Origin: Jiella mangrovi
GTDB taxonomy: Bacteria > Pseudomonadota > Alphaproteobacteria > Rhizobiales > Rhizobiaceae
Length of the DNA stretch: 64,000 nucleotides
Assembly: GCF_017815135.1 (NCBI RefSeq)
Contig: NZ_JAGJCF010000024.1
Span: 1 to 64,000, forward strand
Reading direction: 5' to 3'
Part shown: in pieces, positions 1-64,000 of the stretch
Layout of the letters: the number at the start of each line of letters is the position of its first letter
Position numbering within the stretch: the first letter of the stretch is position 1
Made by a program: the position numbers and the translations under genes
The notes under the pieces: model-generated
Database searches by the model: none
What the model saw: the letters and a program-made list of their open reading frames with translations, nothing else
What the model was told of the DNA's origin: nothing

Positions 1-77
1 AGATCGCCGAGCGCTATGCGGCTCGCTGCGACACGACGAAGATCCCCTGCGTGTCCGTCTGGACGCCGTCCTCCTGA
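1..77 (+). CDS. 3' end of an unidentified gene
   Basis: The frame that opens before base 1 stays open and ends in TGA at 75-77. It encodes 24 residues that finish in VSVWTPSS. The stop lies 41 bases before the cysH start on the same strand, so the two genes could be co-transcribed. In related genomes cysH follows a sulfite reductase gene and a DUF934 gene, but this tail is too short to assign to either. Confidence 0.4.
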   Translation, partial: IAERYAARCDTTKIPCVSVWTPSS

Positions 78-118
78 GCGATCGGGAGATCATTTTCGGG
101 GGGTGAGAGTGGTGATTG

Positions 119-862
119 ATGGTTCTGCCAGTCGAAACGACCTCCCGGATGGAACTGCAGCGCAGGGCGCAGGCTCTGTCGCTGCGCTTTGAGGGGGCCG
201 ATGCGTCGGTCGTTCTGAAGGCGGCGCTGACGGAGCTCTTCGTCGGCCGGATCGGCCTTGTGTCGTCCTTCGGGACGGAGGCCGCGATCCTGCTGCACAT
301 GGTCTCGCGGATCGATCCCTATGCTCCGGTGGTGTTTCTCGACACCTGGAAGCACTTTGCCGAGACGCTCGCCTATCGCGACCAGCTGATCGAGCGTTTC
401 GGCCTTTGCAACGTCCAGATCGTCACGCCGCGTCCGGCGCAGCTCGAGGCGGACGATCCCGATGGCGACTTGCACGCCCGCAATGCCGATCTCTGCTGCC
501 ATGTCCGCAAGACCCTGCCGATGCTGTCGGCGCTGAGGCCGTTCGACTGCTGGATCACCGGCCGCAAGCGGCATCAGGCGCGAACGCGGGCCGGCATGCA
601 GCTGTTCGAGGGCGAGGAGCGCCGGCTGAAGCTCAACCCGCTGATCGACTGGTCGGCCGACGACATCGCGGCCTATTTCCGTGAAAACGATCTGCCCGAA
701 CACCCGCTGAAATCGGCGGGCTACCTCTCCGTCGGCTGCCTGCCCTGTACGCGGGCGGTCAAACCCGGCGAGGACGCGCGCGCCGGACGCTGGGCCGGCA
801 CCGACAAGACCGAATGCGGCATCCATATCGTCGACGGGAAAATCGCCCGCGCGGTGGGGTGA
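119..862 (+). CDS. cysH: Phosphoadenylyl/adenylyl-sulfate reductase (CysH), 4Fe-4S type
   Basis: CysH reduces activated sulfate (APS or PAPS) to sulfite with thioredoxin as donor, a cytoplasmic step of assimilatory sulfate reduction. The 247-residue protein has the PP-loop SSFGTEAA at about 49-56. The cysteine pair CC at 126-127 together with C207 and C210 (GCLPC) are the ligands of a [4Fe-4S] cluster, and ECGIH at 232-236 carries the catalytic cysteine near the C terminus. The cluster motif is typical of the bacterial APS-preferring branch, so APS is the likelier substrate (inference). I start at the ATG at 119, preceded by a purine-rich GGGGGGTGAG; a TTG one codon upstream is the alternative. 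Length is normal for the family. Confidence 0.93.
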   Translation: MVLPVETTSRMELQRRAQALSLRFEGADASVVLKAALTELFVGRIGLVSSFGTEAAILLHMVSRIDPYAPVVFLDTWKHFAETLAYRDQLIERFGLCNVQIVTPRPAQLEADDPDGDLHARNADLCCHVRKTLPMLSALRPFDCWITGRKRHQARTRAGMQLFEGEERRLKLNPLIDWSADDIAAYFRENDLPEHPLKSAGYLSVGCLPCTRAVKPGEDARAGRWAGTDKTECGIHIVDGKIARAVG

Positions 863-919
863 TCGGAGCGCGGTCCGCTCTGACGATCAGTGACAGACAA
901 CGGGTCGCGGGGCTGCGCC

Positions 920-1023
920 TGGAGCATTTCCCGTGCAAGCCGGTTCGGCTTTCACAGGCGGACAATGAGGCTTGGCAAAGCAATAGAGCGTTTTGGCCGA
1001 CTCTTGTTCGCCGGAAACGCTCT
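920..1023. repeat. Intergenic repeat with two nested hairpins
   Basis: Two inverted repeats lie between the convergent cysH and MerR genes. AAGCCG-GTT-CGGCTT (937-951) is a perfect 6-bp stem with a 3-base loop. AGAGCGTTT at 985-993 pairs perfectly with AAACGCTCT at 1015-1023. The outer end GGAGCATTTCC at 921 also resembles the inverse of the right end. From memory, similar sequences are dispersed in many Rhizobiales genomes. The position between two 3' ends would also suit a bidirectional stop for transcription. Confidence 0.6.
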
Positions 1024-1026
1024 GGC

Positions 1027-1434
1027 TCAGTTCCCGCCATGCAGGTCCCTGGTGTCCTCGTCTGACAATTCCCCGTTCACCTCGGCCAGCGTCTCGTCCA
1101 TCAAACGAAGCATCTTTTCGAGGGCGCGGCATTGCTCGCTGAGAACCTCACGTTGCTCGCGCAGGCGCGTTTCCAGTCCCTTCATGTTCTCGCGTCGACC
1201 GAGCGGTGCCTCGTAGAGATCGACGATCTGCTTGACCTCGGAGAGGGGAAAGCCGAGCGTCTTGAACCTTGTGATGAGTTCCAGCCGCTTCTTGTCGGCG
1301 GTGGAGTAGACCCGCATCTCACCGCGACGGCCGGGCCGAACGAGGCCCCGTTCTTCGTAGAAGCGCAGCGTGCGAAGGGTGAGCCCGAACTCCTGCTCCA
1401 GGTCCTTGATGGAGAACGTCTCTTCGTCTGGCAT
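1027..1434 (-). CDS. MerR-family transcriptional regulator
   Basis: A 135-residue DNA-binding regulator. Residues about 7-40 form the MerR winged helix-turn-helix, including the stretch TLRTLRFYEERGLV followed by an RR wing. Residues about 80-120 are rich in E, R, L and K and fit the dimerising coiled coil. There is no cysteine, so it is not a metal-binding MerR or a SoxR. It most resembles the small MerR proteins that control organic-acid or stress genes in alphaproteobacteria, but no adjacent gene is an obvious target and the effector is unknown. The start is ATG, with about 195 gene-free bases upstream that probably hold its own promoter. Confidence 0.85.
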   Translation of the reverse strand: MPDEETFSIKDLEQEFGLTLRTLRFYEERGLVRPGRRGEMRVYSTADKKRLELITRFKTLGFPLSEVKQIVDLYEAPLGRRENMKGLETRLREQREVLSEQCRALEKMLRLMDETLAEVNGELSDEDTRDLHGGN

Positions 1435-1629
1435 CTACTACTCACCTGCTGCCGGCCAGCCATGGGGTCCGGCGAACGGTCCTTATGACGCGCGTGCCGC
1501 GGATTCTATTCAAGTTCGCTCGCCATCGAAACTTTGCCGCTTCGATGTCGTTGCAAATCCACGATTTTTTTCAGTCAACGGGCATGAGGGAAACGGGAAT
1601 AACGAACGGGAGCTTTCAGACGCGGTCCG

Positions 1630-1971
1630 TCAATGGATGACGGACGAAACCACCTTCTCCGGCGGCTCGCCTTCGGATCGCCAGGCGAGGCGGAAGAACG
1701 GGATCACGAAGCCCTGCCATTCGCGATCGTGGAACGTCACCGCCAACTCGCCCTTGTGATCGTGCATGGCGACGACAATGCGTTGCGGCAGGCGGCGGCC
1801 TTCGACCATCAGGAACAGGTTTTGCGCCATGGCATAGACCCGGCGAAGCCGCTCGATCCGGTCGGGTTCGTCTTCCTGTCGATGGGCTTCCATGACGGGA
1901 AGATATTCAGCCGCCAGCTGGCGCTCCTGTATGCCGTCGCCTTCACCCAGATGCCACTCTTCCAATTTCAT
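1630..1971 (-). CDS. Hypothetical protein, 113 residues
   Basis: I do not recognise this protein. It starts at an ATG at 1969-1971, preceded on its strand by GGAAAGCAG at a suitable distance. It is soluble, with no signal peptide or membrane segment: an acidic N-terminal half (GEGDG, RQEDEPDRIERL) and a C-terminal half with aromatic and hydrophobic strands (GELAVTFHDREWQGFVIPFF). The frame continues open far upstream only as an antisense shadow of the nucleoside hydrolase gene, so the short form is preferred. A competing plus-strand frame covers the same bases but looks less protein-like. Confidence 0.5.
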   Translation of the reverse strand: MKLEEWHLGEGDGIQERQLAAEYLPVMEAHRQEDEPDRIERLRRVYAMAQNLFLMVEGRRLPQRIVVAMHDHKGELAVTFHDREWQGFVIPFFRLAWRSEGEPPEKVVSSVIH

Positions 1972-2193
1972 ATGCTGCTTTCCAGATGACGTGCCGCCAT
2001 TGCAGTATAGACCTTCACAGCCGATCTTGAACCGCTCGCGGGCCTCAGCGCGCCTCCATGCACAGCACGATTGCCCGCGCGCATCGAGGAATGTCGCTTC
2101 GGCGCTATCTGGCCGCGCCAAAACTTGGCATAGGCGTAGCCGGAGAACGGAACATGCCGTCTCCACTTTGGCACAGCGAGGGAGCCCGACGTC

Positions 2194-3135
2194 ATGGAAA
2201 AGCGCGCCGTTATTTTCGATACCGACCCCGGCCAGGACGATGCCGTTGCGATCCTGACGGCGCTTGCCTCGCCGGAACTCGACGTTCTGGGCATCTGTAC
2301 GGTCGCCGGCAATATCCCGCTGGATCTGACGACGAAAAACGCCCTGAAGCTCATCGAACTCGCCGGCCGCACCGACGTGCCCGTCCATGCCGGCTGCGAC
2401 CGGCCGCTCGGCCGCGCTCTCGTGACCGCCGAGCATGTCCACGGTGAAACCGGGCTCGACGGCCCGGACCTGCCTGAACCGGCGACCGGGCCGGGCGCTG
2501 GCCATGCCACCGACTTCCTGATCGAGACGGTACGGGCGCGCGAGCCGGGCACCGTGACGCTGATGGCGCTCGGCCCGCTGACCAACGTCGCGCTGGCCTT
2601 CGCCAAGGCGCCGGACATCGTTTCGCGGCTCGCCGGCCTCGTCCTGATGGGCGGCGGCTGTTTCGAGGGCGGCAACATCACGCCGGCGGCCGAATTCAAC
2701 ATCTATGTCGATCCCGAAGCCGCCGCGATGGTGTTCCGCTCCGGCGTTGCGATCACCGTCCTGCCGCTCGACGTCACCCATCAGATGCGCTCGACGAAGC
2801 AAAGGATCGATGCGTTCCGGGCGCTCGGCAACAAGGCCGGCGAAGCGGTTGCGGCGATGCTGTCCTTTTCCGAGCGCTTCGACGTGGAAAAATACCAGTC
2901 GGAGGGCGCGCCGCTGCACGATCCCTGCGTGACCGCCTTCGTGCTCGATCCGTCGATCTTTGAGGGTCGGCAGATCAATGTCGAGATCGAGACCGGCAGC
3001 GCGCTCGCCCGCGGCATGACGGTGGCCGACTACTGGGGCGTCACCGACCGGCCAAAGAACGCCTTCTGGGTGCGGTCCGGGGATTCGGACCGGTTCTATC
3101 AGCTTTTGACGGAACGGATCGGCCGGCTGCCTTAA
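2194..3135 (+). CDS. Nucleoside hydrolase (inosine-uridine type)
   Basis: This family cleaves the N-glycosidic bond of ribonucleosides to a free base and ribose. The family signature DTDPGQDDA at residues 9-17 supplies the aspartates that bind calcium and the ribose hydroxyls, and the C-terminal HDPCVTAFVLDP contributes the later conserved aspartate. The 313-residue length is normal for a cytoplasmic hydrolase; there is no signal peptide. It runs convergently toward the nucleoside transport and salvage operon, which fits a role in using imported nucleosides. Base preference cannot be read from sequence. Confidence 0.93.
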   Translation: MEKRAVIFDTDPGQDDAVAILTALASPELDVLGICTVAGNIPLDLTTKNALKLIELAGRTDVPVHAGCDRPLGRALVTAEHVHGETGLDGPDLPEPATGPGAGHATDFLIETVRAREPGTVTLMALGPLTNVALAFAKAPDIVSRLAGLVLMGGGCFEGGNITPAAEFNIYVDPEAAAMVFRSGVAITVLPLDVTHQMRSTKQRIDAFRALGNKAGEAVAAMLSFSERFDVEKYQSEGAPLHDPCVTAFVLDPSIFEGRQINVEIETGSALARGMTVADYWGVTDRPKNAFWVRSGDSDRFYQLLTERIGRLP

Positions 3136-3157
3136 AGGCCGGGGACAGGCGAAGCAG

Positions 3158-3319
3158 CCCCTCATCCTGAGGTGCTCGCAAAGCGAGCCTCGAAGGGCGA
3201 GGGGCTGGCCTTTCAGATGCTGGTGCTTCCCGGTGCATGCAACTGCGAGACCCGAGCGCGCACCCTCGCCCTTCGAGGCTCACCCGATTGAAAATCGGCC
3301 TCGCACCTCAGGATGAGGG
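3158..3319. repeat. 162-bp inverted-repeat element
   Basis: The element lies between the convergent nucleoside hydrolase and deoA genes. CCTCATCCTGAGGTGC near 3159 is exactly inverted as GCACCTCAGGATGAGG at 3303-3318. Inside these, GAGCCTCGAAGGGCGAGGG (ending near 3203) is exactly inverted as CCCTCGCCCTTCGAGGCTC at 3263-3281. Each arm also contains its own small palindrome (CTCATCCTGAG). It has no coding potential. Confidence 0.8.
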
Positions 3320-3352
3320 TGCGTTAGGCGTCGCATGGGCGCCGGCCTGGCT

Positions 3353-4663
3353 TTAACCGATCCGCCCGATCACCGGCTCGCCTGCATCCACAGCAGTCTC
3401 ACCAAGCCGATAGGCGGCCCGCAGCCTCGTGGCGGCGCGCTGAAAGCCGGTTTCGTCCCTCGCATGGATCATCGCCAGAGGCTCGTCCTCGGCAATTGTC
3501 TGGCCGATCGCGGCGAGTTTGGTCAGGCCGACCGCATGGTCGATCGCGTCCTGCGGCAGGCGTCGCCCGCCGCCGAGTTCGACGACGGCAAGGCCGAGCG
3601 CCTTGGCATCGACGGCCGAGACGACGCCGGACGCCCCTGCGGTGACGGGGCGTATCAGCGGCGCGTGGGGGAGATGGGCATCGAGGCGCTCGATCAGCTC
3701 TGCCGGTCCGCCGAGGGCCGCGACCATCTGGCCGAAGCGCTCGGCGGCCGCGCCCGTGTCGAGCGCCCGGCGGGCCATCGCCTTGCCGGCAACGCCATCC
3801 TCGGCGAGCCCCGACAGGGCCAGCATTTCGGCCGCAAGCATGAGGGTCACCGTCTCCAGCCGGGCGTCTCGATGGGTGCCCGTCAGAAAATCGACGGCGT
3901 TCCTGACCTCGACGGCATTGCCGGCGGACGACGCCAGCGCCTGATCCATGCGGGTGATCAGCGCCGAGGTCTTGAGCCCCGCACCGTTCGCCACCGCGAC
4001 GAGAGTTTCGGCGAGGTCCCGCGCCGCGCTTTCCTCGGCCATGAAGGCGCCGGAGCCGGTCTTGACGTCGAGGGTGAGAGCCGAGAGCCCTTCGGCGAGC
4101 TTCTTCGACAGGATCGAGGCGACGATCAGCGGCACGGACTCCACCGTCGCGGTCACGTCGCGGACACGGTAGAACTTGCCGTCGGCCGGGGCGAGCCTTG
4201 CGGTCTGCCCGACGATGGCGCAGCCGACGTCCGCAACCGTGCGGCGGAAGGTGCCGGGATCGGGAATGATCGAATAACCGGGGATCGATTCCAGCTTGTC
4301 CAGCGTCCCACCGGTATGGCCGAGGCCGCGGCCGGAGATCATCGGCACCGCCGCGCCGCAGGCGGCCAGGATCGGCGCCAGCATCAGTGAGACGTTATCG
4401 CCGATGCCGCCGGTCGAATGCTTGTCGATAACGGGCCGGTCGAGGCCGGGCCAGGCCATCACCTCGCCGGAATCGCGCATCGCCTCGGTCAGCGCGACGG
4501 TCTCGGCATTGTCGAGGCCGCGAAAGATCACAGCCATGGCGAAAGCGGCGATCTGGGCATCGCCGACGGTGTCGTCGGCAAAGCCGGCGACGAAGGTCTT
4601 GATCTCGTCGGGCGTGAGGGATCGGCCGTCGCGTTTTTTGGCGATGATTTCCTGGGGGAGCAT
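3353..4663 (-). CDS. deoA: Thymidine phosphorylase
   Basis: DeoA splits thymidine with phosphate to thymine and 2-deoxyribose-1-phosphate. KHSTGG at residues 81-86 is the phosphate-binding loop, and the family signature SGRGLGHTGGTLDKLES lies at 110-126. At 436 residues it has the usual family length. The start is the ATG at 4661-4663 (MLPQEIIAKKRDG). The frame runs 39 codons further upstream only because it reads through the palindromic repeat at 4713-4756, so that extension is rejected. It is the last gene of the minus-strand nucleoside operon. Its product can enter the pathway of the neighbouring deoC after mutation to deoxyribose-5-phosphate; no phosphopentomutase gene is present in the window. 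Confidence 0.94.
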   Translation of the reverse strand: MLPQEIIAKKRDGRSLTPDEIKTFVAGFADDTVGDAQIAAFAMAVIFRGLDNAETVALTEAMRDSGEVMAWPGLDRPVIDKHSTGGIGDNVSLMLAPILAACGAAVPMISGRGLGHTGGTLDKLESIPGYSIIPDPGTFRRTVADVGCAIVGQTARLAPADGKFYRVRDVTATVESVPLIVASILSKKLAEGLSALTLDVKTGSGAFMAEESAARDLAETLVAVANGAGLKTSALITRMDQALASSAGNAVEVRNAVDFLTGTHRDARLETVTLMLAAEMLALSGLAEDGVAGKAMARRALDTGAAAERFGQMVAALGGPAELIERLDAHLPHAPLIRPVTAGASGVVSAVDAKALGLAVVELGGGRRLPQDAIDHAVGLTKLAAIGQTIAEDEPLAMIHARDETGFQRAATRLRAAYRLGETAVDAGEPVIGRIG

Positions 4664-4712
4664 CAGGGGCGCTCGCCTCTTTGCGGGAGGTTTGACAGGC
4701 CCGCGCCTGGAA

Positions 4713-4756
4713 CCCCCCTCTGGCTTGCCAGCCATCTCCCCCACAAGGGGGGAGAT
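4713..4756 (-). repeat. 44-bp two-hairpin palindromic element, copy A
   Basis: First member of an inverted pair in the deoC-deoA gap. Read on the minus strand it has a hairpin ATCTCCCCC-CTTGT-GGGGGAGAT, then a small hairpin GGCT-GGCA-AGCC, then AGAGGGGGG. Its partner, copy B, is 87 bases away in the opposite orientation. Confidence 0.9.
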
Positions 4757-4843
4757 CGGAAGCTTGTCTGTCGATGACATTTTCTGATGCGTTCATGCCA
4801 GCTTCGCCGTCGGCGGAAGAGTGGATAGGCTCGTGCGAGATCG

Positions 4844-4887
4844 ATCTCCCCCCTTGTGGGGGAGATGTCCGGCAGGACAGAGGGGGG
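4844..4887 (+). repeat. 44-bp two-hairpin palindromic element, copy B
   Basis: Inverse partner of copy A. The first hairpin is identical, but the small hairpin is GTCC-GGCA-GGAC: the stem differs from copy A while pairing is kept. It is preceded by GAGATCG, which extends the ATCTC arm into GAGATCGATCTC; the same extension is seen at copies C and F. Confidence 0.9.
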
Positions 4888-4942
4888 TAAGCGGCGCGCG
4901 CTGCCGTCGATGTTCAGTGGCACCAGCGTCGAGCCCATTCCC

Positions 4943-5704
4943 TCAGTACCCCGCCTTGCCGCCCGGCCGCTCCGACCCCTGCGCCACCGCGAGGAGATCG
5001 GCCAGCACGCCCGAAGCCCCGAGCCGGAACCGCTCCGGCGTCGGGTAGTCGATGCCGCAGATGGTCTCGGCGAGGCGCATGTAGCCGTCGGCGTCCTCGA
5101 AGGTCCTGATGCCGCCGGCGGGCTTGAAGCCGACCGTCGAGCCGGCCTTGGCGATCTCTTCGAGCAGGATGCGGGCGGAAGCGGGTGTCGCATTGACCTC
5201 CACCTTGCCGGTCGAGGTTTTCAGGAAATCCGCTCCGCCGGAAAGCGCCGCATTGCAGGCCACGCGGATGGTCGCCTCGTCGTAGAGCTTGCCGGTTTCG
5301 AGGATGGTCTTGAGTTTCGCATGGCCGCAATTGGCCCTGATGGTGCGCACGTGCGCCTCGACGAAGCCGGGATCCTCGGCCACCCGGTCATAGGCGATGA
5401 CGAGGTCGATCTCGTCGGCGCCGTCCTGGACAGCCTTTTGCGTCTCGAGCAGCGTCGCGTCGATATCGGAGCCGCCGAGGGGAAAGTTGACCACCGTCGC
5501 CACCTTGATGCGGGCGGAAAGCTCCCGCCGGGCGAAGCCGACGAAAGCCGGCCAGATGCAGATCGCCGCGACGGGACCTGAGGGAGTTTCGGCCTTTTCG
5601 ATCAGCGCGGCGACATCGGCTTCGCTGCAGTCGTCGTTGAGATTGGTCAGATCGAGACGGGCAATCAGCTCGCCGGCGCGCCGGACCTTGGTTCCGTCAT
5701 TCAT
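4943..5704 (-). CDS. deoC: Deoxyribose-phosphate aldolase
   Basis: DeoC cleaves 2-deoxyribose-5-phosphate to glyceraldehyde-3-phosphate and acetaldehyde. K162 in DFLKTSTGKV is the Schiff-base lysine, K194 in VGFKPAGGIR the second conserved lysine, and D100 in DEIDLV the third member of the catalytic set. The protein has 253 residues from the ATG at 5702-5704; a start six codons upstream is possible but less likely. It lies 20 bases after punA in the same operon and 279 bases before deoA, with a repeat pair in that gap. Together these genes drain deoxynucleosides into central metabolism. Confidence 0.95.
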   Translation of the reverse strand: MNDGTKVRRAGELIARLDLTNLNDDCSEADVAALIEKAETPSGPVAAICIWPAFVGFARRELSARIKVATVVNFPLGGSDIDATLLETQKAVQDGADEIDLVIAYDRVAEDPGFVEAHVRTIRANCGHAKLKTILETGKLYDEATIRVACNAALSGGADFLKTSTGKVEVNATPASARILLEEIAKAGSTVGFKPAGGIRTFEDADGYMRLAETICGIDYPTPERFRLGASGVLADLLAVAQGSERPGGKAGY

Positions 5705-5724
5705 GGATGCCTCCTCCCGCATCT

Positions 5725-6531
5725 TCAGTCATCGAACGCACCGTCCTTGAGCATGGTTTCGACGATGCGCGAGAGCCGCGCGCCGCCCTTCGGCGCCATC
5801 TCCTTGGTCTCGTCATGGGAGAGTTCGGCGCCGGTCATGCCCGCCCCGTAATTGGTGATCACCGAGGCGGCGACGACCTTCAGCCCGAAGAAACGGGCGA
5901 GGATGGCCTCCGGCACGGTCGACATGCCGACGGCATCGGCGCCGAGAATGCGGGCCATGCGGATTTCCGCCGGCGTTTCGAAGGAGGGGCCGGAAAACCA
6001 CATATAGACGCCGCCGAAGACGGTCTCGCCGAGCGTCGTCGCCGCGGCCGCCATGCCGGCGCGCAGGCCCGCGTCATAGGCCGTGGTCATGCCGACGAAA
6101 CGGGCGTCGGAGGGCTCGCCGATCAAAGGGTTCATGCCGGAAAAGGCGATGTGATCCTCGATCATCATGACGGCGCCCGGGGGGATATCCTCGCGCACGG
6201 AGCCGGCGGAATTGGTGAGGAGCAATTTGCCGATGCCGAGTTCGGCGATCGCCTCGATCACCGGGCGCATGGCCGCCGCCTCGCCGGTTTCGTAATAATG
6301 CACCCGGCCGGAGACGATCAGAACGAGGCGACCGCCAAGCGTTCCGATCACCACCTCGCCGGCATGGCCCGAGACGGAACTGACCGGAAATCCGGGAATG
6401 TCGGCGAAGGGGATGCGGCCTGCGACCTCGACCTTCGCCGTGAGATCGCCGAGGCCGGAGCCGAGCACCATCGCGGCGACCGGTGTCTTGCCGCCCAGCC
6501 TCGCTTTCAGAGCGTCCCTCGCCGCGCTCAC
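5725..6531 (-). CDS. punA: Purine-nucleoside phosphorylase, trimeric type
   Basis: This enzyme phosphorolyses purine (deoxy)nucleosides to the free base and (deoxy)ribose-1-phosphate. GSGLGDL at residues 24-30 is the phosphate-binding loop, followed by SGRVHYYE, TNSAGS, and MWFSGPSFETPAEIR, all landmarks of the inosine/guanosine PNP family (268 residues). The asparagine in VITNYGAGM matches the purine-binding residue of the family. The start is a GTG that overlaps the cdd stop (GTGA), so translation is probably coupled. The gene is often named deoD or punA; the fold class supports punA. Confidence 0.93.
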   Translation of the reverse strand: MSAARDALKARLGGKTPVAAMVLGSGLGDLTAKVEVAGRIPFADIPGFPVSSVSGHAGEVVIGTLGGRLVLIVSGRVHYYETGEAAAMRPVIEAIAELGIGKLLLTNSAGSVREDIPPGAVMMIEDHIAFSGMNPLIGEPSDARFVGMTTAYDAGLRAGMAAAATTLGETVFGGVYMWFSGPSFETPAEIRMARILGADAVGMSTVPEAILARFFGLKVVAASVITNYGAGMTGAELSHDETKEMAPKGGARLSRIVETMLKDGAFDD

Positions 6532-6956
6532 GCCGAAGCCTCGTTCTCGGCCCCGTCCAGCGAGGCGGTGTCGAAGGAATGGGGGAGCAGCTCGCCCATG
6601 GTGACGGTCTCCACGACGCCGGTCGCCGCGTCGCAGAGATGCACTCTAGTGTCCGGGCCGGAGAATTCGGCGAGCCTTTGGCGGCAGCCGCCGCAGGGCG
6701 AACAGGCGACGAGCTTTTCGGCGACCACCGCGATCTCGACGATCCTCCGGCTGCCACCGGCCATGACCATATGGGCGATGGCGCTGGTCTCGGCGCACCA
6801 GCCTTCGGGAAAGCTCACCACCTCGATGTTGCAGCCGGAATGGACGCTGCCGTCGTCAGCGAGGATCGCGGCGCCGACGGGAAAGCGCGAATAGGGCGCA
6901 TGGCACTTGGCCATGGCCGATTTCGCGGTCTTGAAGAGATCGTCGATCGTGGTCAT
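6528..6956 (-). CDS. cdd: Cytidine deaminase
   Basis: Deaminates cytidine and deoxycytidine to uridine and deoxyuridine. The zinc-site motifs are CAE at residues 54-56, in which E56 is the proton shuttle, and PCGGC with C88 and C91. At 142 residues it is of the short homotetrameric type. Its ATG overlaps the stop of the upstream permease gene (TGATG), and its own stop overlaps the punA start, so it is embedded in a tightly packed operon. Confidence 0.95.
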   Translation of the reverse strand: MTTIDDLFKTAKSAMAKCHAPYSRFPVGAAILADDGSVHSGCNIEVVSFPEGWCAETSAIAHMVMAGGSRRIVEIAVVAEKLVACSPCGGCRQRLAEFSGPDTRVHLCDAATGVVETVTMGELLPHSFDTASLDGAENEASA

Positions 6957-7927
6957 CACCGCTCTTTCACATAAGGTACGCCGCCGGCCTTGGGCGGGGT
7001 CGCCTTGCCGACGAAGCCGGCGAGGAGAATGACCGTCAGGATATAGGGCAGGGCCGAGACGAACTGCACCGAAATCTGGCCGATGACCGGCAGCTCGACG
7101 CCGCCGACGCGGATCGAGATCGCGTCGAGAAAGCCGAAGAGGAGGCAGGCGAACATCACCGGCACCGGCTTCCAGTTGGCGAAGATCAGCGCGGCGAGCG
7201 CGATGTAGCCCTTGCCGGCGGTCATGTCGCGGGTGAAGCCGGCGGCCTGGGCGGTGGCAAGATAGGCCCCGGCAAAGCCGCAGAGGACGCCACAGATGAT
7301 CACCGCCCGGTAGCGCAGCCAGGTGACGGAAATGCCGGCGGTATCGACCGCCGCCGGGTTTTCGCCGACGGCCCGCAGCCTCAGGCCGAAGCGGGTGCGA
7401 AAGAGGATCCACCAGGTCAGCGGCACCATCAGAAACGCGACATAGACGAGCGGCGTCTGGCCCGAGAGGATGCCGGAATAGATCGGCCCCAACACCGGCA
7501 CGTCGCGAACGGCTTCGGCGCCGGGCAGGTCGACGGCGGTGAAGCGCCCTCCGCCGAAGAGGCTCGGCGTTCGCCCGCCCTGGCCGAACCAGCTCTGGCC
7601 GAGGATGATGGTGAGGCCCGCGGCGATGAAGTTGATAGCGACGCCCGAGACGATCTGGTTGCCGCGATAGGTGATCGAGGCGACGCCGTGGATCAGCGAG
7701 AAGCCGACCGAGGCGAGAATGCCGACGCAAAGGCCGAGCATCACCGAACCCCAGACGGCGGCGGCCGAGGCCGAGGCGAAGGCGGCGATCAGCATCTTGC
7801 CCTCGAGCGAGATGTCGAAGATGCCCGAGCGCTCCGAATAAAGCCCCGCGAGCGCCGCGAAGAGCAGCGGCGTCGACAGGCGGATGGTCGAATCGATCAG
7901 GTCGAGGAGCGAGGAAAGATCCATCAT
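6956..7927 (-). CDS. Nucleoside ABC transporter permease, second subunit
   Basis: An inner-membrane permease of the BMP/branched-chain type (PF02653-like), about 320 residues with eight or more hydrophobic segments. Markers include LYSERSGIFDISLEGKM near the N terminus and TAGKGYIALAALIFANW in the second half, both typical of the nucleoside/guanosine importer subunit. Two in-frame ATGs stand side by side at 7927 and 7924; GGGGAGG just upstream serves either. The start overlaps the stop of the companion permease, and the stop overlaps cdd. Confidence 0.92.
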   Translation of the reverse strand: MMDLSSLLDLIDSTIRLSTPLLFAALAGLYSERSGIFDISLEGKMLIAAFASASAAAVWGSVMLGLCVGILASVGFSLIHGVASITYRGNQIVSGVAINFIAAGLTIILGQSWFGQGGRTPSLFGGGRFTAVDLPGAEAVRDVPVLGPIYSGILSGQTPLVYVAFLMVPLTWWILFRTRFGLRLRAVGENPAAVDTAGISVTWLRYRAVIICGVLCGFAGAYLATAQAAGFTRDMTAGKGYIALAALIFANWKPVPVMFACLLFGFLDAISIRVGGVELPVIGQISVQFVSALPYILTVILLAGFVGKATPPKAGGVPYVKER

Positions 7928-9066
7928 TTGGCCTCCCCGACACTGGCGCCGGCCGGCTCCTCGGTGCGGAAGCGGACCCATTGATAGGCCGCGCCGATGC
8001 CCGGCCGGAACATGTTTTCCAGGGCGCCGGCAAAGAGGATGACGAGCCCCTGGATGATGACGATCATGTCGCGCGAGATCGCCGGCATGTCGAAGGCGAG
8101 TTCCGCCCCGCCCTGATAGAGCATGCCGAAGAGGATCGCCGCAGGGACGATGCCGGCCGGGTGGCCGCGCCCCATCAGCGCGACGGCGATGCCGACGAAG
8201 CCGGCGCCTTGCGGGAAATCGATGGCGAGGCGGTACTGGTCGCCCATGACGGCGTTCAGCGCCATCATGCCGGCGAGCCCGCCGGAGATCATCATGGTGA
8301 CGACGATCAGCCGTGTCTCCGACATGCCGGCATAGCGCGCGGCGCGGGGCGAAAAGCCGAGCGTGCGGATTTCGTAGCCGAGCTTGGTGCGCCAGATCAG
8401 CAGCCAGATCAAAAAGGCGGCGGCGAGCGCGACGAAGATCGAGACGTTGAGCGGCGCGCCGCCGAGATTGAAGCCGAAGAGCTCGAACAGGCCCCTCAGC
8501 TTCGGCAGCTGGCCGCCGACATCGAAGGTGCGGGTCTCGGGGGCCATCGAGCCGACCGGCTTCAGGACGCCGACGAGGAGATAGACCATCAGCGAGGCGG
8601 CGATGAAATTGAACATGATCGTCGTGATGACGATGTGGCTGCCGCGTCTGGCCTGGAGATAGGCGGGGATGAAGGCCCACAGCGCCCCGAAGGCAAAGGA
8701 CAGCGCGATCGCCAGGGGCAGATTCAGCCACCAGGGCAGGATCGCCCCGAGCGACAAGGCCACCGTCGCGACACCCAGCCCGCCGATATAGGCCTGCCCC
8801 TCGCCGCCGATGTTGAACAGCCCGCCATGAAAGGCGACGGCGACGGCAAGCCCGGTGAAGATGAAGTTGGTCGCGTAATAGAGGGTGAAGCCGAAGCCCT
8901 CCGCATAGCCGAAGGCTCCGCGCAGCATCAGGACGGCCGCCTGAAGCGGGCTTTCGCCGACGGCAAGGACGACCAGGCCGGCGACGAGAAAGGCGACGAC
9001 GAGATTGACCAGCGGGATCAGGCCGTAGTCGATCCAGCGCGGGAGTTTGGCATAGGGACGGCTCAT
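7924..9066 (-). CDS. Nucleoside ABC transporter permease, first subunit
   Basis: The 380-residue partner permease. The N-terminal segment (about 15-38) is hydrophobic, followed by a loop and ATNFIFTGLAVAVAFHGGLFNIGGEGQAYIGG, the conserved cytoplasmic coupling region of this family. At least eight membrane segments follow. With the adjacent permease it would form the membrane channel, driven by the two-domain ATPase encoded at 10658-12190. The upstream DNA is a 1.17-kb repeat cluster, so this gene and those after it may depend on a promoter inside or beyond that cluster. Confidence 0.92.
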   Translation of the reverse strand: MSRPYAKLPRWIDYGLIPLVNLVVAFLVAGLVVLAVGESPLQAAVLMLRGAFGYAEGFGFTLYYATNFIFTGLAVAVAFHGGLFNIGGEGQAYIGGLGVATVALSLGAILPWWLNLPLAIALSFAFGALWAFIPAYLQARRGSHIVITTIMFNFIAASLMVYLLVGVLKPVGSMAPETRTFDVGGQLPKLRGLFELFGFNLGGAPLNVSIFVALAAAFLIWLLIWRTKLGYEIRTLGFSPRAARYAGMSETRLIVVTMMISGGLAGMMALNAVMGDQYRLAIDFPQGAGFVGIAVALMGRGHPAGIVPAAILFGMLYQGGAELAFDMPAISRDMIVIIQGLVILFAGALENMFRPGIGAAYQWVRFRTEEPAGASVGEAK

Positions 9067-9127
9067 GGGCGCGCCTGTCTCCGGATGGTGTTGCAGCGGC
9101 GCTGCAGGAAGTGGGGGAGCATCATCG

Positions 9128-9276
9128 CTTCGTCATCCCGGGCTTGACCCGGGACCCATTCCAAGTCGTCGGAACGGCTGTGCCGATACCTCGACGCGTG
9201 ATCTCATTGTTCGGCGACGAAAGGGCTCGCTCAACTTGGAGGAATGGATCCCGGCTCGGGGGCCGGGATGACGAAG
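9128..9276. repeat. Inverted-repeat element bounded by CTTCGTCATCCCGG
   Basis: The left end CTTCGTCATCCCGGG continues through a local palindrome (CCCGGGcttgaCCCGGG) into CCCATTCC. The right end is the imperfect inverse: GGAATGGATCCCGG, then GGCCGGGATGACGAAG. The total length is 149 bases. It shares its terminal CTTCGTCAT with the two 136-bp elements nearby, so they look like one superfamily. Confidence 0.75.
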
Positions 9277-9328
9277 CTTCGATGGCGGCGCGGAGTCGCC
9301 TCCTCCAGAGGGAGCGGCGGCTCCGATA

Positions 9329-9372
9329 CCCCCCTCTGTCCTGCCGGACATCTCCCCCACAAGGGGGGAGAT
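9329..9372 (-). repeat. 44-bp two-hairpin palindromic element, copy C
   Basis: Same element as at 4713-4756. On the minus strand the small hairpin is GTCC-GGCA-GGAC. It faces copy D across 104 bases, with the ATCTCCCCC ends pointing inward, as in the other pairs. Confidence 0.9.
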
Positions 9373-9476
9373 CGATCTCGGCCCGGCGTCGCGACTTTCC
9401 TGCAACTTCGCTGAGAACTTGCATCTGCGCCCGAGCACGGCCAGAAATCGGGAAGCGGAGCGATCGATGCCGCGTG

Positions 9477-9520
9477 ATCTCCCCCCTCGTGGGGGAGATG
9501 CCCGGCAGGGCAGAGGGGGG
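9477..9520 (+). repeat. 44-bp two-hairpin palindromic element, copy D
   Basis: Inverse partner of copy C. The small hairpin is GCCC-GGCA-GGGC, a third stem sequence that still pairs around the same GGCA loop. The loop of the first hairpin is CTCGT rather than CTTGT. Confidence 0.9.
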
Positions 9521-9647
9521 CGCGACGGCCGCGGCGGGCCTTCATTGCCGGACATGACCCGGCGACACAGCCTTATATCCGGGGCGCCTCGCCAGCGAGC
9601 AGATGTCGAAGGGCCACAACGGTGACGGGGAGCCGCGAAAGCCGAAG

Positions 9648-9783
9648 CTTCGTCATTCTCGGGCCCCGTCCCGAGAATCCAGCGATCGTAGGACGTTATG
9701 CGCGTCGGTTGCAGAGAGGCCAAGCGGCCGACGTCGCGGCCGCCGCCCCTGGATTCTCGGGACGGGGCCCGAGAATGACGAAG
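9648..9783. repeat. 136-bp element with perfect 35-bp terminal inverted repeats, copy 1
   Basis: The left arm (9648-9682) and right arm (9749-9783) are exact inverse complements over 35 bases, beginning CTTCGTCATTCTCGGG. Each arm contains its own palindrome TTCTCGGG-N6-CCCGAGAA. The 66-base core has no open frame of note. The structure resembles a small non-autonomous (MITE-like) element; no transposase gene is present in the window. Confidence 0.85.
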
Positions 9784-10007
9784 CGTTCGGGTAGGCGCCT
9801 CTGCTACCCGCCCTTGTAGCGGTGTCCGAAAGAGGGGAGGAGACGCGCAGGTCGTCCCAGCAGCCCGGCAGGGCAGAGGGACGCGGGCCTGTCGCGGCGA
9901 GCCTTCGCCGAATTTGGTCCGGCAACGCTGCCTGATATCGAAAGGCGCTCGTCTGCGAGCAGACACCAACTGACCTCTTCGTTGACGGGCGGCGGCGAAC
10001 GGCAAAA

Positions 10008-10143
10008 CTTCGTCATTCTCGGGCCCCGTCCCGAGAATCCAGCGATCGTAGGACGCCATGCGCGTCGGTTGCCGAGAGGCGAAGCGGCTCACGTCGCGGC
10101 CGCCGCCCCTGGATTCTCGGGACGGGGCCCGAGAATGACGAGG
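10008..10143. repeat. 136-bp element with terminal inverted repeats, copy 2
   Basis: Direct repeat of the element at 9648-9783, offset by 360 bases. The arms are again 35 bases with one mismatch at the outer end, and the core differs from copy 1 at about six of 66 positions by my reading. Flanking bases on both sides are also similar to those of copy 1, which points to duplication of a larger segment rather than two independent insertions. Confidence 0.85.
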
Positions 10144-10235
10144 CGTTGAGGTCGGCGCCTCGGCTTGCCGCCGCCTGGCGCTTCGAACGTCGTTCGAATG
10201 CGGCCGTCTCGAAAAGAGTGCGTTTGCCGAGACGC

Positions 10236-10657
10236 TCATGTCAGATCGACCCGGCCGTCGCCATCCATCCGCCAGAAGGGATTGTGCGCCACCTCCCACA
10301 GATGGCCGTCGGGGTCGCGAAAATTGCCGGAATGGCCACCCCAGAAGGCCTTCTGCGGCGGCTTGACGGGATCGGCGCCGGCTTCGATCGCGCGGGCGTA
10401 AAAGGCGTCGACGGCGGCAGGGCTTTCGAAATTCACCGCCAGGGCCATCGAGCCGGACCCCGACGGCAGGTCGCCCTCGCCACCGTCGGCGATCATGTCA
10501 TCGCGGTTCCACAGGGACAGGACGATACCGTCGCCGAGCATGAAGGCCGTGCGCTCGAAGCTGTCCTTCGATCTTGCCCAGCCGAGTGCCTCGTAGAATG
10601 CGACCGATCGCGCGACGTCTTCAACGCCGAGCGTCACGAGGGTGATGCGCGCGGGGT

Positions 10658-10661
<4 letters not shown>
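10236..10661 (-). CDS. VOC (glyoxalase-fold) family protein
   Basis: A 141-residue vicinal-oxygen-chelate protein. It opens with a typical strand-helix (ITLVTLGVEDVARSVAFYEALGW) and ends with NFRDPDGHLWEVAHNP, in which the glutamate is the usual metal ligand. The substrate is unknown. Its ATG overlaps the stop of the ABC ATPase gene by four bases (ATGA), so it is translationally coupled to the nucleoside importer, although a glyoxalase-type step has no obvious place in nucleoside salvage. Confidence 0.85.
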
Positions 10662-12190
<1,529 letters not shown>

Positions 12191-12290
12191 ATGGGTCAGG
12201 ACTTCTATCGTTGTTTGAGGAGATTAATCAGCGACACGTGTGAAGGCCAGAGGCAAACTGCTGCAATCCAAGGAGAGATCGGAACCCGTG

Positions 12291-12755
12291 ATGCCCTCCG
12301 CCGACAATGCCGTTTCAAATCAGCGCCGGCCAGAGCCCGCCAGACGCGCGACCTTTCCGCTGTTCAGGCCCCTGGCGACGCGATGGGCGGACAACGACAT
12401 CTACGGCCACATGAACAATGTCGTGCATTATTCGCTCTTCGACACGGCGGTGAACGGATGGCTCATCGAGGCCGGCCTGCTCGATCTTGAAGCTGGCGAA
12501 GAAATCGGACTCGTGGTCGAGACCGGTTGCCGTTACCATGGCGAACTTGCCTTTCCGGACGAGGTGACGGCGGGGATCGGTATCAGCCGGCTCGGCCGGT
12601 CGTCGGTGCGCTACGAGATCGCTCTGTTTCGCGGCGATGCCGAGGAAGCGGCGGCCGAGGGCTTCTTCGTCCACGTCAATGTCGACCGCAAGACGCGGCG
12701 GCCGGTGGCGATCGGCGAGGCCAGAAGGCGGAAATTCGAGGAGATACTTCTATGA
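12291..12755 (+). CDS. Acyl-CoA thioesterase, 4HBT hot-dog family
   Basis: A 154-residue single hot-dog domain protein. RWADNDIYGHMNNVVHYSLFD at about 31-51 is the 4-hydroxybenzoyl-CoA thioesterase active-site motif, with D34 as the likely catalytic residue. The acyl substrate cannot be told. The ATG at 12291 has AAGGAGAG about 13 bases upstream; a GTG immediately before it (12288) is an alternative. The stop overlaps the slyX start by ATGA. Confidence 0.85.
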   Translation: MPSADNAVSNQRRPEPARRATFPLFRPLATRWADNDIYGHMNNVVHYSLFDTAVNGWLIEAGLLDLEAGEEIGLVVETGCRYHGELAFPDEVTAGIGISRLGRSSVRYEIALFRGDAEEAAAEGFFVHVNVDRKTRRPVAIGEARRRKFEEILL

Positions 12756-12973
12756 GCGAGCCAAACGACTCCGCCGGGCCGCGGATCGAGGATCTCGAGG
12801 TCATGGTGGCCCATCAGGCCCGAACCATCGAGGAGCTGTCGGAAGAGCTGACGAGGGCCTTCCGGATGATCGAACGGCTGCAGCATCTGACCCAGGCGCT
12901 GGGCGAACGGCTCGGCGCCGTCGAGGACGTCGCGATTCCAAAGCCGCAGCAGCAGAAACCTCCGCATTATTGA
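12752..12973 (+). CDS. slyX: SlyX family protein
   Basis: A 73-residue predicted coiled-coil protein. The heptad-like stretch IEDLEVMVAHQARTIEELS and the proline-rich tail ending PPHY are characteristic of SlyX. The function of the family is not established. It overlaps the thioesterase stop by four bases, so the two form a two-gene operon. Confidence 0.88.
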   Translation: MSEPNDSAGPRIEDLEVMVAHQARTIEELSEELTRAFRMIERLQHLTQALGERLGAVEDVAIPKPQQQKPPHY

Positions 12974-13014
12974 GGCGGAGGCCCGGCCGGGCCGGGCAGG
13001 CGGGTCGCGTTCGT

Positions 13015-13548
13015 CTATTCGTAAAGCGTCAGCGCGCCGTTCTCGACAGAATAGCTCTTGAGGCGCTTGAGAAAGCTCATGCCGAGCAGCGTCTGGGGCA
13101 GCGCGGCATCCCGGATCACCATGGCGTCCACGTCGCGCACCGAGACCGTCCCGATGGCGATCTCGCCGATCCTGGCACGGGCAGCCATGGCGACGCCGTT
13201 CGCCGTGTGTACGGGATAAACGAAGTCGCCGGCCGACAGGGTGATGCCGAGACGGCGGGCGGTGTTCTCGTCGAGCGCGACGGCACTGGCGCCGGTATCG
13301 ACGAGGACCGGGATGGATCGCCCGTTCATCACGGCATCCGTCCGGAAATGCCCGGCGCGGTCGCCGGCGATGCGGCTCTGCCGGGCGAGCCGGCGGTTTG
13401 CCGGTGCGGCGGCCTCCACCGTTCTTGGATGCGCATCGAGGCTTTCCGGCTGGCCGGAGAGGATCCTCGCCTCATAACGCTCGAAGAGCGACGGTGCTGC
13501 GAGCGCCGCCACGGATGCGATGAGGAGGAGGATCAGATGGTTGTTCAT
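13015..13548 (-). CDS. Retropepsin-like aspartic protease (clan AA, TIGR02281 type)
   Basis: A 177-residue protein with an N-terminal hydrophobic segment at 3-20 that should anchor it in the inner membrane with the protease domain in the periplasm. The catalytic motif is VLVDTGASAVAL at 81-92, the DTG triad of single-domain aspartic proteases; DTV-like flap residues follow in YPVHTANGVA, and the C-terminal LLGMSFLKRL is the conserved end strand. One domain per chain means it must dimerise to be active. Substrates are unknown. The start is the ATG at 13546-13548. Confidence 0.88.
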   Translation of the reverse strand: MNNHLILLLIASVAALAAPSLFERYEARILSGQPESLDAHPRTVEAAAPANRRLARQSRIAGDRAGHFRTDAVMNGRSIPVLVDTGASAVALDENTARRLGITLSAGDFVYPVHTANGVAMAARARIGEIAIGTVSVRDVDAMVIRDAALPQTLLGMSFLKRLKSYSVENGALTLYE

Positions 13549-13800
13549 CGTGCCGCGATGCGCCTCTCGTCGCCACCTTTCTGGCGATAGGGCCCTCAAC
13601 CTAGCTTGCGATGGGTTGAGGTGGCGTAAAGGCGGCCGTGAGAATGCGCCGGGTCGGTCTGTGACATGGCCGCCAGGGCCGCGAGGACAGGCCAGATCGC
13701 GCCGGCAGCCGAAGCCTCGCCCTGTCCGGCCGCTGCCGTTGCTTTGCCTTCTCGCCTCTCCGGCGCTATGCAACGAGGCTGGTCGATGGGGGAGGAAACA

Positions 13801-15426
13801 TTGGCTGACACTGAAAGCTCTCAGACCTTCGACTACGTCATCGCGGGGGCGGGCTCGGCCGGCTGCGTGCTTGCCAATCGCCTGTCCGCCAATCCGAAGA
13901 ATCGCGTGCTTCTGCTCGAAGGCGGCGGCAAGGACGACTGGATCTGGTTTCACATTCCGGTCGGCTATCTGTTCGCCATCGGCAATCCGCGCGCCGACTG
14001 GATGTTTCGCACCGCCGAGGAAAAGGGCCTTAACGGCCGCTCGCTCGCCTATCCGCGCGGCAAGACGCTGGGTGGCTCCTCGGCCATCAATGCGATGATC
14101 TACATGCGCGGCCAGGCCGCCGACTACGATCACTGGCGCCAATTGGGGCTAATGGGCTGGGGCTGGGACGACGTCTTGCCGGTGTTCAAGCGGGTCGAGG
14201 ATCACGCGGAGGGGGCGAGCGAGTTCCATGGCGCCGGCGGCGAATGGCGGGTCGAGCATCCGCGCGTGAAGTGGGAAATCCTCGACCGGATCCGCGAGGC
14301 GGCGGAAGAGGCTGGCGTGCCGCAGATCCCGGATTTCAACATGGGCGACAACACCGGCTCGTCCTATTTTCAGGTCAACCAGAAGAGCGGAAGGCGCTGG
14401 AGCGCGGCGCGGGGCTTCCTCACCCCGGTGATGGGACGCAGGAATCTCACGGTCGAGACGGGCGTCTCTGTCGACAGGGTGGAGGTGAAGGACGGCCGCG
14501 TCGCCGCCGTCGTCTATCTGAAGGACGGCGAGACCCGCCGGGCCTTCATACGCGGCGAGGCGGTTTTGTCGGCCGGCTCGGTCGGCTCGCCTTTGATCCT
14601 CGAGCGCTCCGGCATCGGCGACGGCGCGCGCCTCGCCGCCCATGGCATCGACGTCGTCCAGCATCTGCCGGGCGTCGGCGAAAACCTGCAGGACCATCTG
14701 CAGATTCGCCCGATCTACAAGGTGAACGGCATCAAGACGCTGAACACCGAATACTGGAACCTCCTCAGCCGCGCGATGATGGGGGTGAACTACGCGCTGT
14801 TCCGCAAGGGGCCGCTGACCATGGCGCCGAGCCAGGTCGGCGCCTTCGTGAAATCCTCGCCCGAATACGAGACCGCCAATCTGGAGTTCCACTTCCAGCC
14901 ACTGTCGCTCGACGACTGGGGCCATGGCCTGCATCGCTTCGCCGCCTTCACCGCCAGCGTTTGCAACCTGCGCCCGACGAGCCGCGGATCGGTTCATCTC
15001 TCGGGTCCGCTGCCCGAGGATCAGCCCGACATCCGCCCGAACTATCTGACGACCGAGGCCGACAGGCGCGTCGCCGTCGATTCCTTGAAATGGGCGCGCA
15101 AGATCGTCTTCGAAAAGCCGCTGGAGCCTTACCGGCCGGAGGAATACAAGCCCGGCGCCCATGTCGCCTCGGAAGAGGAAATGCTGGTTGCGGCCGGCGA
15201 TCTCGGCACGACGATCTTTCATCCGGTCGGCACCGCGAAGATGGGGACGGACGACGACATGATGGCCGTCCTCGACGGCAGGCTGCGGGTGCGCGGGATC
15301 GCTGGGCTGCGGGTGATCGACGCTTCGGTGATGCCCACGATCACCTCCGGCAACACCAACTCGCCGACCATCATGATCGCCGACAAGGGCGCCGAGATGA
15401 TGCTCGAGGATGTCAAATCGCGGTAA
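13801..15426 (+). CDS. GMC family FAD-dependent oxidoreductase (choline/alcohol dehydrogenase-like)
   Basis: A 541-residue flavoprotein. GAGSAGC at 16-22 is the FAD-binding loop, followed by LLLEGGG, GGSSAINAMIYMRG (GMC signature 1), GSPLILERSGIG (signature 2), and the C-terminal FHPVGTAKMG with the catalytic histidine and GNTNSPTIMIADKGA. The substrate is probably an alcohol; choline cannot be asserted. I place the start at a TTG (13801) because GGGGGAGGAAACA lies directly before it at ideal spacing. The upstream ATG at 13786 overlaps that ribosome-binding site. Confidence 0.9.
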   Translation: MADTESSQTFDYVIAGAGSAGCVLANRLSANPKNRVLLLEGGGKDDWIWFHIPVGYLFAIGNPRADWMFRTAEEKGLNGRSLAYPRGKTLGGSSAINAMIYMRGQAADYDHWRQLGLMGWGWDDVLPVFKRVEDHAEGASEFHGAGGEWRVEHPRVKWEILDRIREAAEEAGVPQIPDFNMGDNTGSSYFQVNQKSGRRWSAARGFLTPVMGRRNLTVETGVSVDRVEVKDGRVAAVVYLKDGETRRAFIRGEAVLSAGSVGSPLILERSGIGDGARLAAHGIDVVQHLPGVGENLQDHLQIRPIYKVNGIKTLNTEYWNLLSRAMMGVNYALFRKGPLTMAPSQVGAFVKSSPEYETANLEFHFQPLSLDDWGHGLHRFAAFTASVCNLRPTSRGSVHLSGPLPEDQPDIRPNYLTTEADRRVAVDSLKWARKIVFEKPLEPYRPEEYKPGAHVASEEEMLVAAGDLGTTIFHPVGTAKMGTDDDMMAVLDGRLRVRGIAGLRVIDASVMPTITSGNTNSPTIMIADKGAEMMLEDVKSR

Positions 15427-15544
15427 GGCGAGCTCCGGCGAGCCCCGGAGCCGGCTTCGGACAAGCATCATCTGGTTTCTGGCAGGCAACGACCTGCCGG
15501 CGGATGTCTGTGCGTGGCGGGGATGATCGAACGCGGAGAACCGA

Positions 15545-17293
15545 ATGCCCGCAGCCGCTTTGTCGCCGGATCTCGCGATCCGCAAGGTGAAGAGCTTCGT
15601 GAAGAAGGGCGAGGTTCAAAAGGCCCTCGTCCTCTGCAATCAGGTTCTCGAGCGCTATCCGGGCAATCGCCGCATCGTCGATGAGGTCGAGGCGATCGGC
15701 AAACGCGCGGGAAGCGTCGGCGAGAACGCGGTTTTCCTGCAGGCCGAGATCGTCAAGCTCGCCTCCCACTACCATGCCGGCCGATATGGCGAAGTCATCC
15801 GTCATGGCCATGTGCTTCTGGCATCGGCGCCGTCGGCTGCCCTCGTCCACAATCTCGTCGGCTCAGCCCATCAGGCGCTTGGAGACCTGGAAGAGGCGGC
15901 GAAGTCCTATCATGCGGCGCTGCAGATCAAGCCGGACTATGCCGAGGTTGTCCGCAGCCTCGGCGAGGTGGTGCTCAAGCTCGGCCGGTATGGCGAAGCG
16001 CTGCCACTCCTCGACCGGGCGATAGCGCTCCGCGGCGGCGAGGCCGAGACCCTGACATGGCGCGGTGACGCGCTCGCCGGCCTTGGCCGCGACGACGAGG
16101 CATTCGCCGCCTACGAACTGGCGCTCCGCCGCGATCCCGAACACGCCACGGCCTGGAACGGCAGGGCCCTTTGCCTCGAACGCTTCGGCCGGATCGAAGA
16201 GGCCGTGGCGAGCCTCAGGCGCGCCCTCGACATCATTCCCGACTACATCGCCGCGCGCCTCAATCTCGGCCGTGTGCAGACCTTTTCCAGCGGCGACTTC
16301 GATTTGCAGCAGATGGAGGTCTGGTGGAACGGTGCGGATCTGTCACGCGACAACCGGATCATCCTCGGCTTTGCCCTCGGCAAGGCCTATGACGACATCG
16401 GCGAGACGGCCAAGGCATTTCCGGTGTTTGCCGAAGCCAACCGATTGCGGCGGGAGGCGATCGGTTACGACATCTCCATCCATGAACGCCTCGTCGCCTC
16501 GATTGTCGCGCTGCAGCGCCAGCGGCTCTGCGACAGTGCAAAATGGTTCGTCCCGCACGATACGCTCGCCCGCAGGCCGATCTTCATCATCGGCATGCCC
16601 CGCTCGGGCACCAGCCTTGCCGAGCAGATCCTCGCCAGTCACTCGGGGGTCTTCGGCGCCGGTGAAACCTCGGCGGTGGAAAGGGCGGTGAAGCCTGTCT
16701 TCGCGCAGCTCGCCTCGGGCGACGTCGAGACCCGCAGACGGGGGCTGCGCGCCATTCGCGATCGCTACAACGGCTTCCTTGCCGGCCTCAACACCGATGC
16801 CCCGTTCGTCACCGACAAGATGCCGATCAATTTCCTATGGGCCGGGGCGATCCGGGCGGCGTTTCCCGAGGCCATTCTCATTCACACGGCGCGCGATGCG
16901 GCAGCCGTCTGCTTTTCCAATTTCAAGCACAATTTTTCCGACGACGGGCTGGGGTTCTGTCTCGATCTGAGGGATGTCGCGCGGTTTCATCGCCTGCACG
17001 ACGCGCTCATGAGCTTCTGGCACGAGACGATGCCCGGCGCGATCTATCCGCTCGACTACGAGGCTCTGACCGAGAACCAGGAAGACGAGACGCGGGCGCT
17101 GCTCGCCCATTGCGGGCTGGAATTCGAAGACGCGTGTCTGGAATTTCACGCAACGAGCCGCGTCGTGCGCACGGCGAGCGCAAGGCAGGTGCGCCAGAAG
17201 ATGTATCAGGGAAGCTCCAAGGCCTGGCGCGCCTACGAGGCTGATCTCGCGCCGATGCTGGAGATCCTCGCCGCACCGATGCCGCGGCTCTGA
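15545..17293 (+). CDS. TPR repeat protein with C-terminal sulfotransferase domain
   Basis: A 582-residue protein in two parts. Residues about 65-245 hold five or so tetratricopeptide repeats (for example VHNLVGSAHQALGDLEEAAKSYHAAL). Residues about 343-570 form a sulfotransferase domain that opens with IFIIGMPRSGTSLAEQIL, the loop that binds the 5'-phosphosulfate of PAPS, and includes TDKMPINF. It would transfer sulfate from PAPS to an unknown acceptor, with the TPRs probably choosing the partner. No signal peptide is visible. It lies 118 bases after the GMC gene on the same strand. Confidence 0.88.
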   Translation: MPAAALSPDLAIRKVKSFVKKGEVQKALVLCNQVLERYPGNRRIVDEVEAIGKRAGSVGENAVFLQAEIVKLASHYHAGRYGEVIRHGHVLLASAPSAALVHNLVGSAHQALGDLEEAAKSYHAALQIKPDYAEVVRSLGEVVLKLGRYGEALPLLDRAIALRGGEAETLTWRGDALAGLGRDDEAFAAYELALRRDPEHATAWNGRALCLERFGRIEEAVASLRRALDIIPDYIAARLNLGRVQTFSSGDFDLQQMEVWWNGADLSRDNRIILGFALGKAYDDIGETAKAFPVFAEANRLRREAIGYDISIHERLVASIVALQRQRLCDSAKWFVPHDTLARRPIFIIGMPRSGTSLAEQILASHSGVFGAGETSAVERAVKPVFAQLASGDVETRRRGLRAIRDRYNGFLAGLNTDAPFVTDKMPINFLWAGAIRAAFPEAILIHTARDAAAVCFSNFKHNFSDDGLGFCLDLRDVARFHRLHDALMSFWHETMPGAIYPLDYEALTENQEDETRALLAHCGLEFEDACLEFHATSRVVRTASARQVRQKMYQGSSKAWRAYEADLAPMLEILAAPMPRL

Positions 17294-17300
17294 TCGCCGT

Positions 17301-18518
17301 TCACCCGGCCGCCACCGCGCGATCGGCCCTGGCCATCATGCCGGACAGGGCGAAGACGACGGAAAGCAGCGCCGCCATGCCGAGATAGACGGTCGCCAGA
17401 CCGATACGCTCGGCGAGAAAGCCGACGATCGACGGCGCCATCAGCCCGCCCGAATAGCCGATCGCCGTCGCAATCGAGATGCCGATGCCATCAGGCAGGC
17501 CCTTGACGTTTCCGGCGGCGGAAAAGGCGATCGGAACGATGTTGGCAAGGCCGACGCCGGCCAGCGCGAAGCCCGCAATGGCGATGACGACGTGTCCGGC
17601 AAGGCCGGCGACCAGCAGCCCGCAGGCCGCGACGAAGGCGAAGATCCGCACCGTCCTGACCGCGCCGAGACGGTTGCGGATATCGTCGCCGAGGAAGCGG
17701 AAGATCGCCATCATCGCGGAAAAGGCAGCGAGCGCGAAGCCGGAGGTCGCCGTGTCCGCGCCGAGCTCGCTCTTCAGATAGAGCGCGCTCCAGTCGATCG
17801 CGCCGCCCTCGGGCAGCATGGCGAGAAGCGCGAAGAGGCCGATGGCAAGGGCGCTGAAGAGACCGGCCGGACTGTAGGCGGGAGCCTTGGCGCCGGGGCC
17901 TGGCGGCGCGTCCTTGTCTCCCTCCGTTTCCTGAGCGCTATCTCGGTCGTCTCGAAGCGTCTTCATCACGAAGACGAAGCACAAGACTATGATGGCCGAG
18001 ACGGTACTTGCGTGCACCGCTGGCCCGAACGCCGCGATGATCGGGCCGCCGAAGCCTGCACCGACGAAGCCGCCGACGGACCAGAAGCCATGGCTCGAAG
18101 ACATGATGGCCCGATCCATGTGGCGTTCGAGGGTGATCGCGTTGGCGTTCATCGCCGCATCCATGCCGCCGAACATCGCCCCGAAGAAGAAGATCGCCGC
18201 AAATGCCGCGGAAAGGCTCGGCGCGAGGATCAGGGCGGGAAAGGCGAGGGCTGCGAGAAGATGCGTCACAAGCAAAGGCGGCCTCGAGCCCACACGGCCG
18301 ATGGCCCTCGCAATGAGCGGCATCGTCACGATGCCGCCGAGACCGAAGAAGACGATCAACAGTCCGATCGTCTGCTCGCTGATCTGAAGGCGCTCGGCAA
18401 TCACCGGCACCTCCGGTGCCCAGCTGCCGATCCCGAAGCCGTTGACGAAGAAGGCGAGGGCCACGGCCAGTCGGGCCTTGGGAAAGCGCTGGAGCCTTGT
18501 CTGGAAGGCGAGGGACAT
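17301..18518 (-). CDS. MFS transporter (YbjJ-like)
   Basis: A 405-residue major facilitator with 12 predicted membrane segments and a long polar loop in the middle (about residues 195-220, TLRDDRDSAQETEGDKDAPP). The pattern of segments and the motifs SWAPEVPVIAERLQ and MSSSHGFWSVGGFVGAG match the YbjJ/fucose-permease-like branch. The substrate is unknown. The start is the ATG at 18516-18518; 19 further codons upstream are open but arginine/proline rich and unlike the family. It ends convergently, seven bases from the sulfotransferase stop. Confidence 0.87.
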   Translation of the reverse strand: MSLAFQTRLQRFPKARLAVALAFFVNGFGIGSWAPEVPVIAERLQISEQTIGLLIVFFGLGGIVTMPLIARAIGRVGSRPPLLVTHLLAALAFPALILAPSLSAAFAAIFFFGAMFGGMDAAMNANAITLERHMDRAIMSSSHGFWSVGGFVGAGFGGPIIAAFGPAVHASTVSAIIVLCFVFVMKTLRDDRDSAQETEGDKDAPPGPGAKAPAYSPAGLFSALAIGLFALLAMLPEGGAIDWSALYLKSELGADTATSGFALAAFSAMMAIFRFLGDDIRNRLGAVRTVRIFAFVAACGLLVAGLAGHVVIAIAGFALAGVGLANIVPIAFSAAGNVKGLPDGIGISIATAIGYSGGLMAPSIVGFLAERIGLATVYLGMAALLSVVFALSGMMARADRAVAAG

Positions 18519-18721
18519 TCTGGCTCTTTCAGGCGAGTGATCTGTGAGGATGGGTGGCGCCGCAGGCCGCCGCAATTCGGGGTGGTCGCCGAGACGTTGG
18601 CGTCAGCGAGCAGAGGCTTCGGCGGGGATGACCCTGATCGCGAAGGCCCGCAGTGCGCCAGCTCCGCGCCCTCAATCGCGATTTCGGTCACGATCCGGCC
18701 GACACTTGCCGCGTCGGTGGA

Positions 18722-19699
18722 TCAGGCGACCCGCCGGTCGGCCTTTGGGGGCTCGGCGGGCATGGCATCGCCGTTCTTCTCGCCCTCGTCGGCCGCAAGC
18801 CTGTAAAGGCGGGCGATCCGCCGGGAGAAACTGTCGCCCGTTTCGACGAGAAGCCGGCGCGCGCCGGCGATCCCCGCCTCGCGCAATTCACTCTGGCGCC
18901 TGTCGATCAGGGCGATCAGAAGCGACAGGGTTTCCTCGTCGCCGAAGGCATCGGGGTCGGCGCGCACCTCGCCGCGCAGCACGGCAAAGTCGTGGTCGCG
19001 GCCGAGATCGTCGGCGATCGACTTGGCGAGGTCGATCGGTGCACCGAAGGCTTCCGGCCAGGCGGGAGCGAGAAGTCGCAGGTGCATCCAGTGATATTTC
19101 ACGCGTTTCCTCAGATCGTGCAGATCCTCCGCGTCACGGCTCTTTGCGGCGATCGCGAGTGCGTCGCGAGCCCGCTCGAAGGTCTTGGCGGCGCCGCGCG
19201 CGACGATCCGGCCTGCCTTTTTCGCGTCGTGTCGGCCGCCGCCGATCTGGAACGCCTCGATCCTCGGACGCGCCTGCTCCATGGCGAGCACCGCGTTTCT
19301 GATCGAGGCCGCATCGCTGTCAAGCTCGACCGCCGCGTCGCGATCGGCGACAAGTTTCGCCCGCACCGATCGTAGCGAGCCGGCCTTCAGCTGGCCGGCA
19401 AAATGCGTCTCGAGATCGTCGAGAGCCTCGATCAGGGCGGCCTTGTCGCGCACGCCGGAAAGGCCTCTCGCACCGTCTCGAAACGCCGCGTTGAGGTCAG
19501 CGTAAAGATCGTCATCCGCCGGGCGGATGAGTCGGACGAGACCGCGCAGCTTCTTCAAGCGTTTGCGCGCCTCGTGGATCGCCTCGTGCAGGTCGCCGTC
19601 CTCGCCGCGCAGGTCGGCCAGAGCGCGGTCGATCTGGGCCAGCGCGACCTTGCGGAATTCCGCGTCGAGGGGGCGGGCGGGGCGGATCTTGTAGGCCAT
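18722..19699 (-). CDS. CHAD domain protein
   Basis: A 325-residue, mostly helical protein with the conserved-histidine alpha-helical domain. Two repeats of the HEARKRLKKLR / DLRKRVKYHWMHLRLL motif provide the conserved histidines and the strongly basic surface that binds polyphosphate in characterised CHAD proteins. It follows the CYTH gene by nine bases on the same strand; in many bacteria the two domains form one polypeptide. A role in polyphosphate or triphosphate metabolism is likely but not proven here. Confidence 0.9.
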   Translation of the reverse strand: MAYKIRPARPLDAEFRKVALAQIDRALADLRGEDGDLHEAIHEARKRLKKLRGLVRLIRPADDDLYADLNAAFRDGARGLSGVRDKAALIEALDDLETHFAGQLKAGSLRSVRAKLVADRDAAVELDSDAASIRNAVLAMEQARPRIEAFQIGGGRHDAKKAGRIVARGAAKTFERARDALAIAAKSRDAEDLHDLRKRVKYHWMHLRLLAPAWPEAFGAPIDLAKSIADDLGRDHDFAVLRGEVRADPDAFGDEETLSLLIALIDRRQSELREAGIAGARRLLVETGDSFSRRIARLYRLAADEGEKNGDAMPAEPPKADRRVA

Positions 19700-19708
19700 G
19701 CGTCTTCC

Positions 19709-20188
19709 TTAACTCGAAGCTTTGTCGTCAGCCGGGCGGCCGCGAAGGGCGAGCGTCTGGTTCAGATAGCGCGGATCGCCGGTCACCTCGATGCTAAGGA
19801 AGTCGGGCCGCTCGAAAGTCTCGTCCTCGCTCGCAAGTTCGATCTCGGCGACGACGAGCCCATCGAGGGCGCCGTGATAGACGTCCATCTCGATGGTGTT
19901 CGCCCCATTCGGCACGAGATGGCGGGTCTTCTCGATCGGCGTGCCGATCGCCGCGAGGCGCAGCGCCTCTGCGTCTTCCAACGGAATCTCGTATTCGAAC
20001 TCGCCCCGGCTGATGCCGCGCCCGGTCTTCAGCGTCAGCCTCGCCGACGAACCATCGGTGATCCTGACGCGGCAGGAGCGGTCCTCGCCGGCAAAGAGAT
20101 AGAACTGTTCGAACCTTCTGGCCGACACGGCGCGATCACGCCAGCCGTCCGACCCGACCAGAAATTTCCGTTCGATCTCCTGTCCCAT
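19709..20188 (-). CDS. CYTH domain protein (triphosphate tunnel metalloenzyme)
   Basis: A 159-residue protein that begins MGQEIERKFLV, the EXEXK signature of the CYTH superfamily. Alternating charged residues on predicted strands (CRVRITDGSSARLTLKTGR, EFEYEIPLEDAEAL, VVAEIELASEDETF) fit the tunnel of acidic metal ligands and basic phosphate ligands. Likely substrates are inorganic triphosphate or a related triphosphate. It sits between hisH and the CHAD gene, 127 bases after the hisH stop. Confidence 0.9.
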   Translation of the reverse strand: MGQEIERKFLVGSDGWRDRAVSARRFEQFYLFAGEDRSCRVRITDGSSARLTLKTGRGISRGEFEYEIPLEDAEALRLAAIGTPIEKTRHLVPNGANTIEMDVYHGALDGLVVAEIELASEDETFERPDFLSIEVTGDPRYLNQTLALRGRPADDKASS

Positions 20189-20315
20189 TGCGCAGATCCT
20201 TGCCTTTCCCAGATCGGAAATGGCGCCGGCATTGCGAGATCAAGGTCGGCGCCGGAATAATGCCGGGCATTGCGATCGGCGAAGGTTTGTCCGCAGGGGC
20301 AAGGCGGCGGAGAGG

Positions 20316-20969
20316 TCAGGGCCTCCAGCCGAGAAAGTTGGCGAGAAGCCGCAGGCCGAGGGTCTGGCTCTTTTCGGGGTGGAACTGGGTGCCGGCGAAA
20401 TTGTCGCGCGCCACCATCGCCGTGACCTCGCCGCCGTAATCGGCACTGGCCAGCACCATCGCCGGGTCCCGCGCGAGAAGATGGTAGGAGTGGACGAAAT
20501 AGGCATGCAGGCCGTCCGGCCCCGTCTCGATTCCGTCGAGAAGCGGATGATCGTTATGTCGCTCGATCGTGTTCCAGCCGATCTGGGGCACTTTCAGCGT
20601 CGGATCTTCCGGATCGATCCTGACGACATCGCCGGGAATCCAGCCGAAGCCCTCGGTCACGACCTTTTCCAGCCCGCGCGAGGCCATCAGCTGCATCCCG
20701 ACGCAAATGCCGAGGAACGGCCGGGCGCGGGTTTCCACCGCCTCTTTCAGCGCCTCTGTCATGCCCGGCACGGCGCAAAGCCCCGCCTTGCAATCGGCAT
20801 AGGCGCCGACGCCCGGCAGGATCACCCGGTCGGCGGAGCGGACCATCTCGGGCTCGTCGGTCAGGGCGACGGTGACATCGTGGCCGCCTTCGCGAGCGGC
20901 GCGCTCGACCGCCTTGACCGCCGAGCGCAGATTGCCCGAGCCGTAATCGATGATCGCAACTTTGTGCAT
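20316..20969 (-). CDS. hisH: Imidazole glycerol phosphate synthase, glutamine amidotransferase subunit
   Basis: HisH supplies ammonia from glutamine to HisF in histidine biosynthesis. The class I amidotransferase triad is visible: the nucleophile cysteine in [11 protein letters not shown], and the His/Glu of FHPEKS near the C terminus. It starts [12 protein letters not shown] as expected. I choose the ATG at 20967-20969 because GGAAGG lies eight bases before it; the TTG at 20975 would leave only two bases. hisA and hisF, which normally follow, are replaced here by CYTH and CHAD genes. Confidence 0.94.
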
Positions 20970-20971
20970 CG

Positions 20972-21682
20972 TCAAAGCCTTCCGACCGGAACGCGCCGCC
21001 CGCCGGCGAGCTTTGCCGTTTCAACGCCCGGCTTGTCCCAGCGCTCCGCCCGGCCTTCGACCTTGAGCGCCCGTTCGAGCTCCGCCGTCAGCTCGGACTC
21101 CCCTTTGCCCTTGCCCCGAGCTTCGGAGGAGGGGGCAGCGGCGTCATCCGCGCCTGCGGGGCCGCCCATCGCGCCAGCCTGCGGTTTGTCGAGAAGCCTG
21201 CGGTCGTCTTCTTCGGCAGATTGCGCGCGGGCGCTCCCTTCAAGGTTGGTGTCGCTCGCATCGTTCGAAGGCGCTCTGTCTTCGGCAGGGTTCGGCGCGC
21301 GCAGCATCAGGGCTTCTTCGGGAAAGGCGTGGTAGTAGATCAGCTCGGCTTCGTCCGAGCTCTGCGCCTCGAAGGCCGCGACGTCGTTCCAGCCCTTGCG
21401 ACGCAGCTTGGCCGCGCGCAGGCTCGGCCCTTCGAGCCCGATCAGGACGCCGAGAAGCATCGAGATCAGCACCGCGCTCAACTCGAAGCCCTCGACCGTG
21501 CCGAGGGCATTGATCGCCACCAGGAGGGCGACGGTCACCAGACCCGACACCCAGAGCCCGTAGCGAAACATCCAGAGAAAGGTAAAGAAGAAGGCCAGAA
21601 ACGAAAAGCGGTCGCGCAGAAACACCGCCGTGTCGCTCGGACCCATGGCTTCCGGCGGCTCGTAGACGAGATAGCGGGTCAT
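20972..21682 (-). CDS. DUF2628 membrane protein of the his cluster
   Basis: A 236-residue inner-membrane protein. It starts [10 protein letters not shown], has two or three hydrophobic segments at about 27-80 ([19 protein letters not shown] and following), then a cytoplasmic stretch [17 protein letters not shown], and a long disordered charged tail. From memory, Rhizobiales genomes keep this family between hisB and hisH. The function is unknown. The stop lies three bases before the preferred hisH start, so the genes are coupled. Confidence 0.85.
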
Positions 21683-21704
21683 CGCCGCGTCCTTGCCCGC
21701 GCGA

Positions 21705-22313
21705 TCATGCCAGCATTCCCTTGGTCGAGGGCACGAGATCGGCCTGCCGCGGATCGATCGCCACGGCGTCCCCGAGGACGCGCGCCACGGCCTTGAAGCA
21801 GGTCTCGGCGACGTGATGGGCGTTGGCGCCGTAAAGGTTCTCGATATGCAGGGTGATCCCGGCATTCTGGGCGAGAGCCTGGAAGAATTCGCGCACCAGC
21901 TCGGTGTCGAACGAGCCGATCTTGGCCCTCGAAAACTCCGCCTTGAAGACGAGTAACGGCCGGCCCGAAACGTCGACGGCCGCGCGTGTCAGGCACTCGT
22001 CCATGGCAAGATCGAGCGAGGCATAGCGGCGAATGCCGCGCCGTTCGCCCAGCGCCTGACGAATTGCCTGGCCGATGGCGATGCCGGTGTCCTCGACGGT
22101 GTGGTGATCGTCGATGTGAAGGTCGCCGTCGGTCGCGATCTCCATGTCGATCAGCGAATGCCGGGAGAGCTGCTCCAGCATGTGATCGAAGAAGCCGACG
22201 CCGGTCGCGATCGTCGAACGGCCGGTGCCGTCGAGATCGACCTTCACTCGAACCTTGGTTTCCTTGGTCGCACGCTCGACGACGGCGTCGCGCCGCCCTG
22301 CCGTTTGAGCCAT
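21705..22313 (-). CDS. hisB: Imidazoleglycerol-phosphate dehydratase
   Basis: HisB dehydrates imidazole-glycerol phosphate in the sixth step of histidine synthesis. The metal-binding histidine clusters are present: [21 protein letters not shown] and ANAHHVAE. At 202 residues it is the monofunctional form without a phosphatase domain. It starts at the ATG at 22311-22313; eight more codons upstream are open from an earlier start. It is the first gene of the minus-strand hisB-DUF2628-hisH unit and is divergent from hslV across 229 bases. Confidence 0.95.
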
Positions 22314-22542
22314 GTCCTCGCCCCCGAACACGTCCATCGTTTCGTTCGGCTTCTACGCCGGAATGCGCCGGCTTGAAAGCGTTCCGTTACAAAACCGTCG
22401 TGAAAGCTGAAGCCGGGCTTGCCGCGCGTCGCTTGGCAAGCGGCTGCGTTACGCCCACATGGGGGGCGAAACGGACGGACGGACGGCGCCGCGCTGGCCG
22501 CGATCGACGGTGAGCGCCGCGCCCTCGCAACAAGGACCCACC

Positions 22543-23109
22543 ATGAATTTCGAAAAGCACGATCCGGACAAGATCTACGGAACCACCATCGTCACCGTCC
22601 GCAAGGGCGGACAGGTGGTCATTGCCGGCGACGGCCAGGTCTCGCTCGGCAACACGATGATCAAGGGCAATGCCAGGAAGGTGCGCCGGATCGGCAAGAA
22701 CGGCGAGGTCATCGCCGGTTTTGCAGGAGCGACCGCCGATGCCTTCACGCTTCTGGAGCGCCTCGAAAGCAAGCTCGAGCAATATCCCGACCAGCTGATG
22801 CGGGCCTGTGTCGAACTTGCCAAGGACTGGCGCACCGACCGCTATCTCAGGCGGCTCGAGGCGATGATGATCGTCGCCGACCGGACCGTGACCTTGACGC
22901 TGACGGGGACAGGCGACGTTCTGGAGCCTGAGCACGGGCTGATGGCGATCGGGTCGGGCGGCAACTACGCGCTTGCGGCCGCCCGGGCGCTCGCCGACAC
23001 CGAGCTGTCGGCCGAGGAGATCGCCCGCAAGGCGATGAAGATCGCCGCCGAGATCTGCATCTACACCAATGACAACGTGGTGGTCGAAAAGATCGACGAG
23101 GCCGAGTGA
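22543..23109 (+). CDS. hslV: ATP-dependent protease subunit HslV (ClpQ)
   Basis: HslV is the proteolytic chamber of the HslUV heat-shock protease. After a 13-residue propeptide ending YG comes [10 protein letters not shown], so Thr14 is the N-terminal nucleophile. GDGQVSLGN and the lysine in RKVRRIGK are also conserved. It has 188 residues, the family length. The partner ATPase gene hslU, commonly next in order, is missing: a terminator and a convergent autotransporter gene follow. The protein needs HslU, so hslU should lie elsewhere in the genome. Confidence 0.95.
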
Positions 23110-23176
23110 GGCCTCATCTGCCTTTTCGGGCCGGATCTTCTCCGGCAAGGCGGCTCGTTCGGGGATATTAAGAAAA

Positions 23177-23205
23177 GCCGCGGCGATCGAAGCGATCGCC
23201 GCGGC
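23177..23205. terminator. Bidirectional intrinsic terminator
   Basis: A perfect 12-bp stem GCCGCGGCGATC / GATCGCCGCGGC with a 5-base loop lies between the convergent hslV and autotransporter genes. On the minus strand it is followed by TTTTCTTAA, a good terminator for the autotransporter gene. On the plus strand only CTTTA follows, so termination of hslV would be weaker. Confidence 0.8.
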
Positions 23206-23268
23206 CTTTAGTCGTGCTTCAGCACGCTTTCCGCGGGAGAATGCGTTCTTTCCTGCCGCTGGCGCTTG

Positions 23269-26200
23269 CTACCAGCTGAACTTCAGGCCGGCGCTGAAGT
23301 TATGGGCGCTCTCGTGCTTCGAGAACGCGCCCTGATAGGCGGCATAGACGGTCGCGGAGGTGCCGGTGTCGAGCTGGGCGGAGACGCCGACGAGAGCCGC
23401 ATCCCGGCCGAGTGACGGGCCACTCGCGCTGAAGGACGCCGCCGAAGCACCGGCGAAGGCCGCATCGACCTTGCCGTTGGTGTCGGCGAATTCGTGGCTC
23501 CAGCCGAGGCTTGCCGAGGGCGTGAGGCTCATATTGCCGGCAAGGTCGAAGCGGTGGCTGAGGCTGGCGCCGACGACCGTCTGGAAGCTGCCGTAGGTCT
23601 CATCGTCGATCGAGACGCCGGCCGCGCCCGATTCGTCGGTGCCGTCGAGCCGGACGGAGACGCCGCGCAGCGCGACGCTCGGCTCGATGCGGGTGACGTC
23701 GTTGCCGAAGTCGACGCCGGCCCGGATCTCGCCGCCATAAGAGGCGGCGTCGGCATCTCCCTCCATCCTGCCGAAGCCGGCGACGCTGCGCTTCACCTCG
23801 CCGTCGGTGTAGCCGATGCCGATCTGGCCGTCGATGAAGCCGATGCCGTCATGATAGGTGCCGTAGAGCCGCGCCTGCAACGCATTGCCGGAAACCTTCG
23901 CGCCGTTGTCGATGTCGGCGTCCTGATTGACATAGCCGAGCGACGCACCGAGGACGAGGCCTTCGCCGATCTCGCCGTCGAGGCCGACGACGATGCCGCC
24001 GAGCGTCTGATCGTAGCCGGGGGCGCCGTCGCCGTCGATCGTCGCCTTCTGACCGAGGGCGGTGAACCAGGCGTTCATGCCGTGCTGCTCGGCGCTCTGC
24101 ATGGTCGGGTCGACGCTGGCCCCGCGCCGCGCCTCGATCGCCCGGTCGACGGCCTCGCTGCCGGCGTACCAGCTGTCGCGATTGACGACGAGCGCGTCGG
24201 CATAGGCGGTCGGCGACAGATCCGTCAGGGACGAGGCGATGTCGCTCGCGCCGAGACCGTAGAGGGCGTCGTAGAACGCTTCGGCCGAGCCTTCGAGCCG
24301 GACGCCTGCGGCCGGACGGTCGGCATCGATCGCCGCCGCGACATTGGCGGCATTGCCGTTCGAGGCATAGCTTTCGTACTCCGTCGGCGTCACCACAAGG
24401 CGCAGGTCGCTCGAACCGTAGATCGTATCGAAGCGGGTGCCGGTGGCGAGACCGTCTGGCTGGGTCAGTCCGTCATAGCTGCCTTCGACGCCACCTTCGG
24501 CCGTGACGATCTGAAACTGCGTTCCGATGTCCGGCGTGTAGCTGTTGGTGGCGTCGCCGGTGATGCCGCGCAGCAGGGGCACGAGCGTGCCATTGGCGGT
24601 GTAGACGCTGTCCGTGCCGACGAGTTCGAGGCGGCTGTAATTGCCGGCGCCGATCTCGGTGCCGGTGCCGTCGATGTCGAATTCGCTGACCGAACCGTCC
24701 GACAGCGTCACGGAATTGGCGACGGTGAGCGTTCCGGGCGAGTTGCCCGGCGCGAGCGTGCCGCCATCGGCCACGGTGACGCTGCCGCCGATGGCGCCGA
24801 CGCCGCGCAGCGCGCCGCCGTCATTGACGGTGACGTCCGAGACGATCGAGCCATCGATGGCGAGGATGCCGCCATTGACCACGGTGTCGCCGGTGTAGGT
24901 GTCGTTGCCGGACAGCGTCAGCTTGCCGGTGCCGTTCTTGGTCAGGCCGCCGGCGCCGGCGATGTCGTTGGCCCAACTGTCGGCGGCATTGTAGCCGCCG
25001 AGGCTGGCATCCATGGTGACCGCGACGTCGTTCTCGAAGTAGCCGTAGCCGTCGGCGGCGTCGTAGAGGTTGAGCTTGCCCCAGCCGTCATAGGTGTTGC
25101 CGGAGATCAGCGGATAGTCGGCGTCGAGGGCGGTCGAGGCGAGGATTTCCAGCCGCTGCTCGTCGGAGAGATAGGGAAACCGGGTGAGGAGCAGCACCTG
25201 CGCCTGCACCGGCACGTCCGAGACGGCCATGCGATAGGTGTCGCTGGTCGGCGCGAAGCCGTAGGTCATCCGGTAGAGGAAGTCGGCCTTGTTCTGCTCG
25301 CTGGTGCCGTAAGCGACCGCGGTGCCGTCGCCACCCTTGGCGATGCATTCGTCGACGGTGGTCGTCCCGCAGGCTTCGGCCAGATAGGCCTGGGTCTCGG
25401 TATAGGCGGTATAGACCGCATAGGCTTCGGTGTTGGCCGGGTCGGTCCAGTCGAGACGGTTGCCGTTTTCGTCGTAGAGCGCCGAGTAGATATTGGTCGC
25501 GGCGATCGCCTCGGCGATCATCCGGCCGGCAATGACGTCGAGCGGGGAGTGCTCACCGGCCAGAATGCGGTCATAGCCGAGCTCGGAGGCGCGGGTCAGC
25601 TGGCTCTGCATCTCCTGCGGCACCAGGAAGGCGAGGCCGAGCGAGGCGGTCCAGGCCGAATTGGTATGGCCGCTCGGCATCGACCCGTCGGAATAGGGGT
25701 TCCAACTGTTGGCGACCTGATGCAGCAGCTCCGGCACGTCGACGTCGGAATTGACCCGGTAGGGCCGCGGCGAGGTGCCGATGCCGGGAACGTAATCGCC
25801 GACGGTGAAGGTCGCCGGCGTGAAGACGCCGTCGGTCCAGGTGCCGACGTCGGGCACGGTGATGGGCTCACCGCCATTGGCGTCGACCATCGCCTGGGTG
25901 ACGGTGAAGCCACGCACCCAGTTTTCGACGGTGCCGTAGGCCGCCGGCACTTCGTAGTTGGACAGATAGGTCGGAATGACGAAATCGGCCGTGTCGTCGG
26001 CGGTTAGCGCGTCGCGATTGGTGTCGGCACGGTAGTCCTGATACTTGCTCTCATACTGGGGATATGAGGTGAAGGCGTCCTCGGTGTAGCGATCGTAGGT
26101 CCGCTTCGAAGGTTCCGTCGAGGAATTGGCGCGCACGATGTTGTTGAGGAAGTTCATCGCGCTGGCGAGCGGTGTCGCCGTGCCGTCGGCGAAGGTCTCC

Positions 26201-26655
26201 GATCCCCAGCTCGCCGAGTTCAACGTGTTGATGTCGGCCTCGTAGTCCGCCATCGTCGTGGTCGCATAGGTCGTGTGGGTCAGGCTGTCCGGCGTCACGC
26301 CGTCGGACGAGGCGCCGGTGCCGGTGAGAAACAGCGACGTCAGAACCCCGAGGCCGTTGGTGACGCTGTATTTCTGGTCGGTGCGATCGTCGTGGATCGC
26401 CTGCAGCGTCTGCGCTTCGGTCCGGCTCTCTGTGATCTCGGCGGACAGATCATAGTTGCGGATCATCACCGACGGGTCACCCTCGATCAGATCCACGAAC
26501 GAATCCATCAGATAGGGCAGGTCCGACGGATCGTCGGTCGTGCGGCCGTTGGAAAAACCGACGGCCGGAGAGGTCGGGATCTCCTGCGCCATGACGGGCG
26601 TGCCGGAGAGTGCGGTGCCGACCAGAAGCAGGCCGGCGAAACGATCGAGTTTCAT
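23269..26655 (-). CDS. Autotransporter with PAP2 (acid phosphatase-like) passenger
   Basis: A 1128-residue type Va secreted protein. A signal peptide at 1-24 ends VMA-QE. The passenger carries the PAP2/class A acid phosphatase landmarks PSGH at 327-330 and R363...GEH(369)SPLD(373)VIAGR, with an RP at 297-298 ahead of them. A passenger-associated repeat follows at about 595-635 (GTGKLTLSGNDTYTGDTVVNGG), which suggests a short beta-helix stem. The last 270 or so residues form the outer-membrane beta-barrel and end in a terminal tryptophan (FSAGLKFSW). Phosphatase or haloperoxidase activity at the cell surface is inferred from the motifs; the usual KX6RP motif is not clearly complete. Confidence 0.9.
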   Translation of the reverse strand: MKLDRFAGLLLVGTALSGTPVMAQEIPTSPAVGFSNGRTTDDPSDLPYLMDSFVDLIEGDPSVMIRNYDLSAEITESRTEAQTLQAIHDDRTDQKYSVTNGLGVLTSLFLTGTGASSDGVTPDSLTHTTYATTTMADYEADINTLNSASWGSETFADGTATPLASAMNFLNNIVRANSSTEPSKRTYDRYTEDAFTSYPQYESKYQDYRADTNRDALTADDTADFVIPTYLSNYEVPAAYGTVENWVRGFTVTQAMVDANGGEPITVPDVGTWTDGVFTPATFTVGDYVPGIGTSPRPYRVNSDVDVPELLHQVANSWNPYSDGSMPSGHTNSAWTASLGLAFLVPQEMQSQLTRASELGYDRILAGEHSPLDVIAGRMIAEAIAATNIYSALYDENGNRLDWTDPANTEAYAVYTAYTETQAYLAEACGTTTVDECIAKGGDGTAVAYGTSEQNKADFLYRMTYGFAPTSDTYRMAVSDVPVQAQVLLLTRFPYLSDEQRLEILASTALDADYPLISGNTYDGWGKLNLYDAADGYGYFENDVAVTMDASLGGYNAADSWANDIAGAGGLTKNGTGKLTLSGNDTYTGDTVVNGGILAIDGSIVSDVTVNDGGALRGVGAIGGSVTVADGGTLAPGNSPGTLTVANSVTLSDGSVSEFDIDGTGTEIGAGNYSRLELVGTDSVYTANGTLVPLLRGITGDATNSYTPDIGTQFQIVTAEGGVEGSYDGLTQPDGLATGTRFDTIYGSSDLRLVVTPTEYESYASNGNAANVAAAIDADRPAAGVRLEGSAEAFYDALYGLGASDIASSLTDLSPTAYADALVVNRDSWYAGSEAVDRAIEARRGASVDPTMQSAEQHGMNAWFTALGQKATIDGDGAPGYDQTLGGIVVGLDGEIGEGLVLGASLGYVNQDADIDNGAKVSGNALQARLYGTYHDGIGFIDGQIGIGYTDGEVKRSVAGFGRMEGDADAASYGGEIRAGVDFGNDVTRIEPSVALRGVSVRLDGTDESGAAGVSIDDETYGSFQTVVGASLSHRFDLAGNMSLTPSASLGWSHEFADTNGKVDAAFAGASAASFSASGPSLGRDAALVGVSAQLDTGTSATVYAAYQGAFSKHESAHNFSAGLKFSW

Positions 26656-27085
26656 ATGTTCCCCTCAGGCGTCCGAAAGAGGACGCGGGTTCAGGCGGCC
26701 ACGGCAAGGATCTGGCCGGACACGCGATGTGCCGGGCCTCGCTGACCGATGCCGAACCGTTCGTTACGATGAGTGCGCGCGCCAGGAGCGAGGAGCCCCC
26801 CTCCTCGATCCGCCCCCGAAACGCCGCATTTCAGTAATGTTTCTTTACAATATATTTGTGACAGGTGAGACGGTCGACGCACGAAACGAAGGGCGTGGCA
26901 GTCGGGCCACGCAAGCGGCGGGAGCCGTTCTGTGGCGTCTTCACGGAAGCGGCAGGCCGATGCAGCAGCCGGGCCGCGAGGCCGATGAACGGGCGTTTCA
27001 GGGGCTGTGTCCAGCGACGAGACCGGCGGAGCGAAGGTTCCTGGCGCTGCGGGCCTGAAGCGATCCGTGACGCCGGCCACAGCTT
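26656..27085. other. Gene-free stretch upstream of the autotransporter
   Basis: No gene is supported in these 430 bases. An AT-rich island at about 26831-26862 (TTTCTTTACAATATATTTGTGACAG region) stands out in GC-rich surroundings. It could hold a promoter for the minus-strand autotransporter about 180 bases away, but no clean -35/-10 pair can be claimed. Confidence 0.4.
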
Positions 27086-28453
27086 TCAGGCTGCGACGGC
27101 GTCGGCCTCCAGGCGCGCCAAAGCCGCCTTCAGGGCGGCGACGCAATCGCCGTCGACGGCTGTTCCGGTGTCGGCGTCGAGAATGGCGAGCGCTTTGCCG
27201 ACGGGCATCGCAGCGCGATAGGGCCGGTCGGCGGTAAGTGCGTCGAAGATGTCGGCGACGGTGACGATGCGGGTGTCGAGGCTGATGTCCTCGGCCTTCA
27301 ATCCGTAGGGATAGCCCTTGCCGTCGAGGCGCTCGTGGTGGCGCCCACCAATGACGGCGAGTTCGGCGAAAGCCTTGATGTTGGACAGGACCGCCTGCGA
27401 ATAGACCGGATGGCGGCGGATCTCTGCGAATTCGGCTTCGTCCAGACGTCCAGGCTTGTCGAGGATCGCGTTGGAGACGCCGAGCTTGCCGATATCGTGG
27501 AGGAGGGCGGCGCGTTTCAGCCGGCGGCGGTGCTCCGGCGAATGGCCCATCGCCTCTGCGATCATGTCCGTGAACAGCGCCACCCGCTCGGAATGGCCGC
27601 GGGTGTAAGGGCTCTTGGAATCGACGACGATGGCGAAGGCCTCGGCAATGTCATCCAGATAGTCCTCGTCCACGGCCCGGCGCGCTTGCGCAGGTTCGAG
27701 CGACAGGACCGTCTCGGTCAGGTCGTCTTCGCCCAGGGCCGCGACGAAGGCCTGATCGTCGGCAAGCGTTTCGAACGCTGCTACGATTTCGGGATCGAAC
27801 CATGTGCCGGACCGGGACTTCACCTCCGTGAGCGCGGCGGTCATTCCCCCGAGCTGGAAGAAGACGTCGGCGACCTGGGCGATCAACGCCACCCTCGAAA
27901 ACAGCGGAATGTCGTGGCCCTTGAGGCCGCTGGGGTGACCGCCGCCGTCGAAATGCTCGTCGAGGCCGATGATGCCGGCGGCCACCTCTTCGCCGAATCG
28001 CATCTTCCGGGCGATCGCCGCGCCGCGCTGGCAGCGCGTTTCGATCAGTTCATGGGCGATCGTGCCACCATTGCGGAAGACGTTGACGAGGGCGCGAAAG
28101 CGCTCGGCGAGCCCCGCCTTCATTCCGGTCTGCTGCAGGACGAAGCGCAGGATATGGGCGAGGCTGTCGTCCACCTCCTTGAAGCTCCGCTTGAAGCCGA
28201 TATCGTCGGTCAGATAGAGTTCGCAGATCCTGGCCGCGTTGGACGAGCAGCCGAGGTCCTTCAGCAGAAGCGTGTAATAGAGTTGACCGGTCGCTACCGC
28301 GTCGAGGCCGATCTCGCGGGCGATGTGGACGCCGATGTAGCAGCAGCGCATGCAATGCCCGGCGGGCTGGCCTTCGGTCAGATCCAGAGCTTTGGAAAGG
28401 GCAGCGAGAATTTCCGCGAGCCGGAGCGAGGAGCCTGTTTCACTTGCCTGCAT
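27086..28453 (-). CDS. Tandem HD-GYP domain protein (c-di-GMP phosphodiesterase-like)
   Basis: A 455-residue cytoplasmic protein with two HD-GYP-like halves. The second half has the catalytic motifs HDIGKLGVSN, HHERLDGKGYPYGL and a following metal-site helix (TRIVTVADIFDALTADRPY), expected to hydrolyse c-di-GMP. The first half keeps the same order in degenerate form: KDLGCS replaces HDxG, and DEHFDGGGHPSGL resembles the GYP segment. It may serve as a sensor or dimerisation domain. I start at the ATG at 28451-28453, preceded by GGAAGAG at five bases; a TTG ten codons earlier is the alternative. Confidence 0.88.
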   Translation of the reverse strand: MQASETGSSLRLAEILAALSKALDLTEGQPAGHCMRCCYIGVHIAREIGLDAVATGQLYYTLLLKDLGCSSNAARICELYLTDDIGFKRSFKEVDDSLAHILRFVLQQTGMKAGLAERFRALVNVFRNGGTIAHELIETRCQRGAAIARKMRFGEEVAAGIIGLDEHFDGGGHPSGLKGHDIPLFSRVALIAQVADVFFQLGGMTAALTEVKSRSGTWFDPEIVAAFETLADDQAFVAALGEDDLTETVLSLEPAQARRAVDEDYLDDIAEAFAIVVDSKSPYTRGHSERVALFTDMIAEAMGHSPEHRRRLKRAALLHDIGKLGVSNAILDKPGRLDEAEFAEIRRHPVYSQAVLSNIKAFAELAVIGGRHHERLDGKGYPYGLKAEDISLDTRIVTVADIFDALTADRPYRAAMPVGKALAILDADTGTAVDGDCVAALKAALARLEADAVAA

Positions 28454-28760
28454 GTCGGCTCTTCCGCCTGCTCTCATTTCCAACTCGGCTATTGTCTTCG
28501 TTTGGGGTCGCGCTCCGAAAACCGGTTCCTGTTTGGCACGCTGATCTTAAGGATCAGTTCAATGGATGCATCAATACAGGCCTATCCCAGCAACGATAAG
28601 AATTGACGATATTCGACGGTCTCTCGGCCCGGCGGCGTCACGGGCGGCGACGCCGCCAGCCGACGACTTGCCAGGAAGCGACTGGCGATGACGGCCGGGC
28701 GGTGTCACTGTCGGCTCCAGGCGAGGGCGAATGTGCCGAGCGCAAACCGGGAGGGCCGTG
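28454..28760. other. Divergent intergenic region
   Basis: 307 bases between the HD-GYP gene (minus) and the aldolase gene (plus), with no supported gene. It must hold the promoter of at least one of them. The only structure I see is the inverted repeat CTGATC-TTAAG-GATCAG at 28541-28557. Confidence 0.5.
28541..28557. promoter_or_regulatory. Candidate operator, 6-bp inverted repeat
   Basis: CTGATC and GATCAG are separated by TTAAG. The symmetry and the position in a divergent promoter region fit a dimeric repressor site for the sugar-acid genes that begin at 28761. No regulator gene is adjacent, and a 6-bp symmetry can occur by chance. Confidence 0.25.
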
Positions 28761-29567
28761 ATGATCAAGAACCGTCTGAAGGACCTGTGGAGCAAGGGCC
28801 AGCCGGCCCTCAACGGGTGGCTGGCCATCGACAGCCCGTTCGTCGCCGAGATCATGGCGGGGCAGGGCTACGACACGCTGACCATCGACCTGCAGCACGG
28901 CGCGCTCGACTATTCGGCCATGCTGGCGATGCTGCAGGCGATGCGCGCCTTGCCCGTGACGCCGATCGTGCGGGTGCCCTGGCGCGAGCCGGGCATCGTC
29001 ATGAAGGCGCTCGACGCCGGTGCGATGGGCATCATCTGCCCGATGATCAACACGGCCGATGAGGCGGCGGAGTTTGCAAGCTTCATGCGCTACCCGCCGC
29101 TCGGCACGCGCAGCTACGGCCCGACGCGCGCCGCCTTCGCCCATCCGGGCTACGGCGTGGAGGCGAACGGCGCCGTCCTCGCCCTTGCGATGATCGAAAC
29201 CCGCGAAGGCCTGGAAAATGTCGAGGCGATCGCGGCGACGCCCGGCATCGACGGGCTCTATGTCGGCCCCTCCGATCTCGCCCTCGGCACCAGCGCGGGC
29301 CGGCTCCCGCCCGGCTTCGACCCGACCGACGGCGAACTCGTCGCCTCGATCAAGCGCATCGCCGCCGTCGCCAAGGCGCAGGGCATCAGGGCGGGACTGC
29401 ATTGCGGCTCTCCCGAATATGCCGCAAGGGCCGTCTCGTGGGGCTTCGACCTGACGACGGTCTCCGGCGATTCCCGGCTTCTGGCCATGGCCGCCGCCGC
29501 TTCGGTGACGCATTGGCGCGAGCTGACGCAAACCCGGAAGGATGCAGGCGCAAGCAGCGCCGATTGA
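28761..29567 (+). CDS. HpcH/HpaI family aldolase (2-keto-3-deoxy sugar-acid aldolase type)
   Basis: A class II, metal-dependent aldolase of 268 residues that cleaves 2-keto-3-deoxy acids to pyruvate and an aldehyde. Family landmarks are IDLQHGALDY, PIVRVPW, GAMGIICPMINTADEA, the metal-site region MIETREGLENV with its glutamate, and GLYVGPSDLALG. ATG at 28761 is preceded by GGGAGGG. Together with the following lactonase and dehydrogenase genes it fits an oxidative deoxy-sugar route in which it would perform the last cleavage. Confidence 0.9.
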   Translation: MIKNRLKDLWSKGQPALNGWLAIDSPFVAEIMAGQGYDTLTIDLQHGALDYSAMLAMLQAMRALPVTPIVRVPWREPGIVMKALDAGAMGIICPMINTADEAAEFASFMRYPPLGTRSYGPTRAAFAHPGYGVEANGAVLALAMIETREGLENVEAIAATPGIDGLYVGPSDLALGTSAGRLPPGFDPTDGELVASIKRIAAVAKAQGIRAGLHCGSPEYAARAVSWGFDLTTVSGDSRLLAMAAAASVTHWRELTQTRKDAGASSAD

Positions 29568-29780
29568 CGGCGGGCGGCGCCGCGTCGGGCGGGGCTTCGG
29601 CCATGCCGGATGCGTCTGGAAACGGCCGGGCGGGTTGCATCCACCCGGCTACGGCGGCACAAGGGCAGGACCAGCCGGACGCTGGAAAACGAAGCGGCCG
29701 CGCTCGAATACGGCGTTGCCCGAAACGAAAAATGCGGGCCGACGAACGGCCGGCACTGCAGTCAGCAAAGGGGGCGGAAC

Positions 29781-30620
29781 CTGGAAACGATCGACGCCCA
29801 TCATCATTTCTGGAACCCGGCGAGAGGCGACTACGGCTGGATGCCGCCGGACGATCCCGTCCTGGCGCGGCCCTATCTGCCGGTCGATCTCGCGCCCGCG
29901 CTTCAGGCTGCGGGCGTGGGACGAAGCATTCTCGTCCAGGCGGCGCCGACGACGGCGGAGACCGAATATCTGCTCGGCCTTGCCGATGCGAGCGATCACG
30001 TCGCCGGCGTGGTCGGCTGGATCGATTTCGAGCGCCCGGAAGAGATCGACACCTTGCGGCGGCTGTCGGCCCATCCGAAATTTCTCGGCGTCAGGCCGAT
30101 GATCCAGGACATCGCCGACGAGGGCTGGATGCTGCGGGACGACCTCGACTGGGCGTTCCGGGCGATCTGCGACCTTGATCTGACCTTCGACGCTCTCGGC
30201 TTTCCCCGCCATATCGAGCCCTTCCTGGCGCTGTTCGATCGCTATCCCGCAATGCGCGTCGTCCTCGACCATTGCCTGAAGCCGACGATTACCGACGAAA
30301 GCCCGGAATCCTTCGACGAATGGGCGAGGGGAATTGCCCGCATCGCCAATGGCACGACGGCCTTCTGCAAGCTCTCCGGCCTCGTCACCGAAGCCAAGGA
30401 CGACTGGCGGCGCGAGGATCTCGCCTATTATTCATCGCATGTGCTCGAGGTCTTCGGCCCCGAGCGCGTCATGTGGGGCTCTGACTGGCCGGTGTGCCGC
30501 CTCAGATGCGAGTACGAGGAGTGGCACAAAACGGCGGTCGAGCTCGTGTCGCATCTGTCCGACGCGGCCCGGGCGCGCGTCTTTTCCGGCAGCGCCAAAG
30601 CGTTTTACCGCCTGACCTGA
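29781..30620 (+). CDS. Amidohydrolase-2 family hydrolase (L-fucono-lactonase/PDC hydrolase-like)
   Basis: About 279 residues of the TIM-barrel amidohydrolase family that opens sugar-acid lactones. IDAHHHFWNP is the N-terminal metal motif; later landmarks are VLDHCLKP, FCKLSGLV and the C-terminal MWGSDWPVC with the catalytic aspartate. Homologues begin at or just before this first motif. No ATG, GTG or TTG stands there in frame: the best placed codon is a CTG at 29781, seven bases after AAAGGGGG. The only upstream ATG in frame (29610) would add 57 residues of unlikely composition. The stop is 16 bases before the aldo/keto reductase gene. Confidence 0.85.
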   Translation: METIDAHHHFWNPARGDYGWMPPDDPVLARPYLPVDLAPALQAAGVGRSILVQAAPTTAETEYLLGLADASDHVAGVVGWIDFERPEEIDTLRRLSAHPKFLGVRPMIQDIADEGWMLRDDLDWAFRAICDLDLTFDALGFPRHIEPFLALFDRYPAMRVVLDHCLKPTITDESPESFDEWARGIARIANGTTAFCKLSGLVTEAKDDWRREDLAYYSSHVLEVFGPERVMWGSDWPVCRLRCEYEEWHKTAVELVSHLSDAARARVFSGSAKAFYRLT

Positions 30621-30636
30621 GGAGGCAGGAAAGCCC

Positions 30637-31599
30637 ATGAAAACGACATCGATCGGCGATACCGGACTGCATGTGACCGAGCTTTGTTTCGGCACCTCGG
30701 TCCTCGGGGACATGCCCGATACCTATGGCTACGGGGTCAGCGAAGAGCGGGCCTTTGCGACGATCAACGCGATCTTCGACGGCCCGGCCAATTTCCTCGA
30801 CACCTCGCGCATCTACGGCTTCGGCCGCAGCGAGGAGCGGATCGGAAAGGTGATCCGCGAGCGGGGCGGGCTGCCGGAGGGCTTCGTCATATCGACCAAG
30901 CTCGACCGGGATTTTCAGACCGGCCGCTTCGACGGCGACCGGGTCCGCCAGTCCTTCGAGGAGAGCCTGAGCGCGCTCGGCCTCGACAAGATCGGCATTC
31001 TGCATCTGCACGATCCCGAATATGCCGCGGATCTTTCCGAGGTCACCCGCGAGGGCGGCGCCTTCGACGCCCTGTTCAGGCTCAAGGAAGAGGGGCTCGT
31101 CGGCGCGGTCGGTCTCGCCATGGGACGGCTCGACCTGATGTTCCCGCTCCTGCGCGAGCGGCCGTTCGACGCGCTGATCTCGCACAATCGCTTCACGCTG
31201 CTCAATCGCTCGGCCTCGCAGATGTTCGACTATGCCCATGACAAGGGCATCGCGATCCTCAACGCCGCGCCCTATGCCGGCGGCGTCCTGGCCAAGGGCA
31301 GCGACGTGATGAAGAAGGTCACCTATCAGGACGCCAGCGAAGCGGAACTCGAGCCGGTGCGCCGGGTGGAGGAGATCTGCTCGCGGCTCGGCGTCGCGCC
31401 GGGCGCAGCCGCGTTGCAGTTCTCCATGAAGGATCCACGGGTGACCTCCACCATCGTCGGTGTGTCCAAGCCCGAGCGCGTCGCCGAAACACTGGAATGG
31501 GCCTCGGCCGAGCTTCCCGAGGCCCTGTGGCAGGGGCTCGCCGACATGCCCTTCGCCACCGACGATCCCGAGGCGAACCGGCGATACGAGGCTGGCTAG
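30637..31599 (+). CDS. Aldo/keto reductase (L-fucose / D-threo-aldose dehydrogenase-like)
   Basis: A 320-residue NAD(P)-dependent AKR. The catalytic tetrad region is visible in FLDTSRIYGFGRSEERIG (D and Y), TKLD (K) and LHLHDPE (H). The C-terminal FSMKDPRVTSTIVGVSKPERV is the cofactor-binding segment. The branch that includes L-fucose and D-arabinose dehydrogenases shares this pattern. Given the flanking lactonase and aldolase, oxidation of an aldose to its lactone is the most economical role (inference). ATG is preceded by GAGGAGGC. Confidence 0.88.
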   Translation: MKTTSIGDTGLHVTELCFGTSVLGDMPDTYGYGVSEERAFATINAIFDGPANFLDTSRIYGFGRSEERIGKVIRERGGLPEGFVISTKLDRDFQTGRFDGDRVRQSFEESLSALGLDKIGILHLHDPEYAADLSEVTREGGAFDALFRLKEEGLVGAVGLAMGRLDLMFPLLRERPFDALISHNRFTLLNRSASQMFDYAHDKGIAILNAAPYAGGVLAKGSDVMKKVTYQDASEAELEPVRRVEEICSRLGVAPGAAALQFSMKDPRVTSTIVGVSKPERVAETLEWASAELPEALWQGLADMPFATDDPEANRRYEAG

Positions 31600-31643
31600 G
31601 CCGGGAGCGCGGGCATCGCACGCCTCTCTCCATAGGCCTGCCC

Positions 31644-34430
31644 CTAGATGGCGCTCGCCGGCCGCTCGACCCGGGCTCCGTCGATGATGCCCTTGATTTC
31701 GCTCCGGCACGAGCCGCAATTCGTGCCGGCCTTCAGGAGCTTGCCCACCTCGTCGAGGCTGACGGCCCGGCCCGAGACGATCGCCGCCGAGATCTCGTTC
31801 ACGCCGACCGAAAAGCACGAACAGACGATGGCGCCCGGATCCGGTCGATCGGCTCCGCCACGGCCGGCAAGGAGACGGAAGCGCTCGCGCGGGGCGTGGC
31901 GCGACGCAAGCGATGCGGCGGCCCATACGCGCGAGACGGCGACGGGCTCGCGCGAAAGGTACAGCGCGGCGACAAGGCGCTCGCCGGCAAAGGCGGCGAA
32001 GCGATGAGCCCCGGTCGCCTCGTCGTGATAGGCGAGAATTGCCGCTTTCGGCACGCCCGAGAGCTTCTCGGCGAGGATTGACGGCTCTTCGAGGGGAGAC
32101 AGGCCGGCCATTTCCAGCCGATAGCCACCGTCCGCCCGTGCGACCGCGAAATAATCGAGCCCGGCCGTGTCGGGCCGCTCTGCGGTCACCGCAAACCCGT
32201 ACCAGACTGCCTCGAACCTTCGCAGATGGACGCTGGTCGACTTCAGTCCGGGCTGGCCGGAAACGGGGTCCGTGGCCGGCGAGACGAGAGCATCGACCCG
32301 GCCCTTGGATGACGTCTCGCCAGTCCAGTGCATCGGCACGAACACCGAACCGGGGCGTTGCCGCTCGCTGACCAGGGCACGGACGACGATTTGCCCGCGT
32401 GGCGACGACACCACCACGAGATCGGCCTCGGCAAGACCGAGACGGGAAGCGTCCGCCGGATTGATCTCGGCATAGGGCTCGGCGATGTGGGCCGAAAGCC
32501 TCGCCGACAGCCCGGTGCGGGTCATGGTGTGCCAGTGATCGCGTACCCGGCCGGTGTTGAGAATAAGGCCGTCGTCGCTTCGTCGCGGGCTATCGGCCCG
32601 TTCATCGCCGGCCCGTTCATCGCCGGTTCCGTCCATGCGCTCCGCCGCAGCGCTGCGGGCATCGTCTGGCCGCCGCTTCAGCGGCGTTGGAACGAAGCGG
32701 GCGCGCTGGTCGGCGTGATAGAACCTGCCATCGGCGAAGAAGCGGCTGCCGGCTTCCATCGCCGGGCCCGCAGGAGCGGCGTTTGTGCGGGGCTGCCCCG
32801 GCTGCGGCCATTGCACCGGGGCGAGCGTGTCGTATTGCGCCTCATCGAGCCCGGCGAGGCCACCGATGTCGAAATCTCGCGAGCCTTCATTCGCATGGGC
32901 CGACAGCCGGGCATGCTCGGCGAAGATCACGGCGGGGCTGTCATAGGCGAAGGCCGGGCCGAAGCCCATGCGCCGTGCAACTGCGCAAATGGCCCACCAG
33001 TCGGGCCGGGCCTCGCCCGGCAACGGCAGGAAGGCCCGCTGGCGGGAGATGCGCCGCTCGGAATTCGTGACCGTCCCGTCCTTCTCGCCCCAGGCCGCGG
33101 CCGGGAAGGCGACGGCGGCGTATTTCAAAGTATCGGTCTTCTCGACGACATCGGAAACGACGACGAAGGGACAGGCGGCGAGCGCCCGGGCGACGGCATC
33201 GGCATCGGGCATCGAGACGACCGGATTGGTGCCCATGATCCAGATCGCCCTGATCTGGCCGGAGGCGACCGCCTCGAACATCTCGACCGCTTTGAGGCCC
33301 GGCCGCTCGGCCAGTCGCGGCGCGTCCCAGAAGTCGCGGACGATGTTGCGGTGGGGCTCGTCCTCGATCGCCATGTGGGCGGCAAGCATGTTGGCCATGC
33401 CGCCGACCTCGCGCCCGCCCATGGCGTTGGGCTGGCCGGTGATCGAGAACGGCCCCATGCCCGGCCGGCCGATCCGGCCGGTGGCGAGGTGGCAGTTGAG
33501 GATGGCGTTGACCTTGTCGGTGCCGCAGACCGACTGGTTGACGCCCTGGCTGTAGACGGTGACGACCTTTTCGTGCCGGGCAAAGAGCGCATAAAAGCGC
33601 TCGATCAGATCCCTCTTCAGACCGGTCGCTTCGGCAACCTCGGCAAGCCTCAGATTGCGGGCGGCCTTCAATGCCGCAACAAACCCTTCGGTATGACCGG
33701 CCACATAGTCGCAATGGATGGCTCCGGCCTCGGCGAGATAGGGCAAAAGCCCCGCAAACAGCGCCACGTCGCCGTCGGCCGCGATCGGCAGGTGAAGGTC
33801 GGCGATATCCGCCGTCATCGTCCGGCGCGGGTCGATCAGCACCACCTTCATCGCCGGCCGCGCGGCCTTGGCGGCGGCAAGGCGCTGATAGATCACCGGA
33901 TGGCACCAGGCGAGATTGGAGCCGACGAGGACGACGAGATCGGCGAGCTCCAGATCCTCATAGGTGCCTGGCACCGTGTCCGACCCGAAAGCGCGGCGAT
34001 GGCCGGCAACGGAGGAGGCCATGCAGAGGCGGGAGTTGGTGTCGATATTGGCCGAGCCGATGAAGCCCTTCATCAGCTTGTTGGCGACGTAATAGTCCTC
34101 GGTCAGAAGCTGGCCGGAGACATAGAAGGCGACCGAATCCGGCCCGTATTCGGCGATGGTGGCCGAAAACCGTTCGGCGACGAGGTCGAGCGCCGTGTCC
34201 CAGTCGGTCCTCACGCCATGATGGGTGGGGTGGAGCAGCCGGCCTTCCATCTGCAACGTCTCGCCGAGCGCCGAGCCCTTGGAGCACAGCCGGCCGAAAT
34301 TTGCCGGATGCTCAGGGTCCCCGGCGATGGTGACGCCGCCATCCGCCCGCGGCGTCGCCAGCACGCCGCACCCGACCCCGCAATAGGCGCAGGTGGTGCG
34401 GACGGTGGTGGCGGTGGGCGCGGCGTCCAT
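31644..34430 (-). CDS. nasA: Assimilatory nitrate reductase catalytic subunit, with C-terminal BFD domain
   Basis: Reduces nitrate to nitrite in the cytoplasm with a molybdenum bis-MGD cofactor. The protein has 928 residues. The N-terminal CAYCGVGCGV...GRLCSKG cysteines bind a 4Fe-4S cluster; ANIDTNSRLCMASSV precedes the molybdenum site. Residues about 870-920 add a BFD-type [2Fe-2S] domain (CSCFSV...TNCGSC), usual for NasA that receives electrons from NADH or ferredoxin partners. The start is the ATG at 34428-34430; the longer open frame comes from reading repeat copy E. It is the last gene of the minus-strand nitrite/nitrate reduction unit, separated from cynS by 308 bases with a repeat pair. 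Confidence 0.95.
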   Translation of the reverse strand: MDAAPTATTVRTTCAYCGVGCGVLATPRADGGVTIAGDPEHPANFGRLCSKGSALGETLQMEGRLLHPTHHGVRTDWDTALDLVAERFSATIAEYGPDSVAFYVSGQLLTEDYYVANKLMKGFIGSANIDTNSRLCMASSVAGHRRAFGSDTVPGTYEDLELADLVVLVGSNLAWCHPVIYQRLAAAKAARPAMKVVLIDPRRTMTADIADLHLPIAADGDVALFAGLLPYLAEAGAIHCDYVAGHTEGFVAALKAARNLRLAEVAEATGLKRDLIERFYALFARHEKVVTVYSQGVNQSVCGTDKVNAILNCHLATGRIGRPGMGPFSITGQPNAMGGREVGGMANMLAAHMAIEDEPHRNIVRDFWDAPRLAERPGLKAVEMFEAVASGQIRAIWIMGTNPVVSMPDADAVARALAACPFVVVSDVVEKTDTLKYAAVAFPAAAWGEKDGTVTNSERRISRQRAFLPLPGEARPDWWAICAVARRMGFGPAFAYDSPAVIFAEHARLSAHANEGSRDFDIGGLAGLDEAQYDTLAPVQWPQPGQPRTNAAPAGPAMEAGSRFFADGRFYHADQRARFVPTPLKRRPDDARSAAAERMDGTGDERAGDERADSPRRSDDGLILNTGRVRDHWHTMTRTGLSARLSAHIAEPYAEINPADASRLGLAEADLVVVSSPRGQIVVRALVSERQRPGSVFVPMHWTGETSSKGRVDALVSPATDPVSGQPGLKSTSVHLRRFEAVWYGFAVTAERPDTAGLDYFAVARADGGYRLEMAGLSPLEEPSILAEKLSGVPKAAILAYHDEATGAHRFAAFAGERLVAALYLSREPVAVSRVWAAASLASRHAPRERFRLLAGRGGADRPDPGAIVCSCFSVGVNEISAAIVSGRAVSLDEVGKLLKAGTNCGSCRSEIKGIIDGARVERPASAI

Positions 34431-34501
34431 GGGGGCGTGTCCTTCGTCTGGTTCTTCGACGCTGGTTGGATGTGTTCGGAGAGGTCCGCGGCCGCTTCGT
34501 A

Positions 34502-34545
34502 CCCCCCTCTGTCCTGCCGGACATCTCCCCCACAAGGGGGGAGAT
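34502..34545 (-). repeat. 44-bp two-hairpin palindromic element, copy E
   Basis: Identical in design to the copies at 4713 and 9329. The small hairpin on the minus strand is GTCC-GGCA-GGAC. Confidence 0.9.
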
Positions 34546-34633
34546 CAGACCTTGCTCGATCCCGGCAGGAACAACTGAACGGCAGCGCAATCTCAATCGG
34601 CAGAGACGTCTCGCAGACTTGAGCGCGAGATCG

Positions 34634-34677
34634 ATCTCCCCCCTTGTGGGGGAGATGGCTGGCAAGCCAGAGGGGGG
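34634..34677 (+). repeat. 44-bp two-hairpin palindromic element, copy F
   Basis: Inverse partner of copy E. The small hairpin is GGCT-GGCA-AGCC, the same stem as copy A, and GAGATCG precedes it as in copy B. Confidence 0.9.
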
Positions 34678-34738
34678 TGCAGCGCGGCGTTCCAAGGAAC
34701 GCCCCCCGCCCATCCCCGCCGCGAAAACCCTTGCCTCC

Positions 34739-35194
34739 TCACCAGGCCTTGTAGGCCAGGAACTTCCCCGTCATCTCGACCTTCACCCGGTCGCCCTTGG
34801 GGTCCTCGACGCGGCTGACGCTCATGTCGAAGTCGATGGCCGACATGATGCCGTCGCCGAACTTTTCGTGGACCATCGCCTTGAAGGACGGGCCGAAGAC
34901 GCCGGCGATCTCGTAGAGGCGGTAGATGCAGGGATCGGTGGGGATGTCCCGGTTCCAGTCCTTGCTGGGGCATTCCTGCAGCTCCGCGACGGCGGCCTCC
35001 GGCAGATCGAGGAGGCGTCCGAGGATCTCGGCCTTCTCCTTCGGCGCAGCGCCCATGCCGGTGGCGACCATGTGGGTCCAGATCGGCGACATGCCGACCT
35101 CTTCGGCGATGCCCTCCCAGGAGAGCTTCTTGCGCTTCTTGGCGGCGATGACGAGGGCGGTGACGTCGTCGCGGGTCATGATGTCGGTGGCCAT
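34739..35194 (-). CDS. cynS: Cyanate hydratase (cyanase)
   Basis: Converts cyanate and bicarbonate to CO2 and carbamate, which yields ammonia and CO2. The 151-residue protein has the N-terminal helix-turn-helix-like fold (LSWEGIAEEVGMSPIWTHMVATG) and the catalytic C-terminal segment IYRLYEI...SAIDFDMS, which contains the Arg, Glu and Ser of the active site. Lying between nasA and the kinase/phosphatase gene on the same strand, it adds cyanate to the nitrogen sources handled by this locus. Confidence 0.95.
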   Translation of the reverse strand: MATDIMTRDDVTALVIAAKKRKKLSWEGIAEEVGMSPIWTHMVATGMGAAPKEKAEILGRLLDLPEAAVAELQECPSKDWNRDIPTDPCIYRLYEIAGVFGPSFKAMVHEKFGDGIMSAIDFDMSVSRVEDPKGDRVKVEMTGKFLAYKAW

Positions 35195-35261
35195 GGTGTC
35201 TCCTTGTTGAGTCGTTGGTCGGCCTTGGAAGGGGCCGTTTGGTGGTGGATCGAGGGTGGCG

Positions 35262-37118
35262 TCATCGCGCCAGAAGCGCGGCGAGAATGACGACGAGTAT
35301 GGCGAGGATTGCCGAGACCGCCTGCCAGAAGCGGACCGGATTTCTCAGCGCCAGGGGCGGGGCTTCGGGCGAAACGAAGGCCGGGTTCGGGTGGGCGAGG
35401 TCATGGACGAACTCGGCAACTTCGGCATAGCGGCGCGCGGGCTCGATCGCGACGGCCCGTCGCAGCGCGCCTTCGACGAAGTCGGGCACGTCCACCGTCT
35501 CGCTGCCGGCCGGCTGATAGGCGAGGCGGCGCTGGTCGCGGGCGGACCGGCTGCGGGCGAGCGCCGCGCCATAGGGCAGGCGGCCGGTGAGCATGTGATA
35601 GGCGAGGACACCGAGGGAAAAGACGTCCGAGCGCACCCGGCCGACATCGCCGCGGAGTTGCTCGGGCGCCGCGAACTGCAGGGCGCCTGGGTGCCGGCTG
35701 TCGGCATCGAACGCCCGCGCCTCGGCGACGCCGGCGACCCGCGCTGCGCCGAAATCGATCAGCGTCACATGGCCATCGGGCCCCAGCATGACGTTTTCCG
35801 GCCTGAGATCCTGATGCACCATCTCCTTGCGGTGCATGGCCTGCAGCCCGTTGGCGATGCCGGTGACGATGCGGCAAACGTCAGCGAGCGGCAGCTGCGG
35901 CGTCTCGTCGAGCACGGTGCGGAGCGTGTGCCCATCGAGAAGCTCCATTGCCGCATAGCGCGCCGTCGGCGGCCGGCTGCGCGAGGCCGGCTTCAGGCAA
36001 TGGGGGCTGGAAAGCCGCGCGGCGACCCATTCTTCCATCAGAAAGGCGCGGCGGGCCGCCGGGTCGCCGGCAAGGTCCGAGGCGAGGAACTTCAGCACCG
36101 CGGCCTTGCCGGTCTCGACGTCGCGGGCGGAAAGGACATGGCTGCGTGGCCCGACATGCAGGACGCCCTCGATCCGCCAGCCGTCGAATATCGTGCCGAC
36201 CTCTGGCATTGCGGCCGGCGGTTCGAGATCGCCGCCTTCCAGCCATTCGGCGGCGTCGGCGGCCGGCAGGCGGTCGATCCGCACGATCTGGACCGTCAGG
36301 TTGTCGGTGCTGCCATTTTCCAGCGCCATGGCCGCGATCGCCTTCGCCGCACCGTCGAGGTCGTCGCCGCGTTCACGCACCAGCCGGCAAAGCGCCGCCG
36401 GCGAGACGTAGTCGTGGACACCGTCGGTTGTCAGCAGAAAGACGTCACCCTGGCGGATCGGGAGGGCCTGATGGTCGATCTCGACATGCGGCCCCATGCC
36501 GAGGGCGCGGGCGAGATGGGTCTCGCTGGCCGACAGGGTCAGCCGGTGATCCTCGGTCAGCGGCTCGGCTGTGTGGCCGGAAAGCCGTGCGATGCGGCCG
36601 TCGCCAATATGGAAGAGATGGGCCGTGCGGCCTTTGAGGACGAGGGCGTCGAAGGTGGTGACATGGCCGCGATCGTCACTGCCGCCGTCATGGGAGGATC
36701 GGGCGGTCCGGCGCGTTTCGCCATGAAGCCAGGCATTGGTCGCGGCGATCACCTGGGCGGCCGACTGGCGGACGCTCCAGGCCTCGGAGGTGCAGTAATA
36801 GTCGGAAAGGAAGCTTTTGACCGCCGTTTCGGCGGCGATGCGGCCGAAGCTCGACGAGGAGATGCCGTCGGCAAGGGCAATGGCGATGCCCTTGGTGGTG
36901 ATTGCCGGCCGGCCCGGGACGATGGCGCCGTGAAAATCCTGGTTCTGCGCTTTGCGGCCGGCCTCCGACCACTGGCCGAGGGAGACGGCAAGCCCTGTCG
37001 CCGTCTCGTCCTGGATGGTCGCCCGATCCCGGTGGTCCCTGCCTGCGACCATGCCGGTCGAAATCGTCCCGTCGGGCGGGAAGATTTCCTCTGGCGAACG
37101 CAGGAGGGGCCGGGTCAT
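35262..37118 (-). CDS. Bifunctional PP2C phosphatase / serine-threonine protein kinase
   Basis: A 618-residue fusion. The N-terminal 285 residues or so are a PP2C-type phosphatase (NQDFHGAI, ALADGISSSS, HIGDGRIARL, LLTTDGVHDY, STDNLTVQIV give the metal-binding aspartates). Residues about 320-570 are a protein kinase: catalytic loop VHQDLRPENVML, LIDFGAARV as the DFG motif, and FAAPEQL. The glycine-rich loop is poorly kept. A C-terminal membrane helix (AVSAILAILVVILAALLA) tethers it to the inner membrane. It sits between the nitrite channel and cynS, so its substrate may be a nitrogen-assimilation protein (inference). The start is the ATG at 37116-37118. Confidence 0.9.
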   Translation of the reverse strand: MTRPLLRSPEEIFPPDGTISTGMVAGRDHRDRATIQDETATGLAVSLGQWSEAGRKAQNQDFHGAIVPGRPAITTKGIAIALADGISSSSFGRIAAETAVKSFLSDYYCTSEAWSVRQSAAQVIAATNAWLHGETRRTARSSHDGGSDDRGHVTTFDALVLKGRTAHLFHIGDGRIARLSGHTAEPLTEDHRLTLSASETHLARALGMGPHVEIDHQALPIRQGDVFLLTTDGVHDYVSPAALCRLVRERGDDLDGAAKAIAAMALENGSTDNLTVQIVRIDRLPAADAAEWLEGGDLEPPAAMPEVGTIFDGWRIEGVLHVGPRSHVLSARDVETGKAAVLKFLASDLAGDPAARRAFLMEEWVAARLSSPHCLKPASRSRPPTARYAAMELLDGHTLRTVLDETPQLPLADVCRIVTGIANGLQAMHRKEMVHQDLRPENVMLGPDGHVTLIDFGAARVAGVAEARAFDADSRHPGALQFAAPEQLRGDVGRVRSDVFSLGVLAYHMLTGRLPYGAALARSRSARDQRRLAYQPAGSETVDVPDFVEGALRRAVAIEPARRYAEVAEFVHDLAHPNPAFVSPEAPPLALRNPVRFWQAVSAILAILVVILAALLAR

Positions 37119-37141
37119 CGGGCGAGCCGTTTTTTGCGGTC

Positions 37142-37987
37142 TTATTCGGCAGGCTCGGCCAGCGGGCTGACCGGTCCGGCCGCCGCACGAGAAGCCCGCG
37201 TCGCGTAGTGGGTCGAGTAGAGCGTCGCGCCGACGAAGGTCAGGCCGCCGACGACATTGCCGATGATCGTCGGGATCTCGTTGTAGAGGAGATAGTCCAT
37301 CACGGTGAACTGGCCGCCCAGGATGATGCCGGACGGGAACAGGAACATGTTCACGATGGAATGCTCGAAGCCGAGATAGAAGAAGACGAGGATCGGCATC
37401 CACATGGCGATGACCTTGCCGCCCACCGAGGTCGACATCATCGCCGCAACGACGCCGGTCGAGACCATCCAGTTGCACATGACGGCGCGGATGAAGAGCG
37501 TCAGCATGCCGCCGAAGCCCGCCGCCGCATAGCCGATCGTGCGGCCCTCGCCGATATGGCCGATCTTCTGGCCGACGGCGTTGGGTGCCTCGGTGAAGCC
37601 CATGGTGAAGGTGATCGCCATGAACAGCGCCACCGTCAGCGCGCCGGCGAAGTTGCCGCAGAAGACGAGGCCCCAGTTGCGGGCGAGGCCCTTCATGTCG
37701 CAGCCCGGCCGCTTGTCGAGGAGCGCCAGCGGAACGAGGGTGAAGACACCGGTGAGAAGATCGAAGCCGAGGAGATACAGCATGCAGAAACCGACCGGGA
37801 AGAGCAGCGCTCCGACCAGCGGATTGCCGGTGTTGACGGTGATCGTCACGGCGAAGGCGGCGGCGAGCGCCAAGATCGCGCCCGCCATGTAGGAGCGGAT
37901 CAGCGTATCCTTGGTCGACATGAAGATCTTCGCCTCGCCGGCATCGACCATCTTGGTCACGAATTCCTTGGGTGCGAGATAGGACAT
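37142..37987 (-). CDS. Formate/nitrite transporter family channel
   Basis: A 281-residue FNT channel with six membrane segments, expected to move nitrite across the inner membrane as a pentamer. Markers are NWGLVFCGNFAGAL, MCNWMV and FFYLGFEHSIVNMF, which holds the central histidine of the family. Placed between nirD and the kinase gene, it is better read as a nitrite channel (NirC-like) than a formate channel. Confidence 0.92.
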   Translation of the reverse strand: MSYLAPKEFVTKMVDAGEAKIFMSTKDTLIRSYMAGAILALAAAFAVTITVNTGNPLVGALLFPVGFCMLYLLGFDLLTGVFTLVPLALLDKRPGCDMKGLARNWGLVFCGNFAGALTVALFMAITFTMGFTEAPNAVGQKIGHIGEGRTIGYAAAGFGGMLTLFIRAVMCNWMVSTGVVAAMMSTSVGGKVIAMWMPILVFFYLGFEHSIVNMFLFPSGIILGGQFTVMDYLLYNEIPTIIGNVVGGLTFVGATLYSTHYATRASRAAAGPVSPLAEPAE

Positions 37988-38204
37988 GGTGGTGGGTTCC
38001 CCTGCTTGTCGGTGAGTTCGCCGGCGGTCGCGTTTCCCTTGGCCGGTCGAGGATCGTCGTTGCGTCGTCTTTGGGCGGGTTTCGCTCCCCGCTTCTTCAA
38101 ATCCCGGCGTGGTCGTTTAGCCGCCCGCCGGTTTTCCCCATTCCCGTCACGGCGCATCCGCTATCCGGTGTGCCGAGTTGCCCGCGATCAGCGGGCTCTG
38201 CCTG

Positions 38205-38558
38205 CTATTCGGCGGCTTGCGTCATGTCGGCTGCCGCCTCGGCCAGAGACAGGTCGATCGCTCCCGTCAGCGGATCGAGGCGGATGGCGTAGGTCCGCAC
38301 CCGGCCTTCGTCCGGGCCCTGCATCTCGCCGGTTTCCAGCGAGATCACCGCATTGTGGAGCGGACAGGTGACCGAGGCGTCGTGGACGATTCCTTGGCTG
38401 AGCGGCCCGCCCTTGTGGGGGCAGCGATCCTCGGTGGCGAAGACGTGGTCTTCGGCGGTGCGGAACACCGCGATCCGCCCGAAGGGCGTCGCGACGCAGC
38501 GCGAGCCACGCTTCGGGATGTCGGTGAGTTGGCCGATCGGATGCCACGCCTTGCTCAT
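38205..38558 (-). CDS. nirD: Nitrite reductase (NADH) small subunit
   Basis: A 117-residue Rieske-type subunit of the assimilatory NirBD nitrite reductase. The cluster motifs are CPHKGG at about 46-51 and CPLHNA at about 65-70, both with the Cys-X-His pattern. Its ATG overlaps the nirB stop, so the two are translationally coupled. A 217-base gap to the next gene holds nothing I recognise. Confidence 0.94.
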   Translation of the reverse strand: MSKAWHPIGQLTDIPKRGSRCVATPFGRIAVFRTAEDHVFATEDRCPHKGGPLSQGIVHDASVTCPLHNAVISLETGEMQGPDEGRVRTYAIRLDPLTGAIDLSLAEAAADMTQAAE

Positions 38559-41002
38559 TCCGCCGCCTCCTTGAAGCCGATCTCGGCCATCGGCTTGAAC
38601 TCGTGGGAGGCCACGCCGCCCGTTGCGCGATCCGCCCAGGGATCGCGCTGGGCGGTCTCCTGGCTTTTGACGAAGCGATCGAAATAGTGGCGGCGCTTTG
38701 CGGCATCCTCGACGACGGCGGCCTTGATCGACTCCATGCCGACCCGTCTCAGCCATTTGTAGATGCGCTCGAGATAGTGGCCCTGCTCGCGATAGAGCTG
38801 GACGAGGGCAACGATCATCTCGATCGCCTCCTCCTCCGTTCGCACCTGCGTCAGCACCTCTGTTCCCTTGATGTCGAGGCCCGCTGCGCCGGCAAAGTGG
38901 ATCTCGTAGCCGGCGTCGGTGCAGATGACGCCGACATCCTTGCAGGTCGCTTCGGCGCAGTTGCGCGGGCAACCCGAGACCGCCATCTTGACCTTGGCGG
39001 GGGTCCAAGAGCCCCACATGAACTTCTCGATGCGCATGCCGAGGCCGGTGGAGTCCTGCGTGCCGAACCGGCACCAGTCGGTTCCGACGCAGGTCTTCAC
39101 CGTTCGGAGCGCCTTGCCGTAGGCGGCGCCCGAGACCATGCCGGCGGCGTTGAGATCGGCCCAGACGGCGGGCAGATCCTCCTTCTTGACGCCCAGCATG
39201 TCGATGCGCTGGCCGCCGGTGCATTTGACGGAGGGGATGTTGAACTTGTCGACGACGTCGGCGATCGCCCGCAGCTCGCTCGCCGAGGTCATGCCGCCCC
39301 ACATGCGCGGCACGACGGAATAGGTGCCGTCCTTCTGGATGTTGGCGTGGACGCGCTCGTTGATGAAGCGCGACTGCTCGTCGTCGCGATATTCGCCGGG
39401 CCAGTCGGCGATGAGATAGTAGTTCAGCGCCGGGCGGCACTTGGCGCAGCCGCAGGAGGTCTTCCATTCGAGCTCCTGCATGACCTCGGGGATCGACTTC
39501 AGCTCCTTGGCGACGATCAGACGGCGCACGTCCGCATGGCCGAGATCGGTGCAGCCGCACATCGGCTTGACCGCCTGGGGGTTGAACGAGGCCCCCAGCG
39601 TCAAGGCCATCAGCTGTTCGACGAGCCCGGTGCAGGTGCCGCAGGAGGACGAGGCCTTGGTGTGGGCGCGCACCTCGTCGAGCGAGGTCAGGCCCTTCGC
39701 CGTGATCGTGCCGGTGATCTTCGATTTGCACACGCCGTTGCAGCCGCAGATCTCCGCGTCATCCGGCAAGGCTGCAACGGCCGCCATAGGGTCCAGCGGC
39801 GATCCCCCCTGATAGGACTGGCCGAAGATCAAGGTATCGCGCATGGCTGCGACCGAGGACCCGTCGCGGATCAGGTCGAAAAACCAGTTTGCGTCGCCGG
39901 TGTCGCCATACATCACCGCGCCGACCAGCCGGTCGTTCTCGATGACGAGGCGGCGGTAGACGCCGTGGGACGGATCGCGCAGGACGATCTCCTCGCGGCC
40001 CTCGCCGGCGGCGAAGTCGCCTGCCGAAAAGAGGTCACAGCCGGTGACTTTCAGCTTGGTCGAAAGCTCCTTGACGGCGAAACTGTCCGCTTCTCCCATG
40101 AGAACCTTCGCCAGCACCTTGGCCTGATCGTAAAGCGGGGCGACGAGGCCGAAGAGCATGCCGTTGAACTCGGTGCATTCGCCGACGGCGTAGATGTCGG
40201 GATCGGACGTGCGCAGCTGGGCGTCGACGACGATGGCGCGGTTGACCGCGAGCCCCGCCGCTTTGGCGATTTCCGCGGACGGACGAATACCCACCGCCAT
40301 GACCACGAGATCGGCCGGAAGCACCGTGCCGTCGGCGAGCTCCACGCCCTCGACGCGCTCGGTGCCGAGGATCTTCTGCGTCGAGGCCTTTGTCATCACG
40401 GCGATGCCGCGCTTTTCCAGATCCCGCTTCAGAAGATAGCCCGCCGCCTCGTCGAGCTGGCGATCCATCAGATGGCCCGACAGATGAAGGACGGTGACCT
40501 CCATACCCCGGAGTCGAAGACCGGCTGCGGCTTCGAGGCCGAGCAGCCCGCCGCCGATGACGACCGCCTTGGCGCCTTGCGTCGCCGAGGCCTCGATCAT
40601 CACATTGGTGTCGTCGAGATCGCGGTAGGTGATGACGCCTTCAAGATCGCGGCCCTCGACGGGCACGATGAAGGGCACCGATCCCGTCGCGATGATCAGC
40701 TTGTCATAGGGCGCCTCGCCGTTCTCGCCGACGACGACCTTGCGGGCACGATCGATCGAGACGACCTTTTCGCCGAAGCGGCAGGCGACCTTGTAGCCGG
40801 CGTACCAGCCTTCATTGTGGGTGACGATCTCGTCGAAGCTTTTCTCGCCGGAAAGGACGGGCGAGAGCATGATGCGATTGTAGTTGCCGCGCGGTTCGGC
40901 GTTGAACAGCGTGACCTCATAGGCTTGCGGATCGGTCTCGAAGAGGTTTTCGAGCACCCGGCCCGATGCCATGCCGGCGCCGATGACGACCAGTTTCTGC
41001 AT
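38555..41002 (-). CDS. nirB: Nitrite reductase (NADH) large subunit
   Basis: Reduces nitrite to ammonium with NADH; 815 residues, cytoplasmic. Order of domains: FAD/NAD oxidoreductase (VVIGAGMASGRVLENL at the start, VVIGGGLLGLEAAAGL in the middle); BFD-like [2Fe-2S] with CGCNGVCKSKI and SSSCGTCTGL, followed by a further C-rich segment SCGCAKC; and sulfite/nitrite reductase repeats ending in VSGCPRNCAEATCKD, which ligates the 4Fe-4S/siroheme centre. The start is the ATG at 41000-41002, with AGGAAG before it and 11 bases after the GAF gene. Confidence 0.96.
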   Translation of the reverse strand: MQKLVVIGAGMASGRVLENLFETDPQAYEVTLFNAEPRGNYNRIMLSPVLSGEKSFDEIVTHNEGWYAGYKVACRFGEKVVSIDRARKVVVGENGEAPYDKLIIATGSVPFIVPVEGRDLEGVITYRDLDDTNVMIEASATQGAKAVVIGGGLLGLEAAAGLRLRGMEVTVLHLSGHLMDRQLDEAAGYLLKRDLEKRGIAVMTKASTQKILGTERVEGVELADGTVLPADLVVMAVGIRPSAEIAKAAGLAVNRAIVVDAQLRTSDPDIYAVGECTEFNGMLFGLVAPLYDQAKVLAKVLMGEADSFAVKELSTKLKVTGCDLFSAGDFAAGEGREEIVLRDPSHGVYRRLVIENDRLVGAVMYGDTGDANWFFDLIRDGSSVAAMRDTLIFGQSYQGGSPLDPMAAVAALPDDAEICGCNGVCKSKITGTITAKGLTSLDEVRAHTKASSSCGTCTGLVEQLMALTLGASFNPQAVKPMCGCTDLGHADVRRLIVAKELKSIPEVMQELEWKTSCGCAKCRPALNYYLIADWPGEYRDDEQSRFINERVHANIQKDGTYSVVPRMWGGMTSASELRAIADVVDKFNIPSVKCTGGQRIDMLGVKKEDLPAVWADLNAAGMVSGAAYGKALRTVKTCVGTDWCRFGTQDSTGLGMRIEKFMWGSWTPAKVKMAVSGCPRNCAEATCKDVGVICTDAGYEIHFAGAAGLDIKGTEVLTQVRTEEEAIEMIVALVQLYREQGHYLERIYKWLRRVGMESIKAAVVEDAAKRRHYFDRFVKSQETAQRDPWADRATGGVASHEFKPMAEIGFKEAAE

Positions 41003-41013
41003 GGGGCTTCCTT

Positions 41014-41949
41014 TCAGTAATACCAAGCGACGATGTGGGCGACGGCCCCGTCGCGATAGATCGGAACGGCGACCATCGAGGCGTAGCCGGCGGTCTGGGC
41101 TGCGCTGTCGAACTTCACGAGGGGGATGCCGGAGCCGAGCACCTGGCCGATCGGCCCCTGCCAGGCGGCGACGGTGGTTTCGGTCTCGTCGTCCCAGAGC
41201 GGTCCCTGCCGCTGGCAGATGCCGTCGGTGAGCACGGCCTCCTTCGCGCCGTCGGGGCCGGCGCTGCGGGTCTTCCACAGTTCGAACCGGTGGGCGATCG
41301 GTGTGCCGCGCGCCGAGAGCAGCGTCAGCACGAAGGTCTTGCCGCCCGGCACGGCGATCGGCAGGCCGAGGCCGGTGGTCAGCCCCGCCTTGCCGGCGCT
41401 GTCTGCGCGGATGAAGCGATAGCCGGAGCCGAGATCGCGCATCAGCATCGGCGCGTTGGCCGCCCAGACACCGCCAGGCAGTCCCTGTCCGCGGGGAAAA
41501 TGCGTGTGCTGCGACACCCATTCGAAGTGCCTGGCGGCGCCATAATAGCCGTCGTCCAGCATCAGGACGCCGGCCTCCTCGTGCCAGACCTCGATCGCGC
41601 CGGTGCGCACCGCATCGTCGGCGCAAAGGACGACGACAACCGCCTTGAGATCACTGCCGGCGAAGATCGGCATGGCGACGGCGCTGGTCAGCCCGGCCTT
41701 TCGGGCGGCCTCGGCTCGCAGGAAATAGGAGCCGTCGAAACCCTTCAGTACGACCGGCCGCGCTTCTTCCCAGGCTTTGCCGGGCAAGCCCTCGCCCTTC
41801 GCAAAGCTCTGCTTCTCGGAGGCGGCGGCAAAATCGTCGAGCGCGCCGTAATTGCCGCTCGACCAGACCAGCCGGCCGTCCTTCGGCACCCAGACTTCGG
41901 TGACCTCGACGAAGGTTGCGGTGGGGATATCAGCGGCCAGCGCGCTCAT
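41014..41949 (-). CDS. Tandem GAF domain protein of the nitrite reductase operon
   Basis: A 311-residue cytoplasmic protein built from repeated GAF-like units: FAKGEGLPGKAWEE...AGLTSAVAMPIF, then FPRGQGLPGGVW...AGLTTGLGLPIA, then a third, shorter unit ending in GYASMVAVPIYRDG. There is no output domain. It is the first gene of the nirBD unit, with its stop 11 bases from nirB, so it should be made together with the enzyme. It may sense a small ligand or the redox state and act on NirB, but no target can be named from sequence. Confidence 0.82.
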   Translation of the reverse strand: MSALAADIPTATFVEVTEVWVPKDGRLVWSSGNYGALDDFAAASEKQSFAKGEGLPGKAWEEARPVVLKGFDGSYFLRAEAARKAGLTSAVAMPIFAGSDLKAVVVVLCADDAVRTGAIEVWHEEAGVLMLDDGYYGAARHFEWVSQHTHFPRGQGLPGGVWAANAPMLMRDLGSGYRFIRADSAGKAGLTTGLGLPIAVPGGKTFVLTLLSARGTPIAHRFELWKTRSAGPDGAKEAVLTDGICQRQGPLWDDETETTVAAWQGPIGQVLGSGIPLVKFDSAAQTAGYASMVAVPIYRDGAVAHIVAWYY

Positions 41950-42065
41950 GCAGCGTTCCTCGCGTTCTGGGATACTCGCTCGCCGGCGGTGCCGATCGCG
42001 CGTGGTTTGCGGCTGGCAGCGCTTCGCCGTAAGGTGGAATTACGAAAGCGCCGTGCGGGTGCGGG

Positions 42066-42359
42066 ATGGTTGAATTCGACTGGGACGAGACGAAGCGCGC
42101 CGCCAATGTCGCCAAGCACGGCGTGGATTTCACGCTGGCGCGGCAGATCGATCTTGATGCGGCAGACATCGAGGTCGACGATCGCCGTGACTACGGCGAG
42201 GTCCGGCTGATGGCGCGGGCCGAGATTGAGGACCGCCTCTACGTCATGATCTTCACCTATCGAGGCGACGTCGTGCGGGTTATAAGTTTGCGAAAGGCAA
42301 ATGATCGCGAGGTCTTGCGCTATGAAAAGAAGACGTCCCCTGATCCGACCGACCCCTGA
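42066..42359 (+). CDS. brnT: BrnT family toxin
   Basis: A 97-residue ribonuclease toxin of the BrnT (DUF497) family with a RelE-like fold. The N-terminal FDWDETKRAANVAKHGVDF and the C-terminal VVRVISLRKANDREVLRYE are family signatures. Its 3' end overlaps the start of brnA1 by several dozen bases, as is usual for the pair. It is divergent from the GAF-nirB unit across 116 bases and lies on the opposite strand to the whole nitrate cluster. Confidence 0.9.
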   Translation: MVEFDWDETKRAANVAKHGVDFTLARQIDLDAADIEVDDRRDYGEVRLMARAEIEDRLYVMIFTYRGDVVRVISLRKANDREVLRYEKKTSPDPTDP

Positions 42360-42618
42360 GGAAGACGCCGCCATCACCGCCGCGGCGCTCTCCGATCCCG
42401 ACAATCCACCGCTCACCGACGAGCAGATGGACCGCATGCGCCCGGCGCGTGACGCGATGCCGCGCGAGTTGTTCGAAAAGCTGACCGGGACGAAGGCGGT
42501 TTTCGTACCCGACGCAGTCGTTTCGCATTTCAAGGAAAAGTTCGGTCCCGACTGGGAAGAGGCGATGCGTGACGTCCTGCGGGAGGCGATGGAACGTAAA
42601 GACGAGGCTGCGGAGTAA
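42322..42618 (+). CDS. brnA: BrnA antitoxin, first copy
   Basis: A 98-residue antitoxin. The N-terminal part (LIRPTPEEDAAITAAALSDPDNPPLTDEQ) is the toxin-binding region of the family. The C-terminal part (FKEKFGPDWEEAMRDVLREAM) resembles the ribbon-helix-helix DNA-binding end, through which BrnA represses its own operon. The ATG at 42322 is chosen by match with the second copy; an ATG seven codons upstream is in frame. Confidence 0.85.
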   Translation: MKRRRPLIRPTPEEDAAITAAALSDPDNPPLTDEQMDRMRPARDAMPRELFEKLTGTKAVFVPDAVVSHFKEKFGPDWEEAMRDVLREAMERKDEAAE

Positions 42619-42692
42619 ATCTCAGAAAAGCGAATGATCGAGAGGTGCTGCGCTATGAAAGCGAGACCAAAGCTGATCCGTCCGACACCTGA
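42615..42692 (+). pseudogene. brnT C-terminal remnant
   Basis: Immediately at the brnA1 stop, a different frame reads VNLRKANDREVLRYESETKA and then DPSDT and a stop. It aligns without gaps to the end of the intact BrnT (VISLRKANDREVLRYEKKTS, DPTDP, stop). Only about 25 codons remain, without a start, so this is the 3' piece of a second brnT. It shows that the downstream brnA2 came from a duplicated brnT-brnA unit whose toxin gene was lost. Confidence 0.8.
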
Positions 42693-42963
42693 AGAAGACG
42701 CCGCCATTACCACGGCCGCGCTGTCCGATCCCGACAATCCGCCGCTGACCGACGAGGACTGGGCCCGCATGCGCCCGGCCCGCGAGGTCATGCCGCCGTC
42801 CTTCTTCGAGCCGGTCGGTTCGTCGCCGCCGCGGCGGTTCTTCATGGCGGAGATCGAATTCGACGTCGCCGACCACTTCACGCGCGAATTCGGCGAGGAT
42901 TGGCAGCGCCGCCTCAACGAAGCGTTGCGGGAGGTCATCACCCGGAAACAGGCCGCTGAATAG
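42655..42963 (+). CDS. BrnA-like antitoxin, second copy without toxin
   Basis: A 102-residue paralogue of the first BrnA. The segment LIRPTPEEDAAIT.AALSDPDNPPLTDE is almost identical in both, the middle is divergent (PSFFEPVGSSPPRRFF), and the C-terminal helix-rich part is related (DVADHFTREFGEDWQRRL). It begins inside the brnT remnant exactly as brnA1 begins inside brnT. With no partner toxin it may neutralise the adjacent BrnT or a BrnT encoded elsewhere. Confidence 0.8.
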   Translation: MKARPKLIRPTPEEDAAITTAALSDPDNPPLTDEDWARMRPAREVMPPSFFEPVGSSPPRRFFMAEIEFDVADHFTREFGEDWQRRLNEALREVITRKQAAE

Positions 42964-43003
42964 GCGTCTCTGCGCAGCGAGACCGTGGCTTCGGGCGTCG
43001 CCA

Positions 43004-44761
43004 TCAGGCTGCCTCCGCCTTGGGCCGCGCGTCGGCACCTGTCTCTGACTCCGCCGGGGTCGCGGGTTCCGCCGGATGGGCGCCGCCCTCGTATTCTTCG
43101 AGGAAGCCGAGCAGCTGCTCGCGATAGAGGTAGTAGTCCGGGTGCTCCATCAGCGCCTTGCGGCTGCGCGGGCGGGGCAGATCGACCTTCATGATCTTGC
43201 CGATCTTCGCCATTGGACCGTTGGTCATCATCACCACCCGGTCGGCGAGCAGGATCGCCTCGTCGACGTCGTGAGTGACGCAGATCGCGGTGACCTGGGT
43301 GCGCTTCCACACGTCCATCAGAACGTCCTGAAGCTCCCAACGGGTGAGCGAATCCAGCATGCCGAAGGGCTCGTCGAGGAGGAGGAGCTTCGGCGACAGG
43401 GCAAAGGCGCGGGCGATGCCGACGCGCTGCTTCATGCCGTTGGAAAGGTCCGCCGCCTTGCGGTGCATCGCGTCTGCGAGGCCGACCCGGTGGAGATAGT
43501 GCTCGACGACATCGCGGCGCTCGGCGGGCGCGGCGTTCGGATAGACCCGGTCGACGCCCAGCGCGACGTTCTCGCGGGCCGTCAGCCAGGGCATCAGCGA
43601 CGGCGCCTGGAACACCACGGCCCGGTCGGGGCCGGCGCCGGAGACTTCGCGGCCATCGAGGACGATGCCGCCCGAGGAAATGTCGGTGAGGCCGGCCGCC
43701 ATGGAAAGGACGGTCGACTTGCCGCAGCCCGAATGGCCGATCAGGGTGATGAACTCGCCCTTTTCCATCTTCATGTCGAAGCCGTCGACGACGGTGAGCG
43801 GGCCCTTCGGCGTCGGATAGACCTTCTTGACCTCGAAGAACTCGACGAAGCCGCGCGAGATCGGCGATTGGGACGCGTCGAGATAGGCCTTGGGAAGGTC
43901 CGGCGCCGGGCCCTTCTTCATGCCCGGAACGATCGGCACGACATTGGGCAGGGCGACGGCGTCGCCGGCCTCGGCGCTCGCATGCCTGCCCTGTTCCATC
44001 AGATAGTGGGTGACGTCCCGGCGCAGGCGCTTGAAGGTGTCGTTCGTGTTCATCGCCGTGCGGTCGCGCGGCCGCGGCAGATCGACGGTGAAGGAAGGTC
44101 CGAGCGAAGCGCGCGGGCCGGGGTTCAGCGGGATGATCCGGTCGGCGAGCAGGATCGCCTCGTCAACATCGTTGGTGATGAGGACGATCGTCTTCTTCTC
44201 GATCTGGCTGATCGCCGCGAATTCGTCCTGGAGCTTGGCTCGCGTCAAAGCGTCGAGGGCCGAGAGCGGCTCGTCGAGGAGGAGGATCTCCGGGCTCATG
44301 GCCAAGGCCCGCGCCACCGAGACGCGCTGGCGCATGCCGCCGGAAAGCTCCGCCGGTTTGCGGCCCTCGGCATGGGAGAGGCCGACCATCTCGATATATC
44401 TGTCGATCCGGGCGTTGCGGGCAGCCTTCGGCTCCCTGGCGAACACCGTATCGACGGCGAGGGCGACATTGCCGCGCACGGTCAGCCAGGGCATCAGCGA
44501 ATAGGACTGGAAGACGAGGCCTCGCTCGGGCCCCGGGCCGGTGATCGGCTTGCCCTTCATCAGGACCTCGCCGCTATCGGCCGCGATCAGACCGGCGAGC
44601 AGCGACATCAGCGTCGTCTTGCCGGAGCCCGAAAAGCCGACAATGGCGACGAACTCGCCTTCCTCGACGGTGAGATCGAGGTCTTTCAGAATTTCGGCCC
44701 GGGCCTTGCCCTCGCCATAGCTCCTGGAGACGGATTTCAGTTCGATGATCGGATGCGTCAT
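43004..44761 (-). CDS. Nitrate ABC transporter ATPase, two fused domains (NrtCD-type)
   Basis: A 585-residue protein with two complete nucleotide-binding domains. The first has Walker [10 protein letters not shown], signature LSGGMRQR, Walker [13 protein letters not shown], but the switch histidine is replaced ([10 protein letters not shown]). The second has GHSGCGKST, signature [20 protein letters not shown] and an intact switch [10 protein letters not shown]. It pairs with the NrtB-like permease. The start at 44761 is preferred because GGAGAG lies seven bases before it; an ATG five codons upstream overlaps the permease stop. Confidence 0.92.
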
Positions 44762-44775
44762 GGCCTGGCTCTCCA

Positions 44776-45870
44776 TCACCGCGTGCCGGAGAAGGTGAAG
44801 GCGGACTGGAGCGCGGCCATGATCCGGTCGAGGATAAAGCCGACGATGCCGATGGTGATGACCGCGACGATGATGCGGGCAAGCGAATCCGACGAGCCGT
44901 TCTGGAACTCGTCCCAGACGAACTTGCCGAGACCGGGATTCTGGGCGAGCATCTCGGCGGCGATCAGCACCATCCAGCCGACACCGAGAGAGAGGCGGAG
45001 GCCGGTGAAGATCAGCGGCATCGCAGAGGGCAGCACCAGCTTGGTGATGGTCTTCGTCGTCGACAGCTGCAGCACCTTGCCGACATTGACGAGGTCCTTG
45101 TCGATCGAGGCGACGCCCAGCGAGGTGTTGATCAGTGTCGGCCAGAGCGAGCAGAGGGTCACGGTGATCGCCGAGACGACCATGGATTTCGGCAGGGCGT
45201 CGGAGGCGTTCACGTAGAGCGCCGAGACGATCATCGTGACGATCGGCAGCCAGGCCAACGGCGAGACCGGCTTGAAGATCTGGATCAGCGGGTTGAGCGC
45301 GCCGTTGACGGTCTTCGACAGGCCGCAGGCGATCCCCAGCGGCACGGCGATGACCGTCGCCAGCACGAAGCCGAGGAACACCGTCTTCAGGCTGGTCAGG
45401 ATCTGTTCGGGATAGGTCGGCGCGCCGGTATAGTCGCGGACCTTGACCCGGTCGGCATGGCCTGCCTCGATCAGCTTCTGATTGCGCGCGTCCTGCCGCT
45501 CGTAGAACGCCGCCTTGTCGGCGGAGCTGCGCTGGTAGTCGGCGTAAAGCGATTCCACCTGGCCCCAGACCGCGACGGGCCCGGGAACGGTGCCGAGCGA
45601 GGTCTGCACCTGGGGGGCGAGCGCCGCCCAAAGGCCGAGAAAGGCGATGATGCCGATCAGCGGCACGCAAAGGCCCATCCAGAGGCCGCGCAGATTGGAG
45701 CGCGGATCGTCGCCGGCGGCGATCTTCATGATCGGCACCGACCAGCCGAGGCCGAAGGCGGTCAGTGGCCCGGTGGCGCGGGTGATCCGCATCATGCGCT
45801 TTTCACGCTTCAGGGCCCGGCGCTCGGCGTCGGACAAGTCGTGGCCCATGAAATCGGAAGCAGTGCTCAT
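44776..45870 (-). CDS. nrtB: Nitrate ABC transporter permease
   Basis: A 364-residue inner-membrane permease. The first membrane segment is near residue 65, an unusually long periplasmic loop follows (about 90-160, rich in charged residues), then five segments of the binding-protein-dependent permease domain. The EAA-like loop is [23 protein letters not shown]. The position between the substrate-binding protein and the ATPase supports nitrate (or nitrate/nitrite) as the substrate. Confidence 0.92.
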
Positions 45871-45971
45871 TTCAGGTCAGCCCTCAAGGAGGATCGCAAT
45901 CGGCGAAGCCGTCATCAGATTGGCGACCCGCCCGGCGAAAGGTGCTGTCGGGCGGGTGGCCGAGGGTCGGT

Positions 45972-47348
45972 TCAGTTGGAAAGGCTTGCGACGTCTTCCT
46001 TGCCCTTCAGGCCGATCTGGAATTTTTCGAGATAGGCGTTGGGCTTCCTGCCGTCATATTCGACGCCATCGATGAATTCGGCGGTCGCCGGCTTGTAGCC
46101 GTCGGTCTCGGGGACATCGGAGGCCTCGATCAGGCCGTCGTCGATCAGCGAGGCGGCGGCCTGTCTGTAGATGTCCGGCCGGTAGACGCTCTTGGCGGTC
46201 TCTTCATACCACGCGTCCGGCTTTTCCTCGGAGATCTGGCCCCAGCGGCGCATCTGCGTGAGGTACCAGGTGGCGTCGGAATAGTAGGGATAGGTCGCGA
46301 ACTTCTTGAAAAAGACGTTGAAGTCCGGCGCCGGGCGCGTGTCGCCCTTTTCATATTCGAAGGTGCCGGTCATCGAGTTGGCGATGACCTTCTCGTCGGC
46401 GCCGACATATTCCGGCCGCGACAGGATCTTCACCGCTTCGACCCGGTTTTCGGGGCTTTCGTCGAGCCATTTGCCGGCGCGGATCAGCGCCTTGGTGAGG
46501 GCGATGGTGGTCTGCGGGTTTTCCTCGACGAACTTTGCGGTCAGGCCGAAGACCTTTTCCGGATTGTCCTTCCAGATCTCGTAGTCGGTGATGACCGGCA
46601 CGCCGATGCCCTTGAAGACGGCCGCCTGGTTCCACGGCTCGCCGACGCAGTAGCCCTGGATCGTGCCGGCTTCCAGCGTCGCCGGCATCTGCGGCGGCGG
46701 CGTCACCGACAGGAGAACGTCGGCCTTGATCTGACCGGAGGTGTCGCTCGGCGAGTAGAAGCCTGGGTTCAGCCCGCCGGCGGCGAGCCAGTAGCGCAGC
46801 TCGTAATTGTGGGTCGAGACCGGGAAGACCATGCCCATGTTGAACGGCTTGCCAGCCGCCTTGTACTGGTCGACGACGGGCTTCAGCGCGCTCGCCGAGA
46901 TCGGGTGCTCCGGCTTGCCTTCGGCGTTTTCGGGAATGTGCTTCTTCATCTCCGCCCAGACGGCGTTCGACACGGTGATCCCGTTGCCGTTGAGGTCCAT
47001 GGAGAAGGGGGTGACGATGTGGGCCTTGGTGCCGAAGCCGATGGTCGCGGCGAGCGGCTGGCCGGCCAGCATGTGGGCGCCGTCGAGCTCGCCGGTGATC
47101 ACCCGGTCGAGCAGCACCTTCCAGTTCGCCTGGGGCTCCAGCGTGACGTAGAGCCCCTCGTCCTCGAAGAAGTGCATCTCCTTGGCGATGGCGAGCGGCG
47201 CCATGTCGGTCAGCTTGATGAAGCCGAATTTCAGCTCGTCCTTTTCCGGGATGAGCATCTCGGCGCTGGCCGGAAGGGCGGTGACGGCGGCGCCGGCGAG
47301 CGTCGCGCCGAGAAAGAAACGGCGGGTGATGGCAGTCAGCAGGGTCAT
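45972..47348 (-). CDS. nrtA: Nitrate ABC transporter substrate-binding protein
   Basis: A 458-residue periplasmic binding protein of the NrtA/CmpA family. The N terminus [25 protein letters not shown] is a twin-arginine signal with the RRFFLG motif, so it is exported folded. Family landmarks are [32 protein letters not shown], and [15 protein letters not shown], residues that line the anion pocket. Start: ATG at 47348, nine bases after GGGAAA; a GTG two codons upstream is the alternative. The 523-base leader in front contains the NasT target. Confidence 0.94.
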
Positions 47349-47404
47349 GGTCACAGCTTTCCCGTTGCCTGGCGTAAATGAAACGCCGGCTGGTCGATGT
47401 CTGG

Positions 47405-47479
47405 AAAAGAAAAAGGCTGCCCGACACCCTGCGCCACGAAACGAAGTCGTTGGCGATACGAAGAAGTGTCGGCAGCCTT
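47405..47479 (-). terminator. Leader terminator controlling the nitrate transport operon
   Basis: On the minus strand AGGCTGCCGACAC (47478 to 47466) pairs with GTGTCGGGCAGCCT (47427 to 47414), with one bulged base, and TTTTTCTTTT follows. The loop contains a further small hairpin (CGCCA...TGGCG). The 5' arm of this stem is shared with hairpin P2 of the ANTAR target, so the two structures exclude each other. Confidence 0.88.
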
Positions 47480-47505
47480 GCCAATGACGCCCGCCGTTGG
47501 ACGTC
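47469..47505 (-). promoter_or_regulatory. Tandem hexaloop hairpins, NasT (ANTAR) RNA target
   Basis: On the minus strand P1 is GACGUCC-AACGGC-GGGCGUC (47505 to 47486), seven pairs closing a six-base loop. After a single A, P2 is UUGGC-AAGGCU-GCCGA (47484 to 47469), five pairs closing a six-base loop. Both loops have A at position 1 and G at position 4, the known recognition rule for ANTAR proteins. P2 overlaps the 5' arm of the terminator, so binding of NasT to both hairpins would prevent termination. nasT lies just upstream. Confidence 0.88.
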
Positions 47506-47871
47506 CGATATTCAGACGATCTCCGATCGCCTCAGGATCAATGTGTAGAACAGCTCAAGGAATGGTGCAACGCGGAACGCGCGGTTTTCGCAAGATTTTT
47601 GCGCGGCGAGCAGTTATGCTTAGAAAATAGACAGTCTGGATAGGCGGTGGGCAGGAAGTGTGATTGTGCAATGAGCAAATGGTCGGCCGGGCGTGATCGA
47701 GACGGCCGGCTCCAGCGGATAGCGACGGTCAAGGCGCAAGGGTTCACCGAATGGCAGCATGCTGACTGAGAGGGAACCGGTTTGGAAAAAATGCCCGCAG
47801 AGATCCCGGTCACCGCTCCCGGTCGCCCAAAATCGGGGACCGAACGGAGCTTCTTTGCCTCACCCGGCCGT

Positions 47872-48993
47872 TCACCCTTTCGCGTCGAACAAGCCAGCCG
47901 GACGCTCGCCCGCAACGGCGGCGCCTTCCGCCCCCGTGCTTCCCATGGCCGCGTCGAATAGCGCGGGATCGAAGGTCTCGCCGGCGATGCGCGTGCCCGC
48001 CTCGGAGAGCGGGGCGTCGCGCCAGCGGGCCATCTGGCGGTAGAGCCAGCGGCCGTGCTCCGGGTCGGGCCGTGTCGCGCCTTGGCCGGAAAACACCATG
48101 AAATCGGGAATCTCGCGGGTTCGGCCAGACGCCGTTTCGAGCCGGCCCGTCAGGCCGGGCAGAAGCGTGGCGGGATCGACGCCAAGCCGGTCGGGCGAGG
48201 CCAGAAGCTTTGCGAGGCTGTCGAAATTTTCCAGGTTCGCGCACCAGTCCGCGGCGTCGGCGAGAGCCTGGATCAGTCTGGTCAGCGCCTCGGGATTATC
48301 ACTGGCAAAGCTTTGGGTGACGCCGAGAACCTTCTCCGGCCCGCGCCGCCAGATCTCGGCCCGGCTGGTGACGATGCGCCCGGCGCTCTGCCTCACGGCG
48401 ATCGTGCCCCAGGGCTCGCCCGCGCAAAATCCGTCGATACCGCCGCTCGCCAGGGCGTCGGGCATCAGCGACGGCGGTACGACGGTGATCTCGACGTCGC
48501 GCTCGGGGACGACGCCAGATACGGCGAGCCAGTATCTCAGATCGTAGTTGTGGCTCGAATGGGGATGCACGACAGCCAGCCTGAGCGGCGGCTCGCCGGC
48601 CTCCGCCCGCTTGCGCAAGACGTCGGCGAAGGCGCGGCCGGCGCTGGCCGGCGCGGCCTCGTAGTCGGCCGGCCCGGCAGCATCCATGCGTTCGGCGACG
48701 GCTTTCGACACGACGACGCCATTGCCGCCGAGTGCCAGCACCATCGGCGCCAGCATCCGAACGGGGAGGGGGCCGAGACCGAGATTGGCGGCGATCGGCA
48801 TTGGTGCCAGCATATGGGCGCAGTCGAACTGGCCGACGCCGATCCGGTCGCGGATCGTCGCCCAGGACATCTCACGCTGCAGGGAGAGGGTGATGCCGCG
48901 CTCTTCGGCAAAGCCCATATGGGCGGCAACGATCAGGACGGCGCTGTCGAGAAGCGGAACGTAGCCGGCGCGGATGAAGCTCGGTGCGGCCAT
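47872..48993 (-). CDS. nasS: Nitrate sensor NasS (cytoplasmic NrtA-like protein)
   Basis: A 373-residue relative of NrtA/CmpA without any signal peptide: it begins directly with SFIRAGYVPLLDSAVLIVAA. It keeps the anion-pocket landmarks FDCAHMLAPMPIAANLG, SSHNYDLRYWLA and IDGFCAGEPWGTIAV. Known NasS proteins bind NasT without nitrate and release it when nitrate is bound. It is coupled to nasT: the ATG overlaps the nasT stop. A GTG one codon earlier is also possible. Confidence 0.92.
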   Translation of the reverse strand: MAAPSFIRAGYVPLLDSAVLIVAAHMGFAEERGITLSLQREMSWATIRDRIGVGQFDCAHMLAPMPIAANLGLGPLPVRMLAPMVLALGGNGVVVSKAVAERMDAAGPADYEAAPASAGRAFADVLRKRAEAGEPPLRLAVVHPHSSHNYDLRYWLAVSGVVPERDVEITVVPPSLMPDALASGGIDGFCAGEPWGTIAVRQSAGRIVTSRAEIWRRGPEKVLGVTQSFASDNPEALTRLIQALADAADWCANLENFDSLAKLLASPDRLGVDPATLLPGLTGRLETASGRTREIPDFMVFSGQGATRPDPEHGRWLYRQMARWRDAPLSEAGTRIAGETFDPALFDAAMGSTGAEGAAVAGERPAGLFDAKG

Positions 48994-49583
48994 CACTCGT
49001 CTCCGAGAAGCGTGTAGGCGGAAACGAGGCCCGCGGCGACCTCGCCGATCCGGCGGTTCTCGTTCATCGCGGTGCGGCGCAAAAGCTTATAGGCGGCCGC
49101 CTCGTCGATGTTCTTCGCCTTCATCAGGATGCCCTTGGCGCGGTCGATGACCTTGCGGTCGGCAAGTTCCGATTTCGCCTCGGCCAGCTCCCGCGTCAGC
49201 CGGTTGACGGCGTTGAAGCGCGAAATCGCCATTTCGAGGATCGGCTTGATCCGCTCCTTTTTCAGCCCGTCGACCACATAGGCCGAGACCCCAGCCTCGA
49301 TCGCCGCCTCGATCTCGGCGGTATCGGAGCGATCGACGAACATCGCCATCGGCCGCTTCACCGCGCGCGAGACCTGGAAGAAATGTTCGAGCTGGTCGCG
49401 ATTGGGATTTTCGAGATCGACGACGATGACGTCGGGTTTCAGCATCTCGATACGCTTGACGAGGCCGGCAACTGTCGTGACGATCGAGACGTTGCTGTGG
49501 CCGGCATCCTGCAGCCCGTCCTGAATGATCGAAGCTCGCAGGCCGTTATCGTCGACAAGCAGGATGTTGAGCGGTTGCGCCAT
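48993..49583 (-). CDS. nasT: Antitermination regulator NasT (ANTAR)
   Basis: A 196-residue two-domain protein. The N-terminal part is receiver-like (ILLVDDNGLRASII, VIVVDLENPNRD). Residues about 125-190 form the ANTAR RNA-binding bundle (ELADRKVIDRAKGILMKAKNIDEAAAYKLLRRTAMNENRRI). NasT binds paired hexaloop hairpins in nitrate-operon leaders and blocks termination. A matching target lies in the nrtA leader 1.5 kb downstream on the same strand. Confidence 0.95.
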   Translation of the reverse strand: MAQPLNILLVDDNGLRASIIQDGLQDAGHSNVSIVTTVAGLVKRIEMLKPDVIVVDLENPNRDQLEHFFQVSRAVKRPMAMFVDRSDTAEIEAAIEAGVSAYVVDGLKKERIKPILEMAISRFNAVNRLTRELAEAKSELADRKVIDRAKGILMKAKNIDEAAAYKLLRRTAMNENRRIGEVAAGLVSAYTLLGDE

Positions 49584-49758
49584 GACAGGAATATTGCACC
49601 TGCGAATGCCTTGTTCGCAACGGCAAAATCCAGACCGCCGACCGTTTGTTCAGAAGAGGTTTGGCAGGCGGCTTCTGTCGCCCGTCGTCTTTCGGATCGA
49701 AGCCCCCATCTCCGTTGGCGGAAGCGGCATCGATCGGGTGTCGCGCTCCGGCGTCGCC

Positions 49759-49920
49759 TCAGCGATGACGTTCGAAGAGTTTCGCGTCGAGACCGAGCCT
49801 GCGAAGAGCTGCCTCGGGAGGCGTGCTGCCCGATTCCAGCGCGACGGCGCAGCGACGGGCGGCCCGGAAGTCCTCGAAGAAATCGGCAACGCCTGCTGCA
49901 AGGCTTTTCTTGTGGCGCAT
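49759..49920 (-). CDS. Small basic/amphipathic protein, 53 residues
   Basis: A short gene with ATG at 49918-49920 and GGAG eight bases before it. It starts MRHKKSLAAG, continues FFEDFRAARRCAVALESG, then PPEAALRRLGLD, and ends FERHR. The pattern (basic N terminus, ARR helix, then a short LRRLGLD helix) resembles the small DUF1127-like proteins of alphaproteobacteria in size and style, but I cannot assign it to a family. It stands alone between nasT and a GGDEF-EAL gene. Confidence 0.65.
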   Translation of the reverse strand: MRHKKSLAAGVADFFEDFRAARRCAVALESGSTPPEAALRRLGLDAKLFERHR

Positions 49921-50096
49921 GGTTGTCACTCCAATTTCAATTGCCCTTGACTTGCAAGATAAGTGTCGGGGCGAGTGAACTGAAGTGACGATTATACGGC
50001 TCTGGTATGCGATTGGTGCATATCACTGCGTTAAGATTTGCGTAAGGAACATTTCCAGCGCCGCCAGTGTTCGTCCCCGGACGATTTTCCGGGAGA

Positions 50097-52460
50097 TCAG
50101 GCGACTGAGCGCACGGCTGACGATCGCAAACCCTGGACGAGGCCGGCGATCGGCTGCGGCCTGCCGAAATAGTATCCCTGGGCGAGCGCAATGCCGGTCG
50201 CAGCGATTGCCTCGACTTGTCTTTCCTCTTCCAGGCCTTCGGCGACGACGATGAATCCGATGCGGTCGGCAAGGTGCTGGATGAGTTCGACGACCGAGCG
50301 CGACGCGTCGCTCTTGTGGGCGGCGCTTGCAAAACTGCGGTCGATCTTGACCTTGTCGAAGGAGTAGGTGGCCAGATAGCCGATCGAGGCATATCCGGTG
50401 CCGAAATCGTCGAGGGCGAAACGCAGTCCCAATGACCGCAGCTCGGCCATGGTCCGCAGCGTCTGTTCCGGGTCGTCGACGAGAACGGATTCGGTGAGTT
50501 CGAGCTCGATCCGTTCGGCGGGAAACCGATTGGCCTCGACCATCTTGCGGATCGCAGCGAGCAGCCGCTCGGGCTTGCTGAACTGCACCGGTGAGACATT
50601 GACCGAGACCGACACGTCTTCGGGAAGCTGCGCGATGTCGTCGCAAACCCGCGAGAGAACCCATTCGCCAAGCTCGCAGATCAGGTCGCTGCGTTCGGCG
50701 ATCGGAATGAACTCCGCCGGCGAGATCTGTCCTTTTACCGGGTGTTTCCAGCGAGCCAGGGCTTCGACCGAGACCACCTTTTGCGACTTGATCTCGACGA
50801 TCGGCTGGTAATGGACTTCGAACTGCCCCGCCGCGATCCCTTCGCGCATTTCGCCATCGAGTTCGGTTCGACGACGGAACGAAGCTGCCATTTCCGGGCA
50901 AAAGAGGCTGGCCCGGCCTTTGCCCGCAATCTTCGATTCGTGAAGGGCCAGATCTGCGGCCGTCATCAAACCGTCGCCCTCGCAGCCGTGGCTCGGGCCG
51001 ATGGCGATGCCGATGCTCGCGCTGATCGAGAACTTGCGTTCGCCGATGACGATCGGAGGCGCCAGCGCCTCGATGATCCGGTTGGCCGCCGCAAGGCTTT
51101 CCTCGGCGTCCGCAGAGGGAATGATCGCGACGAACTCGTCGCCGCCGAAGCGCGCCAGGAAATCGGAGAGGCGAACCGAGGAGCGAATGCGCTCGGCAAT
51201 GGCGACTAGCACGCTGTCGCCGGCGGCATGACCGAGAGAATCGTTGATAGTCTGGAAGTCGTCGAGGTCGATATAGAGGATCGCAACAGAAGCAATGCCC
51301 TCATGAAAGCCGGGGCCGATCGAGGTCAGTATGCGATCGAGCTCGTGGCGGTTCGCCATGCCGGTGAGAGGGTCGGTCCGTGCCAGGGTCTCGATCTTCT
51401 GCTGGTTCAGCTTGCTCTCGGTAATGTCCTGCGTGACCATCAGGACGCCGCCCCCATCGGTCGGCTCGACATGCACGAGAAACGTCTTGCCGCCGGGGAT
51501 GTTCAGCTCGCGGGCGGTGGTCGCCTGATGGTTCAGCGTCCGGTTGGCGTCCTGGCGGATCAGCATCGCGTCGCTTGGCGACAGACGGCCGGATTTGACC
51601 GCGCAGGCCAGCATCGTCTCGAGATCGGGGACGATTGCATCGTTCCCGACGCCGTAAAGCTCGCCATGGCGATCGTTCTGGAGTTCGCGCGACAGAGCCT
51701 TGTCGAAGGAGACGAGGCCATGGGACATGGAGCGCAGCGCAAGATCTGCCTGTTCGGCATGCTTGCGTGAGGATGCCTCGCTGCAACGGGCTCTCGAGGT
51801 CGCGTCGGCAAGAGCTCTGAGGTTGCGGTACAGCGACAGAACGATGACGAAGTTCGTCACCATGCAAAGAATGATGAAGAGCGCGAGGCCCCGATAGTAG
51901 GGCTGGTCGGAACGCTCCAGAGCCATCATCAGCGGTATGTAGAGAAACAGCACCTGAACGATGACGTATTTGGGCCGGGCCGCGTTGCGCGCCACCGAGC
52001 CGGACGCGAACGCCACGGCGGCGATCACGTTGAGGATCTGCACGGCCACATTGTTCGTTGCTGCGATCGCGTGGAAACAGCTGAGACCCTGCAATCCGGC
52101 AAACAGGGTCGCGCCGATCTGGAACTCGATGTCCCATCGGCGAAGCCTCTGCCGGAGCTCGTCCTTGTGGCTGTCGCGGCGATAGCGCGCGAGGGTCGCC
52201 AAACGCCCCAGAAGCACGACCAGGGTCGCGACGGCCAGAGCGCAGAAGGCGCTTTCGCCGCTCCACAGCCATGAGATCAGCATCACCATGATGCCGACCG
52301 CGTCCGAGATGATGAGCGAAGCCGGCGAGGAAAACAGCGAGCCGACCAGAATTTTCTGGCGCTCAAGCGGGACGGTCGATGGCAAGGCTTCGTCCCGACC
52401 GCCCGTGCCGGTGTCTTGCATGGCCGTCGAGGCAACGTGACTATCGGATGATATCGACAC
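50097..52460 (-). CDS. GGDEF-EAL membrane protein (c-di-GMP turnover)
   Basis: A 787-residue protein. Residues about 45-215 contain five or six membrane segments; a PAS-like linker follows (about 240-350, with GLVSFDKA and GVLMVTQDITESK). The GGDEF domain at about 355-520 has an intact ARFGGDEF site. The EAL domain at about 535-775 has SVEALARW, the metal ligand ELTES and DDFGTGYASI. Both synthesis and degradation of c-di-GMP are possible. The start is a GTG with GGAAGAG just before it. Confidence 0.92.
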   Translation of the reverse strand: MSISSDSHVASTAMQDTGTGGRDEALPSTVPLERQKILVGSLFSSPASLIISDAVGIMVMLISWLWSGESAFCALAVATLVVLLGRLATLARYRRDSHKDELRQRLRRWDIEFQIGATLFAGLQGLSCFHAIAATNNVAVQILNVIAAVAFASGSVARNAARPKYVIVQVLFLYIPLMMALERSDQPYYRGLALFIILCMVTNFVIVLSLYRNLRALADATSRARCSEASSRKHAEQADLALRSMSHGLVSFDKALSRELQNDRHGELYGVGNDAIVPDLETMLACAVKSGRLSPSDAMLIRQDANRTLNHQATTARELNIPGGKTFLVHVEPTDGGGVLMVTQDITESKLNQQKIETLARTDPLTGMANRHELDRILTSIGPGFHEGIASVAILYIDLDDFQTINDSLGHAAGDSVLVAIAERIRSSVRLSDFLARFGGDEFVAIIPSADAEESLAAANRIIEALAPPIVIGERKFSISASIGIAIGPSHGCEGDGLMTAADLALHESKIAGKGRASLFCPEMAASFRRRTELDGEMREGIAAGQFEVHYQPIVEIKSQKVVSVEALARWKHPVKGQISPAEFIPIAERSDLICELGEWVLSRVCDDIAQLPEDVSVSVNVSPVQFSKPERLLAAIRKMVEANRFPAERIELELTESVLVDDPEQTLRTMAELRSLGLRFALDDFGTGYASIGYLATYSFDKVKIDRSFASAAHKSDASRSVVELIQHLADRIGFIVVAEGLEEERQVEAIAATGIALAQGYYFGRPQPIAGLVQGLRSSAVRSVA

Positions 52461-53079
52461 CGCTCTTCCGCGTCATTGCAGGCCAAGTCTGGCTGACAAT
52501 AAGTGAGAAAGTATTAACGCATGACTTATGAGATGAAACAACACGGCGGATATTCATGAAAATCGCAGCGCAATGTGCCACCTTCCGCTTGGGCGCTTCG
52601 CTCGCCAGCCGGGCAGCGCCAAAGCATGCGCTCCTGCGCCTGCGCGATGCGACGCAGCTTGGTGATCTCGGTTTCGGTGAGCCCTAGCAAATGATCCACC
52701 GTGGCAGCGCGCGCCTCGGCGCGTTCCGCAGCGAGATCCGGCTCCGTGCGGGTGAAGGCGGCAGAACATCGGCTGGAGTTGCGGCGGCGGGCCTGGCCGA
52801 CCGACGACCCGCTCCACGAGCTGCGTTGGCATGGAACACGGTGTCGCTGTCCCTGCCGAAGCGGCGGCACCGGCAAACTGCACTGGCGGCATTGGCGCGA
52901 ACTCCCTTCGACCGACAGGAAAGCCTGACTGCCAGACCGAATTCTGTAAATTAAATCATAAGGAAAAGTTAATTTTATCGAATTGCGCAATGTTCGGTCA
53001 GGTGTGCGCCGAACCCGGCCGAACCCCGCCGTTCCGGCGCCCAAAATGGAGGGAGCTGAATCTTCGTCACTGCCGCCGA
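52461..53079. other. Gene-poor stretch between two GGDEF-EAL genes
   Basis: No gene can be supported in these 619 bases. A minus-strand frame ends at 52526 and contains a plausible-looking helical piece (LAAERAEARAATVDHLLGL, TETEITKLRRIAQAQERML), but its upstream half is low-quality and lacks a good start; it could be a gene remnant. An AT-rich island at about 52943-52985 contains AAATTAA inverted as TTAATTT and may hold a promoter. Confidence 0.45.
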
Positions 53080-55074
53080 TCAGGCAATGCGCAGCGTCCG
53101 GGCCTCGTCTCTGGCGCGGTTGCCGAAGCGGTCGGCACCGCGATAGCCGACGAGAAACGTCTCGGCGGTCTCCGTCGCCGGCAGCGGTTTGCCAAAGAAG
53201 AAGCCCTGCAGCTGGTCGCAGCCGAGCGATGCGAGGAACCGGGCCTGTTCCTCCGTCTCGACGCCCTCAGTCGTCACCTTCATCTTCATTTGATGGGCCA
53301 GCGAGACGATGGTCGCGACGATCTCCTTCACGTTCGGCTCGCCGTTTTCGAGCGCTTTCATGAAGGACTGATCGACCTTGAGCTTGTCGAAGGGGAAGCG
53401 CCAGAGATAGCCGAGGGACGAATAGCCCGTTCCGAAATCATCCATGTCGATCGAGATGCCGAGCTGCTTGAGCGCGTAGAGCTGGTCGAGGATCGCCTTC
53501 GAGCGTTCGAGGACGAGGGATTCGACGACCTCGACCTCGAGCCGCTCTCCGCTGATGCCGGCCGCCCGCATGGCGTCGCTGATGATGCCGACGAGATCGC
53601 CGTCGACGAACTGCACGGCCGACAGATTGACGGAGACGAACAGCGGCTCTGGCCATTGCGCGATCTGGCGGGTGGCTTCGCGGATGACCCAGGTGCCGAT
53701 CGCCTTGATGTATCCCCGGGCTTCCGCGACGGGGATGAATTCGGTGGGCGATATCAGCCCGCCCGTTTCGTCGCGCAGGCGAATGAGCGCCTCAAAGCCG
53801 ACGAGCGAGCCGTCGCGACCTTTGACGAGCGGCTGATAGAACAGCTCGAAGCCATCGCCTTCGATCGCGCGCTTGATCTGCGCCTCGATCAGCCGGCGGC
53901 GATGCATCGCCTCGTCCATCTTGGGTTCGAAGAAGACGAGGGGGGTCTGCTTGTCGGTCTTGTGATGGAAATGGGCGATCTCGGCATGTTTGACGAGTTC
54001 GGCATGGGTGCGGCCATGTTCGGGGGCCAATGCGCAGCCGATCGAGATCTGCGGGGTGATAACCTGTCCGTCGATCTCGATCGGCTCTCCGATCACCTCG
54101 GTCATTTGCCTGGCCAGTGCAAGGACCGCCGCGTGGTCGGCCACGCGTCGACGGACGACGGCGAAGTCGTCCGGTCCGATGCGCCCGACGAGGTCGTCGG
54201 GGCCGAGGCATGAGGCAAGACGCCGAGCGATCAGACGCAGGATTTCGTCGCCTTGCGCCTGTCCACAGCGGTCGTTGATCTCCGCCAGATCGTCGAGATC
54301 GAGATAGAGAAAGGCGACGCTTTCCCTCGTGGCGCGGATCTTGAACAGGAGCTGGTCGCAGGCTTCCTGCATTCTGCGCCGGTTGAGGAGCTGCGTGAGC
54401 GTATCGTGATCGGCAAGGAAGCGAATGCGGGCATCGGCCTCGGCGATCTTTCTGCGGCGCAGCTGATAGAGCATGAAGGGAACGCAGGTCGCCGCCAGGA
54501 TGATCAGGATCAGCAACGTGCATGTGCGCGCCAGGGTCGTCTGGTAATGGTGCCGCTCGGAAATCATGTCTGCGACGACCGACAGGAATCCGATCGCGCG
54601 GCCGTCGCGCAGCAGCGGCATGATCACCGAGGGATTGGTCTCGCCGTCGTCGTGGACGATCTGCCAGAACCCTTTCTGCGAGACGACCGAGGGCGAAAGC
54701 TTGTCGCCGGTCGAGACGCCGCCCGGCCGATCACGCAGAAGCCATTCGTAACGCTCTGAACGCGAACGGAACACCTCCCGGCCGCTTCGATCGAAAATCG
54801 CGTAGACGTCGATGCTCGAGAGATCGGCCACCTTGCGCAGCACTTCCTCGGAGCCCGGTGTCCGGTCGATGCCGGTGAGAAGCGCGTCGATATAGTCGCC
54901 CGGGCCCATCAGGACATTTGCGAAATTCTGCCCGCGGCTGCGCATTTCGGCTTCGACGAGCCTTCCCACGGCCTCGTTTCCGATCGCAAGGATGCTCACG
55001 GCGACGAAGCATATAAGGGCGCTCGCACCGAGGATACTCGTCCAGAAAAACCGCTTTGCGAGGATGGAAACCAT
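53080..55074 (-). CDS. GGDEF-EAL protein with degenerate GGDEF site
   Basis: A 664-residue inner-membrane protein. The first membrane helix is at about 12-32, a periplasmic sensor domain at about 33-185, and the second helix at about 186-207. In the GGDEF domain (about 215-385) the active site reads RIGPDDF instead of RxGGDEF, so cyclase activity is unlikely. The EAL domain (about 395-645) is intact by motif: GFEALIRL, SVNLSAVQF, MDDFGTGYSSLGYL, and TEGVET. It is therefore likely a c-di-GMP phosphodiesterase whose GGDEF half may bind GTP as a regulator. Confidence 0.92.
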   Translation of the reverse strand: MVSILAKRFFWTSILGASALICFVAVSILAIGNEAVGRLVEAEMRSRGQNFANVLMGPGDYIDALLTGIDRTPGSEEVLRKVADLSSIDVYAIFDRSGREVFRSRSERYEWLLRDRPGGVSTGDKLSPSVVSQKGFWQIVHDDGETNPSVIMPLLRDGRAIGFLSVVADMISERHHYQTTLARTCTLLILIILAATCVPFMLYQLRRRKIAEADARIRFLADHDTLTQLLNRRRMQEACDQLLFKIRATRESVAFLYLDLDDLAEINDRCGQAQGDEILRLIARRLASCLGPDDLVGRIGPDDFAVVRRRVADHAAVLALARQMTEVIGEPIEIDGQVITPQISIGCALAPEHGRTHAELVKHAEIAHFHHKTDKQTPLVFFEPKMDEAMHRRRLIEAQIKRAIEGDGFELFYQPLVKGRDGSLVGFEALIRLRDETGGLISPTEFIPVAEARGYIKAIGTWVIREATRQIAQWPEPLFVSVNLSAVQFVDGDLVGIISDAMRAAGISGERLEVEVVESLVLERSKAILDQLYALKQLGISIDMDDFGTGYSSLGYLWRFPFDKLKVDQSFMKALENGEPNVKEIVATIVSLAHQMKMKVTTEGVETEEQARFLASLGCDQLQGFFFGKPLPATETAETFLVGYRGADRFGNRARDEARTLRIA

Positions 55075-55606
55075 GTCCCTCTGAGCTCACCACTTTTCGC
55101 AACCTGACAAATAGAGGTAAATTTTTCGGTGACTTCGCGGCTGAAAGTTCGGCGGTCTCACGAATTCGCTCAATCGGAGAAGACTGAAATTGCAGCCATA
55201 TCGGGGGCTCGCATAACGGGACGGCCTTGTTTGAAATCGGGTCGCAGCTAACTGCCGCCAAGCGGCGTCAGCTTCCGGTCGAAGGTGCCTCTGGTTGCAG
55301 CCGGATGGCCGAATGGCCCGCACATGCGGGCGATGGCTTTCACCGGGCGTTGGCTTTCACGCAGCTTGCGCGCGGACCATGCCGCTGTCCCTCGACAGGC
55401 GTGCAGCTCCGGCCGAGCCGGTTCATTGTCCGGGCGAGAGGGCCGAAACCTTCGGCGCCTCTTGGCTTCGGGCAGACACCCTGATTTGCGCTGCCCTGAT
55501 GCATCCCGTGGCTCGTCTGTTCGGGATCATCTTCGTCTTCGTTTTCGCCCGCGAACTCGAACGAAATCTCGCCGCCAAGCGGCTCGGCGGAAAGAAGAGA
55601 CGCGTG
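55075..55606. other. Gene-free stretch after the photolyase gene
   Basis: 532 bases without a supported gene. The part next to 55074 is AT-richer (around 55100-55140) and probably carries the promoter of the GGDEF-EAL gene. A plus-strand frame at 55499-55693 begins with a hydrophobic run (ARLFGIIFVFVFARELERNL), but it runs into the photolyase gene antisense and has no ribosome-binding site. Confidence 0.5.
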
Positions 55607-57064
55607 CTAACCTTTGACCTTATCATAGGCGTCGAGGGCCCGCTGACGTGCTTCGCCATGATCTACGATGGGCTTGGGATAGGTTTTCCCTAGCGTCACG
55701 CCGGCTTCGGCAAGGGTGCTCTCGTCCGCTTCCCAGGGCGCGTGAATGGCCGTTGACGGAAGGTCTTTCAGCTCGGGCACGAAGGTGCGGATGTAGTCGC
55801 CCTTCGGATCGAACTTCTCGCTTTGGGTGATTGGGTTGAAGATCCGGAAGAACGGTTGGGCGTCGGCGCCGGCGCCGCCGATCCACTGCCACTGCGCCGT
55901 GTTCGAGGCGATGTCGCCATCGACCAGCGTGTCCCAGAACCAGCGTTCCCCGTCCCGCCAGTCGATCAGGAGATCCTTGGTCAGAAACGATCCGACGATC
56001 ATCCGCACCCGGTTGTGCATCCAGCCCGTCTGCCAGAGCTGGCGCATGCCGGCATCGACGATCGGATAGCCGGTCAGGCCGCGCTGCCAGGCCTGAAGGT
56101 CCTTTTTGGAATTGCGCCATTCGAAGCCGTCGAAGCGATCGTTGAAATTGTCGGTCTCCAGCCGGCCGAAGTGGTAGAGAAGGTGATAGTTGAAGTCGCG
56201 CCAGACGAGTTCCTGGCGGAAGGTCCGGATCGCATCGCCGGGAATCGACTTTCGGCGCGAGGCATAGGTGTTTGCCGTATCCCAGGCCCGGAAGGGCGAG
56301 ATCTCCCCCCACCGCAGATGCGGCGAAAGCCGCGAGGTCTCGTCGGCAAATGGCCGCTCGCGGCCATTGTGATAGCCGGCGAGAAGATCGTCGCAGAAAT
56401 ATTCGAGCCGCTCCTGTCCGGCCTTTTCGCCCGGGGTGAAGAACTCGGCCAGCCCGCCGGACCAGTCCGGCTTCGTCGGCAGGAGGTCCCAGTCGCCGAG
56501 ATCGTCCGACCGGGGAAACGCGTCCGGCTGTTTCAGGCCGCGCGGGGCGTCGATCGGGTCGCGAAAGCCGGTCTCGGAAACATTCTTCCAGAACGGCGTA
56601 TAGACCTTGTAATAGCCGCCGGTTTTCGTCTCGACGCTTTCCGGATCGTGCAGGATGTTCGCGGAGAAGCGTTCGACGCTGACATCGTCGGAGAGCGCTT
56701 CCTCGATGGCATCGTCCACTGACCGCGACGCCGGATCGTAGCGCCGATTGAAGAACAGCGCGGTCGCACCGACCGCTTCGATCACATCGAGGACGTGTTC
56801 CTTCGCCTTGCCGCGCCTCATCGTCAGCTGCGAGCCCTTGCCGCGCAGCGAGCGGGCAAATCCTTCAAGCGAATGATGCAGCCACCATTTGTGAGCGCCG
56901 CCGAGACTGCGGACGCCTTTCGATTCCTCGTCGAGCACGAAGAGCGGCACGACCGGCCGGCCGGTCTCCGCGGCATGGGCGAGGGCGGGGTTGTCGTCCA
57001 GCCGCAGATCATCGCGGATCCATACGACAATCGGTCCGGCTGCGGTCTCGTCCGTCTTCGCCAT
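55607..57064 (-). CDS. phrB: Deoxyribodipyrimidine photolyase
   Basis: A 485-residue class I photolyase that repairs UV-induced cyclobutane dimers with light and FADH-. The N-terminal antenna domain starts IVVWIRDDLRLDDNPAL. The FAD domain includes GEISPFRAWDTA, VWRDFNYHLLYHFG and the signature GMRQLWQTGWMHNRVRMIV, followed by FLTKDLLIDWRDGERWFWDTL. The tryptophans used for electron transfer appear present. The start is the ATG at 57062-57064; in-frame TTG and GTG codons just upstream are closer to the GGAG box and cannot be excluded. Confidence 0.94.
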   Translation of the reverse strand: MAKTDETAAGPIVVWIRDDLRLDDNPALAHAAETGRPVVPLFVLDEESKGVRSLGGAHKWWLHHSLEGFARSLRGKGSQLTMRRGKAKEHVLDVIEAVGATALFFNRRYDPASRSVDDAIEEALSDDVSVERFSANILHDPESVETKTGGYYKVYTPFWKNVSETGFRDPIDAPRGLKQPDAFPRSDDLGDWDLLPTKPDWSGGLAEFFTPGEKAGQERLEYFCDDLLAGYHNGRERPFADETSRLSPHLRWGEISPFRAWDTANTYASRRKSIPGDAIRTFRQELVWRDFNYHLLYHFGRLETDNFNDRFDGFEWRNSKKDLQAWQRGLTGYPIVDAGMRQLWQTGWMHNRVRMIVGSFLTKDLLIDWRDGERWFWDTLVDGDIASNTAQWQWIGGAGADAQPFFRIFNPITQSEKFDPKGDYIRTFVPELKDLPSTAIHAPWEADESTLAEAGVTLGKTYPKPIVDHGEARQRALDAYDKVKG

Positions 57065-57265
57065 GGGCAATGTCACTCCTGATCGGTTGCTTCAGACTAA
57101 CTGCCGCCGGCTCGAGCGGTTGCGGATATATCTGCGGCGAAACGGCAGACGCCTGAATCGATAACGGCCGTTCACTAATCGACGACAATTCGTCACGAAT
57201 CAGCCCCTGCCACAGCGGGGCGCCGGTGACTTATCTTGGGGCCAGCACAATCGAAGGAGGCAGCC

Positions 57266-58213
57266 ATGAGCCTTACACTGACCGGCATCCACCATCTGAC
57301 CGCGATTACCGCCGACGCACCGGGCAATCTCGACTTCTACACCCGGATCCTGGGACTTCGGCTCGTGAAGAAGACCGTGAACCAGGACGATACCTCCGCC
57401 TATCATCTGTTCTATGCCGACGGGCTGGCTTCGCCCGGCACGGACGTGACGTTCTTCGACTGGCCAGCTCCGCGCGAGCGTCGCGGCACCCATTCGATCG
57501 CGCGAACGAGCCTTCGCGTATCGGGGCGGGCGAGCCTCGAATTCTGGGTCGGCCGGTTGAAGGAAAGCGGCGTTTCGGCCGGCGAGATCCGCAGCCTCGA
57601 CGGCCGGGACAGCATCGATTTTGAAGATTTCGAAGGCCAGCGCCTCAGGCTCGTCGACGATGGCGGTGTCGGCGAGGCCAATCCCTGGGATGCGAGCACC
57701 GTTCCGGCGAAGCATCAGATCCGCGGCCTCGGCCCGATCGTCCTTTCGGTTCCGGTTCTCGATCCGACCGAAGCGGTCCTGACCAGGTTCATGAACATGA
57801 GAGAGGTGCGTCAGTATGAGGAGGCGGGCGCTGCCGTCCACGTCTTCGAGATGGGGGAGGGTGGTCCTGCAGCTGAGCTGCACGTCGCCGTCGAGCCGCA
57901 TCTCGCGCCGGCCGGTCAGGGCGCCGGCGGTGTTCACCACGTCGCATTCCGCACGAACGATAACGCCGAGTTGACCGAGTGGGCGAAGCGCGTGAAGGAA
58001 TTTCGGGTGCCGTCCAGCGGCGAGGTCGAGCGCTACTATTTCCGCTCGCTCTATTTCCGCGAGCCGAACGGCATCCTGTTCGAGATCGCGACGGACGGTC
58101 CGGGCTTTGCCGTCGACGAGCCGCTCGAGGCGCTGGGTGAGAACCTGTCGCTGCCACCATTTCTGGAGCCCAAGCGCGACGCGATCGAAGCCAGACTGAA
58201 ACCGCTCGCCTGA
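57266..58213 (+). CDS. Ring-cleaving dioxygenase, VOC family (MhqO-like)
   Basis: A 315-residue protein with two VOC halves: [20 protein letters not shown] at the start and [18 protein letters not shown] in the second half, each giving a histidine metal ligand; the closing glutamate is in [13 protein letters not shown]. Homologues such as MhqO/MhqE of Bacillus are quinone-induced extradiol-type dioxygenases. ATG at 57266 is preceded by GGAGG. With the esterase gene 150 bases downstream it makes a likely two-gene unit for quinone or catechol detoxification. Confidence 0.9.
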
Positions 58214-58366
58214 GGCGGTACGGCGCCGGCGGTTTCACCGAGACCGGCGCGATTGTGCTCGCTGCAAACGGTCCGTCACTGCTAAGGCTGAAAAATGCCC
58301 GAGGCCGTGACGGCCATATCTGCAATGTCATCGCGATCACAACCATCGTTTGACAAGGATTTTCCG

Positions 58367-59017
58367 ATGTCCACCATCTCGCTTACCGGGCCGCTTGCAG
58401 AGATCGGTCTTCTGGCGGCCGGCGCCGATCCCCGGAACGCACGCCTCGCGGTGATCGCGGTCCATGGACGCGGCGCATCCGCCGCCGACATCATCGGTCT
58501 GTCGGAGGCCTTTGGCCTGCCCGACATCTTCTATGTCGCGCCGGATGCTCCGGGCGGGGCATGGTATCCCTCCCAGTTCACCCAGCCTCTCGCGGCCAAC
58601 GAGCCCTATCTGTCCAACGCTTTGGCGCGGATCGACGAAATTCTGCGCTTGCTGGAGGCGGAGGGCTTTGGAAGAGAGCGCGTCGTCCTTGCCGGGTTCT
58701 CGCAGGGCGCCTGTCTTTCGCTGGAATATCTCGCCCGAAACGCCGGCAGCGTCGCCGCGGTGCTGGGCTTTTCGGGTGGGCTGATCGGCCCGGACGTCGC
58801 GAGCCGCCAAGAGACGGAGAGCCTGTCCGGCACCAGGGTGTTCATGGGATGCAGTCGCAGCGATCCGTTCATTCCGGCGCTGCGTGTCATGGAAACCGAA
58901 CGCCATCTCGCGGGGCGCGGCGCAAAGGTCGAGACGGTGCTCTACCCGGAGCCGGGCCATACGATCAACGCCGACGAGATCGGCCGTGCGGTCGAGCTTT
59001 TGAAATCGATCGGCTGA
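58367..59017 (+). CDS. Alpha/beta hydrolase, phospholipase/carboxylesterase family (MhqD-like)
   Basis: A 216-residue esterase. The oxyanion region is AVHGRGASAAD, the nucleophile elbow GFSQGACLS, and the acid and histidine lie in CSRSDPFIP and GHTINADE. It is the usual partner of the MhqO-like dioxygenase. The start is the ATG at 58367 with AAGGA eight bases before; a longer frame upstream lacks a site. The natural ester substrate is unknown. Confidence 0.9.
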   Translation: MSTISLTGPLAEIGLLAAGADPRNARLAVIAVHGRGASAADIIGLSEAFGLPDIFYVAPDAPGGAWYPSQFTQPLAANEPYLSNALARIDEILRLLEAEGFGRERVVLAGFSQGACLSLEYLARNAGSVAAVLGFSGGLIGPDVASRQETESLSGTRVFMGCSRSDPFIPALRVMETERHLAGRGAKVETVLYPEPGHTINADEIGRAVELLKSIG

Positions 59018-59254
59018 CAGATACCGGCGGCCCCCGGCAGTCAGCCCCGGCGAGCCGGTTTCAGCCGGCCCGACCCGCGCGCGAGCCAGAGCCGCATGAA
59101 GCCGGCCGCAGGGTCGGCTCATGTACGGGGCTGGGACATGAGAGAGTGCGGCATGCGCGGGGTAAGAGCGCCGACATCGTCGTCCGCGCGGCAGCCGGGG
59201 GAAATCTTCGTCGGCCGACGAGCCTATCTGGCGGCAAGCACCGCTTTCGCAGTC

Positions 59255-60169
59255 TCAGTTGATCCAGCCTCGGTCCGCCCGGGCCTTGCTCGGCGCACGA
59301 CAGACGGCGAGGACCGTGTTTGACGAGGCAAGCTCGGAGACAAATTTTCGCCGCCATTCCGGCGAGCCGGCCCTGTTCAGCGTGATCACGAGAGGCCCGG
59401 AATTGCGAAGGCCGGCGAGGGTGACGCGGGCCGATTCCCGGCGACTGCCCAGCAGCCGGTTGACGGCTGTTTCCAAAGCGCTGGCATCGTCCCGGCTGGC
59501 AAGAGACAGATGATCGCTGAAGAAGCGCGGGCGGAAAAAGCGCGCTTCGTTCATCAGGTGGTCGGCCGCGACATTTGCCGCTCCGACTATAAGATCGCCG
59601 TCGAGCATGATCACCGGGTCGGCGATCTCGTCCCACGCGCTCTGGATGGTCTCCCGGTTCGGCTGGTCCGGACTGCCGATCGCATGGGAAACCAGAAATG
59701 CCGAAAGGAGGTCAGGCGCGAGCCTGTGCAACAGGGTCAGGACGGCCGGCAGGAACGCGTCGCGAACGTCTTGCGGAACCGTGACTGTCAGGCACCAGCT
59801 CTGCTGCGCGCAGTCATGCAGAACGAGGCCGGCGCCCGCGGTCTCGTCGTTCGAAACCAGCTCAAGCCGGGCCGGGTGATCGACGTCGTCGAAGCGGAAG
59901 ATCGACCCGGGCTCCATGCGCGGGTGGAAATCGTCCTGCCAGCTGTTTTCCGCATAGCGCATCCGCGTGCGAGTGGCGACGGAGATGGCGCGATTCACCT
60001 CAAGGCCTCGGCGCGCGACATCGCGATCGACACGCCTCAGCCTCGTCTCGACGCCAGGCAAAACGGCGTCGATCGTGCTGAGAAGCGAAGCCCAGGATGA
60101 CGGATGAAGAGAGGCTTGGCCGACTCGTTCGCGAACGAGGTCCAGCCGACCGGGAAACTGGAGTAACAT
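59255..60169 (-). CDS. LuxR-regulator-like sensory protein lacking the HTH domain
   Basis: A 304-residue protein. Its middle and C-terminal parts (DEIADPVIMLDGDLIVGAAN, SLASRDDASALETAVNRLL, PLVITLNRAGSPEWRRKF) look like the PAS-like sensory region found before the helix-turn-helix of a class of alphaproteobacterial LuxR-type regulators. It stops at ARADRGWIN, where the HTH would begin, and no HTH is visible in any frame just downstream. It may be a truncated regulator or a free sensory protein. The family assignment is from pattern memory only. Confidence 0.55.
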   Translation of the reverse strand: MLLQFPGRLDLVRERVGQASLHPSSWASLLSTIDAVLPGVETRLRRVDRDVARRGLEVNRAISVATRTRMRYAENSWQDDFHPRMEPGSIFRFDDVDHPARLELVSNDETAGAGLVLHDCAQQSWCLTVTVPQDVRDAFLPAVLTLLHRLAPDLLSAFLVSHAIGSPDQPNRETIQSAWDEIADPVIMLDGDLIVGAANVAADHLMNEARFFRPRFFSDHLSLASRDDASALETAVNRLLGSRRESARVTLAGLRNSGPLVITLNRAGSPEWRRKFVSELASSNTVLAVCRAPSKARADRGWIN

Positions 60170-60759
60170 CGAATTATGCCGTATCTAGGCCCCGGCGAGA
60201 TCATTCCACCTGCGGCTGAAAATTACAAGACCGTAAGGTTCGGTCCGGATTATTTTTCTTGGCGCCGGGGTATTTGTTCAGTCTTACTTACAACATCCAA
60301 TTGCGCTTGAGTTGCTGATGTCTGTGCGAGGGTTCGGTTCGGGGCGCTGATTCCTGGCGGCGTCTCGCGATATTACGCAATTCATTGCCTCATGCCGGGG
60401 CATTGGTGGCCCGCAGTCGTCGTGCAAACCCTGGGTTCGGTCTGCGGCGTCGAACGCGCACTCTTGAAGCTTGTGTCGAAGCGGGGTATATGACGCTCAT
60501 ATTCTCTGCGGTGATGTCGTGAGAGTGGGTCCTTCCGGTCCCGCTCTTTTTTGTTACCTGCAACAGCCTGCCTGAAGCTTTCGGGCGGGACGGCGGAACG
60601 GCAGAGGGCGAGTGGATCTGTAACCAGCCCGCAGTGCCGGGCTCTCGATCATCGCGACCTGCCATGACGTACCGGCGGGATTCGCCGGTCGCCGACTTCG
60701 AGATCGCCTGCGAAATTGCAGCGGTCGAGCGGATCGAGACGATCGTTACACAAGGGAGC
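60170..60759. other. Region upstream of rimP
   Basis: 590 bases without a protein gene. It contains an AT-richer patch at about 60220-60300 suitable for a plus-strand promoter and a terminator-like hairpin at 60520-60552. A small RNA or a long attenuated leader of the rimP-nusA operon could occupy about 60300-60552. Confidence 0.5.
60520..60552 (+). terminator. Intrinsic terminator with no protein gene before it
   Basis: GAG(AG)TGGG(T)CC pairs with GG(T)CCCGCTC around TTCC, and a run of seven Ts follows (60546-60552). The stem has a two-base bulge and one mismatch. The nearest plus-strand gene upstream ends 1.5 kb away and a minus-strand gene lies between, so the hairpin most likely ends a non-coding transcript or attenuates the rimP operon. 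Confidence 0.6.
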
Positions 60760-61359
60760 GTGAGCCTGTCTGATATGCGCATCGTCAAGGAACAGGGCGT
60801 CGAGGCCAAGATCGCCGGGGTTGTCGAAGCGGCGATCGAGCAGGCCGGGTACAGGCTCGTGCGCGTCAGGATTTCCGGTCTGAACGGCATGACCGTCCAG
60901 ATCATGGCCGAGCGCCCGGACGGAACCATGACGGTCGAGGATTGCGAGGCGGTGTCACGCGCGATTTCGCCTGTGCTCGACGTCGCCGATCCCGTCGATC
61001 GGGCGTATCATCTTGAGGTGTCGTCTCCCGGCATTGATCGGCCTTTGGTCAGGAAGGGCGATTTCGAGGCCTGGGCCGGCTATCTGATGAAGCTGGAGAC
61101 GAGCCGGCTCTTGAATGAGCGCAAGCGGTTTCGCGGCAAGATCGTCGCCGTCTCGGACGACGGAATCAGGATCGAGCGCGATCAGCCTGCCTATGGCGAG
61201 CCGAGCTCGGTGGAAATTCCCTTCGACGCGATCGGCGAGGCGCGCCTGATCCTGACGGATGAGCTGATCGCCGCCTCGCTGAAGGCCGATAAGGCCGCCC
61301 GCAAACACGGCGGCGAGCCCGGCGAAGACGAGAACGACGAGATGTCCGGCTCCCACTGA
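60760..61359 (+). CDS. rimP: Ribosome maturation factor RimP
   Basis: A 199-residue protein needed for 30S subunit maturation. Landmarks are [35 protein letters not shown] and [15 protein letters not shown], followed by the SH3-like C-terminal domain and an acidic tail. The start is uncertain: a GTG at 60760 next to AGGGAGC gives the family length; an ATG at 60775 or 60664 is also in frame. It opens the conserved rimP-nusA-ylxR-infB operon. Confidence 0.92.
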
Positions 61360-61486
61360 AGCCGGGTGGACAGAGAGACAATCGAGACGCGCCGACGTCG
61401 GCTGTTGCCGGCAACATGGGGCGAAACGCTGGGGTGACGTTGCGGACAAGCATCCGGAACGCCTGCCCGACCAGGAGAAACGACGA

Positions 61487-63097
61487 ATGGCAGTCAGTGC
61501 GAACAGGCTTGAGCTTCTGCAGATCGCGGATGCCGTGGCGCGGGAAAAGTCGATCGACCGCGATATTGTGATCGGCGCGATGGCCGACGCCATCCAGAAG
61601 GCTGCGCGCTCCCGCTACGGGCAGGAGACCAACATTCGCGTCGACATCAACACCAAGACCGGTGAGATGAAGCTCCAGCGGTTGCTCGAGGTCGTCGACG
61701 ACGTCGAGAACCCGAACACCCAGATCTATCTGGAACTTGCCCGCGACAAGAATCCCGATGCCGAGCCCGGCGACTTCATCGCCGAACAGCTTCCGCCGAT
61801 GGATTTCGGCCGCATCGCCGCCCAGTCGGCCAAGCAGGTCATCGTCCAGAAGGTGCGCGAGGCCGAGCGCGACCGCCAGTACGACGAGTTCAAGGACCGG
61901 GTCGGCGAGATCATCAACGGCTCGGTCAAGCGGGTCGAATACGGCAATGTGATCGTCGATCTCGGCCGGGGCGAGGGCATCATCCGCCGCGACGAGCAGA
62001 TCCCGCGCGAGGTGTTCCGCTATGGCGACCGGGTCCGCGCCTTCGTCTACGATGTGCGCCGCGAGCAGCGCGGGCCGCAGATCTTCCTGTCGCGAACCCA
62101 TCCGCAGTTCATGGCGAAGCTCTTCACCATGGAAGTGCCGGAAATCTACGACGGCATCATCACCATCAAGGCGGTCGCCCGTGATCCGGGCTCGCGGGCG
62201 AAGATCGCCGTGATCTCGTCCGATTCCTCCGTCGATCCGGTCGGCGCCTGCGTCGGTATGCGTGGCTCGCGCGTCCAGGCCGTCGTCGGCGAGCTTCAGG
62301 GTGAAAAGATCGACATTATCCCCTGGTCGCCGGACGCGGCCGCCTTCCTCGTAAACGCGCTGCAGCCGGCGGAAGTCGCCAAGGTCGTGCTCGACGAGGA
62401 TGCCGAGCGGATTGAAGTCGTCGTTCCCGATGACCAGCTTTCATTGGCGATCGGCCGCCGCGGCCAGAACGTCCGTCTGGCTTCGCAGCTGACCGGCTGG
62501 GACATCGACATCCTGACCGAGGAAGAAGAGTCTTCGCGCCGCCAGAAGGAATTCCAGGAGCGCTCGGAAACCTTCATGGAGGCGCTCGACGTCGACGAGA
62601 TGGTCGGCCAGCTGCTGGCTTCGGAAGGCTTTGCCTCGGTGGAGGAGGTGGCCTATGTCGATGCCGACGAGGTTGCCGCGATCGAGGGCTTCGACGAAGA
62701 TACCGCTGTGGAAATCCAGACGCGCGCTCGCGAATATCTGGAGAGGCGGGAGGCCGAGTTCGACGCCAAGCGCAAGGAGCTCGGGGTTGCCGACGAGCTC
62801 AAGGAGATCAACGGTCTGACCACCGAAATGCTGGTCGCCCTTGGCGAGGACGACGTCAAGTCGCTGGAAGACTTTGCCGGCTGCGCCGTCGACGATCTGA
62901 CCGGCTGGACCGAGCGCAAGGACGGCGAGACCAAGCGCTATCCCGGTGCCTTGAGCCCGTTCGAGGTTTCGCGGGCCGATGCCGAGCAGATGATTCTTTC
63001 GGCGCGACTGAAGGCCGGCTGGATTACCGAAGCCGATCTTGCCGGGCCGCAGGAAGACGAGGCCGACGAGGAAGCCCTCGAGGAGGGGGCGGCCTGA
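61487..63097 (+). CDS. nusA: Transcription termination/antitermination factor NusA
   Basis: A 536-residue RNA polymerase-binding factor. N-terminal domain to about 125; S1 domain at about 130-200 (GSVKRVEYGNVIVDLGRGEG); KH domains at about 225-345 with GACVGMRGSRVQAVV and AIGRRGQNVRLASQL; then two acidic helix-hairpin-helix repeats typical of proteobacterial NusA. ATG is preceded by AGGAG. Confidence 0.97.
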   Translation: MAVSANRLELLQIADAVAREKSIDRDIVIGAMADAIQKAARSRYGQETNIRVDINTKTGEMKLQRLLEVVDDVENPNTQIYLELARDKNPDAEPGDFIAEQLPPMDFGRIAAQSAKQVIVQKVREAERDRQYDEFKDRVGEIINGSVKRVEYGNVIVDLGRGEGIIRRDEQIPREVFRYGDRVRAFVYDVRREQRGPQIFLSRTHPQFMAKLFTMEVPEIYDGIITIKAVARDPGSRAKIAVISSDSSVDPVGACVGMRGSRVQAVVGELQGEKIDIIPWSPDAAAFLVNALQPAEVAKVVLDEDAERIEVVVPDDQLSLAIGRRGQNVRLASQLTGWDIDILTEEEESSRRQKEFQERSETFMEALDVDEMVGQLLASEGFASVEEVAYVDADEVAAIEGFDEDTAVEIQTRAREYLERREAEFDAKRKELGVADELKEINGLTTEMLVALGEDDVKSLEDFAGCAVDDLTGWTERKDGETKRYPGALSPFEVSRADAEQMILSARLKAGWITEADLAGPQEDEADEEALEEGAA

Positions 63098-63111
63098 AGC
63101 GAGGCTGGCCC

Positions 63112-63825
63112 GTGGGCGATGGTATCGTCGACGGCGCGGAAATCGGCGAAGCGGACGAGGGAGCTCTCAGCGACGGAGGCGAGGCCGTGAATGGCCGCAC
63201 CTGTATCGTGACCCGGCAGAGCCTCGACGCGGCGGATCTCATCCGCTTCGTCAGGGGGCCCGACAATCAGGTCGTGCCCGACCTTTCGCGGCGGCTTCCG
63301 GGGCGCGGCGCGCATGTCTCTCTCAGCCGCAAGGCCGTCGAGGAGGCTGTGAAGCGCAAGTCCTTTGCCCGGGCGTTTCGTGCAGAGGTCGTGATGCCGG
63401 CCGATCTCGGCGCCATGGTGGACCGGCTGCTGGTTCGGCAGGTGGCCGGCTCTCTCGGTCTCGCCCGCAAGGCGGGGCAGCTCGTGACGGGCGCGGCCAA
63501 GGTGGAGGCGTCGATGCGCTCGGGGCGGGCGATCTGTCTCGTCCAGGCCAGCGACGCGGCCGAAGACGGCCTGCGCAAGATTGATGCGGCTCGCCGCGCC
63601 GGCGAGCGCGGAACCGGTCGGCGGATGCCGGGGTTTCGTCTCCTCGACGCAAACGAAATGAGTTTGGCGTTGGGCGGGTGGAATGTGATACATGCAGCCA
63701 TCCTTGCCGGTCATGCCGGCTCGGCTGTGCTGAAGCGCTTGGAAGCGCTGGCGAAATATCGGGGTGAAAACCCCATGGAAGCTGCCGATGGCGCCGAAGA
63801 CGGCGACTCGATGGCTGAAGACTGA
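63112..63825 (+). CDS. YlxR-family RNA-binding protein with L7Ae-like C-terminal domain
   Basis: A 237-residue protein of the nusA operon. The N-terminal YlxR domain (RTCIVTRQSLDAADLIRFVR, PGRGAHVS) is a small RNA-binding fold. The second part (LGLARKAGQLVTGAAKVEASM...AICLVQASDAAED) is L7Ae-like, a fusion usual in alphaproteobacteria. The start is a GTG 14 bases after the nusA stop. The exact role is not established. Confidence 0.92.
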   Translation: MGDGIVDGAEIGEADEGALSDGGEAVNGRTCIVTRQSLDAADLIRFVRGPDNQVVPDLSRRLPGRGAHVSLSRKAVEEAVKRKSFARAFRAEVVMPADLGAMVDRLLVRQVAGSLGLARKAGQLVTGAAKVEASMRSGRAICLVQASDAAEDGLRKIDAARRAGERGTGRRMPGFRLLDANEMSLALGGWNVIHAAILAGHAGSAVLKRLEALAKYRGENPMEAADGAEDGDSMAED

Positions 63826-63917
63826 GATTGCAAACGATCGGAAGCGCCTCATCGAGCGACGCTTCCTGGCAAGACGAACGGCGCGGGACCGATCCCGCGC
63901 AGGAAGCGGAAGCGTAG

Positions 63918-64000
63918 ATGAGCGATACCAAGTCCGGCGACGACAAGACGCTCCATGTGAGCACCAAGAAGACCCTGACCCTGAAGCGCGGTGGCGTCGA
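63918..64000 (+). CDS. infB: Translation initiation factor IF-2, 5' end only
   Basis: Truncated by the window edge. The first 27 codons read MSDTKSGDDKTLHVSTKKTL and then TLKRGGV, the N-terminal IF2 motif of alphaproteobacteria. The position after nusA and ylxR confirms it. Confidence 0.93.
   Translation, partial: MSDTKSGDDKTLHVSTKKTLTLKRGGV

Follow-up and report, generated by a model that had tools for sequence, protein, structure and literature searches.

What stands between nasS and nrtA in Jiella mangrovi, a complete antitermination switch operated by NasT or a plain terminator, and is the one-base linker between its two hairpins a peculiarity of this leader? We addressed these questions in the 64,000 nucleotides of contig NZ_JAGJCF010000024.1 from position 1 onwards (the window), combining folding, pattern scans, covariance models and comparison with relatives. 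The comparison makes it very probable that the region controls transcription of the nitrate-assimilation genes as a NasT-dependent antitermination leader, with NasT presumably the protein that binds it. The mechanism is most likely of the known NasT kind, shown elsewhere, and the window leader an ordinary case of it.

The gene context of the leader is established by the domain matches listed in Table 1. With an ANTAR gene and a gene for an NrtA-like sensor beside the leader, the arrangement is that of a NasS-NasT operon. Inspection of the nasS translation by eye did not reveal an N-terminal signal; at the N-terminus of NrtA we take a sequence, also judged by eye, to be a Tat-like signal. The start of nrtC is provisional, its frame opening further upstream. 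The nrt, nir and nas genes downstream probably form one transcript. Two small antisense genes, 42301-42618 and 42634-42963 on the plus strand, lie between nrtC and a GAF-domain gene; the latter of the two matches the BrnA antitoxin (E 2.4e-8), and the former has no Pfam match and looks similar to it by eye. Elsewhere in the genome, on contig C1, an AmiR-type ANTAR gene adjoins a periplasmic-binding-protein gene (locus L002, 1465-3104).

Table 1. The nrtA leader of the window, its putative promoter and the surrounding nitrate-assimilation genes
Feature	Coordinates	Strand	Basis or remark
nasT, receiver-like plus ANTAR RNA-binding domain, 196 aa	48993..49583	(-)	Pfam ANTAR E 2.6e-19, Response_reg E 1.8e-9
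nasS, NrtA-like nitrate sensor, overlaps nasT end	47872..48996	(-)	Pfam NMT1_2 E 1.2e-68
Putative sigma-70-like promoter TTGCAC-N17-TACACA	47542..47570	(-)	Pattern common to clade leaders
P1 hairpin	47486..47505	(-)	Loop AACGGC; two pairs changed on both sides in relatives
Nominal linker, 1 base (A)	47485	(-)	Sequence and hairpin scan
P2 hairpin, antiterminator	47469..47484	(-)	Loop AAGGCU; fold and scan
Intrinsic terminator	47413..47479	(-)	5' arm is P2 loop plus P2 3' arm
Terminator T-tract TTTTTCTTTT	47405..47414	(-)	Read from sequence
nrtA, nitrate-binding protein, first gene past leader	45972..47348	(-)	Pfam NMT1_2 E 8e-98; ATG start
nrtB, nitrate ABC permease	44776..45870	(-)	NCBIfam ntrB 164.9 bits, below cut-off 209; Pfam BPD_transp_1
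nrtC, double nitrate ABC ATPase	43004..44671	(-)	NCBIfam ntrCD 580.3 bits, above cut-off
nirB, assimilatory nitrite reductase large subunit	38555..41002	(-)	Pyr_redox_2, NIR_SIR, NIR_SIR_ferr
nirD, Rieske-type small subunit	38205..38558	(-)	Rieske_2 E 1.7e-16
Formate/nitrite transporter	37142..37987	(-)	Form_Nir_trans E 1.4e-61
PP2C phosphatase-kinase fusion	35262..37118	(-)	Pkinase, PP2C_2
nasA, assimilatory nitrate reductase	31644..34430	(-)	Molybdopterin E 1.1e-69, Molydop_binding, Fer2_BFD

On the minus strand between nasS and nrtA, two neighbouring hairpins, the first of them starting 367 bases past the nasS end at 47872, are followed by a terminator that ends in TTTTTCTTTT. P1 runs from its 5' arm GACGUCC (47505-47499) through the loop AACGGC (47498-47493) to the 3' arm GGGCGUC (47492-47486), and P2 from UUGGC (47484-47480) through AAGGCU (47479-47474) to GCCGA (47473-47469). 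Both loops have six bases, the first an A and the fourth a G (A1/G4), both are closed by a C-G pair, as in the NasR SELEX criterion (PMC7496416), and the stems of 7 bp (P1) and 5 bp (P2) compare with the at least 3 bp of ANTAR-target two-hairpin RNAs. The 5' arm of the terminator begins in the P2 loop at 47479 and pairs with 47429-47413; fold, scan and covariation agree that P2 and the terminator are mutually exclusive. The elements and their alternative pairing, as described in the initial annotation, are therewith established: the pair of hairpins one base apart was borne out, with correct coordinates, by sequence, fold and scan, the sharing of the P2 loop and 3' arm with the terminator was confirmed by fold and scan, and the upstream position of nasT and nasS by Pfam domain matches.

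The predicted folding energy was -33.2 kcal/mol for the 79 nt of the terminator stretch (z -3.95, with none of 200 shuffles as good) and -18.3 kcal/mol for the 49 nt of P1+P2 (z -2.34, 6/200 shuffles as good). A transcript ending at the P2 end was predicted to fold into P1 plus P2 (-18.3), and the whole stretch to reach -45.0 kcal/mol as terminator versus -33.3 with P1+P2 forced; the same energetic behaviour was obtained for all six relatives tested. The predicted energy layout is that expected of a switch with termination as the default. One reservation applies to the hexaloop of P2, where the folding program preferred A1-U6 pairing to the open loop: the energy model drew P2 as a 6-bp stem with a tetraloop because A1 and U6 can pair.

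According to the model, NasS would hold NasT when nitrate is absent, and without free NasT the nascent leader would fold into the terminator, so that RNA polymerase would stop ahead of nrtA. When nitrate or nitrite is present, NasS would release NasT, which would bind the emerging P1 and P2 via their A1/G4 loops and keep P2 out of the terminator stem, allowing transcription of the nrt, nir and nas genes. Protein binding, nitrate response and read-through are what we infer from work on Paracoccus, Bradyrhizobium, Klebsiella and Enterococcus. A two-hairpin model with an overlapping terminator has been described (PMC3369931), and EutV/eutP resembles the window leader in its two A1/G4 hexaloop hairpins, the second overlapping the terminator; EutV is phosphorylated, whereas NasT is released from NasS. 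The leaders of Paracoccus denitrificans nasA and Bradyrhizobium nosR share with the window nasT and nasS, a nitrate-responsive ANTAR protein and a hairpin leader ahead of nitrogen genes (PMC3795266, PMC5424462, PMC6759348), but here the leader is followed first by nrtA, a gene belonging to an ABC transporter. In Paracoccus, NasT binds the nasA leader and hairpin HI is required; mutation of hairpin HII, which we do not equate with P2, had little effect under nitrate (PMC3795266, PMC5424462). The Klebsiella nasF leader, served by NasR (NIT-ANTAR), has the nitrate signal and the C-G closed A1/G4 loops in common with the window leader (PMC7496416); unlike NasT-NasS, NasR is a one-component sensor.

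How NasT would engage the two loops admits a variant that is compatible with this model and to which we give somewhat less than an even chance: NasT would bind one hairpin at a time, being recruited by P1 and then handed over to P2. The authors of the EutV-RNA crystal study argue that the two loops cannot be bound together by a single dimer, and they propose binding in succession (PMC8934654). A spacing that is compact and constant within the lineage suits hand-over and simultaneous binding equally well. What speaks against the variant is that NasR binds a two-hairpin RNA at ~1 uM and a single hairpin at ~12 uM (PMC7496416).

Considering both strands of the window together (128 kb), a scanner that demanded a pair of A1/G4 hexaloop hairpins, each with 4 bp or more, and a terminator overlapping the second returned a single match, the nrtA leader; when one strand of the window was shuffled 15 times (order-1 Markov), it returned none. 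A hold-out covariance model, built from 22 leaders none of which belongs to the window's clade, gave the leader 35.5 bits (E 1.1e-7); the runner-up in the window reached 12.6 bits (E 0.11). Model R1, trained with the window and close relatives, gave the window leader 53.5 bits, a circular value. Rfam yielded no match at gathering scores in the whole window, and at E up to 10 a single, chance-level match in 47300-47900. A search with the ANTAR covariance model had been proposed as a check on this locus; that check came out positive for the hold-out model from related leaders and empty for Rfam at its gathering scores. Class-wide, covariance matches with E <=0.01, the weak ones counted by score alone, turned up in 25 of 385 genomes.

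In its own genome R1 produced 32 matches, the second-best at 24.6 bits. The five best after the window (L154-L158) had no double A1/G4 hairpin by the scan criteria and were rejected; therefore one convincing own-genome target is counted among the six best of the 32 matches.

Conservation was assessed in the family, in which 243 of 297 genomes have some NasT match; 40 loci were taken from the match list, mostly from its top. The nasT of the window is 87 to 91% identical to the eight nearest named nasT genes, six of them from Jiella, which probably places the genome near Jiella and Aurantimonas. A NasS-like gene follows nasT in all 40 fetched loci, and an NrtA-like gene was annotated further on within the fetched stretch in 23. 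R1 matched 35 of the 40, 31 of which form its training set, so that the matches outside training are L041, L048, L049 and L059; it found nothing at L042, L044, L046, L051 and L067. The 4-bp stem demand misses most family leaders, in which P2 has 3 bp, and the scanner was relaxed for family counts; it then returned nothing in eight of the 40 loci (L041, L042, L044, L046, L048, L049, L051, L059), and a match in L067 with an implausible loop distance of 42 was removed before counting. Among 80 named nasT loci, some from genomes shared with the 40, R1 matched 49.

None of the nine core pairs is broken in any of the 30 distinct aligned leaders, although complete pairing and invariant A1/G4 are partly built in, because the scanner selected rows for exactly these. 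The scanner demanded no more than pairing in the P1 stem, where C5, C8, C9, G16, G17 and G20 do not vary across 32 rows and two pairs changed on both sides among the 30 distinct leaders. The P2 stem GGC/GCC shows no variation in 30 distinct rows, which speaks neither for nor against pairing. Two of five measures were not clearly above shuffles: pairs changed on both sides (55/500 shuffles as high) and further pair types (450/500). The contact between the P2 loop and the terminator 3' arm was tabulated in 72 distinct leaders, with 29 of 112 examined loci excluded as being without a leader. Loop position 3 faces the arm as A-U in 46 leaders, G-C in 21, C-G in 3, G-U in 1 and a C-U mismatch in 1, and position 6 as U-A in 51, U-G in 11 and C-G in 10. 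This covariation implies that the mutually exclusive pairing is itself maintained through sequence change, a result that is favoured because the 72 leaders were picked for a terminator overlapping P2. The leader is conserved among relatives.

A simpler proposal is that an intrinsic terminator, and nothing more, closes the nasTS transcript or fixes a basal level, the hairpins being incidental. The terminator does fold strongly alone and nasTS transcripts would also meet it, yet P1, with its six invariant stem bases and two double-changed pairs, lies outside the terminator, and under the hold-out model nothing else in the window comes near the score of the double hairpin; we consider this reading very improbable. 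That the leader answers instead to another ANTAR protein, such as the AmiR-like protein of the same genome, is scarcely credible: a second ANTAR gene is indeed present, but it has an AmiR-type N-terminus and lies on a different contig, next to a gene for a periplasmic binding protein, whereas the neighbours of the window leader are nasT and nasS, and nasT is paired with the NasS-like gene in 40/40 family loci. The complete NasT-type antitermination leader claimed in the initial annotation is strongly supported by the hold-out model, conservation and gene context, with NasT as its probable ligand.

Fulvimarina manganoxydans carries a leader (L041 and L082, the same contig) with one mismatch in P1 and a P2 loop of seven bases, or of five with a longer stem. 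It is a natural departure from the hexaloop rule with the terminator still present.

The elements upstream of the leader divide the family. Consensus forms of the sigma-54 and sigma-70 elements were used. A sigma-54-like -24/-12 element (10 to 12 of 12 positions) precedes P1 in all 22 family leaders outside the window's clade, at 33 to 40 bases in 21 and at 129 in one. In the window and nine clade leaders the best score was 7 to 9 of 12, the level of shuffles, and within 400 bases before nasT, at 48 loci including the window's own, the element likewise reached only 7 to 9 of 12. The sigma-70 consensus scan did not report a promoter in the leader. Clade leaders share the pattern TTGC[A/G]N, 17 bases, TA, present in 22/22 (16 distinct contigs), in 94 of 4,400 shuffles and in none of the 22 sigma-54-group leaders; it was chosen after viewing the alignment, and 5 of the 16 contigs lie outside that alignment and are close relatives of included ones. 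The loci concerned are L033-L041, L043, L073-L081, L085, L117 and the window. Judged from these patterns, the window's clade seems to have replaced a sigma-54 promoter with a sigma-70-like one and to have kept the antitermination switch.

The linker of one base, singled out earlier as a special case of hairpin spacing, has that length because two weak pairs at the P2 foot (U-A, U-G) are counted; with P2 taken as 3 bp, the usual P2 in relatives, it has three bases. Across 32 leaders (31 family loci and the window) the linker is 1 in the window alone, 2 in 8, 3 in 9, 4 in 10, 5 in 3 and 6 in one, that is, 1 to 4 in 28 and 3 or less in 18. The loop-to-loop distance in the window leader is 13 bases. 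For 124 family matches, spread over 119 of 394 family genomes, distances inferred from match lengths are 13 in 59, the commonest value, 14 in 29, 15 in 17 and 10-12 or 16-17 in 19, so that 105 lie between 13 and 15. The inter-loop distance is steadier than the nominal linker in this lineage. What survives of the special case is that the lineage is more compact than eut; with linkers of 1 to 4 in 28/32 leaders and 13 as the family mode, the window leader does not stand apart.

Described ANTAR targets place the hairpins differently. Ramesh 2012 describes a variable linker between the stems and sets no limit to it, and the window leader, with 1 or 3 bases depending on the P2 count, has such a linker; counted as a single base, it lies outside the range of 2 to 25 by which actinobacterial RNAs were curated (PMC8164766). 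Native eut linkers are reported as 5 to 12, against 1 in the window leader, and an eutP linker of 3 or 14 cut induction drastically, these being linker lengths and not loop distances (PMC3369931). The eutP loops of Enterococcus faecalis begin at A29 (L1) and A53 (L2) (PMC3369931), from which we compute 18 bases between loops; the 13 of the window leader are 5 fewer. For NasR-type leaders we sampled 20 loci in which the open frame of the NIT gene is 404 to 504 aa long and found a leader in nine, all nine proteins being NIT plus ANTAR (8/20 when rescanned with other criteria). The loop distance is 20 to 23 in seven of the nine, 7 to 10 bases more than in the window, and 33 and 36 in the other two; leaders with long P1 stems have linkers of 1 (L250) and 2 (L248).

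Outside the window's family, 40 nasT loci gave a candidate leader in 22, compared with 0/80 shuffled strands. Fourteen of these candidates have loop distances of 11 to 22 and the other eight of 34 to 45; a linker of 1 recurs in L280 and L281. In seven distant nasT loci (L271, L272, L273, L274, L277, L287, L296) the A1/G4 hairpins stand 39 to 45 bases apart. Candidates with such distances may enclose another hairpin; L273 has an apparent further hairpin between the two. There is no universal distance and no clean split between NasT and NasR; the distance looks like a property of each lineage and differs between ANTAR lineages. No statement of a lineage-specific loop distance for NasT leaders was recognised in the literature searched, which was covered in part.

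As a tentative reading, which we would sooner doubt than adopt, the NasT leaders of the window's alphaproteobacterial family may form a compact class of ANTAR targets. The eutP spacing rule would predict failure of many of these leaders, and NasT geometry would therefore be unlike that of EutV, perhaps with P1 and P2 coaxially stacked. ANTAR searches with a required minimum linker could miss leaders like that of the window. Spacing also bears on the mode of the dimer, whether both loops are held or the protein is handed over from one to the other, and becomes a testable comparison between NasT, EutV and NasR, which deserves a trial at the bench for what it says of the lineage and not as a trait of the window leader. 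If the compact-class reading is true, hairpin spacing would be a property of the protein dimer that is tuned in each lineage.
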